Under the pieces are notes generated by a model. That model did not search any database, was not told the DNA's origin, and saw nothing but the letters and a program-made list of their open reading frames with translations. Positions 1 through 51,812 of a stretch of DNA of 51,812 nt are shown one piece after another. Made by a program: the position numbers and the translations under genes. Source of the stretch: Bacteroidota bacterium (GTDB lineage: Bacteria; Bacteroidota; Ignavibacteria; Kapaibacteriales; UBA2268); contig SCSM01000025.1 of assembly GCA_004322215.1 (NCBI GenBank), forward strand, positions 1-51,812, written 5' to 3'. Numbering within the stretch: the stretch's first letter is position 1; each line of letters starts with the position of its first letter.

Positions 1-2307
1 ATTTGAATAAAAAACAATACTATCGTTATACACTTTTACTTCAGTTGGATGGAAGATTACATTAAATTCAAAATACTTACCCGGATTGATAATTAATGAA
101 TTAATAGTATCAATCTTAGGCAGATCTGTTATAAATACAGTGTCACCCGGAACAGAATATCCTGTTAATAACAAATCAGAATCCTGAGAGAAATTTTCAA
201 TTTCCAAAGTAGCTTTTATTGAATCCTTAATCTTTATATCCTTTTTACCAAAATCATAATCTGAAGCTGAAATCATCGACTTCGGTTTCTCCAAATCATT
301 AATATTTATCCAATAAATATTATTCGGGTGAATATCATCAGAGTATCGTGCAAAAAAAGTATCCCCATATTTTTTAAATGTTTCAATGATTTTACCATTA
401 TTTGGGAAATTTATATACTTCCATTTACTTCTGTCATAAATATTGTTAGTAAAGAATAATGTATCTTTTATAGCAATGAAAATCGTATCATTACTATTAA
501 ATATTCCATTATTTATTAATACCTCATAATCATTACCTGTTTCTTTGTATGAGTATATTTTGTTTATCGTTCGAGTTCCAAAATCCAAAATTTCTAATAT
601 TACATTTGAATCTATAAAATTAAAATTGAACATCGCAAGTGCAGGCTTATTATCTATTGTTATTTCTTTGTAATACAAAATACTGTCTGCATCTGGATAT
701 TTTTTTATTAATTCCCAACTTAATCCTTTATCTGATGTGTATCTAATTTCTCGAGTAGAGTCTATTGTATTAATACAATGTATTATAAAAGTATTTGTGT
801 CTTTAGCATAAATATAATTTATTACATAATTTGAGTCTTGATATTTACTAATCAAATCAAGGTCATTATTAAAAATAAGAATTTTTGTAAATCCTTTTTT
901 ATAATAGCTATAAGATGTTGTTATATAATTATTATTAATCTTTTGGATATTTTGAAAAAATGATAATTTGGGTATAAGTGGACTTGGTATAGAAGTACCA
1001 AAATTAAATTCAGTTATATCAGAATAGACAAAAGTCTTTCCATAATCATGAGATATTATTGCTTTAACATCCTGGTAAGGCCAATAACTCCCAATAAAAA
1101 ACAAAACTGAGTCTATCTTATTAAAGTATTTTAATTTTAAATAAAAATAATTTTTGTATTCCGGACATATTTTAGTATCAACTCTCGGCTTGAAAGTTAA
1201 TCCATTATTTTCGCTAATATATAACTCATTATATAATTCACCATAATAGAAACCATCATAAAAAAGATAGGTTGAATCATTTATTATGTCTGGAAGAGAA
1301 TAAAAATTACCGCCAGAAAAATCGGAAATAACTTTAAATTCGTTATCATTTAAATCAATAGTTAAGATTAACTTTTTATTACCGACAATTATCAATTTAT
1401 TATTTACAATTGTAAAATCTTTGGGCCTGATGTTAGCAGTAACATAAGTATCTTCTAATTCCGATATTTTTTCAGCCGAATCTTTATTTATAACATTATA
1501 TAAAAATAAGGTAAAGTTTTCTTTGTTCGGATAATAATTACGTGGAAATTTAATGAAATAAATTTTACCATCAATTAATTTATAATTATCTACACTATCA
1601 TAAACAATTTGTGCAGAATTAAAATCCTGTGTTTTGTATATTTTATAACCTACTTTGGTATAAAAATAATTCGAGTCGAGTTCTATCTGAAAATAACTAT
1701 CAAAAGATGAATCTGATATAAATTTTTTTAAATCAATTGTATCAACTATAGCAAGGTTGGAATCAAATCTTAAAAATCTTGCAGAATCTATTGCTGCAAT
1801 AAGGTAATTTTTATAATATACAAGTGATTTTCTGTATTCATATTTATATGCAGAACCCAATGGCATTGAATATAGTTTGAACTCTTTACTTATTGTAAAG
1901 TCATCAGATAAAATTTTCAAATTACTGTCCGACCTGATAAAATATCCTTCAGGATATTTTATTACAGCTAAAATTGAATCATTTAAATTTGTAACTAAAT
2001 GCCAATTCAAACCTTTATCATTTGAACGGGCGACATCACCAGCATCGTTAAATGCAGTCATTATAGTATCATCCCAATATATTTTTATAATTATACCCCT
2101 ATCGAATACCTTAACTTGTTTCCATGTATTTGCAAAATCATAACTGATAAGCATAGAGCCATAATCCCCGAAAGCAATGATTGTATCATTCTTAGCTTCA
2201 ACTCCCCTGAAATTTATTATTAAGGGTTTGATTTCAAATTTGTTTGATAATGCTTGACTTGTATAAGAACACAAAATATAAGTGATAATAAAAACAAGCT
2301 TTTTCAT
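1..2307 (-). CDS. Secreted propeller-like protein with C-terminal ASH domain, cut by window edge
   Basis: The reverse strand is open without a stop for 769 codons from an ATG at 2307 to base 1, so the 3' end lies outside the window. A GGTGAAA ribosome site precedes the ATG. The N-terminus is a signal peptide (MKKLVFIITYILCSYT). The body repeats phrases such as 'S.DKGLNWHLV', 'SENNGLTFKPR', 'SHDYGKTFVYS' and 'SDKGLSWELI', typical of BNR/sialidase-type beta-propeller blades. The last 90 residues (DFGKKDIKIKDS ... ATLEIENFS ... VIFHPTEVKVYNDSIVF) fit an ASPM-SPD-2-Hydin Ig-like domain. Related Bacteroidota proteins usually end in a type IX sorting domain, which would lie beyond the edge. Ligand and function are unknown. 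Confidence 0.8.
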   Translation of the reverse strand, partial: MKKLVFIITYILCSYTSQALSNKFEIKPLIINFRGVEAKNDTIIAFGDYGSMLISYDFANTWKQVKVFDRGIIIKIYWDDTIMTAFNDAGDVARSNDKGLNWHLVTNLNDSILAVIKYPEGYFIRSDSNLKILSDDFTISKEFKLYSMPLGSAYKYEYRKSLVYYKNYLIAAIDSARFLRFDSNLAIVDTIDLKKFISDSSFDSYFQIELDSNYFYTKVGYKIYKTQDFNSAQIVYDSVDNYKLIDGKIYFIKFPRNYYPNKENFTLFLYNVINKDSAEKISELEDTYVTANIRPKDFTIVNNKLIIVGNKKLILTIDLNDNEFKVISDFSGGNFYSLPDIINDSTYLFYDGFYYGELYNELYISENNGLTFKPRVDTKICPEYKNYFYLKLKYFNKIDSVLFFIGSYWPYQDVKAIISHDYGKTFVYSDITEFNFGTSIPSPLIPKLSFFQNIQKINNNYITTSYSYYKKGFTKILIFNNDLDLISKYQDSNYVINYIYAKDTNTFIIHCINTIDSTREIRYTSDKGLSWELIKKYPDADSILYYKEITIDNKPALAMFNFNFIDSNVILEILDFGTRTINKIYSYKETGNDYEVLINNGIFNSNDTIFIAIKDTLFFTNNIYDRSKWKYINFPNNGKIIETFKKYGDTFFARYSDDIHPNNIYWININDLEKPKSMISASDYDFGKKDIKIKDSIKATLEIENFSQDSDLLLTGYSVPGDTVFITDLPKIDTINSLIINPGKYFEFNVIFHPTEVKVYNDSIVFYSN

Positions 2308-2503
2308 AATTTCACCAAGTTTATGTAAAATTCGTATTTAATACTATTGCAAAAACAAATAAAATCGTAAAATGTTACAAAATATAATAAAAAAAATATT
2401 TTTTATTTTTTTTTATGGGTGGGGGTAAGCCATTGATTATAAATCAGATATGAAATAATAATTATTACATAATTTTGTTGTTAATCATCACAAGAATCAG
2501 AAT

Positions 2504-2542
2504 AAAAAAAAGGAACCTGCTGTGCTAAGACTAACAGGTTCC
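2504..2542 (-). terminator. Rho-independent terminator of the OmpA-like gene
   Basis: Read on the minus strand, GGAACCTG (2542-2535) pairs perfectly with CAGGTTCC (2519-2512), and eight T follow (2511-2504). It sits 22 bases after the stop codon at 2565. Confidence 0.85.
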
Positions 2543-2564
2543 CCCAAAATTTTTAATAAAACAA

Positions 2565-3284
2565 TTAAAAAGATTCGACAACAAAATAAGTAGGTCCGAC
2601 ATATCTTTTTCCCTTAGGCATTTTCTTGCTTGGCGGAGGTTGAGTCGGATCTGTTTGGTCAGAACCATAAGTCAGAATCCTGTCGGATTCGATACCGTTT
2701 TTTATAAAGTAATCTTTTAATGAATTACATCTTCCTTCAGTTATAACTTTATTCTCATTAGGATTCTGGTCATTATCGGGAAAGCACAAAATCTGGAATC
2801 TTACACGTGAATTTTTCTGCATTGTCTCGAGAATATCTTTCAGGAAGAAATCCGAGCCGGCTCTGAGCTTCATCTTTCCGAGTTCGAAAGTAGGAACTTT
2901 GAGGGGTATTCTTAATCCTTTTGCTTTCGGCTTGATAAGAAAGTCGCGTGAAAATTCTGCATATTTATCAGTCGGCGGTATGTCAACTTCAAAATCCTGC
3001 TTGAAATAATCCACATCTCCGAAACGTATAAAATACTTTTCACCGGGCTTTAATCCGGTAATATAATAATAGCCATTTTGTTCAGCATTGCTGATTCCCC
3101 TGTAAACACGTTTGCCGTTGGCATCGAATGCTTCCATTTTAATACTGATTGCCTGGTGCGTGATTTCATTAAACACACTACCGGTCAGTGAAACAACCAG
3201 CTTGGTTAACTGTGAATGGCAGGGAGAAATCCCGACTACTGTAAATACAGTGTAAATAAAAATCAAAACTGCAATTCTTCGCAT
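2565..3284 (-). CDS. Secreted OmpA-like protein with N-terminal regulatory-like beta domain
   Basis: This is a 239-residue protein with a signal peptide over about residues 1-25. Residues 30-110 (VSLTGSVFNEITHQAISIKM ... YYITGLKPGEKYFIRF) look like a carboxypeptidase-regulatory-like/CNA-B beta-sandwich. Residues 130-239 resemble a degenerate OmpA C-terminal domain (FELGKMKL, S..FL, M..NSRVRFQI, R.NSLKDYFIKNGI). The GHTD-type core is replaced by CFPDND, so peptidoglycan binding is uncertain. It is probably periplasmic or attached to the outer membrane. It lies 11 bases after the WD40 gene and is probably co-transcribed with it, ending at the terminator at 2504-2542. Confidence 0.75.
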   Translation of the reverse strand: MRRIAVLIFIYTVFTVVGISPCHSQLTKLVVSLTGSVFNEITHQAISIKMEAFDANGKRVYRGISNAEQNGYYYITGLKPGEKYFIRFGDVDYFKQDFEVDIPPTDKYAEFSRDFLIKPKAKGLRIPLKVPTFELGKMKLRAGSDFFLKDILETMQKNSRVRFQILCFPDNDQNPNENKVITEGRCNSLKDYFIKNGIESDRILTYGSDQTDPTQPPPSKKMPKGKRYVGPTYFVVESF

Positions 3285-3295
3285 ATTTTTCTCCT

Positions 3296-4291
3296 TTATT
3301 TAATTTTATCTTTTTTCTTCTTAACCTGGTTAAGGAACCTGACAGTTCCATCGGCACATCCAAGAATAATTATGCTGGCATCGCTAACAAGGTCAACAGA
3401 CCAAATTTCGACACCGGCATTGAATGTCATAAGGTTTTCACCTGTCTTGATGTTCCATAGTTTTACCGTACTGTCGAGACTTGCAGATACGACTGTTTGA
3501 TTGTCTTCGGCAATCGAAACGTCCTGTATCAGTTCGTTATGTGCCTGTATGGAAAGTAATAGATTACCCTCGGGCATTTCCCATACTTTGATAACACCTG
3601 CCTCATCTGATGAAATCAAAAGCTTGCTGTCGAAGCTGTAAAGAACTGTTAGTACGGGTGCTTCATGTCCGGTTATTGTTTTCAACGGTTCTTTTGTTGT
3701 CAAATCGGTTGACCAGATTTTGATTGTCTTGTCATCGCTGCATGAAGCAATGTATTTGCCATCGTAACTGTATGCGACATTATTTGTTGGCTCGGTGTGT
3801 CCTCTGAGTGTCTTGATTTCACTTGCTAATCTTGTATCCCACAGCTTAACGGTTTTATCGAAACTTGTGCTTGCAATAAATGTACTACTGTCATCCTGGC
3901 TGAAATAAACTCCGATAACCTGATCCGTATGCCCCGTTAAAATGTTCAATTGTTCCCCTGTATTGACATCCCAAACTCTCACGGTCATATCTCCGGATCC
4001 GCTTGCCAGCCATTTATCATTGCCCGAAAAAGAAATGTTATTTACCTGTCCGAAATGTCCTTTCAAATGAAGTAATTCTTTGCCCTCGGGAAGACTCCAT
4101 ATCTTAATAGTCTCATCAAGACTGCAGGTTGCAACTTTTGTGTTGTTCTCGTTAACGAAAACCCCCAATACGTCACCGTCGTGCCTGCCTATTGTTTTCA
4201 TCTCGTATTTATAATCATCAGCCGCAATTGCCATTAGTGCAGATATGATAATTATGAGAGTAAACAATATGTACTTTTTCACTAACCTCAT
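3296..4291 (-). CDS. Secreted WD40-repeat protein
   Basis: This 331-residue protein begins with a signal peptide (MRLVKKYILFTLIIIISALMAIA, cleavage after about residue 23). About seven WD40 repeats follow, each with a GH ... S.D..IKIW/VKLW pattern (for example 'LDETIKIWSLPEGKELLHLKGH'-type blades), enough for one complete beta-propeller. Such domains are binding scaffolds; no catalytic residues are expected. The export signal suggests the periplasm or cell surface. The OmpA-like gene follows 11 bases downstream, so the two may work together at the envelope, but the partner is unknown. Confidence 0.85.
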   Translation of the reverse strand: MRLVKKYILFTLIIIISALMAIAADDYKYEMKTIGRHDGDVLGVFVNENNTKVATCSLDETIKIWSLPEGKELLHLKGHFGQVNNISFSGNDKWLASGSGDMTVRVWDVNTGEQLNILTGHTDQVIGVYFSQDDSSTFIASTSFDKTVKLWDTRLASEIKTLRGHTEPTNNVAYSYDGKYIASCSDDKTIKIWSTDLTTKEPLKTITGHEAPVLTVLYSFDSKLLISSDEAGVIKVWEMPEGNLLLSIQAHNELIQDVSIAEDNQTVVSASLDSTVKLWNIKTGENLMTFNAGVEIWSVDLVSDASIIILGCADGTVRFLNQVKKKKDKIK

Positions 4292-4542
4292 AATTTACCT
4301 CAAAAGTTTAATGAATAATTTTCTTTCATCTTCAATAATTTTTATAATGATATATATTTTAGCCGAGCTTTATTTATGTTTCGATATATTAATATCGACG
4401 TTTAAAATAAATTTAATATTACTTAAATCTCATCTTATTTAAATGATTTTTAATAAATTTTAAATAAAGTCCCTAAAATTAAAAAAAAATTCGGATTATT
4501 GCGAAGGAAATTGAAAATAATTTGAAATTAAATTGATTTTAT

Positions 4543-6735
4543 ATGCTTTTTTCAGGAAAAATCAGCTTTGGTATTGTATTTCCAATTTCTATACTGGGAT
4601 TCTCATCTATAATAACACAACTTGTTGTTTTACGCGAATTCCAATCTGTACTCGATGGCAACGAATTGGTTTATGGTTTGTTCTTTGCTGTATGGATGAC
4701 AATTACTGCTGCAGGAGCAAAACTTGGAAAATATTTTGAAAGTAATAAAAGTAACCGGTTTGTTTTCATATTTATTCAATTATCATTTGCAATACTTCCG
4801 GCGTTTATGGTTTTCTTCCTTCGCTATCTGAGATTTCAGCTTTTTGATTTTGGTGTTAGTCTCAACATTATTGAAATTTTGATTTATGTTATTATCATAT
4901 TAGCACCCTTCTGTATGGTATCTGGGTTATTATTCACAAAGTATTGTGTAATTCTGTCAAAACAATCCAATGAAATTCCGAAAGCATATTTTTATGAAAC
5001 AATCGGCAGTATAACAGGCGGTTTAATATTCAGCATTCTTTTGATATATTTATTTAATGTTTTTCAATCACTTTCATTTCTATTTATTGTAAATATAATA
5101 TCAATAATTTTTTTCACTTTATTCTTAAGGTATTATGGAATTGTAGAATTAAATAAAATTGGTATTAGAAAATACATATTCATCTTTTTGATTTTATCAT
5201 TAATACCCACTGCTTTCCCATTCCTTACAAATATTGACAAAGAAACTAAGAAATACTTATTCAAAGGACAAAGAATTCTTGAAACAAAAGATACCCCATA
5301 CGGAAACATCGTTGTAACCGAAACCGGGAGGCAAATTAATTTTTTCAGCGATGGGATGCTGCTTTTCTCAACGGGTAATCCTGTCGTTGCTGAAGAATCC
5401 GTTCATTATGCACTTTCTCAAATAAAATCACACAATCACATTTTGTTAATATCAGGTGGAATTTGCGGGCTGACAAATGAAATTCTCAAATATAATCCTT
5501 CAACGATTGATTATACTGAAATTGACCCTGAATTAATTCATCTCGGAAATAAATTCACACAATTTTCCTCCGATAAAAGAGTGAAAATCATAAATGAAGA
5601 TTCACGGCAATTCATAAAAAAGACAAAAACAATTTATAATGCAGCAATAATCTTTTTACCGGAACCTTCTACGGCACAGTTAAACAGATACTATACCTAT
5701 GAGTTTTTTGTTGAACTTAAATCCAAATTAAACAAACAGGGAATAATTACTACAGCACTTCCCTTAACAGAAAATTATATAAGCAAAGAAGCTTCAGACC
5801 TCAATTCATCATTATACAATACGTTGAAATTAGTATTTAAAAATGTTATAATCATTCCGGGAGGAAAAAATTTCTATATTTGCTCTGATAAGCAATTGAG
5901 TTACAAAATAGGTGAATTGATAGATTCTGCAGCCATCGATAATATTTACGTAAATAAATATTATTATGATGAACTTTCAACAAAGCAAAGAGCAGAAAAT
6001 ATTTTGAAGTCGATTAGTTCAAAACAAAAAGTTAATTATGATTTTCATCCCATAGTTTATTTTCAACAAATACAATACTGGCTAAGTTACTTCAAAATTA
6101 ATCATAATATTCTATTGGGAATCCTGATTATACCATTCATTTTTGTTTTGATAAAAATGAAACCTCTGGGTATCGGCTTGTTTGTAAGCGGATTTACATC
6201 CATAGCTGCCGAACTAATTATCATATTTGCATTTCAGTTTATTTTCGGTAATGTTTATTATATGATAAGTCTGATAATCATATCATTCATGTTGGGATTA
6301 GCATCCGGTGTAAGAATTTTCAAAAGAACGAATAACCTGAAAAAATTTATAATAAGTCAATTTTTTCTTTGCATATATATTACATTACTTCCACATGCAT
6401 TATTTCTTATCAGAGGTATTTCAGAATATTATGTAATTTCAGTAATAATCATCATACTTCTGACAATTATTGGAGCTGCTTTTGTCGGTATTCAATTTTC
6501 ATTTGCCACAGGAAATTCGAATAAACAACTTTTGATAAGAAAAAAGAAAAATATATCCACATCGGTAATTGCTTCAGAAGCGTACAGTGCGGATTTATTC
6601 GGTTCTGCCTTTGGCTCTCTTTTGATTACTACAGTGTTTCTTCCAACTTTTGGATTAATTAATCTTGGTTTCTTTATTGGAGTTGCAAATCTGTTTAGTG
6701 TATTATTAGTAATAGTAACCACAAGAAATAAATAA
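4543..6735 (+). CDS. Polytopic membrane protein with central spermidine-synthase-like domain
   Basis: This 730-residue protein has three parts. Residues 1-230 carry about seven hydrophobic segments. Residues 240-480 resemble spermidine synthase, with a nucleotide-binding stretch (LLISGGICGLTNEIL), the acidic 'DYTEIDPELI' after strand 2, and a following 'VKIINEDSRQFIK'. Residues 510-730 return to membrane helices. The family is known as fused MFS/spermidine synthase. The second Gly-rich motif reads GGICG rather than the usual GGGDG, so aminopropyl transfer is unproven. The start codon has no strong ribosome site. It stands alone, 115 bases before the MATE gene. Confidence 0.75.
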   Translation: MLFSGKISFGIVFPISILGFSSIITQLVVLREFQSVLDGNELVYGLFFAVWMTITAAGAKLGKYFESNKSNRFVFIFIQLSFAILPAFMVFFLRYLRFQLFDFGVSLNIIEILIYVIIILAPFCMVSGLLFTKYCVILSKQSNEIPKAYFYETIGSITGGLIFSILLIYLFNVFQSLSFLFIVNIISIIFFTLFLRYYGIVELNKIGIRKYIFIFLILSLIPTAFPFLTNIDKETKKYLFKGQRILETKDTPYGNIVVTETGRQINFFSDGMLLFSTGNPVVAEESVHYALSQIKSHNHILLISGGICGLTNEILKYNPSTIDYTEIDPELIHLGNKFTQFSSDKRVKIINEDSRQFIKKTKTIYNAAIIFLPEPSTAQLNRYYTYEFFVELKSKLNKQGIITTALPLTENYISKEASDLNSSLYNTLKLVFKNVIIIPGGKNFYICSDKQLSYKIGELIDSAAIDNIYVNKYYYDELSTKQRAENILKSISSKQKVNYDFHPIVYFQQIQYWLSYFKINHNILLGILIIPFIFVLIKMKPLGIGLFVSGFTSIAAELIIIFAFQFIFGNVYYMISLIIISFMLGLASGVRIFKRTNNLKKFIISQFFLCIYITLLPHALFLIRGISEYYVISVIIIILLTIIGAAFVGIQFSFATGNSNKQLLIRKKKNISTSVIASEAYSADLFGSAFGSLLITTVFLPTFGLINLGFFIGVANLFSVLLVIVTTRNK

Positions 6736-6849
6736 CAATTCCAATAAATTATCAGCACAATCAATTATTATTATAACAATTTTGAAATATAATATTTGAA
6801 ACAAATCTATTTCAAATTCGTTTTAATCCCTTGACTTTTTCTAAAACAA

Positions 6850-8232
6850 ATGAATAACATGGAACATACAGATAGATTAGGTAAGGAAAAAATAGGCAAG
6901 TTGTTATGGGACTTTTCAGTACCTGCAATCATAGGAATGATTGTAATGGCTTCCTATAATGTTATAGATAGAATTTTTGTAGGGAGAGGAGTAGGACCTC
7001 TTGCTTTATCAGGAATAGCAATTTCATTTCCGTTAATAATTGTAGTTATAGCATTCGGAATGCTTATTGGTATTGGTGCAACTGCAATGGTATCCATAAA
7101 ACTTGGTGAAGGCAAGAAAGAAGATGCAGAAATTGTTGCAGGCAATGGATTGATATTAGCAATTTTTATTTCGATTATATTAACTGCATTAGGTTATATT
7201 TTTATTGACCCTTTGATAAGAATGCTCGGTGCAACAGGACAGGTATATAAATATTCGCGGGACTTTATCGAACTTGCTTTAATAGGAATAATATTTCAGG
7301 CAATTGCATTCACAATGAACAACATAATTCGTGGTGAAGGTAATCCGAAAATGGCAATGTTCACAATGATTATCAGTGCAGTAATCAATACGATTCTGAA
7401 TCCGATTTTTATATTCGGATTTCACTGGGGCGTAAAAGGTTCGGCACTTTCTACGATAATAGCACAACTTATCGGTTCGGTTTGGGTACTGTCCTACTTT
7501 TTTAGTAAAAAAAGCACAATAAAACTCCGATGGAAAAATTTAATTCCTCAGAAAGAAATTGTTTTAGGAATGCTTTCAATAGGAATTTCTCCTTTCATGA
7601 TGCAATTTGCATCTTCTGTCGTTGTATTAATTGCAAACCGAAATCTTGCATTATACGGTGGAGATCTGGCAATAGCTGCACTCGGAATTATTAATAGTAT
7701 TTTCATGATAATTTTCATGCCTGTAATAGGAATTAATCAGGGCATGCAGCCGATAGTAGGGTATAACTACGGGGCAAAACAATATGAAAGAGTTTTGCAA
7801 ACATTAAAAAAAGGAATGTTTTATGCTTCGGCAATTTGTGTATTAGGATTCCTGATAATATTCATTTTCGATGAGCAGATTGTTATGCTATTCAGTTCCA
7901 GCGAAGCAAAATTAATTCAGATTGGTGCACATGGAATGAGAATATATTTCCTGATGCTTCCCTTTCTTGGTTTTATAATCATTGCTGCAAGTTATTTCCA
8001 GGCAGTTAAGAAAGCTAAATTCTCGATTGTTCTTACTATGCTCAGGCAGGTTATTATATTAATACCTATGCTGTTGATTTTACCTCATTTCTTCAGAATT
8101 GACGGGGTGTGGGCTTCAATTCCTATTGCAGATGGTATCACGTCTATTCTTGCTTTGATTTTCCTTTTTATTGAACTCCGAAAACTCAGGTCAATGAAGG
8201 AAGTACCACTTGAATTGACAATAGAAGATTAA
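6850..8232 (+). CDS. MATE family efflux transporter
   Basis: This 460-residue integral membrane protein has about twelve helices arranged as two similar halves, typical of multidrug and toxin extrusion antiporters driven by Na+ or H+. Family features include the N-terminal 'LLWDFSVPAIIGMIVMASYN' helix, 'IDRIFVGRGVGPLALSGIAI', and 'GINQGMQPIVGYNYGAKQYE' at the start of the second half. The substrate cannot be read from the sequence. It precedes the sugar cluster by about 200 bases and could in principle be an unrelated neighbour. The start is the first of two close ATG codons (6850 and 6859). Confidence 0.9.
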   Translation: MNNMEHTDRLGKEKIGKLLWDFSVPAIIGMIVMASYNVIDRIFVGRGVGPLALSGIAISFPLIIVVIAFGMLIGIGATAMVSIKLGEGKKEDAEIVAGNGLILAIFISIILTALGYIFIDPLIRMLGATGQVYKYSRDFIELALIGIIFQAIAFTMNNIIRGEGNPKMAMFTMIISAVINTILNPIFIFGFHWGVKGSALSTIIAQLIGSVWVLSYFFSKKSTIKLRWKNLIPQKEIVLGMLSIGISPFMMQFASSVVVLIANRNLALYGGDLAIAALGIINSIFMIIFMPVIGINQGMQPIVGYNYGAKQYERVLQTLKKGMFYASAICVLGFLIIFIFDEQIVMLFSSSEAKLIQIGAHGMRIYFLMLPFLGFIIIAASYFQAVKKAKFSIVLTMLRQVIILIPMLLILPHFFRIDGVWASIPIADGITSILALIFLFIELRKLRSMKEVPLELTIED

Positions 8233-8434
8233 AATTAAATTTTAGGATAAGTATTTGATTTCAGATAATTTCATTCCGATATTGTAAGAATATATTGTCT
8301 GAATTATTTAGATATCATTATTTTAACTTATTCGAAAAAATTATTCTGCACAAAATTTATTTTAGTGACTTTTGCAATTCCCAACTTCACCTATTTTCAC
8401 TATTTTTGCACATTGTATTTATAATAATGGAAAA

Positions 8435-9193
8435 ATGCTTAAAACAAGAGTAATCCCATGCCTTCTTCTTAAGGATGGAGGATTTGTCAAAACTATTAAT
8501 TTCTCCAAACCGGGCTATCTTGGTGACCCGCGGAATATTGTTCGGCTTTTCAATGAGAAAGAAGTAGATGAAATTGTCATTCTCGATATTGAGGCAACGA
8601 GAAAAAAAAGAGAGCCATATTTTGAACTTCTTAAAGATATTGTTAGCGAAGCATTCATGCCGATTGCTTATGGCGGTGGTATTAAAACAATTGATGATAT
8701 TAAACAACTTTATAAAATAGGTATTGAAAAAGTTGTAATTAATTCACAATCTGTAAAAAGCCCGGAGTTCATAAAGGATGCATCCGATAGATTCGGTAGT
8801 CAGAGTATTGTTGTTTCAATTGACGTAAAGAAAAATTTGTTCGGAAAATTTAACGTTTATATCGAATCAGCAAGAAAAAACAGTAAACTTTCTCCAAACG
8901 AACATGCAAAGAGAATGGAAGAGTTCGGTGCAGGTGAAATCATTTTGAATTCGATAGACAAAGACGGAATGATGGAAGGATATGACCTTAAAATGATTAA
9001 TACGGTAGCTTCTGCAGTTTCGATTCCTGTTATTGCACTCGGCGGTGCAGGAAAATTGGAACATTTTCGTGATGCGGTGAATGCAGGTGCTTCTGCGGTT
9101 TCTGCTGGTAGTATGTTTGTGTATCAGGGTATACACAAGGCGGTGCTTATTAATTACCCGGCACAGGAAGAATTGAAGGAATATTTGTTTTGA
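8435..9193 (+). CDS. HisF2/WbuZ-like cyclase homologue for sugar amidination
   Basis: This 252-residue (beta/alpha)8 barrel aligns with HisF over its length, but its neighbours are surface-sugar genes, not histidine genes. It starts MLKTRVIPCLLLKDG; an upstream in-frame ATG at 8372 would add an unrelated tail. By recalled Thermotoga HisF numbering, the catalytic Asp11 is Leu11 here, Asp130 is kept (IVVSID), and the ammonia-gate residues Arg5, Glu46, Lys99 and Glu167 (here 168) are all present. This fits the HisF2/WbuZ family, which passes ammonia from a HisH-type glutaminase to a WbpG-type amidotransferase. No HisH gene is visible nearby. The stop nearly touches the next gene. Confidence 0.85.
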   Translation: MLKTRVIPCLLLKDGGFVKTINFSKPGYLGDPRNIVRLFNEKEVDEIVILDIEATRKKREPYFELLKDIVSEAFMPIAYGGGIKTIDDIKQLYKIGIEKVVINSQSVKSPEFIKDASDRFGSQSIVVSIDVKKNLFGKFNVYIESARKNSKLSPNEHAKRMEEFGAGEIILNSIDKDGMMEGYDLKMINTVASAVSIPVIALGGAGKLEHFRDAVNAGASAVSAGSMFVYQGIHKAVLINYPAQEELKEYLF

Positions 9194-9198
9194 ACAAT

Positions 9199-10359
9199 AT
9201 GAGAACATATCAGATATGTACTCGCTGCGTAATGGACACAAGCGACACCGGTATAATATTTGATGAATATGGTGTTTGCAGTCATTGCCATCATTATGAT
9301 TCATTTTATAAAAATATTGCTCCTTTCAATTTATCAACCGGAAAAAGAGAAGAAGTACTAAAAAGTATTATTGATGATATAAAATCTAAAGGACACAATA
9401 GGAAATACGATTGCATAATCGGAGTGAGCGGAGGTGTTGACAGTTCTTATACGGCATACAAGATTAAGCAGTTTGGGTTGAATCCTCTTGCTGTACATCT
9501 TGACAATGGGTGGGATTCAGAATATGCAGTTAAAAATATCGAATCTTTAGTAAAAAAATTAAATATTGACTTATACACTCACGTTATTGACTGGAGTGAA
9601 TTCCGTGATTTGCAAAAAGCATTTTTCAAATCCTCGATTATTGATATTGAAATTCTCACGGACCATGCGATATTTGCTGTTATTTATCAGCTTGCAAAAA
9701 AACATGGAATCAGGTATTTCATAAGCGGCATTAATTATGCAAGTGAATCTACAATGCCTGATTCCTGGTACAGTGGTTCAAAATTGGATGCAGGGCTCAT
9801 TAAATCAATAAACAAAAAGTTCGGTTCAAATAAGAAGCTGAAATCCTTCCCAATGATTAGTTTTATGACATTTTTAAGAAATTTTCCCGGATTGAACCGA
9901 TTTGATATATTAAATTATTTAGAATACGACTATCAGAAAGCAAAGCGACTCCTTATCGAGGAACTTGGCTGGATAGATTATGGATTGAAACATTACGAAT
10001 CTGTATTCACCCGATTTTACCAGGGATATATACTTCCGGAAAAATTCGGAATTGACAAAAGAAGGGCTCATTTATCCAGTCTGATTTATTCCGGTCAGAT
10101 GACAAGAGAGAATGCTTTAGCTAAATTGGAACAGGAAAAATATGACTCTGAACTTTTACGACAAGACAAGGAATTTTTCTTAAAGAAACTGGATTTCAGC
10201 CGAGAGGAATTTGATAAATACATACATAAACATGGCTGGACTCATACTAATTACAATTCTTACACAAGAATGTTGGAGGAAAATGATGTGTTGAAGTTTA
10301 TTGTCAAAACTGCTGCATTAATAAAAAAACCCTTTAACAAATTATTCAAATTATCCTAA
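9199..10359 (+). CDS. N-acetyl sugar amidotransferase (WbpG/WbuX-like)
   Basis: This 386-residue protein begins MRTYQICTRCVMDTSDTG, the usual start of the family, with two Cys pairs (CTRC and CSHC) that probably bind a metal. Residues 70-90 hold the ATP-pyrophosphatase PP-loop (GVSGGVDSSYTAYK). Family members adenylate a sugar acetamido group and replace its oxygen with ammonia, giving an acetamidino group; P. aeruginosa WbpG and Campylobacter PseA are examples. A TTG three codons upstream (9190), overlapping the previous stop, is an alternative start. The adjacent HisF2-like gene supplies half of the expected ammonia donor. The exact sugar substrate is inferred from the WbpB/D/E-like genes downstream. 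Confidence 0.85.
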   Translation: MRTYQICTRCVMDTSDTGIIFDEYGVCSHCHHYDSFYKNIAPFNLSTGKREEVLKSIIDDIKSKGHNRKYDCIIGVSGGVDSSYTAYKIKQFGLNPLAVHLDNGWDSEYAVKNIESLVKKLNIDLYTHVIDWSEFRDLQKAFFKSSIIDIEILTDHAIFAVIYQLAKKHGIRYFISGINYASESTMPDSWYSGSKLDAGLIKSINKKFGSNKKLKSFPMISFMTFLRNFPGLNRFDILNYLEYDYQKAKRLLIEELGWIDYGLKHYESVFTRFYQGYILPEKFGIDKRRAHLSSLIYSGQMTRENALAKLEQEKYDSELLRQDKEFFLKKLDFSREEFDKYIHKHGWTHTNYNSYTRMLEENDVLKFIVKTAALIKKPFNKLFKLS

Positions 10360-10402
10360 TTTGCATTAATATGTTTTGTTGATTAAATAACAATGAATCA
10401 CA

Positions 10403-11260
10403 ATGACTCTTATTAATGTAATATGTTATTATTGCGGTTCGAGCAGGAGCAGCCACTTCGATTCCGAAAACGGATTTAATATTGTTAAATGTGATTCATG
10501 TGGTTTGCTTTATGTCAATCCCCGCCCTTCGGATGACGACATTGCAAATGGTGCAGAAACCGGATTACACAAGGGTGAACAGACACTCGACCTGACCGGC
10601 ACATTCAATGATGAACAAGTGCAGCGATTCAATAATATAATTAATAAAATTTATGGGAAAAATGTTCCTGCTGAAAATTCTTCGTGGTTAGATATTGGTT
10701 GTGGGCATGGTGAGTTCATGACAGCACTAAAAGTGAAATTTGAAAACAAATTGATTTTGAAGGGATGTGAACCGAATAGTGCTAAGGTTGAATCCGCATT
10801 AAGTAAGGGACTCGATGTAGAAGCGTTTTATCCGGAAGAACATAGTGAATCTTATGATTATGTCTCTTTGCTGAATGTTTATTCTCATTTGACAAATCCT
10901 TTAAATTCGCTGAACAATTGGAAAAAACTTGTAAAACCTGGTGGTGAACTTTTACTTGAAACCGGGGATACAACAGATTTGACTAAAGAAACAATTGCAA
11001 AACCATATTATCTCCCCGACCATCTTAGCTTTGCTACAAAGAATATCGTTATTGATATTCTTAAAAGAGTTGGATTTGAAATTCTCAAAATTCATTATTT
11101 TCGTCATCAGGGAATTCCTGAATTGAATATTGTCAATGTTCCTTATGATATCAAAGAGACGATAACCGGTAAGAAGAATATTAAAGAATTGAAAAAATAT
11201 ACAAAAAAATATTCACATCGGGATATGTGGGTTAGAGCAAGGAGAATTGATAATGGATAA
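10403..11260 (+). CDS. Class I SAM-dependent methyltransferase with zinc ribbon
   Basis: This 285-residue protein has an N-terminal zinc-ribbon-like segment (CYYCGSS ... KCDSCGLLYVNPRP) followed by a Rossmann-type methyltransferase core. The SAM-binding motif I is 'WLDIGCGHGEFM' near residue 97, and the post-core motif is 'LVKPGGELLLET'. Proteins of this layout are common in capsule, O-antigen and flagellar glycan clusters, where they methylate a sugar or a sugar carrier. Its place between the amidation genes and the uronic-acid genes suggests it modifies the same glycan, but the acceptor is not known. Confidence 0.8.
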   Translation: MTLINVICYYCGSSRSSHFDSENGFNIVKCDSCGLLYVNPRPSDDDIANGAETGLHKGEQTLDLTGTFNDEQVQRFNNIINKIYGKNVPAENSSWLDIGCGHGEFMTALKVKFENKLILKGCEPNSAKVESALSKGLDVEAFYPEEHSESYDYVSLLNVYSHLTNPLNSLNNWKKLVKPGGELLLETGDTTDLTKETIAKPYYLPDHLSFATKNIVIDILKRVGFEILKIHYFRHQGIPELNIVNVPYDIKETITGKKNIKELKKYTKKYSHRDMWVRARRIDNG

Positions 11261-11290
11261 TTTGGAAGAAGGAAATTGGTAATAGGAAGT

Positions 11291-11325
11291 GGATGAATGT
11301 CATTCTGAACTCGGTACAGAATCCA
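11291..11325 (+). repeat. Dispersed intergenic palindromic repeat, copy 1
   Basis: The sequence around 11299-11321 (GTCATTCTGAACTCGGTACAGAA) holds an imperfect inverted repeat, TTCTG/CAGAA. It lies in the only sizeable gap of the sugar cluster. Related copies occur at 40907-40940 and 46735-46760, all between genes. Function is unknown; repeat-associated hairpins of this kind may fold in mRNA. Confidence 0.5.
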
Positions 11326-11386
11326 ACTTCAAGTTTTACGAAAAGACGCGAAGAATTCACAAAGAAATCAAAGTTTGAAATTTGTA

Positions 11387-12397
11387 ATGAACAAAATAAT
11401 TAGATTTGGAATAATAGGTTGTGGTCGCATTGGGACTCGCCATGCTGAGAGAATTGCACAGAATTCAAGGGCAGAACTTGTCTCGTTATGCGATATAAAG
11501 CAGGATAGAATAGATGAACTGAAAAATAATTACAAAGTAGAATCATTTTTTAATTATCATGATTTGTTGAAAAATGATAATATTGATGTTGTTTCAATTT
11601 GCACTCCAAACGGATTACATTCCGAAATGAGTATAGCAGCAGCCAATTCCGGCAAACATATACTCTGCGAAAAGCCGATGACGATTAAAGTTGATGATGG
11701 TAAGAAAATGATTGAAGCTGCTGAAAAAAACAATGTCAACCTTTTTGTTGTTAAGCAAAACAGGTATAATCCCCCTGTTGCAAAGGTGAAAGAAATAATT
11801 GATAATGGAATTCTCGGCAAAATTTACATGCTTGTAGTAAATGTTTATTGGAATCGCGGGGCAGATTATTACTCCGAATCCGAGTGGAAAGGCAGATTAG
11901 CACTTGACGGCGGAACACTATATACACAGGTTAGCCATTTCATTGACCTTATGCTTTGGTACGGCGGCGATTTTAAAAATGTTGAAATTATTGGCAAAAG
12001 AAATAAACATCAGATTGAATTTGAAGACAATGGGGTCATTCTCGCCGAATTTGAAAACGGTGCCATTGGCTCTGTCAATTATACAGTGTGTACTGAAAAA
12101 GAAAACATGGAGGGCTCTATTACAGTTATTGCTGAACATGGAACGGTAAAAATAGGTGGTCAATATCTGAATACACTCGAATACGAAAAAATAAAAAATT
12201 ATAAAATTCCTGAACTGGAGCCATCGAGACCTGCAAACGATTATGGAAGGTATCAGGGTTCAATGTCCAACCATGCTCAGGTCATTCAAAATGTAATTGA
12301 TGTTCTTCAAAATAACGGCAAGCAGCATGTAACGGCAACTGAAGCTCTCAAAACAGTTGAATTTATTGAACATTGCTATAAGAAAATGAAGGTGTAA
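11387..12397 (+). CDS. Gfo/Idh/MocA oxidoreductase (WbpB-like)
   Basis: This 336-residue protein has an N-terminal NAD(P)-binding Rossmann fold (IRFGIIGCGRIGTRHAERIA) and the family's 'HILCEKPM' motif near residue 95, followed by the C-terminal alpha/beta substrate domain. In the Wbp pathway, WbpB oxidises the 3-hydroxyl of UDP-GlcNAcA so that WbpE can aminate it. I assign that role by synteny with the acyltransferase and aminotransferase immediately downstream. An in-frame TTG at 11375 is a weaker start than the ATG at 11387. The gene is followed by the acyltransferase after one base. Confidence 0.85.
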   Translation: MNKIIRFGIIGCGRIGTRHAERIAQNSRAELVSLCDIKQDRIDELKNNYKVESFFNYHDLLKNDNIDVVSICTPNGLHSEMSIAAANSGKHILCEKPMTIKVDDGKKMIEAAEKNNVNLFVVKQNRYNPPVAKVKEIIDNGILGKIYMLVVNVYWNRGADYYSESEWKGRLALDGGTLYTQVSHFIDLMLWYGGDFKNVEIIGKRNKHQIEFEDNGVILAEFENGAIGSVNYTVCTEKENMEGSITVIAEHGTVKIGGQYLNTLEYEKIKNYKIPELEPSRPANDYGRYQGSMSNHAQVIQNVIDVLQNNGKQHVTATEALKTVEFIEHCYKKMKV

Positions 12398-12398
12398 A

Positions 12399-12995
12399 AT
12401 GATTTCAAAGACGGCTATAATTCATCCGAATGTTAAGCTTGGAGAAAATGTAATCATCGAGGACTTCTGTATAATCGGTTCTCCTTTCAAAGATTATAAT
12501 AATGAAGAAACTTTTATCGGTGACAATGCTCTAATACGCTCCCACACTGTGATTTATGCAGGGAATAAAATAGGTAATAATTTCCAGACAGGGAATAAAG
12601 CAAACATCAGGGAACTGAATATAATCGGTGATAATGTTAGCATAGGTACTTTAAGTGTAGTCGAACATCATGTAGTAATTGAAGATGATGTAAGAATACA
12701 CACTCAGGCATTCATACCGGAATATTCAATTTTAAAGAAAAACAGCTGGATTGGTCCAAAAGTCGCAATGACAAATGCAAAGTATCCTAAACATCCCGAA
12801 GCCAAGAAAGGATTACTGGGACCAACGATTGAAGAAAATGCAAAAATTGGTGCAAATGCCACTATCATGCCCGGAATAACAATTGGGAAAAATTCATTAA
12901 TTGGTGCCGGCAGTGTTGTTACTAAGGATGTTCCTGAAAATGTTGTGGCTGTCGGTAATCCGGCTCAAATTCTTAGCACTATACATTATGAGTGA
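12399..12995 (+). CDS. Hexapeptide-repeat acyltransferase (WbpD-like)
   Basis: This 198-residue protein is a left-handed beta-helix built of hexapeptide repeats (I.P.VKLGENVIIED, GDNVSIG, IGANATIMPGITIGKNSLIGAGSVVTKDV). The family uses acetyl-CoA; in the Wbp pathway WbpD N-acetylates the 3-amino sugar. The start is one base after the WbpB-like stop. The end overlaps the aminotransferase start by eight bases (ATGAGTGA), indicating translational coupling. Acceptor specificity is inferred from the neighbours, since hexapeptide acyltransferases also act on many other sugars. Confidence 0.85.
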   Translation: MISKTAIIHPNVKLGENVIIEDFCIIGSPFKDYNNEETFIGDNALIRSHTVIYAGNKIGNNFQTGNKANIRELNIIGDNVSIGTLSVVEHHVVIEDDVRIHTQAFIPEYSILKKNSWIGPKVAMTNAKYPKHPEAKKGLLGPTIEENAKIGANATIMPGITIGKNSLIGAGSVVTKDVPENVVAVGNPAQILSTIHYE

Positions 12996-14106
12996 TATGA
13001 TAAAGTTTGTTGATTTAAGTAAGCAGTATGATAGTATCAAATCCGAAATTGATGATGCAATATCGTCAGTTATTTCAGAAACTGAATTTGTAGGTGGTAA
13101 AAATGTTCGGTCTTTCGCCGATGAATTTGCGAAGTATCTCGGTATTAAGCATTGCATAACTTGCGCTAACGGAACAGATGCAATCGAAATCGCTCTCAAA
13201 TCACTTGGTATTGGCAAAGGAGATGAAGTTATCGTTCCTTCACACACCTGGATTTCAACATCTGAGGCAGTTACAATGACTGGTGCAAAACCTGTCTTTG
13301 TTGATACTTTATCTTACTATTATACAATCAACCCCCGGGAAATTGAAAATCATATAACCGGGAGAACTAAAGCAATAATTCCGGTTCATCTGTTCGGGCT
13401 GCCTGCCGACATGGATTCTATAATGATGATTGCAAAAAAATATAAATTATTTGTCCTTGAGGACTGTGCCCAGGCACACGGAGCTAAAATTGACGGGAAA
13501 TTGGTCGGAACATTTGGCGATATTGCAACTTTCAGCTTTTATCCGAGTAAAAACCTGGGTGCTTATGGTGATGCCGGCTGCATTGTTACAAATAATGATG
13601 AATTATCTGAGAAAACTAAATTGATTGCAAATCATGGACAGTTAATAAAACATGAACATAAAATCGAAGGCAGGAACAGTCGCATGGATGGTCTGCAGGC
13701 AGCTATACTTTCAGCAAAACTTAAATATCTGAATGATTGGAATGAAAAAAGAATTAACAATGCAAAATTGTATAATGAATATCTGAAAGATATTTCGCAG
13801 GTAAGAACACCTTCAACAATCGAGGGATTCACTCATGTTTATTATGTATATTGTATTAAAACATTGGACAGGGAAAATCTGAGGGAGTTTTTAAACTCGA
13901 AAGGCATCGAAACAACAATTCATTATCCGAGGATGTTGCCGATGCTCGATGCTTACAACTATATCAATCAATCACCCGGTGAATTCAAAATATCTTATGA
14001 ATACCAGCCATATATTTTATCACTGCCAATGTATCCTGAATTAGCCGAAGAGGAAATTAATTACATTTGCGATACCATTAGAGAATTTTATTCATTGAAA
14101 GTATAA
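12988..14106 (+). CDS. DegT/DnrJ/EryC1 sugar aminotransferase (WbpE-like)
   Basis: This 372-residue PLP enzyme carries the family landmarks: 'GTDAIEIALKSLGIGKGDEVIVPSHTW', 'VLEDCAQAHGA' (PLP-ring Asp) and 'FSFYPSKNLGAYGDAG', in which Lys188 should form the Schiff base. WbpE transfers an amino group, usually from glutamate, to the 3-keto uronic acid made by WbpB. The chosen ATG at 12988 overlaps the acyltransferase stop; an ATG at 12997 (MIKFVDL) is also possible. Longer readings upstream run through the acyltransferase gene and have no family similarity. Confidence 0.88.
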   Translation: MSDMIKFVDLSKQYDSIKSEIDDAISSVISETEFVGGKNVRSFADEFAKYLGIKHCITCANGTDAIEIALKSLGIGKGDEVIVPSHTWISTSEAVTMTGAKPVFVDTLSYYYTINPREIENHITGRTKAIIPVHLFGLPADMDSIMMIAKKYKLFVLEDCAQAHGAKIDGKLVGTFGDIATFSFYPSKNLGAYGDAGCIVTNNDELSEKTKLIANHGQLIKHEHKIEGRNSRMDGLQAAILSAKLKYLNDWNEKRINNAKLYNEYLKDISQVRTPSTIEGFTHVYYVYCIKTLDRENLREFLNSKGIETTIHYPRMLPMLDAYNYINQSPGEFKISYEYQPYILSLPMYPELAEEEINYICDTIREFYSLKV

Positions 14107-14118
14107 GGATGAATTGAA

Positions 14119-15261
14119 ATGAATAAAATCAGGTTGTTCAAAGCTGGTGAAATTTACCCGCGATATTTGGAATACTTCTACAAAAATGTACCTGATGCAA
14201 TAAAACTGCCATACAAAGAACATCTTGCTAAAATTATGTCAGACAGCTTCTATTGGGCTGACTTCTGGAAAGTCAATCTCGAACAAACCGGGAATTTCAC
14301 TGTTGAAGAGACATTACCGAATAATAGGTTTTTACAAAACCAATGGGCAAAAGAACATTCTTTAACCGTTTCAGAAGACAATTGGTTCTATGAAATACTC
14401 GATGCTCAGATTGCAGAATTTAAGCCGGATATTTTTTTTACGAATGAATTTCAGATCAAGCCGGAATATAAAGTTGAAATCAAAAAGAAGCATCCTTCGA
14501 TTAAGATTATTATTGGCTGGGACGGCATTATGAGAAATGATAAAAATTTATTCCAGGGATGTGATGTTGTTCTATCTTGTGTTCAGGAAAGTGTTGATTA
14601 TTATAATGCAAATGAATTCAAGGGCTATTATTTCATCTTTGGTTTTGAACCGGAAATATTGAATAGAATAAAACTAAGGCAGCCGATATTTGAATCTACT
14701 TTTGTCGGTTCTCTCTATTCATGGGGACATTCTCAAAGATTACGTCTTGTAGCTGAATTATCGAGAAAAGCACCCTTTAAAATCTGGGCTTCATCCTTTG
14801 CTCCTACTGATAAAAAAGGTTATATGACGGAACAACTTTCGAGAATAAGAAGAGGAAAATTCAAAGATTTGAGGGATGTCGACAGAATTAGAAAAGTCAA
14901 CCAGGGTGAAGCATTCGGATTAAAGATGTATCAGATTCTTGCAGATTCAAAAATCACAATCAATTCCCATATTGATTTTGCAGGTAACAAAGCTGCCAAC
15001 ATCCGATTGTTCGAGGCAACCGGTGTAGGTGCATGTCTATTGACAGATTGGAAAGAAAATCTAAGTGATTTTTTTGAAATTGATAAAGAAGTCGTAGTTT
15101 ATAAATCTATTGATGATTGTATAGATAAAGTGAAATTCCTTTTGGAACATGATTCGGAAAGAAATTCAATTGCAAAATCCGGACAGGAAAGAACACTAAA
15201 AGATTATAATCTGGAAAAACGATTCGGTAAATTTGCAGATTATTTATTTGGTTTATTATAA
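14119..15261 (+). CDS. CgeB-like family glycosyltransferase
   Basis: This 380-residue protein has no signal peptide. Residues 280-380 carry the C-terminal glycosyltransferase signature (MYQILADSKITINSH, NIRLFEATGVGACLLTDWKENL, and a trailing helix 'SGQERTLKDYNLEKRF'), as in GT-B enzymes of the CgeB/Glyco_trans_1_2 type. The N-terminal half should bind the acceptor. It probably transfers one sugar in the glycan made by this cluster, in the cytoplasm. The gene follows the aminotransferase by 12 bases and precedes the next transferase by two, so they are one transcription unit. Confidence 0.8.
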   Translation: MNKIRLFKAGEIYPRYLEYFYKNVPDAIKLPYKEHLAKIMSDSFYWADFWKVNLEQTGNFTVEETLPNNRFLQNQWAKEHSLTVSEDNWFYEILDAQIAEFKPDIFFTNEFQIKPEYKVEIKKKHPSIKIIIGWDGIMRNDKNLFQGCDVVLSCVQESVDYYNANEFKGYYFIFGFEPEILNRIKLRQPIFESTFVGSLYSWGHSQRLRLVAELSRKAPFKIWASSFAPTDKKGYMTEQLSRIRRGKFKDLRDVDRIRKVNQGEAFGLKMYQILADSKITINSHIDFAGNKAANIRLFEATGVGACLLTDWKENLSDFFEIDKEVVVYKSIDDCIDKVKFLLEHDSERNSIAKSGQERTLKDYNLEKRFGKFADYLFGLL

Positions 15262-15263
15262 TT

Positions 15264-16238
15264 ATGATAAAAGATAATATCGGTGTAGCAATTATTACTA
15301 AAGATGCCGAAGAAAGCATTGGACCTGCAATTAGGTCAGTTATCCCTGTTACAAAACAAATCGTTGTGGTTGACACCGGCTCGACAGATAAAACTCCTTC
15401 TATTGCCACACGGCTCGGTGCTGATGTATATTTCAGAAAATGGGATGACAATTTTTCAAATGCACGAAATCATGCACTGGGATTTATTCGAACCGAATGG
15501 ATTTTATCGCTTGACTCTGATGAAACTCTCGATTTTGATTCATTCAAAAAAAATATCAATTTATTAAATCAGGAAAAAACCGGTGGTGTTCAAGTCAAAA
15601 TTTTAAATTATCTCAAACCGGATGATAAATCTTATCAAACCGAACATTCCTATACCCGAATTTTCAGAAATCATCCCAAAATCCGTTTTGAAGGCAGTAT
15701 TCACGAGCAAATTAATAATTCGATCATCTCTGCCGGTTTCGAAATCGAAGAAAGTGATATTATATTAAATCATTACGGATATATAAATACCACTCCTGAA
15801 AAAATCAACAGAAATAAAGAATTACTCGAAGACGAACTTGACCGCAAACCGGATGATGAGTGGTATAAATACCACCTTGCCGAAACCGAGTTTGCCTCAG
15901 GAAATATTTCTAAAGCAAAGGAATTATTTGAATCCATTATTTTTTCAGAACAATTAACACAAGAACAGAAAGAGAAATCGTGTATCCGGCTTTCTCAAAT
16001 TGCTCTGAAAAATAATTTATACTCTGAAGTCGAAAAATGGCTTGGATTCAAAAGTGATAATATTCATACAGAAGGTTTCAGGAAATTTATCCTGGCAACA
16101 TCATTAATGCTGCAGCAAAAATTTGATGATGCTTCGAATCTCTTAGATTCAGTCGAGGTTAAAAATTCATCGCTTGTGGACCCTGTTAATCTCAATCGGG
16201 CTTATGATGTTATAAATACTATTAAAAAAATGAAATAA
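15264..16238 (+). CDS. Family 2 glycosyltransferase with C-terminal TPR-like region
   Basis: Residues 1-110 form a GT-A fold: 'GVAIITKDAEESIGPAIRSV', the nucleotide-binding 'VVVDTGSTDKT', and the DxD motif in 'ILSLDSDETLD' (metal and sugar-nucleotide binding). Residues 150-324 are helical with TPR-like spacing (WYKYHLAETEFASGNISKAKELFESI). GT2 enzymes with such tails are known to glycosylate lipids, peptides or proteins; which applies here is not clear. It lies two bases after the previous transferase. Confidence 0.85.
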   Translation: MIKDNIGVAIITKDAEESIGPAIRSVIPVTKQIVVVDTGSTDKTPSIATRLGADVYFRKWDDNFSNARNHALGFIRTEWILSLDSDETLDFDSFKKNINLLNQEKTGGVQVKILNYLKPDDKSYQTEHSYTRIFRNHPKIRFEGSIHEQINNSIISAGFEIEESDIILNHYGYINTTPEKINRNKELLEDELDRKPDDEWYKYHLAETEFASGNISKAKELFESIIFSEQLTQEQKEKSCIRLSQIALKNNLYSEVEKWLGFKSDNIHTEGFRKFILATSLMLQQKFDDASNLLDSVEVKNSSLVDPVNLNRAYDVINTIKKMK

Positions 16239-16355
16239 TTGAATATTACTACACTGGGAATTTGTGTATTAACCATTTTCATAGCTATATTTGAATATTA
16301 TATGATTTCCATCATGGGTACTTTATTTAAGGAATTAATATTGGAATTGATTTGA
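16239..16355 (+). CDS. Possible 38-residue membrane peptide
   Basis: A TTG directly after the glycosyltransferase stop (TAATTG) opens a 38-codon frame. It ends TGA at 16353-16355, overlapping the TTG start of the next gene (TTGA). The frame fills the gap exactly. The peptide has a hydrophobic stretch (LGICVLTIFIAIF) and could cross the membrane once. There is no clear ribosome site, so expression would depend on coupling. I do not recognise a family; it may be a chance open frame in AT-rich DNA. Confidence 0.35.
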   Translation: MNITTLGICVLTIFIAIFEYYMISIMGTLFKELILELI

Positions 16356-18439
16356 AGTTTATTTGGCTTACATTAAGCATTTTATTTCTCGTGCATTTGA
16401 GTGCTAATTCTCAAAGTAATATAGTTGAGAGCAGTTCAACCAGGTATGGAATTTTTAGCGCTTATAATATCAATCAAAATAAAGCTCTGTTTCAGATGCT
16501 CCCGGGTATTCCTAATTGCTGCCCGAATTTTGAGAACGGTTCAGGAAACGGCTTTAATATCGGCTTATTATTAGATTATGAACTGCCCTATTCACTCAGA
16601 ACGGGAATTAGGGCAGGGATTAAATCACTCAACAACAAGCTCTCGACAATCGAACCGACTCTTGTAAGAATTGACTCAGATACATCTGTGGGTAAATTTG
16701 AACATTCAATCGAGGCAACAATCCTTGATTTATCCTTTGAGCCATATTTAACTTATAATCCTATTTTCGGATTAAATTTAAAAGCTGGATTCAGTTTTGG
16801 CTATCTTTTAACAAAAAATTTCCATCAGAAAGAAAAAATCGTCGAGCCGGCAGACAGAGGTGTATATGTTAAATCAGGCACACGTGTAAGTATTGATACT
16901 TCTGGAATAATTCCTAATGCTAATGACATTGTGAGTTTTATTTTCGCCGGCATCGGTTATGAACTTCCCTTAAACAAAGATGGTTCCTTGATGATAGTTC
17001 CGGAAGCACATTATTACATGGGCTTATCGAATATTGTCAGGGAAGTTAATTGGAAAATCAATTCTTTCAGTGCCGGTCTTTCAATTGTATATACACCCCC
17101 AAATAAGAAAAAGGTAATACTTGAAAAGCATTTAAAAGAAGTATTTATTGATACGATTACTATCGAAGGAAAGGAAATCACTCAAAATAAAATTATCACT
17201 GGGAATCCTGTTATAAGCAATAGGACTCAGAAAACAGAAGATACTGTTTTCTTTGTAGAAACTTTAAAAAGAACAGACACATCATTTATACAGCCGAGAC
17301 TTGTGGCTAAACTTGATTACAAAGAACCGGAAATTACTTTATCAGTTAATTTTTCATCGACATCATTCCCGGTTCTTCCGGTTGTGTTTTTTGAGAAAAT
17401 GTCCGATAACATTGATAATTATTACTCGAAAATTGATAATAAAAATTCATTTTCAATCGAATCCTTACAGCAAAATCCTCTCGTATTCCATCAAAATATC
17501 CTGAATATTATAGGTAAAAGGATGGAACAATATCCTGCTTCAACAATTCAATTAAGAGGATATGTTGATTTCGAAAGAGAAAACAAGGATTGCAATCTTG
17601 CTTTAAAAAGAGCAGAAGAAATAAAAGATTATCTAACTAATGTCTGGAAAATAGACGAAAGAAGAATTGAAATTCTTAACGGTTCCTCAAATTGCTTTCC
17701 TGAAAATGTTCCTTCTGATAAATCAGACTCCGCCTTTGCCGAAAACAGGCGAGTTGAAATTCTTTCATCAAATCCGGAGATTATTGCTTCTTTAACTTTC
17801 AAGGAACCAATAGATACGGCAGTCAGCTTTTCAAAACAAATTAATTATAATTGGGATAAATCTACAATCAAAGGGCTTGATAACTGGGAATTGGAAACAG
17901 TTCAGGCAGGTAAACTGATATTTCATGATGGTAACCCGTCAGGTAGTTTCAAATTAATAGAACAAAACCTCGACTCATCAGTAGTATCTGGTGAACTAAA
18001 AGGGGAGCCGTTGGAAGCGAATTTAATTATCAGGGATATTAACGGCAGAGAAGCGTCTGATAAGAAGAAAATTAATTTCAATAAAATCATTAAAGAGAAT
18101 GACAAGCACATAGTTTTTTCCATCCTTTTCGGACTGGCAGATGACCGGCTCAGTAATAAAGTAAAAAGTGAAATGAATAGCTTCGTTGAAAAACTCGAAA
18201 CAGCTAAAGTAAAAATCACCGGCTTTTCAGATATTATCGGCGGTGAAAAGAAAAACAGGATGCTTTCTGCAAACAGGGCAAAGAATAGTGCAGACCTGAT
18301 TCGAAGCATTAATCCCAAACTTGATATAATAAGTATCAAATCCTACAGCTACGACAAGTTTCCTCCTGGAATCACTTCTTATGCATTACCTTCGGAACGA
18401 TACCTTGCAAGAACTGTTCTGGTGGAAATCATTAAGTAG
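16352..18439 (+). CDS. Outer-membrane protein with barrel and two OmpA-like domains
   Basis: This 695-residue protein starts at TTG 16352 (no in-frame ATG before the upstream TAA at 16328) with signal peptide MKFIWLTLSILFLVHLSANS. Residues 30-250 look like an outer-membrane beta-barrel (aromatic-rich strands, 'GLNLKAGFSFGYLL', 'INSFSAGLSIVYTP'). Residues 325-475 form a first OmpA-like domain (IQLRGYVDFERENKDCNLALKRAEEIKDYL ... ENRRVEIL, quoted in part). Residues 480-585 are an Ig-like linker, and residues 590-695 are a second OmpA-like domain (ITGFSDIIGGEKKN, LSANRAKNSADLI). Together they should tie the outer membrane to peptidoglycan. It is the last gene of the sugar operon. Confidence 0.75.
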   Translation: MKFIWLTLSILFLVHLSANSQSNIVESSSTRYGIFSAYNINQNKALFQMLPGIPNCCPNFENGSGNGFNIGLLLDYELPYSLRTGIRAGIKSLNNKLSTIEPTLVRIDSDTSVGKFEHSIEATILDLSFEPYLTYNPIFGLNLKAGFSFGYLLTKNFHQKEKIVEPADRGVYVKSGTRVSIDTSGIIPNANDIVSFIFAGIGYELPLNKDGSLMIVPEAHYYMGLSNIVREVNWKINSFSAGLSIVYTPPNKKKVILEKHLKEVFIDTITIEGKEITQNKIITGNPVISNRTQKTEDTVFFVETLKRTDTSFIQPRLVAKLDYKEPEITLSVNFSSTSFPVLPVVFFEKMSDNIDNYYSKIDNKNSFSIESLQQNPLVFHQNILNIIGKRMEQYPASTIQLRGYVDFERENKDCNLALKRAEEIKDYLTNVWKIDERRIEILNGSSNCFPENVPSDKSDSAFAENRRVEILSSNPEIIASLTFKEPIDTAVSFSKQINYNWDKSTIKGLDNWELETVQAGKLIFHDGNPSGSFKLIEQNLDSSVVSGELKGEPLEANLIIRDINGREASDKKKINFNKIIKENDKHIVFSILFGLADDRLSNKVKSEMNSFVEKLETAKVKITGFSDIIGGEKKNRMLSANRAKNSADLIRSINPKLDIISIKSYSYDKFPPGITSYALPSERYLARTVLVEIIK

Positions 18440-18441
18440 AA

Positions 18442-18481
18442 ATAAAAAAAGCCGTGAAAACTAATTCCACGACTTTATTTT
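18442..18481. terminator. Bidirectional terminator between convergent genes
   Basis: AAAGCCGTG (18448-18456) pairs, with one mismatch, with CACGACTTT (18468-18476). A-rich sequence lies on the left and T-rich on the right, so it can stop both the OmpA-like gene and the minus-strand barrel gene. Confidence 0.7.
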
Positions 18482-18497
18482 AAAAAATTATTCAAAA

Positions 18498-19016
18498 TCA
18501 ATTCCAGGCATAACCTAAATTACATCCAAGTCCAAAAACCGGATATGTAATACCCTCAATACCCATTAGGTTAAGTCCCAAAGTTAAAATTGGTTCAACT
18601 ACAAATCCATCGAAAACCCACTTATATGCGGCTTCTCCTCCGACTGCAAATGTTGCTGAACTCTTATATCCAGACCATTTTGAACCCCAAAAAAGAACCA
18701 TACCCATTGGTCCAACACTTAAACCTTCCAAAGGAGATTTATTATCTTGTATTAATTTCAAATACCATCTATATGAACCGCCTATCCCGTAAGCATCATA
18801 GTATCCGAACCCTGAGAAAAAATACCCTTTAATCGTAAATGAATTTCTGGCACTAACCCTGTTCTCGTATGTAACGTCAAATTCCTGATAGTAGTATGCC
18901 AAACCCAACAGATTACCCGATATTGCATTATTGTACGACTGAGCATTAACACTCTTAGATGGCAATGATAATGCAAGTGTTGCAATGATAAGCATTACAA
19001 ATAATTTAAACTTCAT
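18498..19016 (-). CDS. Small outer-membrane beta-barrel protein
   Basis: The start at 19016 is fixed by a GGAGGA ribosome site seven bases upstream; a start at 19043 would leave that site inside the gene. The 172-residue product begins with signal peptide MKFKLFVMLIIATLALSLPS and continues with alternating, Gly- and aromatic-rich strands (SFTIKGYFFSGFGYYDAYG, ATFAVGGEAAYKWVF, VFGLGCNLGYAW). It ends in an aromatic residue near the C-terminus, as expected for an eight-stranded barrel. No enzyme motif is seen; function is unknown. Confidence 0.7.
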   Translation of the reverse strand: MKFKLFVMLIIATLALSLPSKSVNAQSYNNAISGNLLGLAYYYQEFDVTYENRVSARNSFTIKGYFFSGFGYYDAYGIGGSYRWYLKLIQDNKSPLEGLSVGPMGMVLFWGSKWSGYKSSATFAVGGEAAYKWVFDGFVVEPILTLGLNLMGIEGITYPVFGLGCNLGYAWN

Positions 19017-19434
19017 AAATCCTCCAATAAATCGGTTAAACAATATTTAATTTTGATATGAATTATTTTTTTCTTTTTTCATTAGTATACAAACTTAAAA
19101 TATTATTGAAATTAAAAAAATATTTTTTATCATCGAATTTTTTTAAAGCGTTCAATCACTCGATATATTTTACTTTTATTAACAATTTTTCCACTGTAAA
19201 AAAAGGTTTATTAACATCATTTCCACATTCATATATTAAGAAATTGTAAAATTAATTTAGTAAGTAAATGAATTATATTTTATTAGTAATATAATCAGAA
19301 TAAAAAAAATTCGTGAATTATGAATAAAATTTTGTTATATTTAAAAATCGGTTAGGTATTATACTTATGAAAATTTAGGGGAAATTTTCATTAATTAATT
19401 TTTTGTAGGATTTTTAATCAATTCAAGGGGCACT
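19017..19434. other. AT-rich intergenic region between divergent genes
   Basis: About 400 bases of very AT-rich sequence between the minus-strand barrel gene and the ArsR gene. It must hold both promoters. A 63-codon frame at 19058-19249 has low-complexity Phe/Lys/Leu composition and no ribosome site, so I see no gene here. Confidence 0.6.
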
Positions 19435-19725
19435 ATGGAAAAAAAATTTAATTTTACTGATGCAGAAATTAAAGATATGGCATCGAGGTTCAAAGCAATG
19501 TCTGAGCCATCTCGACTGAAAATTCTCAGGGCTTTGTTTCCGGGTGAAAAATGCGTTACGGAGATTATCGAGAAAACGGGATTGCTTCAGGCAAATGTTT
19601 CGAAGCAGCTGAAGATTTTACAAAGAAACGGTGTTGTTGCATGCAGGCCCGCAGGATTACAGCGATTTTATAAAATTGCAGACAACAGCATTCTCGAGCT
19701 ATGCAATATAGTCTGTAAGAGTTAA
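19435..19725 (+). CDS. ArsR-family winged-helix regulator
   Basis: This 96-residue protein covers a complete ArsR/SmtB winged helix. Residues 15-35 'RFKAMSEPSRLKILRALFPGEKCV' open the fold, and 'TEIIEKTGLLQANVSKQLKILQRNGVV' is the recognition helix-turn-helix. A beta-wing 'CRPAGLQRFYKI' follows. The classical ELCVCD metal site is absent (the sequence reads TEIIEKTGL), so metal sensing by that site is unlikely. AAGGGGC precedes the ATG. It probably shares an operon with the acyltransferase nine bases downstream. The target genes are unknown. Confidence 0.85.
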   Translation: MEKKFNFTDAEIKDMASRFKAMSEPSRLKILRALFPGEKCVTEIIEKTGLLQANVSKQLKILQRNGVVACRPAGLQRFYKIADNSILELCNIVCKS

Positions 19726-19734
19726 TTTTGTGGA

Positions 19735-20475
19735 ATGTGGAGATTCATTACAAGATTAGGAAAAAAATTACAGCTATTTTATTTACTGACTGCAATCTTT
19801 GCAGTTACCGCTTATGATGCATTTAAAGTCATCATAACGATGAAATTAAGAAGGAAAAAGGAACTTTTTTACAAGCATGCCCGAAATTGGGGGGAAAAAT
19901 TACTTAGTATTTGCAGAGTGAATGTAGAAGTTATCGGTACTGAAAATATTCTACCCGGCTCTGCTTATATTTACGTATCCAATCATTCCAGCTTGTTCGA
20001 TATTCCGGTTCTTCTTGCTATGATTCCTGATAATATCAGAATTATGTATAAAAGAGAGCTTGAAAAGATTCCATTCTTAGGGTGGGCTTTGATTAGCTCT
20101 CCTTTCATTTCAATCAACCGCAGCGACCCGCGTGATGCTATGGCAGGACTCGAAGAAGCAATCAAATCGGTTCGGGAAGATGTTTCCGTAGTTATTTTTC
20201 CCGAAGGCACTCGCTCCAAAGATGGTACTCTCGGTGTTTTCAAGCGAGGTGCTTTCGTACTTGCTTCACGTTCCGGAAAAAAAATCATACCTGTTTCAAT
20301 AGTGGGTACAAACAAAATCCTTCCCACTAAATCCTTCGATTTCACCCACGGACATGTAAAAATGATAATAGGAAAACCCCTATCAATAACTCAACCCATT
20401 GACCGCTCAGAAGAGAAAGCATTGATTAACTCAGTCCGCTCGACAATCGAACAAGGAATGATTATGAGTGACTGA
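19735..20475 (+). CDS. 1-acyl-glycerol-3-phosphate acyltransferase (PlsC-like)
   Basis: This 246-residue protein has a membrane-anchoring N-terminus (about residues 12-32) and the acyltransferase motifs in order: the NHX4D catalytic box 'VSNHSSLFDIPVL', 'KRELEKIPFLGWALIS', the substrate-binding 'VVIFPEGTRSKDG', and 'KKIIPVSIVGT'. It should acylate lysophosphatidic acid in phospholipid synthesis at the inner membrane. Acting on other lysolipids is possible, since the family is broad. It follows the ArsR gene by nine bases. Confidence 0.88.
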   Translation: MWRFITRLGKKLQLFYLLTAIFAVTAYDAFKVIITMKLRRKKELFYKHARNWGEKLLSICRVNVEVIGTENILPGSAYIYVSNHSSLFDIPVLLAMIPDNIRIMYKRELEKIPFLGWALISSPFISINRSDPRDAMAGLEEAIKSVREDVSVVIFPEGTRSKDGTLGVFKRGAFVLASRSGKKIIPVSIVGTNKILPTKSFDFTHGHVKMIIGKPLSITQPIDRSEEKALINSVRSTIEQGMIMSD

Positions 20476-20568
20476 TTTCCCATTTTTATGAACTTATTAT
20501 TTTTAAATTTTCTTTAGTATATTGTTAACTAATCAATTATGCATTTGTTCATTAATTAATTTTGCTGA

Positions 20569-21997
20569 ATGGGACAGGATTTAACAAAGAAAGCAGGGTT
20601 CAGGGATTTCCCTTTGATTTACTGGATTTCGATTATGTTCGAATTCTTCGAACGTGGTGCTTACTACGGAATGATGAGCGTTCTTTCGATTTATCTAACA
20701 GAACAGCTCGGCTTTTCCAAGGAAGGCGTCGGTGTAATCAAAGGTACAATACAACCACTGCTCTATTTTCTTCCTATACTTTCCGGAGCGATCGCAGACC
20801 GGCTCGGATACCGCAAAACACTTATGGTTGCTTTCTCATTGATGGGATTAGGTTATTTCCTGACAAGCCAGACGACTGAATACTTTGCAGTGTTCGCATC
20901 TTTAGTGATTATGGGATTCGGTGCAGGTACATTCAAACCAAGTAATATCAGGAACGATTGCAAGAGTAACAGACGAAAGAACAAACTCACTCGGCTTCGG
21001 GATATTTTACTGGTCAATCAATCTCGGTGCTTTCTTATTCCCGATGTTTCTTGTCCCCTGGCTGAAATCCCTGAACTGGTCTTATGTAATCATCGCTTCG
21101 GCAATATGCACCGGAGCTATGCTGCTCCCCACTATTTTCATTTACAAAGAACCTGTCAAGGATTTGACTAAAGAAAAGGAACCATTCGGAAAAGTTCTTT
21201 CGGATATAATCAATAAAATTTGGATGGTATTCAAAGACTGGAGATTCATTCTTTTCATCTTCATTTACTCATGGTTCTGGATACTTTATTTCCAGATGTT
21301 CGACAGCGTTCTGTGGTATGTCAAAGCATTTGTTGACGCTAAGCAGCTCGATAGTTTTGTCAACGGAATCACAGGACTGAACTGGCATTTCGATGTGGAG
21401 CATGTTACCGTAATCAATGCATTGACCATAATAATTCTTCAGCTTTTTGTGTCGTCCATCGTAAAAAATACAAAAGCATTGCCTACGATGATAGCCGGAT
21501 TAGGAATGGCAACACTCGGGATGGGGATACTTGCAATCAGCTCTAACATCTGGGTATTCATTACAGGAATATTCATTTTTTCGATTGGAGAGATGACAGC
21601 CCATCCGAAATATTTATCTTATCTCGGAATAATTGCACCTCCAGACAAGAAAGCAACATACCTCGGTTTCGGCTTCCTTTACGGTGTCTTCGGTTCTTTC
21701 ATCGGGGGTATTATCGGTGCATTCCTTTATGTGCGATTCATTGACAATCCGATGATTGCATTTATCAAAACAAAATTAGCAGAAGCCGGCTCACAGATTC
21801 ATCTTGCGAACAATGTTAAGATTGAAAAGGCAATCGAAGCAGCTGAATCAATCGGGTTGACAAAAGCAGAAATCTCGCAATACGCTTACACCTCCGAATT
21901 GTGGCTTCTGTTCAGTGCTATCGGTTTGTTATGTATCACCGGGTTGTTGCTTTATCAGAAATTTATCGGAGCCAGGAAATCAACCGATTTAAATTGA
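20569..21997 (+). pseudogene. POT/PTR2-type peptide transporter, split by a one-base frameshift
   Basis: The first frame (from 20569) encodes the N-terminal helices with the POT signature 'FEFFERGAYYGMMSVLSIYL' and ends in frame at 'GFGAGTFKP'. The natural continuation, 'VISGTIARVTDERTNSLGFG' then 'FYWSINLGAFLFPMF', lies in the next frame and runs to 21997. Removing one A at about 20941 (CCAAGTAATA) restores a single protein of 475 residues. POT carriers import di- and tripeptides with protons across the inner membrane. Both halves keep full family similarity, so this is either a very recent mutation, a programmed shift or a sequencing error. Confidence 0.8.
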
Positions 21998-22269
21998 ATT
22001 TTTTAGATAAATTTACAGTTTAATATAAAATCATAAGTAAATTCTTTAATAATTAATAACAAAATAAGGTTTCTTAATAGAGATAATCAAGTATAACTTT
22101 TATACTTTATAAACTTTATTAACTTTTCAATTTTTCAACATTACAAACTCATATAAAAACATAATTAGAGTAATATCTAATGTAATTCCAAGTGTGTAAC
22201 CTAATTAGCAAAATCACGTTTATTTGTATAAGTGATTATGTAGGTTTTTCTTTATGAAAGGAAAAGAAA

Positions 22270-22821
22270 ATGAAAAAAGTAAAATTATTAGTATCGGCAT
22301 TTGCTTTAGCTTCAATGCTTTTGCTCAACGGATGTTTTAATACACATGATGGACCTATTGGTCCTCAGGGACCCGAAGGTCCTCCGGGAAATGCAAATGT
22401 GAAATCATTTACTTATACAATTCATCCAAACGACTGGCTGGCTTCCAATGACCCTAATCTTTGGTATTTCGACCAGCACTGCGATTATGTTACTCCTGAC
22501 ATTGTTGACTATGGCGCTGTACTCTTTTACCTAAAAGAAACTTCGGGAAAATTGTCATGGATCTCATTGCCGACAACAAGTTTGTATCGCGACAATGGAC
22601 AAGCATATACAACAGAGTACCAGCCATGGCATTCGGATTATACCTTGTCAATTCAGTGGATTGACACACACCCGACAAACCCTCGTAAACCGACTTGGGA
22701 TTGTGTGATTAAAGCAATAATCATTGCTGATTATCCTTACAGTGTTCTTAAATCCAAAGGTGTGGATTTAAATAATTACGAGCAAGTTATGAGTGCATTG
22801 AATATAACTGCAACTGAATAA
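22270..22821 (+). CDS. Lipoprotein with short collagen-like segment
   Basis: This 183-residue protein has a lipoprotein signal with lipobox LLNGC (Cys22). Residues 28-39 are four collagen-type Gly-X-Y triplets (GPIGPQGPEGPP). A roughly 140-residue beta-rich domain with many Trp and Tyr residues follows (NDWLASNDPNLWYFDQHCDY). In Bacteroidota such lipoproteins have a membrane-proximal collagen stub as a linker; the globular domain is not recognised. The AAAGGAAAAGAAA leader gives a good ribosome site. A hairpin follows the gene. Confidence 0.75.
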   Translation: MKKVKLLVSAFALASMLLLNGCFNTHDGPIGPQGPEGPPGNANVKSFTYTIHPNDWLASNDPNLWYFDQHCDYVTPDIVDYGAVLFYLKETSGKLSWISLPTTSLYRDNGQAYTTEYQPWHSDYTLSIQWIDTHPTNPRKPTWDCVIKAIIIADYPYSVLKSKGVDLNNYEQVMSALNITATE

Positions 22822-22833
22822 TGATTAGGAATT

Positions 22834-22860
22834 GAACCGGTGGGATTGCTTCATCGGTTC
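22834..22860 (+). terminator. Hairpin after the collagen-like lipoprotein gene
   Basis: GAACCGGTG (22834-22842) pairs with CATCGGTTC (22852-22860) with one mismatch and a nine-base loop. The following bases are only weakly T-rich (ATCTTTAAAC), so this may be a partial terminator or an mRNA-stabilising hairpin. Confidence 0.5.
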
Positions 22861-22895
22861 ATCTTTAAACAATACAATATTTAGGAGAAATAATA

Positions 22896-23255
22896 ATGAA
22901 AAAAACCATTTTAATTTCGTTTGTTTCTATGCTATTGTTATCGGCTTGCATGTCAACGAGTTTCATTTATACCGGCTATTACCATGAACCATTAAAGGAT
23001 GAAGATTACATTAAAATAGTAATAGATGATAACAGGGACTTGAAGTATAATGAAATTGGAATCATTGAAGTAAGGGAATCGCTTGGTACAGTTGATTTCG
23101 CACAGATTGTAAATAAGGCATGTGATATTGCAAAAGTTAAAGGAGCAGACTGCATCATATTAATAAACAGGTCAACTTCGTATTCAGGTACGGCTGATGC
23201 AATATCTTCGACCAATCAATATTTATTTAAGGCAGTGAAGCTGAAACATGAATAA
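22896..23255 (+). CDS. Small lipoprotein of unknown function
   Basis: This 119-residue protein has a lipoprotein signal with lipobox LLSAC (Cys18), preceded by an AGGAGAAATAATA ribosome site. The mature part has one compact alpha/beta domain (IKIVIDDNRDLKYNEIGIIE ... QIVNKACDIAKVKGADCIIL, quoted in part), with a helix holding two Cys residues. The pattern of an exposed strand followed by 'A..KGAD.I.L' resembles small YbjQ/RcsF-like lipoprotein folds, but I cannot name a family. It is probably attached to the inner leaflet of the outer membrane. Confidence 0.7.
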   Translation: MKKTILISFVSMLLLSACMSTSFIYTGYYHEPLKDEDYIKIVIDDNRDLKYNEIGIIEVRESLGTVDFAQIVNKACDIAKVKGADCIILINRSTSYSGTADAISSTNQYLFKAVKLKHE

Positions 23256-23335
23256 TTTCTATTTAATAATTTACCTTTGGCTTCATTTTTGATGTTTTCA
23301 GTTAGTATTTTGTAAATAAAATCAAAAGTGAAAGT

Positions 23336-24265
23336 ATGCCCGAAAGTAAATTATTTTATGAAATTGCTAATCTCGAGACGGAGCAGAAAAATCCACGAAC
23401 TGAGAATATTGACATCGCATCAACGAGGGATGTTCTGAGGATGATTAATGATGAGGATTTGACAGTTGCATCAATAGTCCGTAAAGAAATTCCGAATATT
23501 AGCAAAGCAGTTGACAAAATTGTCGAATCATTTCAATCAGGGGGACGGCTTTTCTATTTCGGTGCAGGTACAAGCGGCAGATTAGGTATCGTTGATGCGG
23601 TTGAATGTCCCCCTACATTCGGTACAGCACAGGGAATGGTTCAGGGTATAATAGCAGGAGGAACAAAAGCCGTTTTCAAAGCGCAGGAAGGTGCTGAAGA
23701 TAAACCGGAAAACGGAGCAATCGAAATTATAAAACGAAAAATTAAACCGCCAGATATTATATGTGGAATTGCTGCTTCGGGGAGAACTCCATTTGTCAAA
23801 GGAGCATTAGCTGAAGCCAGGAAAAAAGGGATTTTCACAATTCTTATCGCTACTGTTCCGAAAAAGCAAGCAATCAAAAACGGAATGCTCGCCGATGTAA
23901 TGATATGCCCCGTTGTGGGTCCTGAGGTGATTACCGGCTCAACGAGGATGAAATCGGGAACAGCACAAAAGCTTATTCTGAATATGCTGACGACAGCTTC
24001 GATGGTTCGTCTCGGAAAAACACTCGGGAACGTTATGGTTGACCTTCAACTCACAAATGCAAAACTTAAAGAGAGGGCGAAGAGAATTTTGATGACACTA
24101 ACCGGTGTTGATTATGATACTGCAGAAAATACATTAAAGTTAAGTGGTGGGAATGTAAAAACAGCACTCGTTATACTCTTAGCCGGTGTTGATGTAAAAG
24201 AGGCAAAATCACGTCTCGAAAAAGCAGGCGGATTTATTAAAAAGACACTTAAATTCGGTAAATGA
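23336..24265 (+). CDS. murQ: N-acetylmuramic acid 6-phosphate etherase
   Basis: This 309-residue protein is full length for MurQ. It opens with 'TEQKNPRTENID', has the SIS-domain phosphosugar site 'YFGAGTSGRLGIVDAVECPPTFG', and then the second SIS part 'GIAASGRTPFVKGALAEARKKG' and 'PEVITGSTRMKSGTAQKLILNM'. MurQ cleaves the lactyl ether of MurNAc-6-phosphate, giving GlcNAc-6-phosphate and D-lactate, in cytoplasmic recycling of cell-wall sugar. No MurNAc kinase or transport gene lies beside it, so the pathway partners are elsewhere. Confidence 0.95.
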   Translation: MPESKLFYEIANLETEQKNPRTENIDIASTRDVLRMINDEDLTVASIVRKEIPNISKAVDKIVESFQSGGRLFYFGAGTSGRLGIVDAVECPPTFGTAQGMVQGIIAGGTKAVFKAQEGAEDKPENGAIEIIKRKIKPPDIICGIAASGRTPFVKGALAEARKKGIFTILIATVPKKQAIKNGMLADVMICPVVGPEVITGSTRMKSGTAQKLILNMLTTASMVRLGKTLGNVMVDLQLTNAKLKERAKRILMTLTGVDYDTAENTLKLSGGNVKTALVILLAGVDVKEAKSRLEKAGGFIKKTLKFGK

Positions 24266-24433
24266 GTATTATTAGATAATTGATATAATTTATTATTAAT
24301 ATTAATAAATCTTACATCAAATTAGATGATTTGATTGCCTGAATTATTTCATTATAATTTAAATAATGAATTCAAACATAATTGAACAACTTTATATTAT
24401 CCTACCATGTAATATTGTTAACTAAATGCAGAG

Positions 24434-24464
24434 TTGTCAAAAACTGAAAATTTTGATATTTTAG
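24434..24464 (+). promoter_or_regulatory. Possible Bacteroidota-type promoter of the cco operon
   Basis: TTG at 24434-24436 and TATTTTAG at 24457-24464 are 20 bases apart, close to the Bacteroidota -33/-7 pattern TTTG ... TAnnTTTG (one base off in the -7). It lies about 40 bases before ccoS. No convincing FNR-type palindrome was seen. Confidence 0.3.
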
Positions 24465-24501
24465 CATTAAATTAAAATTAAACCAAAATTTAAAGATAAA
24501 A

Positions 24502-24642
24502 ATGTCTGTAATCATAGTCCTGATACTTGCAAGTGTAAGCATGGCACTCATCTTCCTCGGTGCCTTTATTTGGGCTATGAGAAACGACCAGTTTGAAGAT
24601 ACGCATACTCCATCAATGAGAATTATCAATGATGATAAATAA
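24502..24642 (+). CDS. ccoS: Cytochrome oxidase maturation protein CcoS
   Basis: This 46-residue reading frame begins MSVIIVLILASVSMALIFLG and continues to 'AFIWAMRNDQFEDTHTPSMR'. A single N-terminal membrane helix followed by the 'F.WA...QF.D...P..RI' pattern is diagnostic of CcoS/FixS, needed to fit haem and copper into the cbb3 oxidase. It stands 34 bases before the oxidase gene, its usual neighbour. There is no Shine-Dalgarno sequence of note. Confidence 0.9.
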   Translation: MSVIIVLILASVSMALIFLGAFIWAMRNDQFEDTHTPSMRIINDDK

Positions 24643-24676
24643 TCATTAATATAGATGTATCAATATAGAGGTTGAT

Positions 24677-26827
24677 ATGGAGGACAAAACAAACGCAGGA
24701 GCCGATTCAGGGCTCATTACCATTCAATATGACAACCGGATAGTATGGAATTTCGGTTTAGCGACAATTATTTGGGGTGCGGTGGGTATGTTGGTTGGAT
24801 TAATAATAGCAATCCAGCTATTTTATCCAGCATTGAACCTTGGGATACCTTACACAACATTCAGCCGGCTGAGGCCTTTGCACACAAATGCCGTGATATT
24901 TGCATTTGTCGGCAATTGCATTTTCATGGGAGTATATTACTCGATGCAGCGGCTCTGCAAGACTCGTATGTTCAGCGATTTGCTGAGCAAGATTCACTTT
25001 TGGGGCTGGCAGTTAATCATTGTATCGGCAGCGATAACTTTTCCACTTGGAATCACCACAGGGAAAGAATACGCAGAACTCGAGTGGCCTATTGACATAG
25101 CAATAGCAATTGTATGGATAATTTTCGGAATCAACTTTTTCGGAACGATTGTAAAACGCCGAGAAAAACACATGTATGTTGCGATTTGGTTTTACATTGC
25201 ATCGTGGATTACTGTTACGGTGCTTCATGTGTTTAATTCGCTTGAACTGCCAGTAAGCTTTTTGAAGTCGTACCCGATTTACGCCGGTGTGCAGGATGCT
25301 CTGGTTCAATGGTGGTACGGGCATAATGCGGTGGCATTCTTTCTTACCACTCCTTTTCTCGGATTGATGTATTATTTCATGCCGAAAGCCGCCGAAAGAC
25401 CTGTATATTCATATAAGCTTTCAATCATTCATTTTTGGTCTCTTATATTTCTTTATATATGGGCAGGACCACACCACCTGCTTTATTCGACATTGCCCGA
25501 CTGGGCACAGACATTGGGAATGGTTTTCTCGATAATGCTGATAGCACCGTCATGGGGTGGTATGATAAACGGATTGCTTACTCTGAGAGGTGCATGGGAT
25601 AAAGTCAGGGAGAACCCGATTCTGAAATTCATGGTAGTTGCCGTTACTGCTTATGGAATGGCAACACTCGAAGGTCCTACGCTTTCAATTAAGAGTGTGA
25701 ATGCACTTTCTCATTTCACAAATTGGACTGTCGCTCACGTGCATATCGGTGCATTGGGATGGAACGGTTTCCTGACGTTCGGAATTTTATACTGGCTCGT
25801 GCCGAGATTATTCAAAACTGAATTGTATTCAAAAAAACTCGCAAATGCTCACTTTTGGATTGGATTCATCGGAATTGTGATGTACGCAGTCCCGATGTAC
25901 TGGGCAGGAATAGCAGAAGGTTTGATGTGGAAACAATTCACACCTGATGGAATTTTGCAATATCCGAATTTTTTAGAGACAGTAACTCAGATAATTCCGA
26001 TGTATATTATAAGAGCAGTTGGTGGCACTCTATTTTTAACAGGTGTAATTTTAATGCTGTTCAATTTATTCAAGACAGTGAAAAAAGGTTCTCTCGCTAA
26101 AAATGAGGAAGCATACGCTCCTGCAATGATTGAGTTACATATTGAGAAGCAAAAGCCGCATCGCTGGCTCGAAGCAAAGCCCTTGTGGTTCGGGATTGTA
26201 GCATTGCTCGCAGTGCTTGTCGGAGGGCTTGTTGAAATTATTCCTATGTATGTAATCAAAACGAATGTACCGACTATTTCGAGTGTAAAACCATATTCAC
26301 CGCTTGAATTGGAAGGAAGAGATGTTTACATTTCGGAAGGATGCTATACATGCCATTCGCAATTGGTCAGGCCCTTCCGTTCCGAGACAGCAAGGTATGG
26401 CGAGTATTCGAAATCAGGCGAGTATGTTTACGACCATCCTTTCCAGTGGGGTTCAAAGAGGATTGGACCGGACTTACACAGGGAAGGTAGAAAGTATCCG
26501 AACTCATGGCATTACAATCACTTGATGAATCCGCCAAACGTTTCACCGGGAACGATAATGCCACCATTCCCATGGCTTGCAAAAGATAGGATTGATATTG
26601 ATTTCACATCTTCAAAAATACAGACAATGATTTCGCTTGGTGTGCCGTATTCTACTATGCTTCTTAACAAAACAAAGCAGGAGTATATGTACCAGGCAAA
26701 TGGAATCGTCACAGATTTGAAGGATGCGGGGATAAAAGCAGACCCTGAAACGAAAATCATTGCATTGATAGGTTACCTGCAAAGATTGGGAATTGATATA
26801 AAAGCCAGTACGACAGCTCAGAAATAA
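24677..26827 (+). CDS. ccoNO: cbb3 oxidase fused subunits I and II (CcoN-CcoO)
   Basis: This 716-residue fusion has a CcoN half (about residues 1-480) with twelve membrane helices and all metal ligands visible: His69 and His356 for low-spin haem b, His354 for haem b3, His216, His266 and His267 for CuB, and Tyr260 in 'SLIFLYIWAGPHH' as the likely cross-linked tyrosine. The CcoO half (about 500-716) has one membrane anchor and one c-haem site, CYTCH (Cys556, Cys559, His560), with 'HSQLVRPF'. It reduces O2 with high affinity and pumps protons. This fusion is typical of Bacteroidota. GAGGTT precedes the ATG. Confidence 0.96.
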   Translation: MEDKTNAGADSGLITIQYDNRIVWNFGLATIIWGAVGMLVGLIIAIQLFYPALNLGIPYTTFSRLRPLHTNAVIFAFVGNCIFMGVYYSMQRLCKTRMFSDLLSKIHFWGWQLIIVSAAITFPLGITTGKEYAELEWPIDIAIAIVWIIFGINFFGTIVKRREKHMYVAIWFYIASWITVTVLHVFNSLELPVSFLKSYPIYAGVQDALVQWWYGHNAVAFFLTTPFLGLMYYFMPKAAERPVYSYKLSIIHFWSLIFLYIWAGPHHLLYSTLPDWAQTLGMVFSIMLIAPSWGGMINGLLTLRGAWDKVRENPILKFMVVAVTAYGMATLEGPTLSIKSVNALSHFTNWTVAHVHIGALGWNGFLTFGILYWLVPRLFKTELYSKKLANAHFWIGFIGIVMYAVPMYWAGIAEGLMWKQFTPDGILQYPNFLETVTQIIPMYIIRAVGGTLFLTGVILMLFNLFKTVKKGSLAKNEEAYAPAMIELHIEKQKPHRWLEAKPLWFGIVALLAVLVGGLVEIIPMYVIKTNVPTISSVKPYSPLELEGRDVYISEGCYTCHSQLVRPFRSETARYGEYSKSGEYVYDHPFQWGSKRIGPDLHREGRKYPNSWHYNHLMNPPNVSPGTIMPPFPWLAKDRIDIDFTSSKIQTMISLGVPYSTMLLNKTKQEYMYQANGIVTDLKDAGIKADPETKIIALIGYLQRLGIDIKASTTAQK

Positions 26828-26838
26828 AGAGGAAAGAA

Positions 26839-27027
26839 TTGTTTCGCGATATATTAAATAATGTCGAAGGTTTCGGATTTTTGATGATATTTTCATTAAT
26901 CTTCTTTTTCGTACTTTTTATACTGATTTTATACTGGGTATGGAATTTAGATAAAGGATTAATGGACAGAATGAAGAATCTACCTTTGGAAGATGATATA
27001 AATGCAAGAACAAATGATTCTAATTAA
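26839..27027 (+). CDS. ccoQ: CcoQ-like small oxidase subunit
   Basis: A TTG start at 26839, after a GAGGAAAG ribosome site, gives 62 residues with a single membrane helix (FLMIFSLIFFFVLFILILYWVW) and a short charged tail. Size, topology and position between ccoNO and ccoP are those of CcoQ/FixQ, which stabilises the cbb3 complex. Sequence conservation in this family is low, so the call rests mainly on context. Confidence 0.7.
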   Translation: MFRDILNNVEGFGFLMIFSLIFFFVLFILILYWVWNLDKGLMDRMKNLPLEDDINARTNDSN

Positions 27028-27048
27028 GTTAATAATTAATTTGAATAA

Positions 27049-27621
27049 ATGACGGGAAATAAAATGGCAAAAGAAAAAGATAAATTGTTCGAACATAATT
27101 ATGACGGCATTCACGAGTATAACAATCCTTTGCCGGGTTGGTGGCTGATTCTTTTCATACTCACTATTGCATGGGCTATACTTTATTTTATGTATTACCA
27201 TATAATCGGTGCGGGAATGACCACAGCTCAGGAATACCAGGCAGAAATGAAAGAAGCAGGGAAAACAGTGAAAGCTGCATCTCTTGTGTTCAGCCCGGAT
27301 GAACTCACTCCAAAATCAGATGCACAATTACTTTCAACCGGCAAAAAAGTTTTCACTGAGAAATGTGTTGCTTGCCATGGTGCATCGGGTGAAGGTGGTA
27401 TAGGACCAAACCTTACGGATGATTACTGGATTCACGGTGGCACATTCGAAAACATACTTACGACGATTTCCAACGGAGTGCCTGAAAAAGGTATGTTGAC
27501 ATGGAAAAACCTGTTGAAGAAAGATGAGATACTGGATGTGGCTTCATATATTTATACTCTTTACGGGACTAATCCTCCCAATGCGAAAAAACCACAGGGG
27601 GAGTTATTTAAGAGAAATTAA
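27049..27621 (+). CDS. ccoP: cbb3 oxidase cytochrome c subunit CcoP
   Basis: This 190-residue protein has an N-terminal cytoplasmic motif 'HEYNNPLPGWWLILFILTI' (the CcoP hallmark) leading into one membrane helix. A periplasmic cytochrome c domain follows with a single haem site, CVACH (Cys106, Cys109, His110), and an axial Met in 'PEKGMLTW'. Proteobacterial CcoP has two haems and about 300 residues, so this is a short mono-haem form. It passes electrons to the CcoO haem. A second ATG at 27064 with GGGAA upstream may be the true start. Confidence 0.93.
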   Translation: MTGNKMAKEKDKLFEHNYDGIHEYNNPLPGWWLILFILTIAWAILYFMYYHIIGAGMTTAQEYQAEMKEAGKTVKAASLVFSPDELTPKSDAQLLSTGKKVFTEKCVACHGASGEGGIGPNLTDDYWIHGGTFENILTTISNGVPEKGMLTWKNLLKKDEILDVASYIYTLYGTNPPNAKKPQGELFKRN

Positions 27622-27626
27622 GTAAG

Positions 27627-29117
27627 ATGGATTTGAAAGAAAAAGACGAAGATGTTGATATTAACAGTTTGTATGATGATGAAGACCGGCTAATCACCAG
27701 GACAGGTGATTCGTTCAGAGACAGGGTATCAACGATAGACAAAAGAGGGCACAGGGTCTGGGTTTATCCGAACAAACCGAAAGGTATGTTCCACAGGTTC
27801 AGAATCCTGGCAGCAATAATACTGCTTACAATTATGGTGGGATTACCGTTCATCAAACTGAATGGAGACCCGCTAATATTATTGAATGTCATAGAGAGGA
27901 AATTCATAATTTTCGGAATCCATTTCTGGATGCAGGACTTTTTCATATTTGCACTCTCATTCATTGCACTCGTAATTTTCATTGTATTGTTCACGGCAAT
28001 TTTCGGCAGGATATGGTGCGGATGGGCTTGCCCTCAGACCATATTCATGGAAATGGTTTTCAGGAAAATAGAATACCTGATTGAAGGCGACGGACCGAAA
28101 CAACGCAAACTGGATGAATCCCCTTATAACTTCATCAAAATTTTCAAAAAAACATTGAAGCATATTATTTTCTTTGCTCTTTCCTGGTTGATAGGAAATA
28201 TATTTCTTTCTTATATTATTGGTGTAGATGAACTGTTGCATATAATCTCGGAACCTATTCGGCAGCATGCTGCAGGATTCATAGCGATGTTTGTTTTCAC
28301 TCTCGTATTTTATGGAATATTTGCCAGATTCAGGGAGCAGGCATGTATCTATATATGCCCGTATGGACGTCTTCAGTCTGTCTTACTCGATAAAAACTCG
28401 ATTGTAGTCGCTTATGATTTTGCTCGCGGTGAACCGAGAACCAAGCTGAAAAAAGGTGTTGATACTTCTTCTGCAGGAGATTGCATCGATTGCGGTCTCT
28501 GCGTCAAGGTCTGTCCCACAGGTATTGACATTCGAAACGGCACACAGCTCGAATGTGTGAACTGCACTGCCTGTATAGATGCATGCAACAGCATTATGAA
28601 AAAAGTCAATAAGCCAAAGAACCTGATAAAATATGCTTCGATGAACCAGATTGAATCGAAACAGAAATTCCGGTTTTCAACAAGAATCACACTTTATACA
28701 ATACTTCTCATTGCACTGATTGTACTGAATATAGTATTAATCGGTTCAAAGAGTGATATAGGTGTTACCATGTTTAAGGCAAAGGGTTCCGAGTATATTA
28801 TAAATGATGATGAGAGTATTTCCAATTTATATACACTGACGCTGATTAATAAAACATCGGAAAGGATGAATGTTGTTATTAAAGTGGAAAATTATCCTGC
28901 AAAAATCAAGCTGATAGGAACAGATAAAATCGTGCTTGCACCTAATCAATTATTAGAAACTGCAGCAATAATTGAAATTTCTGAAAAATATGCAGACGAA
29001 GAAAAACTCGAACTCAAAATCGGATTTTATAGCAAAGGGAAAATGCTAAATTCATTGAAAACAAATTTCACCGTACCTGATAAGGAAGAATTGGAAAATC
29101 ATGAAAATCATAAATAA
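27627..29117 (+). CDS. ccoG: Cytochrome oxidase accessory protein CcoG
   Basis: This 496-residue membrane protein shows the CcoG/FixG/RdxA order: several helices with 'RIWCGWACPQTIFMEMVFRK' and 'ACIYICPYGRLQSV', then a ferredoxin domain with CxxCxxCxxxC (Cys286, 289, 292, 296) and a second set Cys310, 313, 316 and 320, enough for two 4Fe-4S clusters. A C-terminal Ig-like periplasmic part follows. CcoG is implicated in cuprous ion delivery for cbb3 maturation. It starts five bases after ccoP and overlaps ccoH by 17 bases. Confidence 0.95.
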   Translation: MDLKEKDEDVDINSLYDDEDRLITRTGDSFRDRVSTIDKRGHRVWVYPNKPKGMFHRFRILAAIILLTIMVGLPFIKLNGDPLILLNVIERKFIIFGIHFWMQDFFIFALSFIALVIFIVLFTAIFGRIWCGWACPQTIFMEMVFRKIEYLIEGDGPKQRKLDESPYNFIKIFKKTLKHIIFFALSWLIGNIFLSYIIGVDELLHIISEPIRQHAAGFIAMFVFTLVFYGIFARFREQACIYICPYGRLQSVLLDKNSIVVAYDFARGEPRTKLKKGVDTSSAGDCIDCGLCVKVCPTGIDIRNGTQLECVNCTACIDACNSIMKKVNKPKNLIKYASMNQIESKQKFRFSTRITLYTILLIALIVLNIVLIGSKSDIGVTMFKAKGSEYIINDDESISNLYTLTLINKTSERMNVVIKVENYPAKIKLIGTDKIVLAPNQLLETAAIIEISEKYADEEKLELKIGFYSKGKMLNSLKTNFTVPDKEELENHENHK

Positions 29118-29550
29118 CTGGGGATTCGGAATAGCAGCAATTATAATTCTTTTTTTATTATCTGTTGCAGCAACGATAATATTTGCTTCGTTCCAGAAAG
29201 TGGAGCTTGTTGACAAGAATTATTATGCTAATTCACTTGTTTATCAGAAGCAAATTGATAAGATGAAAAATTATAATAATCTGAAGGACAATATTAAAAT
29301 TTCTCAGAGTGGGGAATACCTACAAATTATTTTCCCAAAAGAAGTGAGCAATACAAGCATATCAGGTGAGATAGTTTTTTTCAAACCGAATGATTCGAGC
29401 CGGGATTTCAAAACAAAATTGAAAACCGATTCGGTGAATTGCTATCAGATTGCATTGAATAAATTAGTAAAAGGAAAATGGTTAATCAAAATTGACTGGA
29501 AAGGAAACGGAACAGAATTTTACAATGAAGAAGAAATCACGGTAAGGTAA
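29101..29550 (+). CDS. ccoH: CcoH/FixH-like cbb3 assembly protein
   Basis: This 149-residue protein has one N-terminal membrane helix (WGFGIAAIIILFLLSVAATI) followed by 'VELVDKNYYANSLVYQKQIDKM', the conserved FixH pattern, and a periplasmic beta domain. FixH is required for assembly of the oxidase. It overlaps ccoG by 17 bases, consistent with coupled translation. Confidence 0.85.
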   Translation: MKIINNWGFGIAAIIILFLLSVAATIIFASFQKVELVDKNYYANSLVYQKQIDKMKNYNNLKDNIKISQSGEYLQIIFPKEVSNTSISGEIVFFKPNDSSRDFKTKLKTDSVNCYQIALNKLVKGKWLIKIDWKGNGTEFYNEEEITVR

Positions 29551-29553
29551 AGT

Positions 29554-30261
29554 ATGTTTATAATTACTGGCTTTATCCTTGGTCTGATAACTAGTTTGCA
29601 TTGCGTTGGCATGTGTGGACCACTTGCTTTGGCTGTACCTCGAACGGGTGCCGGGAAATTGAATTTATTCGTCGAGGGATTTCTTTTCAACTTCGGGAGA
29701 GTAATAACATATTCTATCATGGGATTAATTCTCGGAGGAGTGGGATTGGCTGTAACGCTTGCCGGTTACCAGGAAATTATCTCGATTTTAATAGGTTCAT
29801 CAATTCTTGTTATTTATCTCTTTGCCCTGATTTTCAAAAAGAAATTATTTCAATTGAATTCATCCGGTAAATTATACTCAAAATTGCAAACGTTATTCAG
29901 AAAATATTTCCAAAAGCGAACAAAAGGAGCATTGTTGCTTCTTGGTATATTAAACGGTTTACTCCCATGCGGTGCTGTGTATATTGCACTTGCCCAATCA
30001 ATAATTGCTGGTGGAATGGCAGAAAGCTCACTTTTTATGGCATCATTCGGATTAGGTACTATGCCACTTTTATTATCAATATTTATTTCACGAAATATAA
30101 TTCCGGTCTCATTCAGGAAAAAACTTACTAAATTAATACCTGTTGCAATAGTCCTTGTAGGAGCATTATTGATAATGCGCGGAATGTCACTTGGAATTCC
30201 GTACATCAGCCCAGTATTGCAACATTCTGAACAGCATAGTAAAACTGAGTGCTGTCATTGA
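29554..30261 (+). CDS. SafE/DsbD-2-like membrane protein of the cco operon
   Basis: This 235-residue polytopic protein has about six helices. It carries the family start 'GLITSLHCVGMCGPLALAVP' and the second-half motif 'GILNGLLPCGAVYIALAQSI', each with a Cys in a helix (HCVGMCG; LPCG). It belongs to the TauE/SafE-annotated DsbD_2 group, whose members sit at the end of cbb3 operons and are thought to help copper or thiol handling across the membrane. It ends with a His/Cys-rich tail (HSEQHSKTECCH) that could bind copper. The copper ATPase CcoI is not in this window. Confidence 0.85.
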   Translation: MFIITGFILGLITSLHCVGMCGPLALAVPRTGAGKLNLFVEGFLFNFGRVITYSIMGLILGGVGLAVTLAGYQEIISILIGSSILVIYLFALIFKKKLFQLNSSGKLYSKLQTLFRKYFQKRTKGALLLLGILNGLLPCGAVYIALAQSIIAGGMAESSLFMASFGLGTMPLLLSIFISRNIIPVSFRKKLTKLIPVAIVLVGALLIMRGMSLGIPYISPVLQHSEQHSKTECCH

Positions 30262-30314
30262 TGTCTATTTTAAATGCAATAAATTATAACTATTAATAAA
30301 AGAAAAATAAGATA

Positions 30315-30556
30315 ATGAAAAAGGAATTATTTGTTAATCAAACTGAACTTGTTTCAGAAATCCGTAATCTTATAATCGGACCAAACAATCTGTTTCGATT
30401 TTAGTTAATGCCTCATTAACAAACCTTTATTGGAAGATAGGAGAAAAAATCAGCAAAGAAATATCAAAAGAAAATAGAGCTGGTTATTGAGAAAAAATTG
30501 TCGTATCATTGTCACGACAATTGGAAACTGTTAATAATAAAATATCTAATAAATAA
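30315..30556 (+). pseudogene. Decayed DUF1016 (YhcG-like PDDEXK) N-terminal fragment
   Basis: The first frame starts MKKELFVNQTELVSEIRNLI and stops at a TAG. In another frame the text continues 'QSVSILVNASLTNLYWKIGE' and 'KISKEISKENRAGY', then a TGA where a Gly codon (GGA) is expected, then 'EKIVVSLSRQLE'. Together this is the N-terminal part of the DUF1016/YhcG family ('ARQQSVS..VN..L..LYW.IG..I', 'YG..IV..LS..L'), with a frameshift near 30380, a nonsense codon, and loss of the nuclease domain downstream. It cannot make a functional protein. Confidence 0.75.
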
Positions 30557-30569
30557 GATAGTTTATAAT

Positions 30570-31043
30570 ATGAAAGATAATAATCCAAAATCTCCTAAGA
30601 CATTAAAAAATAAATATAAGCCATCGAAGCCATGTTCATGTGAAGTGTGTGTTGGCTTTTGCAAAAGACCCAGCTGGTGGACTGTAGAAGAAGCAGGATT
30701 AGCCATTGAGTCCGGTTATGCAAAAAGAATGATGTTGGAGATGGCTCCCGAATTGACTTTCGGCGTTCTCTCGCCTGCATTCAAAGGTTGCGAGGGAAAT
30801 TTTGCATTGAATACATTTTCAAAAAACGGATGCAATTTTTTCAAAGACAATTTATGCGAGCTTCACGGAACCGGTTTACAACCGTTTGAATGTCGCATAT
30901 CCCATCACGACAGACCGGGTATGGGGAAAAAGTGCCATGCAGATATAGAAAAAGACTGGAACACCCAATCGGGCCAATCCCTGATTATGAAATGGGGAAA
31001 TATTACCGGTTTATGGGTGAGGTATCAAATTCGTAATTTTTAA
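30570..31043 (+). CDS. Cysteine-rich protein of unknown function
   Basis: The 157-residue frame begins MKDNNPKSPKTLKNKY; the open frame extends upstream through the decayed gene but has no ribosome site there. Cys residues cluster as CSCEVCVGFC near residue 22, then GC, GC, LC, EC and KC along the chain, with His pairs (SHHDR) near the end. The shape resembles zinc- or iron-chelating CxxC proteins (the YkgJ type), but I cannot confirm a family. The stop abuts the M28 gene on the other strand, so the two genes converge without a gap. Confidence 0.6.
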   Translation: MKDNNPKSPKTLKNKYKPSKPCSCEVCVGFCKRPSWWTVEEAGLAIESGYAKRMMLEMAPELTFGVLSPAFKGCEGNFALNTFSKNGCNFFKDNLCELHGTGLQPFECRISHHDRPGMGKKCHADIEKDWNTQSGQSLIMKWGNITGLWVRYQIRNF

Positions 31044-32402
31044 TCAATCCAATTCAGAATACAAATAAACAGCAATTGCAATCGCAGCTATACACTTATT
31101 CAATACAACCCTGTCAATCTTATCGGGCGTGTCTGCAGGGCTATGGTGATACCAGAAGTATTTCCCTTCATCATTCGTACCCAAGCTCATAACAGGAATG
31201 TTGTCCAATCTTGCGAGTGGGCTGATGTCAACTCCCCAGCCGCCTTTGGTTACATTAATCGAATCCACCATCTGCAGGTATTTCTCGAAACCCTTCACCT
31301 TTTCCATTAGTGTATCGTTTCCCGAAAAGCCGATAACTTCGGGTGTAAAAACACCCGAATCAAATTCGAACATAAGGTGATGCTTCTCATCCTTGTGTTT
31401 ATCAGCATAAGCTTTACCGCCTTTTACACCGTTTTCTTCATTGACAAACATTACAGCACGAATAGTACGCTTTGGCTTGATTCCAAGCTCTTTCAGTAGT
31501 TTCAGTGCATGCCAGGTTGCTATGCATCCGCCTCCGTCATCGTCAGCCCCGGTGCCAACATCCCATGAATCGGAATGTCCGCCAAGAACTACTATCTCGT
31601 CCGGCTTTTCAGTTCCCCTGATTTCCCCCATTACATTATAAGATATTACATCGGGCAATGTTTGTGCTTCCATATACAAATGCACTACAGGATTTTGACC
31701 GCGTGCTTCCAATCTCTCGAGAAGTAATGCATCCTCGTGAGTAATAGCAGCATGAGGAATTTTAGGAATCGTATCCGAATATACCATCATTCCTGTATGC
31801 GGATTCTGCATTCCGATGGGACTGCAGGAACGGATTAAACTTGCCACTGCTCCGACTTTTGCGGCTTTCTCTGCACCGTGAGTTCTGAACTGCACCGCAT
31901 CACCATACCCGAGCCAGTCCTTATTGAAAACCACAATTTTCCCTTTTGCTTCATTTGCTTTTTTCTCTAATTCCTCGTAGGAATGTACAACAAGAACAGG
32001 AGCGGTAATTCCGTCTTTTGGAGTCGCTATACTTCCTCCCAGTCCAAGCATCGGCATTTTTGCTTCTCGCGGCGATACGAGCTTGCACCATTCGTTACCA
32101 CGCACCCAGTGAGGCACATATACCTCTTCGGCTTTGACATTTGCAAATCCATCTTTTTGCATTTCTCCTTTAATCCACATCAACGCTTTGTTCAGGTTAT
32201 CAGAACCACTGAGCCGGGGACCATAAGTGTCACACATGTATTCAAGTCGCTGGTAGGCAACAGAGTCGCTCAGTGCTTTATCTATTATTGATTGAACGAT
32301 TGATTTATAATTTTTTTGTGTATCTGCCGAAAATGATGAATTATTATGTGTAAGCATAATTGCAATAATTAATATAAATGTTGTATATCTTAAACCATTC
32401 AC
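31044..32402 (-). CDS. Secreted M28 family metallopeptidase (carboxypeptidase Q-like)
   Basis: I choose a GTG at 32402 with GGAG about nine bases upstream; it gives signal peptide MNGLRYTTFILIIAIMLTHN, whereas the longer TTG-type reading at 32465 has no site. The 452-residue protein has a PA-like insert and the two-zinc site of M28: 'VVLGGHSDSWDVG' (His276), 'GADDDGGG' (Asp287-289) and 'VMFVNEENGVKGG' (Glu322-323). It should cleave peptides in the periplasm or outside. 'YGPRLSGSDNLNKAL' near residue 60 is also typical. Confidence 0.9.
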   Translation of the reverse strand: MNGLRYTTFILIIAIMLTHNNSSFSADTQKNYKSIVQSIIDKALSDSVAYQRLEYMCDTYGPRLSGSDNLNKALMWIKGEMQKDGFANVKAEEVYVPHWVRGNEWCKLVSPREAKMPMLGLGGSIATPKDGITAPVLVVHSYEELEKKANEAKGKIVVFNKDWLGYGDAVQFRTHGAEKAAKVGAVASLIRSCSPIGMQNPHTGMMVYSDTIPKIPHAAITHEDALLLERLEARGQNPVVHLYMEAQTLPDVISYNVMGEIRGTEKPDEIVVLGGHSDSWDVGTGADDDGGGCIATWHALKLLKELGIKPKRTIRAVMFVNEENGVKGGKAYADKHKDEKHHLMFEFDSGVFTPEVIGFSGNDTLMEKVKGFEKYLQMVDSINVTKGGWGVDISPLARLDNIPVMSLGTNDEGKYFWYHHSPADTPDKIDRVVLNKCIAAIAIAVYLYSELD

Positions 32403-32551
32403 TTTGCAACTCCAATGAAAATTTAAAAAACCTGATTTCCATTTTATTAATAAATAAAACAACACCTTTAGTACGGTGTAATTTAAATTTTTAGATAGAC
32501 AAAACTTTACAATTTAAAAAAATTGAACTTCAAAAGGAAATTACAACTTAT

Positions 32552-33997
32552 TTATTTTGCAAGTATGTGGAATTCCGTTCTTCTATTTATAGCGCGGTTC
32601 TCTTCAGTAGTATTTGGTACTTTAGGCATTGTCAAGCCAAAACCGCGGGACCTCATCCTTCTCGGCTCAACACCAAGCTTAATCAGTGCTTCCATAACGG
32701 CATTTGCCCTGCGTTCAGATAATACCTGGTTGAATTCCAATCCTCCTACGTTGTCTGTATGCCCTTGTATCTCTATCTTTATTCGTTCCATACTCAGCAT
32801 AGCATCGGTAACTTCTTCAATAACAGGTTGTGATTCCGGCTTAATATCCCATTTATTAAAATCAAAAAGTATTGGTCTTTCGAATGCTCCGCCTGTATCT
32901 TCCCATTTAAATTTATCAGACATATCGTATTCACCATAGCCAAACAGAGTATCTTTTCTTGCAGGAACATTTACAGCAAGGGCAACATGATGGTAACCCC
33001 AGTATTTTGGCGGCTTGTAAGTGACAAGATAATAATATCTCAAGCTCATGTATATATCACGGAAGATTGAGATTAGCTCTTCTTTTGTATATGCCTTATA
33101 AAATTTCCCGCCTGTATATTGAGCCATGTATCTAAGGTTGTGGTCCTGTGAGTAGCCGAAAGCAACAGCAAATATGTGAATCTTATTCTCACGGGCTTTC
33201 TCGATTAAATCGCCGATTTTCTGCTTCGAGTAATTGTCGTCTCCATCAGTAAATATTACAACCACCCGAGGGTCATTTTCCGGAGTGTCTTTCAATAAGT
33301 CTATGCAATTCCAAACGGCATCATTGACTGCTGAAAATAAACCCAATTTTCTTTCTCTATTGCTCCTGTAAATATTCAGAATCTGCTGTTTGTCATTCAT
33401 AACAGGCACTTTGACATCGAGCTCCTGGTTAAAACTGGTTAATCCGATATTATCATACTTCATTTTCATATCAACAAAAATTTCGGTTCCTTCGAATATT
33501 GCACTCATCACTCCCGACATAGAGCCACTGTAATCAACACTCAAGACTATGTTGTAAGGTATTGAATCATTTGCTCCGAATTCACGCACTGTGAAACTGT
33601 CAATCGGGACAGGTGGTCTCTTTAATTTTTTACCCAGTGTTTCTGTTATCCCTGTCCAATAATTTTTTGTCGTGTCTTTCAGATATGGCTTTGCCATGTT
33701 TGTGATGAAATGACCCGATGAATCGAATACCCTTGCATAAAGTTTTATTTCATCGGGATATTTTTCCGTCTCGAATCTCCAGACATCCATCAATAGCTTA
33801 TTGACATCAGCAGAATCAATGGGTAATGTCGAAGTAATATAAATATCTCTTTTGAGTGTGTCTTCGCTTTCAGCCAGTTCTCTTTGCAGTTCAAATCCTT
33901 CTTTATGCTGATAGGTTTTGCATCCACTAAAAATAAATACCAGTGAAAATAAAAATAAAATTGTTTTAAAATTCATAAACTGTTTCATAATTCTCAT
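32552..33997 (-). CDS. Lipoprotein with VWA and OmpA domains
   Basis: This 481-residue protein has a lipobox FSGC (Cys26), a von Willebrand factor A domain over about residues 145-325 with a complete MIDAS start (Asp155-Ser157-Ser159 in DYSGSMS), and a C-terminal OmpA domain from about 370. The OmpA part has 'DFNKWDIKPESQPVIEE', 'IEIQGHTDNVGGLEFNQ' and 'LSERRANAVMEALIKLG', the normal peptidoglycan-binding pattern. The product should bridge outer membrane and cell wall while presenting a metal-dependent binding domain. The start abuts the upstream gene's stop; ATG codons at 33988 and 33976 are alternatives. Confidence 0.88.
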   Translation of the reverse strand: MRIMKQFMNFKTILFLFSLVFIFSGCKTYQHKEGFELQRELAESEDTLKRDIYITSTLPIDSADVNKLLMDVWRFETEKYPDEIKLYARVFDSSGHFITNMAKPYLKDTTKNYWTGITETLGKKLKRPPVPIDSFTVREFGANDSIPYNIVLSVDYSGSMSGVMSAIFEGTEIFVDMKMKYDNIGLTSFNQELDVKVPVMNDKQQILNIYRSNRERKLGLFSAVNDAVWNCIDLLKDTPENDPRVVVIFTDGDDNYSKQKIGDLIEKARENKIHIFAVAFGYSQDHNLRYMAQYTGGKFYKAYTKEELISIFRDIYMSLRYYYLVTYKPPKYWGYHHVALAVNVPARKDTLFGYGEYDMSDKFKWEDTGGAFERPILFDFNKWDIKPESQPVIEEVTDAMLSMERIKIEIQGHTDNVGGLEFNQVLSERRANAVMEALIKLGVEPRRMRSRGFGLTMPKVPNTTEENRAINRRTEFHILAK

Positions 33998-34657
33998 TTA
34001 AAGTTTAACAGCTACTGCCAACCCGTCACCGATTGTCAGCAGGGAAGATTTTAAATTTGGATTAGAAGATAAAGTATCGTTGAATTTTCTCACGGCAATT
34101 ACCTCTTCGGCTCTGTCATCTAAATTCATTTTTGCAATTTCACCGAATGCAAGAGCATTGTCAGCAGCAAAAATTCCCCCTTTTCTCAGCAATGGTAACG
34201 AATTATCAAGATAATCGACATATCCTTGCTTGTCGGCGTCAACAAAGACCAAATCAAATATAAAACCGGGTTTATAATTTTTTAAAAATTCACTTGCATC
34301 AGAATTTACGACTTCAATAATATTTCCTAATCCTGCATCGTTCGCTTTTTCCCTGACAAATTCAGCTCTTTCCTTTTCAATTTCTACTGTAATCAATTTC
34401 CCGTCTGAAGGCAGTTCTCTTGCCATAGAAATTGCAGAATAGCCGGCAAGTGTTCCAATTTCAAGAATATATTTTGCATTTATTGTCTTAATAATAAAGC
34501 CAAGAAATGATGCCTGCTGCGGTGAAATGCTTATGTCGGGAAAACCCAGTGCTGATGCTTCTGACTGCAAATTTTTAAGAAATAAATCCTCATTAGTGAA
34601 TTTATCATTTATGTAGGAATATATTTCTCCTGTTATTTCAGTAAAACCCTGCGACAT
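33998..34657 (-). CDS. Class I SAM-dependent O-methyltransferase
   Basis: This 219-residue protein fits the catechol/caffeoyl-CoA O-methyltransferase family: 'LGFIIKTINAKYILEIGTLAGYSAISMARELP' (SAM-binding motif, quoted in part), 'GKLITVEIEKE', the metal-binding Asp in 'FDLVFVDADKQGYVDYLD', and 'GGIFAADNALAFG'. It probably methylates a hydroxyl on a small phenolic or related compound with a divalent cation. The substrate is unknown. It lies just upstream of the VWA lipoprotein gene with no gap. Confidence 0.88.
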   Translation of the reverse strand: MSQGFTEITGEIYSYINDKFTNEDLFLKNLQSEASALGFPDISISPQQASFLGFIIKTINAKYILEIGTLAGYSAISMARELPSDGKLITVEIEKERAEFVREKANDAGLGNIIEVVNSDASEFLKNYKPGFIFDLVFVDADKQGYVDYLDNSLPLLRKGGIFAADNALAFGEIAKMNLDDRAEEVIAVRKFNDTLSSNPNLKSSLLTIGDGLAVAVKL

Positions 34658-34777
34658 AATTTTATAATTAATTTTATTTTAATCAATCTATTGCCACTAC
34701 TTTTTTGTTGTGGGTAGTTTCGATATGATTGAAACGTTTATTAAAATTCCGTATTGTTAATTAAAAGTAAACGTGGC

Positions 34778-35725
34778 TCAGGGTCTGCCTCCGAGGCGGA
34801 TGTTTGCATTGATGCCATGCTGCTGAACCTGTTCGATAAATTTAGACAGATTTGTGATGGTAGTATCTATTCTTGCACTGAATTCTTTATCATATATCAA
34901 TTTGTTCACAAAACCGTTACCGTATCTCACCGAATCGGTCATGTCCTTAAGGTCTTTTACAATCAACTCTGCATCGGCTATAGTCTTATTTGTCTGAGCA
35001 ATCAAAGTCCTTGTGTCGTCAATAGTCAAATCAAATTTTGTTATTAGTGTGTCAATTCTCGGCTCATTTTGTTTAATGCTTGCATTCAGTTCCGACGTAA
35101 TTGATTTCAGGTTGCTGATTGTCAATTCGATGCTCTTGATGTTATTATTCAGAAGATTATTGGCATTTTCCGCAAGCCGGCTTGTATTTGAAACAGTACT
35201 CTTCAAATTATTTATGAAATCTTCATCTGAAACAATTCTATTGATTGAAACAGATAAAGTATCGAGACGTTTAACAAGCATAATACCGTCATTTCCTATT
35301 TCACCCAGCAAATACATCATGTCTGCAAAATCTGCGGCTGTCTTGCCGGGTATTTCAACATTATTAACGAATTTTTCGGTGGCTTTGCCGGGAAAAATTT
35401 CAATTTTTTTTCCACCTGTAATCTCGAGAATAGACAACCTGGCTGATACATCTTTCCTGAATTCATCGGTATCGTTAAGGTCGGCAGTGATTAAGACAGA
35501 ACCGTTATCATTCCTGATTGACGAGACTGTTCCCCGCTTAACACCATTGACAAAAACAGGTGCCGATACCTGAATATTCCCCGAATTTGGAAACCTGATT
35601 TTAACAGAAACGGGATTAACTGATACGTAAAGTCCTCTGCCAAGTGTGATTCCGATAATAAATAAAATAACAGCGATTATTGAAACTAAACCAACTTTAA
35701 TTTCTGTGGAACGAGTATCTTTCAT
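34778..35725 (-). CDS. MCE/MlaD family lipid-transport protein
   Basis: This 315-residue protein has one N-terminal membrane helix (VGLVSIIAVILFIIGITLG), then an MCE domain over about residues 35-115 ('VKIRFPNSGNIQVSAPVFVN', 'GVKRGTVSSI', 'ITADLND'). A long helical tail follows (about 140-310), predicted to be coiled coil. MlaD-type proteins form hexamers that shuttle phospholipid between membranes with an MlaE/MlaF ABC pair. No such partners are in the window, so they must be encoded upstream or elsewhere. It stands between the SSB gene and the O-methyltransferase gene. Confidence 0.82.
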   Translation of the reverse strand: MKDTRSTEIKVGLVSIIAVILFIIGITLGRGLYVSVNPVSVKIRFPNSGNIQVSAPVFVNGVKRGTVSSIRNDNGSVLITADLNDTDEFRKDVSARLSILEITGGKKIEIFPGKATEKFVNNVEIPGKTAADFADMMYLLGEIGNDGIMLVKRLDTLSVSINRIVSDEDFINNLKSTVSNTSRLAENANNLLNNNIKSIELTISNLKSITSELNASIKQNEPRIDTLITKFDLTIDDTRTLIAQTNKTIADAELIVKDLKDMTDSVRYGNGFVNKLIYDKEFSARIDTTITNLSKFIEQVQQHGINANIRLGGRP

Positions 35726-35806
35726 TAATTTTCTAAAATATTAAAAAAAATGCACTGACCGCCTTTGAAACGATTCAGAAACAATATTATTTAATGAAAT
35801 TTCCAA

Positions 35807-36271
35807 TTAAAAAGGCATATCTTTCAATTTAGTTAATGATTCGATATCAGTAATCGGGTCTTCATAAGGTGAATCATACTTTTTATGTCCATTCAAGCTG
35901 AAAGTATCGGTAAATTCTTCATCATCTCTTGTGTATTTCTTGTACTCGAGCAATAGGATATTTTCTGCAAGAACTTCTACTACCTGTTTTCTCTGACCTG
36001 TTTTATCATCGAATTGCCTCGATTGAAGTTTTCCTTCGACGAAAACCTTAGAACCCTTCTTTACTATTTTCTGAATCACTTCAGCCAAACCTCTCCATGC
36101 AGTAACGGTATGCCAGTCCGTATGTTCCTGCTGATTATTTTCTTTGTCTTTCCAGACCTCAGTTGTTGCCATCCTGAAAGTTACAACCGGTATGCCGCTC
36201 GATGTGAATTTAAAATCCGGTTCCTTACCCACATTACCAACCAATAGAACCTTGTTCAGAGTTCTTGTCAT
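35807..36271 (-). CDS. ssb: Single-stranded DNA-binding protein
   Basis: This 154-residue protein has an OB fold starting 'LNKVLLVGNVGKEPDFKFTS', with 'TDWHTVTAWRGLAEVIQKIV' and 'GSKVFVEGKLQSRQFDD' strands, followed by a low-complexity linker and an acidic tip ending KDMPF, the partner-binding tail seen in bacterial SSB. It protects single-stranded DNA in replication and repair. A GAGGCGGAT ribosome site precedes the ATG. It may also be a plasmid or phage paralogue, though nothing else points that way. Confidence 0.93.
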   Translation of the reverse strand: MTRTLNKVLLVGNVGKEPDFKFTSSGIPVVTFRMATTEVWKDKENNQQEHTDWHTVTAWRGLAEVIQKIVKKGSKVFVEGKLQSRQFDDKTGQRKQVVEVLAENILLLEYKKYTRDDEEFTDTFSLNGHKKYDSPYEDPITDIESLTKLKDMPF

Positions 36272-36615
36272 ATCCGCCTCATAACAAATGCACTACCCTT
36301 CCTGTACATTAATTTACAAAAAAATGTTAACAATTAAAACAAATTGAAAATATTTATTATATTTCAGTTGAATAATATAATTTTTCTGATTTGTGTTCTG
36401 CATATTTTATGTGACCCTTATTATTTTATAGATAGAATAAAAGAAATTGTTTCATTGTATGATTTAAGATTGTATTAATTCTGAAAAATCAATACAATTT
36501 TTTTTTGACTTGATATAAGATAGGAAATCTTTTTCGATTTGCTGTTATTTATATTTTTACAAATTGAAAATAATACATAATCTGTAGTAACAGGTAAATC
36601 AGTCTAATCCGAAGC
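36272..36615. other. Intergenic region between ssb and the flagellar cluster
   Basis: About 340 AT-rich bases. They contain the promoter for ssb (not located) and a weak A/T stem, ATTGTATT/AATACAAT (36469-36498), followed by nine T on the plus strand. No reading frame with a ribosome site was found. Confidence 0.5.
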
Positions 36616-36885
36616 TCAGACCTTTGTACCGTTATCTTCGGAATAAAGCTCCTGCATCAGTTTCATAGCAACTTCGCGCAAAACTTCCGGCTTGTTATAA
36701 ACGTCAGAATTTATGTTAGCCATTATTGGGCTTATATTTTTTGCTTCTTCCGATAATGATAATGTATCCGTAGATTTAACATTACTTGCCTCGACGGTTT
36801 GGTTCGTCTTCGATGTCTGCTGCCTTTCCACATTTGCATCAACTGGCAAAACATTCGGTTCATTTTTCACAGATTCAATACTCAT
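36616..36885 (-). CDS. Small flagellar-cluster protein, unassigned
   Basis: This 89-residue frame starts MSIESVKNE at 36885, two bases after the previous stop; GGAAAG upstream supports it over an ATG at 36903. The first 50 residues are Thr/Ser/Asn-rich and look disordered. The second half, 'DTLSLSEEAKNISPIMANIN' then 'KPEVLREVAMKLMQELYS', is helical. The position at the end of the flagellar cluster and 'LSLSEEAK' recall FlgM-type anti-sigma factors, but the usual RV..IK..I..G.Y end is absent, so I leave it unassigned. Confidence 0.6.
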   Translation of the reverse strand: MSIESVKNEPNVLPVDANVERQQTSKTNQTVEASNVKSTDTLSLSEEAKNISPIMANINSDVYNKPEVLREVAMKLMQELYSEDNGTKV

Positions 36886-36886
36886 A

Positions 36887-37234
36887 TCAACTTTCCTTAG
36901 CATATAATAACACAGATTTTTGTTTTCTCATTTCCTTCAGCTTTGATTTTAATTCCTTAGCTCTCGATTCTATATTATCTAAATGTTTTTTGTCCTTTTC
37001 GGTTATTAATTTTATTCTCTTATCGAATTCTTTCTTGTTTTTTGCAAAGTATAGTTTTGCTTCATCTGTTTTATACCATACTTCCAAATCTTTTAGTAAT
37101 ATCTCCCTGTTACCGTACAATTTCGACAAATTGTTCACCTGTTCGATATCAAGGCGTCCATCTTCGGCAAGAATGACTGCTATTCTATCGGTATTATATT
37201 CAATCTTTTTCAGAACATCATCAATTTCGAACAT
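36887..37234 (-). CDS. FliT/FlgN-like flagellar export chaperone (tentative)
   Basis: This 115-residue all-helical, Lys/Glu-rich protein has heptad-like spacing (FDKRIKLITEKDKKHLDNIE) and is predicted to be a helical bundle or coiled coil. FliT and FlgN chaperones have this size and shape and are encoded next to fliD. Here the gene lies two bases after flaG and two before the next gene. Sequence conservation in these chaperones is too low to separate them by eye. Confidence 0.55.
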   Translation of the reverse strand: MFEIDDVLKKIEYNTDRIAVILAEDGRLDIEQVNNLSKLYGNREILLKDLEVWYKTDEAKLYFAKNKKEFDKRIKLITEKDKKHLDNIESRAKELKSKLKEMRKQKSVLLYAKES

Positions 37235-37235
37235 A

Positions 37236-37616
37236 TCATGCCTGAAAATTTGTAATATTTACATTATCATACATAACTGCGATATAACGGGCTATTTTCA
37301 ATGATATTTCCGGCGGTATCTGCTGAACAACTTCTTTCGTTTCATTATCAATAATTTTCAGAATCATTTTGTCGGTATCCTTGTCCTTATCGAATTTTAT
37401 GTATAAATTATCCTCGTTTAATATTTCCTTTAACTTGTTCTGAAGATTTGAAAAATCAACTTTGTTTAAATCGGTTTTATTATTCTTAGTCTGTTGAGTT
37501 TCCTGACTTTGAACAGAATTTTCGGAAATAACCGGTTGCTTGACAGTAACGTTTTCGGTTAATTTATTACTTACCGGAGACGTTACCTGAACTGCCCCCT
37601 GCAATGTGGTTACCAT
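37236..37616 (-). CDS. flaG: FlaG-family protein
   Basis: The start ATG at 37616 has GGAGG five bases upstream; a TTG at 37628 overlaps that site and is rejected. The 126-residue protein has a disordered Ser/Thr/Gln-rich N-terminal half and the FlaG domain at the C-terminus: 'NLYIKFDKDKDTDKMILKII' then 'DNETKEVVQQIPPEISLKI', including the IPPE box. FlaG affects flagellar filament length in several bacteria. It follows fliD by 55 bases. Confidence 0.88.
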   Translation of the reverse strand: MVTTLQGAVQVTSPVSNKLTENVTVKQPVISENSVQSQETQQTKNNKTDLNKVDFSNLQNKLKEILNEDNLYIKFDKDKDTDKMILKIIDNETKEVVQQIPPEISLKIARYIAVMYDNVNITNFQA

Positions 37617-37671
37617 TTCAACCTCCAATTATATATTTCATTTTTCATTATCTATTTAAATTTTAGTCATA

Positions 37672-39093
37672 CTAAAATGTATTTAATAAATTATATTGGT
37701 TTTGTGCCTGATAAAACAAAGACAGAATATTCGTGTATTGTTGTTTTAATATGTCTGCCTGCTTATCAATATTTTTCTGAACTTCATCGGTTTTTTTCGT
37801 TGTTGAATCAATTTGCTTTCCGATTGATGTTGTCCTCGATAAAATCAATCCATTATCTCCTGTCAGATTGGAAATTGTGTTGTTCAGCTTTGCAACAAAG
37901 CTGTCACTCGATGTAAATAAATTGGAAACTTTTTCCGGATTATCCTGTAAAAGTTCCAACAACCTTTCCTGGTCTCCTACCGATAGAGTCCCGTCAGAGC
38001 CGATTTTTATCCCGATGTCTGTCAGGTATTTCGGGTCTCCGGGATTAACGGATGTAACTTCATCAGATACAAGTAATCTTATTTTTGAATATAAATTGCT
38101 GATTGAAGTATCACTTCTCAACATTGAATTATCCTGCTTCAGGAATTTCAGGATATCATTATAAGTGTCGAGAATTGGTTTAATAAGGTTTTCAACCGCA
38201 GCTCTGTCAACGCTTGAAGTTAAGGTTACCGGCTGGCTGGCTGCATCCTGCGGTTTCACAAGGTTTAATGTCAAACCTGTCAATGCATCACTAATCGAGT
38301 TGCCCGAACGGTAAATATTAACTCCATTAATTTCTACCTTAGAGTCCAAATCATTATAATCTGCGTTACGAAATCCTGCAGTTGTTTCAGTAGCAACCGT
38401 TCTGGTCGTTGTATGCGGATTCAATGCCGCATTGGTTATTCCGAATTCCGTCAGTACGGCTGAATCTGTAAAATCAATATCATTAGCAGCACCTGTATTG
38501 GTTGATGTCAATGTAAGTTTGGCTGTAGTCGAATCAACTTTAATGTAAGATGCTGTAACTCCTATATTATCTGTATTATTAATTGCAGTTGCCAGCTTTT
38601 GCATTACTTCTTCATTAGTGTCGTCAGTTGCAGTGAGAGTTACATTTCCTGTTACTCCGTTGATTGTGAATGAATAAGTGTTTGGTGCCAAAGATGTTGT
38701 ACCTGCAAGCGTTTTCTTATCGGATATTAATAGGTCATTTGTTGCAAGCCGGTCAACTTTTACCGAATTCACTCCTACATTTGCTGTTGATGAGGCAGTA
38801 GCCGTTAATACACTTGAATCGGATGACGTTACAGTCCTTGTAACAAATTTCGATGCTGCGTTCGAGGCAGTAAATGTATCAATATTGCCGATTAAAGTAT
38901 TCAATTTAGAGTTTAGCGTATTGAAAAAAGTCTGACGTTTCTGAAGTGTTTGTTTCTTAGTGTTCAGAGCATCTATTTTCGGCTGTTCGGTCCTTCTGTA
39001 TGCTTCAACCATAAGGTCAAGCTGGGACATGCTGCTCGTGTCCTGTGTAGATGAACCGCTTAAGCTCTGCAATAATGATAATAAATCTGCCAT
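37672..39093 (-). CDS. fliD: Flagellar filament cap protein FliD
   Basis: This 473-residue protein has conserved FliD ends. The N-terminal heptad region is 'LDLMVEAYRRTEQPKIDALN' and 'FNTLNSKLNTLIGNIDTF', and the C-terminal region is 'LFTSSDSFVAKLNNTISNLT' ending in a coiled 'STTKKTDEVQKNIDKQADIL' segment. Its variable middle is rich in Thr, Asn and Asp beta strands. FliD caps the filament and folds flagellin subunits as they emerge. The order fliS-fliD-flaG is a normal late-flagellar arrangement. Confidence 0.92.
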   Translation of the reverse strand: MADLLSLLQSLSGSSTQDTSSMSQLDLMVEAYRRTEQPKIDALNTKKQTLQKRQTFFNTLNSKLNTLIGNIDTFTASNAASKFVTRTVTSSDSSVLTATASSTANVGVNSVKVDRLATNDLLISDKKTLAGTTSLAPNTYSFTINGVTGNVTLTATDDTNEEVMQKLATAINNTDNIGVTASYIKVDSTTAKLTLTSTNTGAANDIDFTDSAVLTEFGITNAALNPHTTTRTVATETTAGFRNADYNDLDSKVEINGVNIYRSGNSISDALTGLTLNLVKPQDAASQPVTLTSSVDRAAVENLIKPILDTYNDILKFLKQDNSMLRSDTSISNLYSKIRLLVSDEVTSVNPGDPKYLTDIGIKIGSDGTLSVGDQERLLELLQDNPEKVSNLFTSSDSFVAKLNNTISNLTGDNGLILSRTTSIGKQIDSTTKKTDEVQKNIDKQADILKQQYTNILSLFYQAQNQYNLLNTF

Positions 39094-39099
39094 AAAAAA

Positions 39100-39465
39100 T
39101 CAATCCAAATTAAATGCTTTTGACCAGGCAGCTCTCAGCTCCTGTATTATATTCATCGCTTCATCAAACCGACGCTGGAAAATACACCTCTGACAATACT
39201 CATACAATCTGTATAATCTCGTTGCCGTTTCCTCGTATTCGAAATTCAAAGAGCCCATTAATTCAACCAGCACCCTGCTCATTTTCGGTACATCGCTTCT
39301 TTTACAGCTTACTATGAACAAATCGTACATTTTCAATATTATTTTTTCCTTGCTCCAGGACATTACTTCCTGTTCAAGGTATGAAGGGACTTTGCCATCG
39401 GATTTCGAACCGTAAGCTCTGCTCGCCGCCATTTGTTTTACTGTTGCCGGCATCGGTGCTGCCAT
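39100..39465 (-). CDS. fliS: Flagellin export chaperone FliS
   Basis: This 121-residue helical protein matches FliS in size and pattern: 'AYGSKSDGKVPSYLEQEVMS' before the bundle, 'EKIILKMYDLFIVSCKRSDV', and 'RLYRLYEYCQRCIFQRRFDE'. FliS binds the flagellin C-terminus in the cytoplasm and stops premature assembly. AGGAGGT seven bases upstream fixes the start. The fliD start lies six bases after its stop, so both come from one message. Confidence 0.85.
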   Translation of the reverse strand: MAAPMPATVKQMAASRAYGSKSDGKVPSYLEQEVMSWSKEKIILKMYDLFIVSCKRSDVPKMSRVLVELMGSLNFEYEETATRLYRLYEYCQRCIFQRRFDEAMNIIQELRAAWSKAFNLD

Positions 39466-39797
39466 AAATTAACCTCCTGTTAATAAATTTTTCTGCTTTC
39501 TGAAAAAGCAATAATTAAACTTTACAAAAACTATGCCTCGCATTTATAATATATTATCAATCATACTTATAATTCTTTAAAATTTGAATTATAATTTTTA
39601 AGCTGTTGTTTTTAATAATAATTACAATAATTAAAAAAACAAAATAAATGTCAAAGCACAATTCAACCACCTTATTATATTCGGTAATTGTTTAAAAAAC
39701 TTTAACATTTTTATATATTAAGCCAAAAAATTGTCTAAATATAAACAGGAAAGGCGGGTATTAACCCGCCTAAAATCCTGTTGTCAGAAAAAAACCA
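39466..39797. other. Intergenic region between flagellin and fliS
   Basis: About 330 AT-rich bases. It holds the flagellin terminator (39752-39771) and, near 39517-39524 on the minus strand, an exact TAAAGTTT that could be the -35 of a sigma-28 promoter for fliS, but the matching -10 is poor. No gene seen. Confidence 0.5.
39752..39771 (-). terminator. Terminator after the flagellin gene
   Basis: AGGCGGGT and ACCCGCCT pair in an eight-base stem around a four-base loop; flanking ACAGGA/TCCTGT can extend it. It is 26 bases beyond the flagellin stop. The minus-strand side carries a short T run only. Confidence 0.75.
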
Positions 39798-40730
39798 TTA
39801 ACGAAAAAGCTGCAGGTATGCCTGCGGTGCCTGATTCGCTTGTGCCAACGATATCAACGATGCCTGTTGCAGGAACTGTGCTTTTATTAAATCAAGCTGT
39901 TCGAGGGCAACGTCTGCATCTTCGATTCTCGAAATAGCAGCATTATAGTTTGTAACCTGTGATTTCAACAGTTCTTCCTGTGAATTCAATCTTCCGGTAA
40001 TACCACCAAGATAAGATGCTACCTTGCTGACATTATTCAAAGCAGATGAAAGACTTGAAAGTGTTGTTGATATGTTTGCAGACGAAAATACTCCAAGGTC
40101 GGTATCTGACACTGTGTTCAAACTTGTCAAATCGAGACCGGATACACCTGCAAAGTTTGTCGTTGATGTTGCATTAACGTCAAAGTTATTGCTTGCAACA
40201 TTAAAGTCAGGATTGCTTGTTGTCAAGTCAATTCCCAAAGTTAATAGATTATTTGAAGCTGTATAACCGATTGTCCAGCTTCCTGAGAATGCACCTTTTA
40301 TCAGCTCTTTACCGCCGAATATGGTTGCATCAACCACTGTCTGTACCTGCTGTGCAAGACGGTATGCACTCTTAGCAAGTGCAATCTTTTCGTCTGTTCC
40401 TAATGCACCTGAAGAAGCAGATGAAGCAGCATCCTTAATCTGGGTGACTAAGCTGTTGATATTGTCTAAAGCGTCCGAAGCAATCGAAGTAACACTTTGG
40501 GCATCTCCTACGGTTGTCAGAGCGGCTTTCAAAGCACCGTTACGGGCAGTAAGAGCCCTGGCTGTGATATAACCCGCGACATCGTCTGCAGCCGTGTTGA
40601 TTCGCTTACCGGTTGATAAACGCAACTGTCTCAGGGCTATGTTGTTGTTGCTTGCAAGTAATGCATTGTAAGCATTTTCTGCGGGGGTATTTGTTCTAAT
40701 CCTTGAACCACCCGAAATTGCAGTTGGCAT
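39798..40730 (-). CDS. Flagellin
   Basis: This 310-residue protein has the two conserved flagellin ends. The N-terminal D0/D1 region runs 'NTPAENAYNALLASNNNIAL', 'RQLRLSTGKRINTAADDVAG', 'DALDNINSLVTQIKDAA'. The C-terminal region is 'RLNSQEELLKSQVTNYNAAI' then 'SRIEDADVALEQLDLIKAQF' and 'QASLISLAQANQAPQAYLQLF'. The variable middle is short (about 90 residues) and Ser/Thr/Asn-rich, giving possible glycosylation sites. ATGGAGG precedes the start, and a sigma-28-like promoter lies upstream. It ends about 330 bases before fliS and has its own terminator. Confidence 0.95.
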   Translation of the reverse strand: MPTAISGGSRIRTNTPAENAYNALLASNNNIALRQLRLSTGKRINTAADDVAGYITARALTARNGALKAALTTVGDAQSVTSIASDALDNINSLVTQIKDAASSASSGALGTDEKIALAKSAYRLAQQVQTVVDATIFGGKELIKGAFSGSWTIGYTASNNLLTLGIDLTTSNPDFNVASNNFDVNATSTTNFAGVSGLDLTSLNTVSDTDLGVFSSANISTTLSSLSSALNNVSKVASYLGGITGRLNSQEELLKSQVTNYNAAISRIEDADVALEQLDLIKAQFLQQASLISLAQANQAPQAYLQLFR

Positions 40731-40800
40731 AAAAAACCTCCATGTATTGTTAAATTAATTCCGGGCATCCTGCCAAAAACTGTTTTTCCTTTGAACTCAA

Positions 40801-40828
40801 TTTTCGACAACTTCTTTTCAAAACTTTA
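40801..40828 (-). promoter_or_regulatory. Sigma-28-like promoter of the flagellin gene
   Basis: On the minus strand, TAAAGTTT (40828-40821) is followed after 12 bases by GTCGAAAA (40808-40801), against the consensus TAAAGTTT-N11-GCCGATAA: exact -35 and 6 of 8 in the -10. The predicted leader is about 65 bases. Confidence 0.6.
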
Positions 40829-40906
40829 ACTTTGAGGAAAACTTTTGTGAATATTTAGGTAAAATTACCTATTCTATTACGAATTATAAGTCGGAAAAAT
40901 GAAGAT

Positions 40907-40940
40907 GATGAATGTCATGTTGAACCTGGTTCAACTTCCA
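40907..40940. repeat. Dispersed intergenic palindromic repeat, copy 2
   Basis: It holds the perfect hairpin GTTGAACC-T-GGTTCAAC (40919-40935), preceded by GATGAATGTCAT, the same lead-in as copy 1 at 11291. Confidence 0.55.
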
Positions 40941-41222
40941 TACTATGTGTCATCCTGTATCCCGAATCAAGTTCTGAATAAACTCCATCATAGCGTCTTT
41001 TAGTCTCCGATTAAGTTTTCAGAATAATTTTAAAAGCATAACATTCGTTAATCAAAATTTATTTTTACCAAATGAATCTATATTCAGCAATAAATTTCGA
41101 TTTATTAAGTTTATACTTGTGAGTTGTTCTTTTATTATTAGAATGAAAAACAATTGCCCACTTTGTGGGATTTAACCCGTAAATAAGGTGTTACTAACTA
41201 AAATAAATTGAGCGGGGGTTAT

Positions 41223-41921
41223 ATGAGCGGTGAAAATGTTTTTCAAAGGTACTTGTCAAAAAAATACAAACTTGAAAATCTGACAGACAGAGGTGCTGGT
41301 CCTGTCATAACGATTTCACGCGAGATTGGATGTTTCGCTGGCGACATAGCAGAAAAGCTGGTGCAAAGAATTAACTATGAACCCGTAACTACAGATTCCA
41401 AAAAGAAATGGAACTGGATTAGCAAGGAAATACTCGAAAAATCTGCCGAGGAACTTAAAATCAAACCGGAAAGAATTTCCCATATATTCGAGGCAAAAAA
41501 GAAAGTTCTGCTCCAAGATTTAGCCGATTCACTCATCAAAAAGTATTATGTCAGCGACAGCCAGATAATTGCTACCATCCACCATATCATACAAAGCTTT
41601 GCTTACGAAGGCAGGATAGTAATCGTTGGCAGAGCTGCAGCAGTTATCACTAACGAAATGGCAAGGGCTTTGCATATCAAGCTCATTGCTCCGGTTGATT
41701 TCAGGATTAAGTTACTTTGCACAAATTTAAAAGTAACAAAGAAAGAGGCAAAGAGTTCAATTGAAGATTACGACCGGAAGAGGGAAGCATTCATCAAATT
41801 TTTTAGGGGGACAAAACCAGAAAATGATTTTTATGATGTCATTCTCAACCGTGCTAATTTCGATGAAGAAAAAATTGTTGATATTATCTATGATTTAGCA
41901 GTTATGAAGAAATTGTTTTAA
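41223..41921 (+). CDS. Cytidylate-kinase-like protein
   Basis: This 232-residue protein starts at ATG 41223, six bases after GGGGGT; a TTG at 41208 lies before this site and is rejected. 'GPVITISREIGCFAGDIAEKLV' is the cytidylate-kinase-like P-loop region (the usual GxxGxGK is replaced by the 'REIGCFAGDI' form of the family). 'GRIVIVGRAAAVITNEMARALHIKLIAP' and 'FDVILNRANF'-like 'YDVILNRANFDEE' follow. Members probably phosphorylate nucleotides or a related small molecule, but the substrate is not proven. A strong terminator follows. Confidence 0.82.
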   Translation: MSGENVFQRYLSKKYKLENLTDRGAGPVITISREIGCFAGDIAEKLVQRINYEPVTTDSKKKWNWISKEILEKSAEELKIKPERISHIFEAKKKVLLQDLADSLIKKYYVSDSQIIATIHHIIQSFAYEGRIVIVGRAAAVITNEMARALHIKLIAPVDFRIKLLCTNLKVTKKEAKSSIEDYDRKREAFIKFFRGTKPENDFYDVILNRANFDEEKIVDIIYDLAVMKKLF

Positions 41922-41959
41922 TTTGATAGGGACTTTTAATTAGAAAAGTCCCTATCAAA
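41922..41959. terminator. Strong bidirectional terminator
   Basis: A perfect 16-base stem, TTTGATAGGGACTTTT (41922-41937) with AAAAGTCCCTATCAAA (41944-41959), and a six-base loop, between convergent genes. A/T ends serve both strands. Confidence 0.92.
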
Positions 41960-41981
41960 ATTAAATATATTAACAATCACT

Positions 41982-42998
41982 TTATTTCTTCTCTCTTTTC
42001 TTATCACTCAATGTATTGAAGAACTTAGCAATATATCCTGCCTCTTCGGGTGTTAGTTTTTTATTCAACTGCAGCCATCCCATCTGGATAATTGCATCCT
42101 CAAGGGTTGCAACTTTGCCATCGTGGAAATATGGTGCTGTTAGCGATATGTTTCTAAGCATAGGAACTTTAAACATGTACATATCCGTTTCTGCTTTTGT
42201 TACGGCAAATCTACCCTTATCGACTGTATCGGTATAAGGATGAATCAATCCCATCTTCTGATAAATGTTTCCCCCGAGTAATGAACCCGTATGGCACGTC
42301 GTGCAGCCGGATGAAATAAACAAGTCTAAACCCTTTAATTCTTCCTGGGAAAGAACATCATCCTGTCCTTTAAGGTAATCGTCAAACCTGTCGTGTGTGA
42401 CTAAAGTTCTCTCAAATGCCGCAATTGCTTTAGCTATATTATCATAGCTTACAGTTCCTTTATCACTCGGGAAAGCTTTCATAAACATGTCTTTGTATTC
42501 AGGAATTGCACCGAATCTTTTCACGACTTCTTTCTCATTCGGCATAGCCATTTCAACGGGATTCAGGATTGGTCCTTTTGCCTGTTCGACTAAATCTTTT
42601 GCCCGTCCATCCCAGAACTGTACGAACTGGAATCCTGCATTCAGTACGGTGGGTGAATTTCGTGTCCCATTTTTACCGCCGACACCGACAGAAACCGGCT
42701 TATTATCAACACCGGGACCATTGTTATCGAGAAGATGACAACTGTTGCAGGAAATAGTATTATCCAGGGATAACCGCTTATCGTTATATAGTTTTTCGCC
42801 GAGTGCAATCATATCAGGTGTGTCAGTCTCGCTTCTGGGCATTTTATCAGCTACAGTCTTGAAGTAAATTTTTGCATCATCGGCAAGCTTTGTCATCTGT
42901 TCTTTGGTCAGTAATTGTTCACCTGTAGGACCTTCTTTTGGCTTACCGCAGCCAATGAGTATTACGCTAATCAATAACAAGTAAAGTGAATATTTCAT
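41982..42998 (-). CDS. Di-haem cytochrome c peroxidase lipoprotein
   Basis: The ATG at 42998 has GAGGA seven bases upstream and gives lipobox ILIGC (Cys17); a longer start at 43022 is rejected. The 338-residue protein has two c-haem sites, CNSCH (Cys84, Cys87, His88) and CTTCH (Cys232, Cys235, His236), with 'NSPTVLNAGFQFVQFWDGRA' and 'VPMLRNISLTAPYFHDGKVA' typical of the CcpA/MauG family. It should reduce peroxide to water in the periplasm with electrons from cytochrome c, perhaps from the cbb3 chain. A MauG-type oxidation role cannot be excluded. Confidence 0.92.
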   Translation of the reverse strand: MKYSLYLLLISVILIGCGKPKEGPTGEQLLTKEQMTKLADDAKIYFKTVADKMPRSETDTPDMIALGEKLYNDKRLSLDNTISCNSCHLLDNNGPGVDNKPVSVGVGGKNGTRNSPTVLNAGFQFVQFWDGRAKDLVEQAKGPILNPVEMAMPNEKEVVKRFGAIPEYKDMFMKAFPSDKGTVSYDNIAKAIAAFERTLVTHDRFDDYLKGQDDVLSQEELKGLDLFISSGCTTCHTGSLLGGNIYQKMGLIHPYTDTVDKGRFAVTKAETDMYMFKVPMLRNISLTAPYFHDGKVATLEDAIIQMGWLQLNKKLTPEEAGYIAKFFNTLSDKKREKK

Positions 42999-43512
42999 AT
43001 AATCCTCTAATATGTTTAACATATAAAAATGAAATTTAAAACCTTGATTATTAGAATTCTAAATTAAATATTTTTGCTATTAAATTGCAATAAAAAAGAT
43101 TGTTTGTATGTAATATTCCGGGTAATTCAGGAACTAATTTTAAATCAAAATTTCATTTTGAAATATTGGTTACTTTATATAAGCTTAAATAACTTTATTA
43201 ACTGATTTAAAATAATATAAAGCAAAAACATGAAAAAGTTATTCATTCCTTTTTTTTTGTTATTATATTAATCTTTTTAGGGTGTGATCCCGGCACACAG
43301 TCAAGTAACACTTCAGTCATCTGGCATCTCAAAATTGGGAATTATTATCCTTCAAAATTAATTAAAACAACAATTTCGGTTTCTCCCACATTGTCAGTTT
43401 AATAACACCTATCTTCATATAACAATATCGCTATTATTTTCGAATAAGACATATACTATCCCAATCCCAATCACGTCAATAAACCATAATTTTTATTAAT
43501 CTTATTAATTTA
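42999..43512. other. Intergenic region before the DUF58 gene
   Basis: About 510 AT-rich bases containing the broken small lipoprotein frame at 43230-43402 and otherwise no gene. The promoters of the peroxidase gene (minus) and of the DUF58 gene (plus) must lie here but were not located. Confidence 0.5.
43230..43402 (+). pseudogene. Small lipoprotein fragment, out of frame at a T run
   Basis: MKKLFIPFF opens at 43230 and hits a stop after the T run (43250-43258, nine T). With one more T the frame reads on through 'VIILIFLGCDPGTQSSNTSV' to a stop at 43402, giving a 58-residue precursor with a lipobox LFLGC. The product would be very short, so this may be a remnant of a longer lipoprotein, a homopolymer miscall or a phase-variable tract. 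Confidence 0.45.
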
Positions 43513-44406
43513 ATGAACGACCACAGAAAATACTTGCAGCCGAAAGTTGTAGCTCAACTCGAAAACATCGAGTTGATTGCACGACTCGTTGTCGAGGGAT
43601 TCATCATCGGTCTGCACCGTTCTCCTTATCACGGCTTTAGCGTTGAATTCGCAGAGCATCGCCAGTACCGCCCGGGTGACGAAATTCGAAATATTGACTG
43701 GAAAGCTTATGCCCGAACTGATAAATATTACGTCAAGCAATTCGAAGAAGAAACCAATCTCCGTTGCGTTATAGCACTCGATGCTAGTGCTTCTATGAAA
43801 TATGCTTCAAAAGGACAGATTTCAAAATATGAGTACGGATGCTACCTTGCCGCTTCACTTGCTTACCTGCTAATCAAGCAGAGAGACGCAGTAGGCATTG
43901 CTCTTTATGACACAAGCTTGCATACATATCTGCCCCCGCGTTCAAAGCAATCTTATATAGGAGAAATCCTGAAAGCAATAGATACAGCCAAACCATCGAA
44001 TGAAACGGAAACAGCAAAATCACTCGATGTTCTCGCAGAGAGAATTACTCGCAGGGGTTTGGTAATTGTAATAAGTGATTTCTTCGATAATCCGACTTCA
44101 GTTACTAAAGCTCTGAGTCACTTCCGCCACAAGAAGCACGAGGTTCTCGCTTTCCAGGTTCTCGACCCGCGTGAAATTGATTTCAAATTTGGCAGAGCTG
44201 CCACTTTCAAGGACATCGAGACAAATGAGGAAATGATTACTCAACCTTACCAAATTCAAAAATCATACTCAAAAGCTATGAAGGATTTTATCACCGGTTT
44301 AAAGCGGGATTGCCGTAACAACAACATTGATTATCATCTGACTGACACATCACAGCCATTCGACAAGGCACTAAGGGAATATTTAACTAAGAGAAAGAAA
44401 ATGTGA
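43513..44406 (+). CDS. DUF58 domain protein
   Basis: This 297-residue cytoplasmic protein has the DUF58 signature 'GLHRSPYHGFSVEFAEHRQY' and 'RPGDEIRNIDWKAYARTDKYYVKQFEEE', followed by a VWA-like domain with a MIDAS-like 'ALDASASMKY'. Such proteins normally form a pair with a MoxR AAA+ ATPase and membrane VWA proteins, and help maturation of envelope complexes. No MoxR gene is next to it here. Confidence 0.9.
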   Translation: MNDHRKYLQPKVVAQLENIELIARLVVEGFIIGLHRSPYHGFSVEFAEHRQYRPGDEIRNIDWKAYARTDKYYVKQFEEETNLRCVIALDASASMKYASKGQISKYEYGCYLAASLAYLLIKQRDAVGIALYDTSLHTYLPPRSKQSYIGEILKAIDTAKPSNETETAKSLDVLAERITRRGLVIVISDFFDNPTSVTKALSHFRHKKHEVLAFQVLDPREIDFKFGRAATFKDIETNEEMITQPYQIQKSYSKAMKDFITGLKRDCRNNNIDYHLTDTSQPFDKALREYLTKRKKM

Positions 44407-44492
44407 AATATTAATATTTAAATTCCCTCAATCAATTATTTATCTTATTTTTGTAATTCATATACTAAATTGAATAAATCATTTTAACAATT

Positions 44493-46709
44493 ATGAAAAG
44501 AACTCTGATTACATCGGCACTTCCGTATGCAAACGGTTACCTTCACCTCGGGCATTGCGCCGGGGCATATCTTCCTGCAGATATCTATGTACGGCATAAA
44601 CGGCTGAAAGGCGAGGAAGTGCTTTATGTGTGCGGTTCCGATGAACATGGTGTTGCTATCACTATTGCCGCTGATAAAGAAGGTGTTTCTCCTCAGGAAA
44701 TTATTGATAAATACCATTTTGCAAATAAAGAAGCATTCGAAAAATTCGGTATGTCTTTCGATATTTATTCGCGTACTTCACTTCCGGTTCATCACAACAC
44801 AGCCCGGGAATTTTTTAGCGATTTCAAGGAAAAGGGCTTTCTAATTGATATGGAAGAAGAGCAATTCTATGACAGTGATGCAGGTATGTTTCTCCCCGAC
44901 CGCTATGTCGAAGGTGTGTGTCCTAACTGCGGCAACGAGCATGCCCGCGGGGACCAGTGCGACAGTTGCGGGGCTTATTACAATCAGCTCGAACTGAAAA
45001 ATCCGGTCTCGCTTGTATCGGGGAAAACTCCTGTTGTACGAAGAACTGTACATTGGTATATGAGGTTTGACAAGTTCCAGAAATTTCTCGAAAGTTATAT
45101 CGAGAGCCATGCCGGTGATTGGAAGGATAATGTTCTGCAGCAAAGCAGAAGCTGGCTGAAGCAGGGATTGGCAGAGAGGGCAATTACACGGGACCTTGCA
45201 TGGGGCGTGAAGATTGATGATTTGCCCGATATTCCTCCCGAAAAAGCAAACGGAAAAGTCCTTTATGTTTGGTTCGAAGCCGTTCTCGGTTATATATCCG
45301 CAACGAAAGAACTGATGGACAATCTTGGCAATGAAGGAAAATCAGGACTCGAAGACTGGCGGAAATGGTGGCAGGACGAAGAAACACGATACATTGCGTT
45401 TATAGGTAAGGACAATATTGTTTTCCATACATTAATTTTCCCAGCTATGCTGCACGGAAGAGGAAGTAATTACATACTTCCGGACAATGTCCCGGCAAAT
45501 GAGTTTCTTAATCTCGAAGGACAAAAATTTTCCAAATCACGTAACTGGAGCATTGACCTTCGCGATTTCATTAATGATTTCCCGAATCCTTCGAGCATTG
45601 ATGCTTTGAGATATACTCTGACGATGAACCTTCCTGAAACCAAAGATTCAGACTTTACATGGAAGGATTTTCAGCAAAGAAATAATAATGAACTCTCTGC
45701 AATTTTCGGAAATTTTGTCAACAGAACTTTGCAATTTGTTCTTAAAAATTTCGATAATATTCCCGATTTACCCGATAAGTACAAATGGCTGAACCTTTAC
45801 TGGAAAAACTTACTCCATTTTTTCGATTCCAATGGGCAGACAGAACATGAACTTATCGCCAGTGTGCCCGAAGAACTCAGAAAGTTATTGAATGAAAACG
45901 ATGTTAATCTCATTTATGCACTTTGGAATGGCTCGAAAGAATCAGGAAAGTTGTACGGGAGATTCCGTTTCAGGGACGGAGTTACCGAAACGATGAACAT
46001 TGCACGTGCTGCGAACAAATATTTCAACGATGAACAGCCATGGGTAACTATTAAAACCAATCCCGATGAAACAGCTAAAACGATTTATATGTGCTGCCAA
46101 CTCGTTCGTTCACTTGCTCAATTGTTTGCACCCGTTACTCCGAATATATCCAAAAGGATTTTTGAAATTCTCGGTATGGATGCATTAACCGGTGAATCAA
46201 CAAGGGGACTCGTCAAATACACCGATTACTGGACTGAAGCTGTTTTTCCCGTTGAATTTTCAGGAAAGAAAATCAATACACCCGAAATATTATTTCCGAA
46301 AATCGAGGATGATGTTGTCTCTGCTCAGATTGCAAAGCTCGGATTGAAACTCGAAGAACAGAAAGAAGCACCTGCAATACCATTAATAACAATTGATGAC
46401 TTCACGAAAATTCAGCTTCGTACTGCGAAAGTCATTAAAGCAGAAAAAGTACCCAAATCGAAAAAACTTCTTCGTCTCCAGGTTGACACCGGCACAGACC
46501 AAAGACAAATCATCGCAGGAATTGCCGAGCATTACGAAGCGGATTATCTCGTCGGTAAAACCGTTATTGTTCTGGTGAACCTCCAACCGGCAAAACTTAT
46601 GGGAGAAGTATCCAATGGCATGCTTCTCGCCGCTTCCGATAGCAAAGGCAAACTCCGATTCCTCACTACAGAAATTGACGACCTTGAACCGGGAGCGAAC
46701 ATAAAATAG
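44493..46709 (+). CDS. metG: Methionyl-tRNA synthetase
   Basis: This 738-residue enzyme has the class I signature HLGH (residues 18-21), a four-Cys zinc knuckle (CPNCG ... CDSCG, about 143-160), the KFSKS form of the KMSKS loop (345-349), and a C-terminal tRNA-binding domain (about 630-738: 'FTKIQLRTAKVIKAEKVPKSKK', 'GTDQRQIIAGIAEHYEADYLVG', 'PAKLMGEVSNGMLLAA'). It charges initiator and elongator tRNA-Met. A TATTTTTG (44446-44453) may be its -7 promoter element. Confidence 0.97.
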   Translation: MKRTLITSALPYANGYLHLGHCAGAYLPADIYVRHKRLKGEEVLYVCGSDEHGVAITIAADKEGVSPQEIIDKYHFANKEAFEKFGMSFDIYSRTSLPVHHNTAREFFSDFKEKGFLIDMEEEQFYDSDAGMFLPDRYVEGVCPNCGNEHARGDQCDSCGAYYNQLELKNPVSLVSGKTPVVRRTVHWYMRFDKFQKFLESYIESHAGDWKDNVLQQSRSWLKQGLAERAITRDLAWGVKIDDLPDIPPEKANGKVLYVWFEAVLGYISATKELMDNLGNEGKSGLEDWRKWWQDEETRYIAFIGKDNIVFHTLIFPAMLHGRGSNYILPDNVPANEFLNLEGQKFSKSRNWSIDLRDFINDFPNPSSIDALRYTLTMNLPETKDSDFTWKDFQQRNNNELSAIFGNFVNRTLQFVLKNFDNIPDLPDKYKWLNLYWKNLLHFFDSNGQTEHELIASVPEELRKLLNENDVNLIYALWNGSKESGKLYGRFRFRDGVTETMNIARAANKYFNDEQPWVTIKTNPDETAKTIYMCCQLVRSLAQLFAPVTPNISKRIFEILGMDALTGESTRGLVKYTDYWTEAVFPVEFSGKKINTPEILFPKIEDDVVSAQIAKLGLKLEEQKEAPAIPLITIDDFTKIQLRTAKVIKAEKVPKSKKLLRLQVDTGTDQRQIIAGIAEHYEADYLVGKTVIVLVNLQPAKLMGEVSNGMLLAASDSKGKLRFLTTEIDDLEPGANIK

Positions 46710-46734
46710 AATTCTGAATGTTGAATTTGTATAT

Positions 46735-46760
46735 TGTCAGTCTGAACCGGTTCAGATTCC
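46735..46760. repeat. Dispersed intergenic palindromic repeat, copy 3
   Basis: A perfect 16-base palindrome, TCTGAACCGGTTCAGA (46741-46756), preceded by GTCAG, as in the other two copies. It lies between convergent genes, where it may also help end transcription. Confidence 0.55.
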
Positions 46761-46927
46761 AAAGCCATAACTTTCATCAACTAAATTCCCATTCCTACGA
46801 AGATGGTTTTGGGGTAGGTATAAAACAAAAATCATCCCAATCACATAAATCCAACAAATAATAGTTCAGAAATTTTGCATCTCCGTGAAATATAATATAT
46901 ATCCTTCATTCGAAATTCAAAATTTCT

Positions 46928-48925
46928 TTAAAATTCCTGTTGTTGGACGATAGTATATCCGTTCTGTTTATTGCCGCCGAGAATGAAAGTTACATTTTTT
47001 CCAAACGGGAGTGTTAATCCGTCAATTCTTTTAATAACACTGCTGTCGGCAGGATTAATAAATAAAAAACTACTGTTACGTTCAAGCGTAACATAATCGG
47101 GTGTCGAAACTGTACCATAAGCAATATTTCTTGCTACATAACATGTATCACAATTCATTGCAACGTCAACAGCCGGGAATTCTTTGCAGCCATTTATAAA
47201 GCGTCTCTTGTAATTATCCTTATCAATTTTCAATGGCATGTACTGGAACAGCAACAACTCTTTATTTTGAGACAGTCCGGTCGCTATAATCAAATTTCTT
47301 TTTATTATATCATTACTGAAGTTTACCTGACTTCCGCTGACAGATACAGTTGCATTCCCGGGATTCATTATTGTTGCAAATGAACCGGAAAAGTAAATTT
47401 TCGCATTATTTAATACGGGAGGTGCCGCTACAGTAATAGTAACAGCATCGGGAATTAAATGAACAACTTGTGTGAACACTCCCTCAGAAAGAAAATTCAC
47501 TTGATTAGTAGTATCGTTTTCTTCGACGAATGATACTTTAATTTTTTCCTTTGAATCAGGTTCGTCAATAATAAAAATAATATATTTCTTGTCTGGTTTA
47601 AAGTCAACCAATGTATTAAAGAGCAATCTCGAGGGGTCTTCTGTGGTGTAAATCGAAAGTGGAGCCAAACCCGAAGTTAACACTTGATGTGTTGAAATTT
47701 GCCCGTAGGGAAGTGCATTAGAAATCAACTCACCGGCTATATAACCGGAGGAAGAACCTTTTTTGTCTCTTGCTCCGAGCGATAAAGCAAATCCCGGGAA
47801 ATTTACAGAAGCATTAACAACCCTGACTTCTGCTCTTCCGTCCAGGGGTTCACTCAATCTGACCGGAGGTATTGCTAATGTAAGTTTGGCGGGGCTATCT
47901 GCAGAATCGAATACTGCAATAGTAAAGTTTTTTTGCACCTCGAGCGATGCATAAGTCCAGCTTGTTTCATTATCGTTGACGAGTGAGGTAAAAGTGTCAC
48001 TACTTTGAGAATTACATGCAATTACACTCTGATAACCTGTAATATTATAAGTTGGAACATCATCAGCAACTAACTTGTCAGGATTATCCGACTTTTTGAC
48101 GGTAACCTGCTGCGATGAAAAATTAATCGTTCTTACTTTAGCATCATTGTTTCTATTAGTCTCCAATTTTGTCAATGCATCCAATCCTTTAAATTCATCA
48201 AGGAGTTTGATTTCAGGAATACTGTCATTTTTCAAATTATAAATTATAATTGTGTATTGTCCTCCGGCTTTTATTTGCATACTATACAAATTGATAACCG
48301 GTGCAGTTCCTGTTTTTTCAGTTAAAACAGAAATTGCTTCATTATCTCCTGCAGGCAATTCCAGTGCATTACTAATGGCTCTGTAGCCCAGATTTTGAAC
48401 TAAAGGCATGCCATTGGGACAACCGAGTACGACAGAAAAACGAAAATTTGTGTCCGGATAGGCGTTTAGAACATTTACATAAGCAGTATTGTACCTGTTT
48501 GTGAAACTTGAGATAGTACCAATTGAAATTATCGTATCTGTTGAATCCGTAATTATAGGGGGACCAGGAGGTTTCAGTGAAATCAGCGAATAAAAGGTAT
48601 TACCTATAAATTTAATTTTATTTTTCATCTTGTATTTTTCAGCCCCATCGATAGTGGCAACTGATGCAATGACAGAATCTGCCGGAGGATGCAATGTATC
48701 GGAACATTCTGAATAAACAGTCAAAGCGGATTGAGTTGTGCTGTTCATTAATAATTTAAGATTTGCTTTATCATTACTCAGATTTATAAATCTGATATAC
48801 ATAGTAGAGGTTTCCTGCGGCGGATTTAATAAAGCCGGATTTTCCTCTATACAGCCGAACACAGCCGATAAAGATAACAGTATAATGAAAATAAAAATTT
48901 TTTTAATCATCAAAGTTTGTCTCAC
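46928..48925 (-). CDS. Large DUF4397-like surface lipoprotein
   Basis: A GTG at 48925, five bases after GGAG, starts a 665-residue protein with lipobox SAVFGC (Cys25). The rest is beta-rich with repeated Ig-like or DUF4397-like blocks beginning 'MYIRFINLSNDKANLKLLMN', 'AYVNVLNAYPDTNFRFSVVL', 'AEVRVVNASVNFPGFALSLG' and 'QVVHLIPDAVTITVAAPPVL', so about four to five copies. Such proteins are common in Bacteroidota cell-envelope fractions. Ligand and role are unknown. A GTG or ATG at 48910 (MIKKIF) is an alternative start. Confidence 0.8.
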   Translation of the reverse strand: MRQTLMIKKIFIFIILLSLSAVFGCIEENPALLNPPQETSTMYIRFINLSNDKANLKLLMNSTTQSALTVYSECSDTLHPPADSVIASVATIDGAEKYKMKNKIKFIGNTFYSLISLKPPGPPIITDSTDTIISIGTISSFTNRYNTAYVNVLNAYPDTNFRFSVVLGCPNGMPLVQNLGYRAISNALELPAGDNEAISVLTEKTGTAPVINLYSMQIKAGGQYTIIIYNLKNDSIPEIKLLDEFKGLDALTKLETNRNNDAKVRTINFSSQQVTVKKSDNPDKLVADDVPTYNITGYQSVIACNSQSSDTFTSLVNDNETSWTYASLEVQKNFTIAVFDSADSPAKLTLAIPPVRLSEPLDGRAEVRVVNASVNFPGFALSLGARDKKGSSSGYIAGELISNALPYGQISTHQVLTSGLAPLSIYTTEDPSRLLFNTLVDFKPDKKYIIFIIDEPDSKEKIKVSFVEENDTTNQVNFLSEGVFTQVVHLIPDAVTITVAAPPVLNNAKIYFSGSFATIMNPGNATVSVSGSQVNFSNDIIKRNLIIATGLSQNKELLLFQYMPLKIDKDNYKRRFINGCKEFPAVDVAMNCDTCYVARNIAYGTVSTPDYVTLERNSSFLFINPADSSVIKRIDGLTLPFGKNVTFILGGNKQNGYTIVQQQEF

Positions 48926-49710
48926 ATTTGCTCCGTATATATTTATATAGTCAGAAAAACAAAAAAAATATTGTTTGAGTATTGTGAATTTGATTTTATT
49001 ATTAATATTAATAAAATAAATTTTTGAATTTGATAATTTAATTAGTTATTTTAAATTTTGAATGAATTCATCTTCGGTTTTTTTAATATTTAGAAAAAAA
49101 ATTTTCAAATATATTCTGAAGAGAGGAAATAATGCTTATCTACCGTTATTATGATTGTCTGATTATTTTCTTTGTTTATCTGACTAATGCAGAAGCACAA
49201 CTTGTAACATATACAGCCCTGGATACAACAATTAATTGCAATAAATTCAAATTTTTCAGAAGCAATATTGATAGATTTGTTAATTAACATTAGATAGTAC
49301 TTTGTAAAAAAAATAGTAATTTTGTTATATTAATTAATGTTGATGAAAGTTCCTTGTTATTATTGAAATAGTATTCAAAATTCATTGAAAATTATATTGG
49401 GATTATTAGAAATTTGAATTAATGATTTTTTTATAAGTGTTATTAATAATAACAATTTTTTTCATTTATCGTCTTATAAAACAAAAAATTTGTATTAAAC
49501 AAAAAAATGAATTATTTTTGAGTGCCTTTTGGCTCACCGTTTTTTTAAATTAATAAGAGGTGTAAAAGTTAATTATTACGCTTGTTTGAAGCCGCATAAT
49601 GCTTTTCGATTGAGCAACAATATTGATAACTTAGTGATTCATTGACATCGCAGATGAATCTAAGATACAGTTTGAAATGAACTTATGATATATATTTTAG
49701 GAGAATAAAA
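48926..49710. other. Long AT-rich leader region upstream of rho
   Basis: Nearly 800 bases holding one small signal-peptide-like frame (49132-49287). A stem of TGAG..CC-TTTT-GG-CTCA followed by a T run (49519-49547) could be a weak terminator or attenuator in the rho leader. The rho gene is often autoregulated, so a long leader is plausible but not shown. Confidence 0.45.
49132..49287 (+). CDS. Possible 51-residue secreted peptide
   Basis: This 51-codon frame has a GAGAGGAAATA ribosome site. It starts MLIYRYYDCLIIFFVYLTNA with possible cleavage after NAEA, then a 29-residue hydrophilic remainder with one Cys. No family is recognised. It may be a decayed signal-peptide fragment of a larger gene or a chance frame. 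Confidence 0.3.
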   Translation: MLIYRYYDCLIIFFVYLTNAEAQLVTYTALDTTINCNKFKFFRSNIDRFVN

Positions 49711-51018
49711 ATGGCTAACCATGAAACAACAACTGCTTCACCCCAGGTGATTGACATAGCAGATCTCAGACCCAAGAAAATTGCGGAACTAACTTCGCTT
49801 GCTAAAAGTCTCGGGATTACTCACTTTTCCAATCTAAGGAAACAGGAACTTATTCTGAAGATTGTAGAAGCACAAACGCGAACACAACCTCAGGATTTAC
49901 AAATCGAAGGTATTATCACTTCCGGTGGTGTTCTCGAAGTACTGCCGGATGGATATGGATTCCTTCGCAGTGCCGATTACAATTATCTTCCTTCGCCCGA
50001 TGACATTTATGTATCCCCTTCGCAAATCAAGAAATTCTTATTGAGAACCGGTGATTCTATCAAAGGGCAGGTTCGTCCGCCGAAAGAGGCAGAGAGATTT
50101 TATGCCCTACTCAAAGTTGAAAGCGTAAATTATCTCGACCCTGATTTAATCCGTGACAGAACAATTTTTGATAACCTGACACCACTTTATCCAAACAGAA
50201 GGATAAAACTCGAATCGAGTCCAAGCGAATACTCAATGAGAATTGTCGATTTACTTTGCCCGATTGGTATGGGACAACGTGGTCTGATTGTTTCTCCTCC
50301 CAAATCAGGAAAGACAATACTTTTACAACAGACTGCAAACAGCATCACAAGGAATCATCCCGATATAAAGCTGATTGTTCTACTGATTGACGAAAGGCCT
50401 GAAGAAGTTACCGATATGGAACGTTCTGTAAAAGCAGAGGTTGTTTCTTCTACCTTCGATGAGCCGCCGGAACGTCACGTTCAGGTTGCAGACATGGTTC
50501 TCGAAAAAGCGAAGCGTCTGACAGAAGCAAAAATGGACGTGGTCATTCTTCTCGACTCAATAACGCGTCTCGCAAGGGCTCACAATACAGTTGTACCTCA
50601 TTCGGGTAAAATATTGTCTGGTGGTGTTGATGCAAATGCACTCCATAAACCGAAAAGATTTTTCGGTGCTGCAAGGAATATCGAAGAAGGCGGTTCACTG
50701 ACTATTATTGCAACTGCGTTGATTGAAACAGGAAGCAGAATGGACGAAGTTATTTTTGAAGAATTTAAGGGAACAGGTAATATGGAACTTGTACTCGACC
50801 GTCGAATTGCCGACCGCAGAGTGTTTCCCGCGATTGATGTCAACCGTTCCGGAACCCGCCGTGAAGAATTACTTCTCGACCAGGATGAGCTTAACCGCGT
50901 TTGGATTTTGCGCAAAGTTCTAAATGAAATTCCTACTGTCGAAGCAATTGATTTCCTGCTCAGCCGAATGAAAGGCACTAAGAGCAACAGAGATTTCTTA
51001 ATGGCTTTGAATAGTTAA
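49711..51018 (+). CDS. rho: Transcription termination factor Rho
   Basis: This 435-residue protein has the Rho_N/SAP-like start '[20 protein letters not shown]', an RNA-binding cold-shock-like domain ('[21 protein letters not shown]'-type RNP1 motif), then the ATPase core with Walker A '[15 protein letters not shown]' near residue 190 and '[21 protein letters not shown]'. It is a hexameric RNA helicase that ends transcription. GGAGAATAAAA precedes the ATG. It is followed by its own hairpin terminator. Confidence 0.97.
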
Positions 51019-51033
51019 TAAATATTTTTTATT

Positions 51034-51086
51034 TACCCTCCTGCATAATATTATTATATTTGTGCAGAAGGGTATTTTATTTTTTT
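51034..51086 (+). terminator. Rho-independent terminator after rho
   Basis: TACCCTCCTGCA (51034-51045) pairs with TGCAGAAGGGTA (51063-51074) with one mismatch and 17 loop bases, followed by TTTTATTTTTTT. TATATTTG (51055-51062), a Bacteroidota-type -7 element, lies inside the loop. Confidence 0.85.
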
Positions 51087-51098
51087 CTTATACTGAAA

Positions 51099-51683
51099 AT
51101 GCATTTAAAGTATATTTTATTTACTATTATTTTTCTCCTTTCTGCCGAATCCGGCATTTCTTCCGATAATTCAACAAAAGAACATGATGTAAAAATTTCA
51201 TTTGGCTATGGTCAATCAATAGTACATTTCAACAACAGCAGTCAGTTAAATTTTGTACTTGAATATTTTATCAGTAAAAATCTATCCCTTGATTATTGGT
51301 TTGCGAGTAATTTTTCTTCAGATAATACATTTATTCATACTCCGCTTGGATTGGTTGCAGGATTGACTTTATTATCCGAAACATGGAAAACCGATTATAG
51401 TACTTATGATTATTTAATTTTGCTTTTAATTATTTTACCTGAAGGAATTCATTATTATATGCCGATGAATGAGTATGTGAATTTGGTCTCTTACCTGAAT
51501 CCTTTGGGTTATGATTATCTTGTAGATGATTATTCATTGTCAAGCACAATCGGAGTAAAACTCGAAATCGTACCATTGGAAAATATATCAATAAATCCTT
51601 TCGCAGGTCTGAAAATTTTTTATTCTCATCCGTCAGCAACTTTTGGATTTGATTTTGGATTTCTTTTGGGAATAAGATTTTAA
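51099..51683 (+). CDS. Outer-membrane beta-barrel protein
   Basis: The ATG at 51099 gives signal peptide MHLKYILFTIIFLLSAESGI; a GTG-type start at 51060 lies inside the rho terminator and is rejected. The 194-residue product has aromatic-rich strands ('KISFGYGQSIVHFNNSSQLN', 'YFISKNLSLDYWFASNF') and ends with 'FGFDFGFLLGIRF', including the terminal Phe of outer-membrane barrels. About eight strands fit. Function is not known. It starts a short transcription unit ending in a hairpin at 51691. Confidence 0.72.
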   Translation: MHLKYILFTIIFLLSAESGISSDNSTKEHDVKISFGYGQSIVHFNNSSQLNFVLEYFISKNLSLDYWFASNFSSDNTFIHTPLGLVAGLTLLSETWKTDYSTYDYLILLLIILPEGIHYYMPMNEYVNLVSYLNPLGYDYLVDDYSLSSTIGVKLEIVPLENISINPFAGLKIFYSHPSATFGFDFGFLLGIRF

Positions 51684-51690
51684 TAAAATA

Positions 51691-51722
51691 AAAAAACGGA
51701 GCTCAAATAAGCTCCGTTTTTT
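51691..51722 (+). terminator. Strong terminator after the barrel gene
   Basis: AAAAAACGGAGCT (51691-51703) pairs perfectly with AGCTCCGTTTTTT (51710-51722) around a six-base loop. It ends transcription of the barrel gene. Confidence 0.92.
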
Positions 51723-51739
51723 CATACATGTAATATCAA

Positions 51740-51760
51740 TGCCGGGTGTTACACCCGGCA
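51740..51760 (-). terminator. Hairpin after the edge gene on the minus strand
   Basis: TGCCGGGTG and CACCCGGCA form a perfect nine-base stem with a three-base loop, 16 bases beyond the stop at 51776. It probably ends transcription of the minus-strand gene at the right edge; the T run on that side is weak. Confidence 0.65.
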
Positions 51761-51775
51761 CTGATTCGATTTCGA

Positions 51776-51812
51776 TTATCTTGCTATTACCATCTTCTCT
51801 ATGCTGTGGTAA
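51776..51812 (-). CDS. C-terminal tail of a minus-strand gene cut by the window edge
   Basis: The last codons of a minus-strand frame read 'YHSIEKMVIAR' and stop at 51776. A short basic C-terminus after a run like 'K.VI.R' is seen at the end of type IX sorting domains, but eleven residues cannot prove it. The hairpin at 51740-51760 sits in the right place to follow this gene. Confidence 0.45.
   Translation of the reverse strand, partial: YHSIEKMVIAR

Follow-up and report, generated by a model that had tools for sequence, protein, structure and literature searches.

The window analysed here, the whole 51,812-nucleotide stretch of a Bacteroidota contig (SCSM01000025.1), carries on its forward strand a HisF-like barrel gene followed by the genes listed in Table 1. 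The barrel scores 360.6 bits against the AglZ_HisF2_fam profile NF038364 (cut-off 310) and narrowly passes the WbuZ profile TIGR03572 (306 bits, cut-off 299.7), while staying below the cut-off of the hisF profile TIGR00735 (232.8 against 294.55 bits). An AF2 model of the protein (mean pLDDT 92.6, 31 sequences) has HisF 1h5y_B as its top structural match (Z 33.9, rmsd 2.1 over 241) and matches Thermotoga HisF 1gpw_A with a Z of 32.5 at 38% identity. On these profile scores the gene is an HisF2 of the AglZ/WbuZ type, a family already known.

Directly downstream lies a WbuX/WbpG-type amidotransferase gene whose first ATG is at 9199, the mechanical open reading frame beginning at a TTG at 9190. 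Its PP-loop (SGGVDS) and tetracysteine motif (CxxC...GxCxxC), as defined in the text available for PMC10607449, are intact. Of the 46 HisF2 genes compared below, 45 have a WbuX gene no more than 3 kb away. The genes further downstream resemble a WbpB/D/E-type pathway leading to a 3-acetamido sugar.

Table 1. Genes of the acetamidino-sugar cluster and residues of its barrel (positions in the window)
Feature	Position	Strand	Basis or remark
HisF2 (AglZ/HisF2, WbuZ family) barrel	8435-9193	+	252 aa, ATG start, TGA stop
Arg5, ammonia gate	8447-8449	+	codon read directly
Leu11 replacing HisF general acid Asp11	8465-8467	+	codon read directly, alignment
Thr20 replacing loop-1 Gly20	8492-8494	+	codon 20
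Glu46, ammonia gate	8570-8572	+	codon read directly
Glu98 replacing HisF Asp98, contact to HisH	8726-8728	+	codon 98
Lys99, ammonia gate	8729-8731	+	codon read directly
Asp130	8822-8824	+	codon read directly
Glu168 (Tm 167), ammonia gate	8936-8938	+	codon read directly
WbuX/WbpG-type N-acetyl sugar amidotransferase	9199-10359	+	TIGR03573 309.5 bits, cut-off 203.2
SAM methyltransferase-like, same cluster	10403-11260	+	PF13489 56.4 bits; order kept in G090, G091, G092
Gfo/Idh-type oxidoreductase, probably WbpB-like from its cluster	11375-12397	+	NF040723 (UDP-GlcNAc 3-dehydrogenase) 146.8, below cut-off 450
Hexapeptide acyltransferase, probably WbpD-like from its cluster	12399-12995	+	PF00132
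DegT/DnrJ aminotransferase, probably WbpE-like from its cluster	12988-14106	+	PF01041 374 bits; start picked by eye
Glycosyltransferase-like	14119-15261	+	PF13524; order kept in genus
Glycosyltransferase-like, SunS-like below cut-off	15264-16238	+	order kept in genus

Alignment of the barrel with HisF-LUCA runs without a gap to about residue 132, placing Leu11 opposite the Asp and matching Arg5, and shows an offset of one thereafter, such that residue 168 is Thermotoga (Tm) residue 167. Residues Arg5, Glu46, Lys99 and Glu168, presumably the ammonia gate formed by R5/E46/K99/E167 in HisF, are all present, as is Asp130, while L11, T20, N172 and L202 stand in place of Asp11, Gly20, Thr171 and Ser201 of HisF. 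These readings bear out the initial annotation, which had reported a leucine for Asp11 beside an intact Asp130 and gate and had equated residue 168 with Glu167; the alignment puts no Asp at position 11. Thermotoga HisF uses D11 as general acid and D130 as general base (PMC11350729; Asp11 also in PMC8115485), and a G20A substitution lowers its kcat about 100-fold (PMC11350729).

For comparison, 46 HisF2 sequences were assembled from 34 genes over the cut-off, five from a survey of the order and seven plasmid genes, the last chosen by BLAST and annotation rather than by HMM score from among the 40 listed of 93 matching plasmid records; two duplicates were removed and the near-copy H3 was left out. 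They were set against 51 HisF sequences, comprising 40 rows below the cut-off, hand-chosen among the matches listed and assigned to HisF by their score rather than by adjacent his genes, and 11 from other loci, with the short row L151 dropped. Position 11 is Asp in 51/51 HisF and Leu (43), Gln (2) or Thr (1) in HisF2, and position 20 is Gly in 51/51 HisF and Thr (40) or Ser (6) in HisF2. Position 172 (Tm 171), Thr in 51/51 HisF, is Asn in 36 HisF2, Thr in five and other residues in five; position 202 (Tm 201), Ser in 51/51 HisF, is Leu in 25, Cys in eight, Ile in four, Ala and His in three each, and Ser, Asn and Val in one each. The gate, complete at all four positions in 51/51 HisF, persists in HisF2 as Arg5 in 45 (with one gap) and Glu46, Lys99 and Glu168 in 46/46. 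Also retained are D130 (45/46), K19 (46/46), F23 (45/46), D177 (42, with E177 in the other four) and the phosphate-site residues G204 (46/46) and S226 (45/46), and position 103 varies (Asn 24, Ser 19). In the tree, HisF2 forms a single clade (100/100) and HisF a separate one (97/83). Two HisF, L144 and L148, which lie outside the count of 51, also have Asp11 and Asp98, and a scan of the genome contigs gave seven loci, of which the two above 35% identity both have Asp11.

Since Asp11 loss and gate retention are family-wide, neither is peculiar to this gene: judged from the alignment, the loss of Asp11 marks the known HisF2 family and is no special lesion here. The family-wide replacement of cyclase residues, taken with the roles of D11 and G20 in Thermotoga, implies that HisF2 should not be an imidazole glycerol phosphate (IGP) cyclase, and such activity is not expected of the family. 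The initial annotation had proposed ammonia delivery without cyclase chemistry. Its residues, a likely cyclase loss (to which T20, N172 and L202 now add) and a partner encoded elsewhere stand; there is no support for the loss of Asp11 as a notable trait of this one gene, Asp11 being absent from 46/46 HisF2, or for a need of another entry route for ammonia.

That no HisH lies nearby, as had been stated, is upheld by BLAST of the genome's HisH protein against window frames of at least 50 aa, which gave nothing at E<=1. The genome (G000; 4.2 Mb, 47 contigs, 96.7% complete) contains a sole HisH over the TIGR01855 cut-off of 105.4, at G000:C5:33553-34158 on another contig, scoring 230.3-230.9 bits and matching PF00117, in agreement with the first of the two alternatives offered by the initial annotation. 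The catalytic triad Cys80, His186 and Glu188 is intact, and Asn11, Trp124 and Lys189 are present, which by their motifs we take to correspond to N12, W123 and K181 of Thermotoga; the Asn so equated with hN12 is invariant in 42/42 HisH2. Complete absence of HisH2 from the genome and a copy hidden in the window were both considered and rejected, the former by the C5 gene and the latter by the empty BLAST. The split between HisF2 and HisH2 is not attributed to an assembly break either, the HisH2 gene lying at 33.6 kb of a 251-kb contig. In G090 and G091 the two genes are likewise apart and far from contig ends; weaker cases are G048, with contigs of about 5 kb, and G092, whose HisH is a contig-end fragment. 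The C5 HisH gene overlaps by a few bases a neighbouring 378-aa gene with no NCBIfam or Pfam match, and a gene of this type stands beside HisH in G000, G090, G091 and G048.

Among the his genes covered in the 96.7% complete genome, ordinary HisF, HisD and IGPD (HisB) were not found, the only others covered being HisH and a HisA-like barrel. The latter is a lone, weak match (G000:C34:53733-54425, L004:1492-2241; 111 bits, below the HisA cut-off) adjoining a RuvA gene.

HisH2 lies within 1.8 kb of 39/46 HisF2 genes, the seven exceptions being the four of this genus, that of G048, and a single one of the paired HisF2 copies of G147 and likewise of G342. In these last two genomes the only HisH2 of the fetched stretches is about 13-14 kb from the exceptional HisF2. 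The stretches from G147:C1 and G342:C99 (L137-L140) each hold two HisF2 types, three WbuX and one HisH2, and one HisF2 of each pair carries Glu177 and His202. Across the 123 genomes of the order, HisF2 passes the cut-off in six, namely G048, G085 and the four members of this genus. Each of the six carries a HisH over cut-off, adjoining HisF2 in G085 and on another contig in the other five; HisH over cut-off occurs in 18/19 genomes with WbuX versus 2/104 without. Within family f1, the 7/54 genomes with a HisH over cut-off are the same seven with a HisF-type match above 150 bits (p 5.6e-9 by genome and 5.7e-5 by genus, from hand-entered counts uncorrected for kinship), the seventh, G050, having a barrel of the D11/E130/E177 kind. 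In the HisH tree, the four HisH2 encoded at a distance group together (99/92) and, with five HisH2 of HisF2 clusters, make up a branch of nine rows (99/95), apart from the HisH of his-like gene rows; some branches are long and canonical HisH are scattered.

The data presented above have led us to propose, with a probability of roughly 0.77, that HisF2 and the HisH2 encoded in trans on C5 deliver glutamine-derived ammonia to the adjacent WbuX for acetamidino formation. Because the two genes are unlinked here, we infer their pairing. Glutamine would be hydrolysed in HisH2, the ammonia would pass through the Arg5/Glu46/Lys99/Glu168 gate and the barrel to a WbuX/WbpG-type PP-loop enzyme presumably docked on it, and WbuX would turn the N-acetyl group of its probable sugar substrate into an acetamidino group. 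Less surely, a fixed Glu98 would keep HisH2 active now that the barrel is without PRFAR chemistry.

Other WbuX loci bear on how general such an arrangement is. All four genomes of the genus encode another WbuX that passes the cut-off and shares about 29% identity with the first where the two align. Here it is at G000:C2:50481-51518 (L094:9482-10606), between a NeuB-like gene (376.4 bits, below the cut-off of 399.65) and a NeuC gene (416.1 bits, cut-off 235.9), and no HisF2 or HisH2 occurs within about 9 kb of it in the 19.9-kb stretch covered. A cytidylyltransferase-like gene follows the NeuB-like, WbuX and NeuC genes. This setting recalls Legionella ORF28, a PtmG homologue to which PMC3766260 attributes the formation of acetamidino-modified CMP-legionaminic acid. 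A WbuX over cut-off is likewise present on a 4-kb contig of G069 (G069:C297:1749-2738, L106; 234 bits), although in this genome no HisH passes the cut-off and HisF-type matches stay at or below about 34 bits; WbuX therefore need not always have these partners. At G039:C59 and G050:C326, two WbuX accompany a single barrel and a single HisH. Two amidotransferases may thus be supplied by one glutaminase pair.

Two further HisF barrels beside HisH and WbuX (L105:2991-3839 and L143:3123-3968) keep Asp11 and have Glu at 130 and 177; from the residues, their cyclase site seems to have been altered by a different route. On a 141-kb IMG/VR contig (IMGVR_UViG_3300025769_012879; L201:4378-9989), HisH2 (230.1 bits), HisF2 (323.4) and WbuX (221.3) are consecutive and all over cut-off. 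The HisF2 has L11 and E98, and hexapeptide, epimerase and DegT-family genes follow WbuX. This stretch is a putative acetamidino-sugar cassette on a contig whose viral status is that assigned by the collection.

Position 98 adds a second family-wide feature. It is Glu in 46/46 HisF2, down to 40% identity with the barrel described here, and Asp in 51/51 HisF, in rows drawn mainly from one phylum, beyond which the pattern rests on few rows. Thirteen below-cut-off barrels from WbuX-bearing genomes, not all of them observed beside WbuX or HisH, retain Asp98 without exception (position 11 is Gln in eight, Leu in three and Asp with E130 and E177 in two), and Glu98 is thus no requirement for such a role. 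When the Thermotoga complex is active, D98 has shifted toward HisH and meets hN12, a residue that in turn contacts the triad member hE180 (PMC8115485). The engineered D98E protein is called hyperactive in the same source: its turnover rises upon activation, with a kcat of 179 per min, and the equilibrium shifts to the active form (49% versus under 5% during turnover), values measured with ProFAR present and not ligand-free (PMC8115485). A literature search for HisF with D98E returned PMC8115485 only, and no paper on Glu98 in HisF2 was noticed among the matches listed in the literature searches; most subscription literature lay outside the search and novelty is therefore unproven, yet as far as searched the fixation of Glu98 in HisF2 appears new.

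Together these residues suggest that the barrel was released from its cyclase task and adapted to hold the glutaminase in an active state. A wider proposal, which we advance tentatively and with the odds some way against it, is that HisF2 are natural "unlocked" glutaminase activators: when it departed from histidine synthesis, the barrel would have shed cyclase residues (Asp11 and Gly20 without exception, Thr171 and Ser201 with few) and fixed Glu98. HisH2 would then work without PRFAR, and the ammonia acceptor would be a separate WbuX docked on the face that was once catalytic. The present lineage would also have moved its glutaminase gene out of the cluster, and both WbuX may be supplied by one pair. 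The chances that Glu98 is instead a mere variation of the interface, specific to HisF2 and without activating effect, are only slightly below even. It is one fixed change on one branch, Asp98 is kept in 13/13 of the below-cut-off barrels, and the effect of D98E was reported upon ProFAR activation (PMC8115485); against neutrality, Glu98 is conserved despite the divergence of HisF2, and so is the partner Asn in HisH2.

The role of the barrel itself may be broader than that of a conduit. Retention of K19, F23, D130, D177 or E177, G204 and S226 means that it may still bind a ligand, and on this account HisF2 would bind a phosphorylated compound, perhaps a nucleotide sugar, and act on it or sense it via D130/D177, gating HisH2. 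K19 and loop 1 of HisF touch ProFAR, and the fF23A variant is less active (PMC8115485). However, Asp11 and Gly20 are replaced throughout HisF2, Thr171 in 41/46 and Ser201 in 45/46, position 103 is not constant, and K19A hardly lowers HisF cyclase activity (PMC11350729), and we regard such a function as unlikely, though far from negligible. Much less probable is a WbuX that uses free ammonium, with HisF2 and the remote HisH2 not its suppliers: the unlinked HisH2, the WbuX of G069 and the second WbuX here would fit, and HisF itself takes ammonium salts at basic pH (PMC11350729), but the adjacency of HisF2 and WbuX, the tight HisH/HisF profile and the intact HisH triad speak for supply by the pair. 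A histidine-pathway HisF in decay, or moonlighting, whose Asp11 disappeared only lately in this lineage would agree with the absence of the his genes searched for, but is hardly credible and was rejected: the change is family-wide, the tree places it on the stem of the well-supported HisF2 clade, members of that clade are present as well in genomes such as G406 and G367, which have HisH-HisA-HisF-like gene rows, and the gene is kept in the genus at 79-80% identity.

Delivery of HisH2-derived ammonia through HisF2 to WbuX would address a question, the nitrogen source of acetamidino sugars, that seems little studied. The main text of the one NASAT structure paper found (PMC10607449) nowhere mentions HisF, HisH, glutamine or a channel, and a search combining HisF2, ammonia and amidotransferase found no paper, with most subscription literature outside its reach. 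HisF-HisH serves as a model system for allostery. If true, a natural family minus the cyclase and plus a hyperactivating residue would be an evolutionary test of glutaminase uncoupling and recoupling to a new substrate; two points deserve follow-up, namely Glu98 in combination with the lost cyclase residues, and the separate location of HisH2.

Among known proteins, the engineered T. maritima HisF D98E bears the same residue 98, although there it was introduced by design and Asp11 and the PRFAR-driven cyclase were kept (PMC8115485). Thermotoga HisF (1gpw/1thf) shares with the present barrel the fold, the gate R5/E46/K99/E167, D130, K19 and F23, whereas here Asp11, Gly20, Thr171 and Ser201 are lost, Glu98 replaces Asp98 and the score falls below the hisF cut-off; unlike for the HisF cyclase of imidazole glycerol phosphate synthase, no HisD or IGPD was found in this genome. 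With the AglZ/HisF2 (NF038364) and WbuZ (TIGR03572) families the barrel has in common the WbuX neighbour, Leu11 (43/46), Glu98 (46/46) and the gate, but its HisH2 is at a separate locus, as in the four close relatives G090, G091, G092 and G048. A WbuX gene alongside and a HisH2 somewhere in the genome, both present here, are customary for NF038364 members without strictly defining them. WbpG-HisH2-HisF2 of the Pseudomonas O antigen and AglX/Y/Z of Methanococcus have a three-part arrangement with a presumed acetamidino product and a linked partner. The same three parts occur in this genome, with the partner unlinked.
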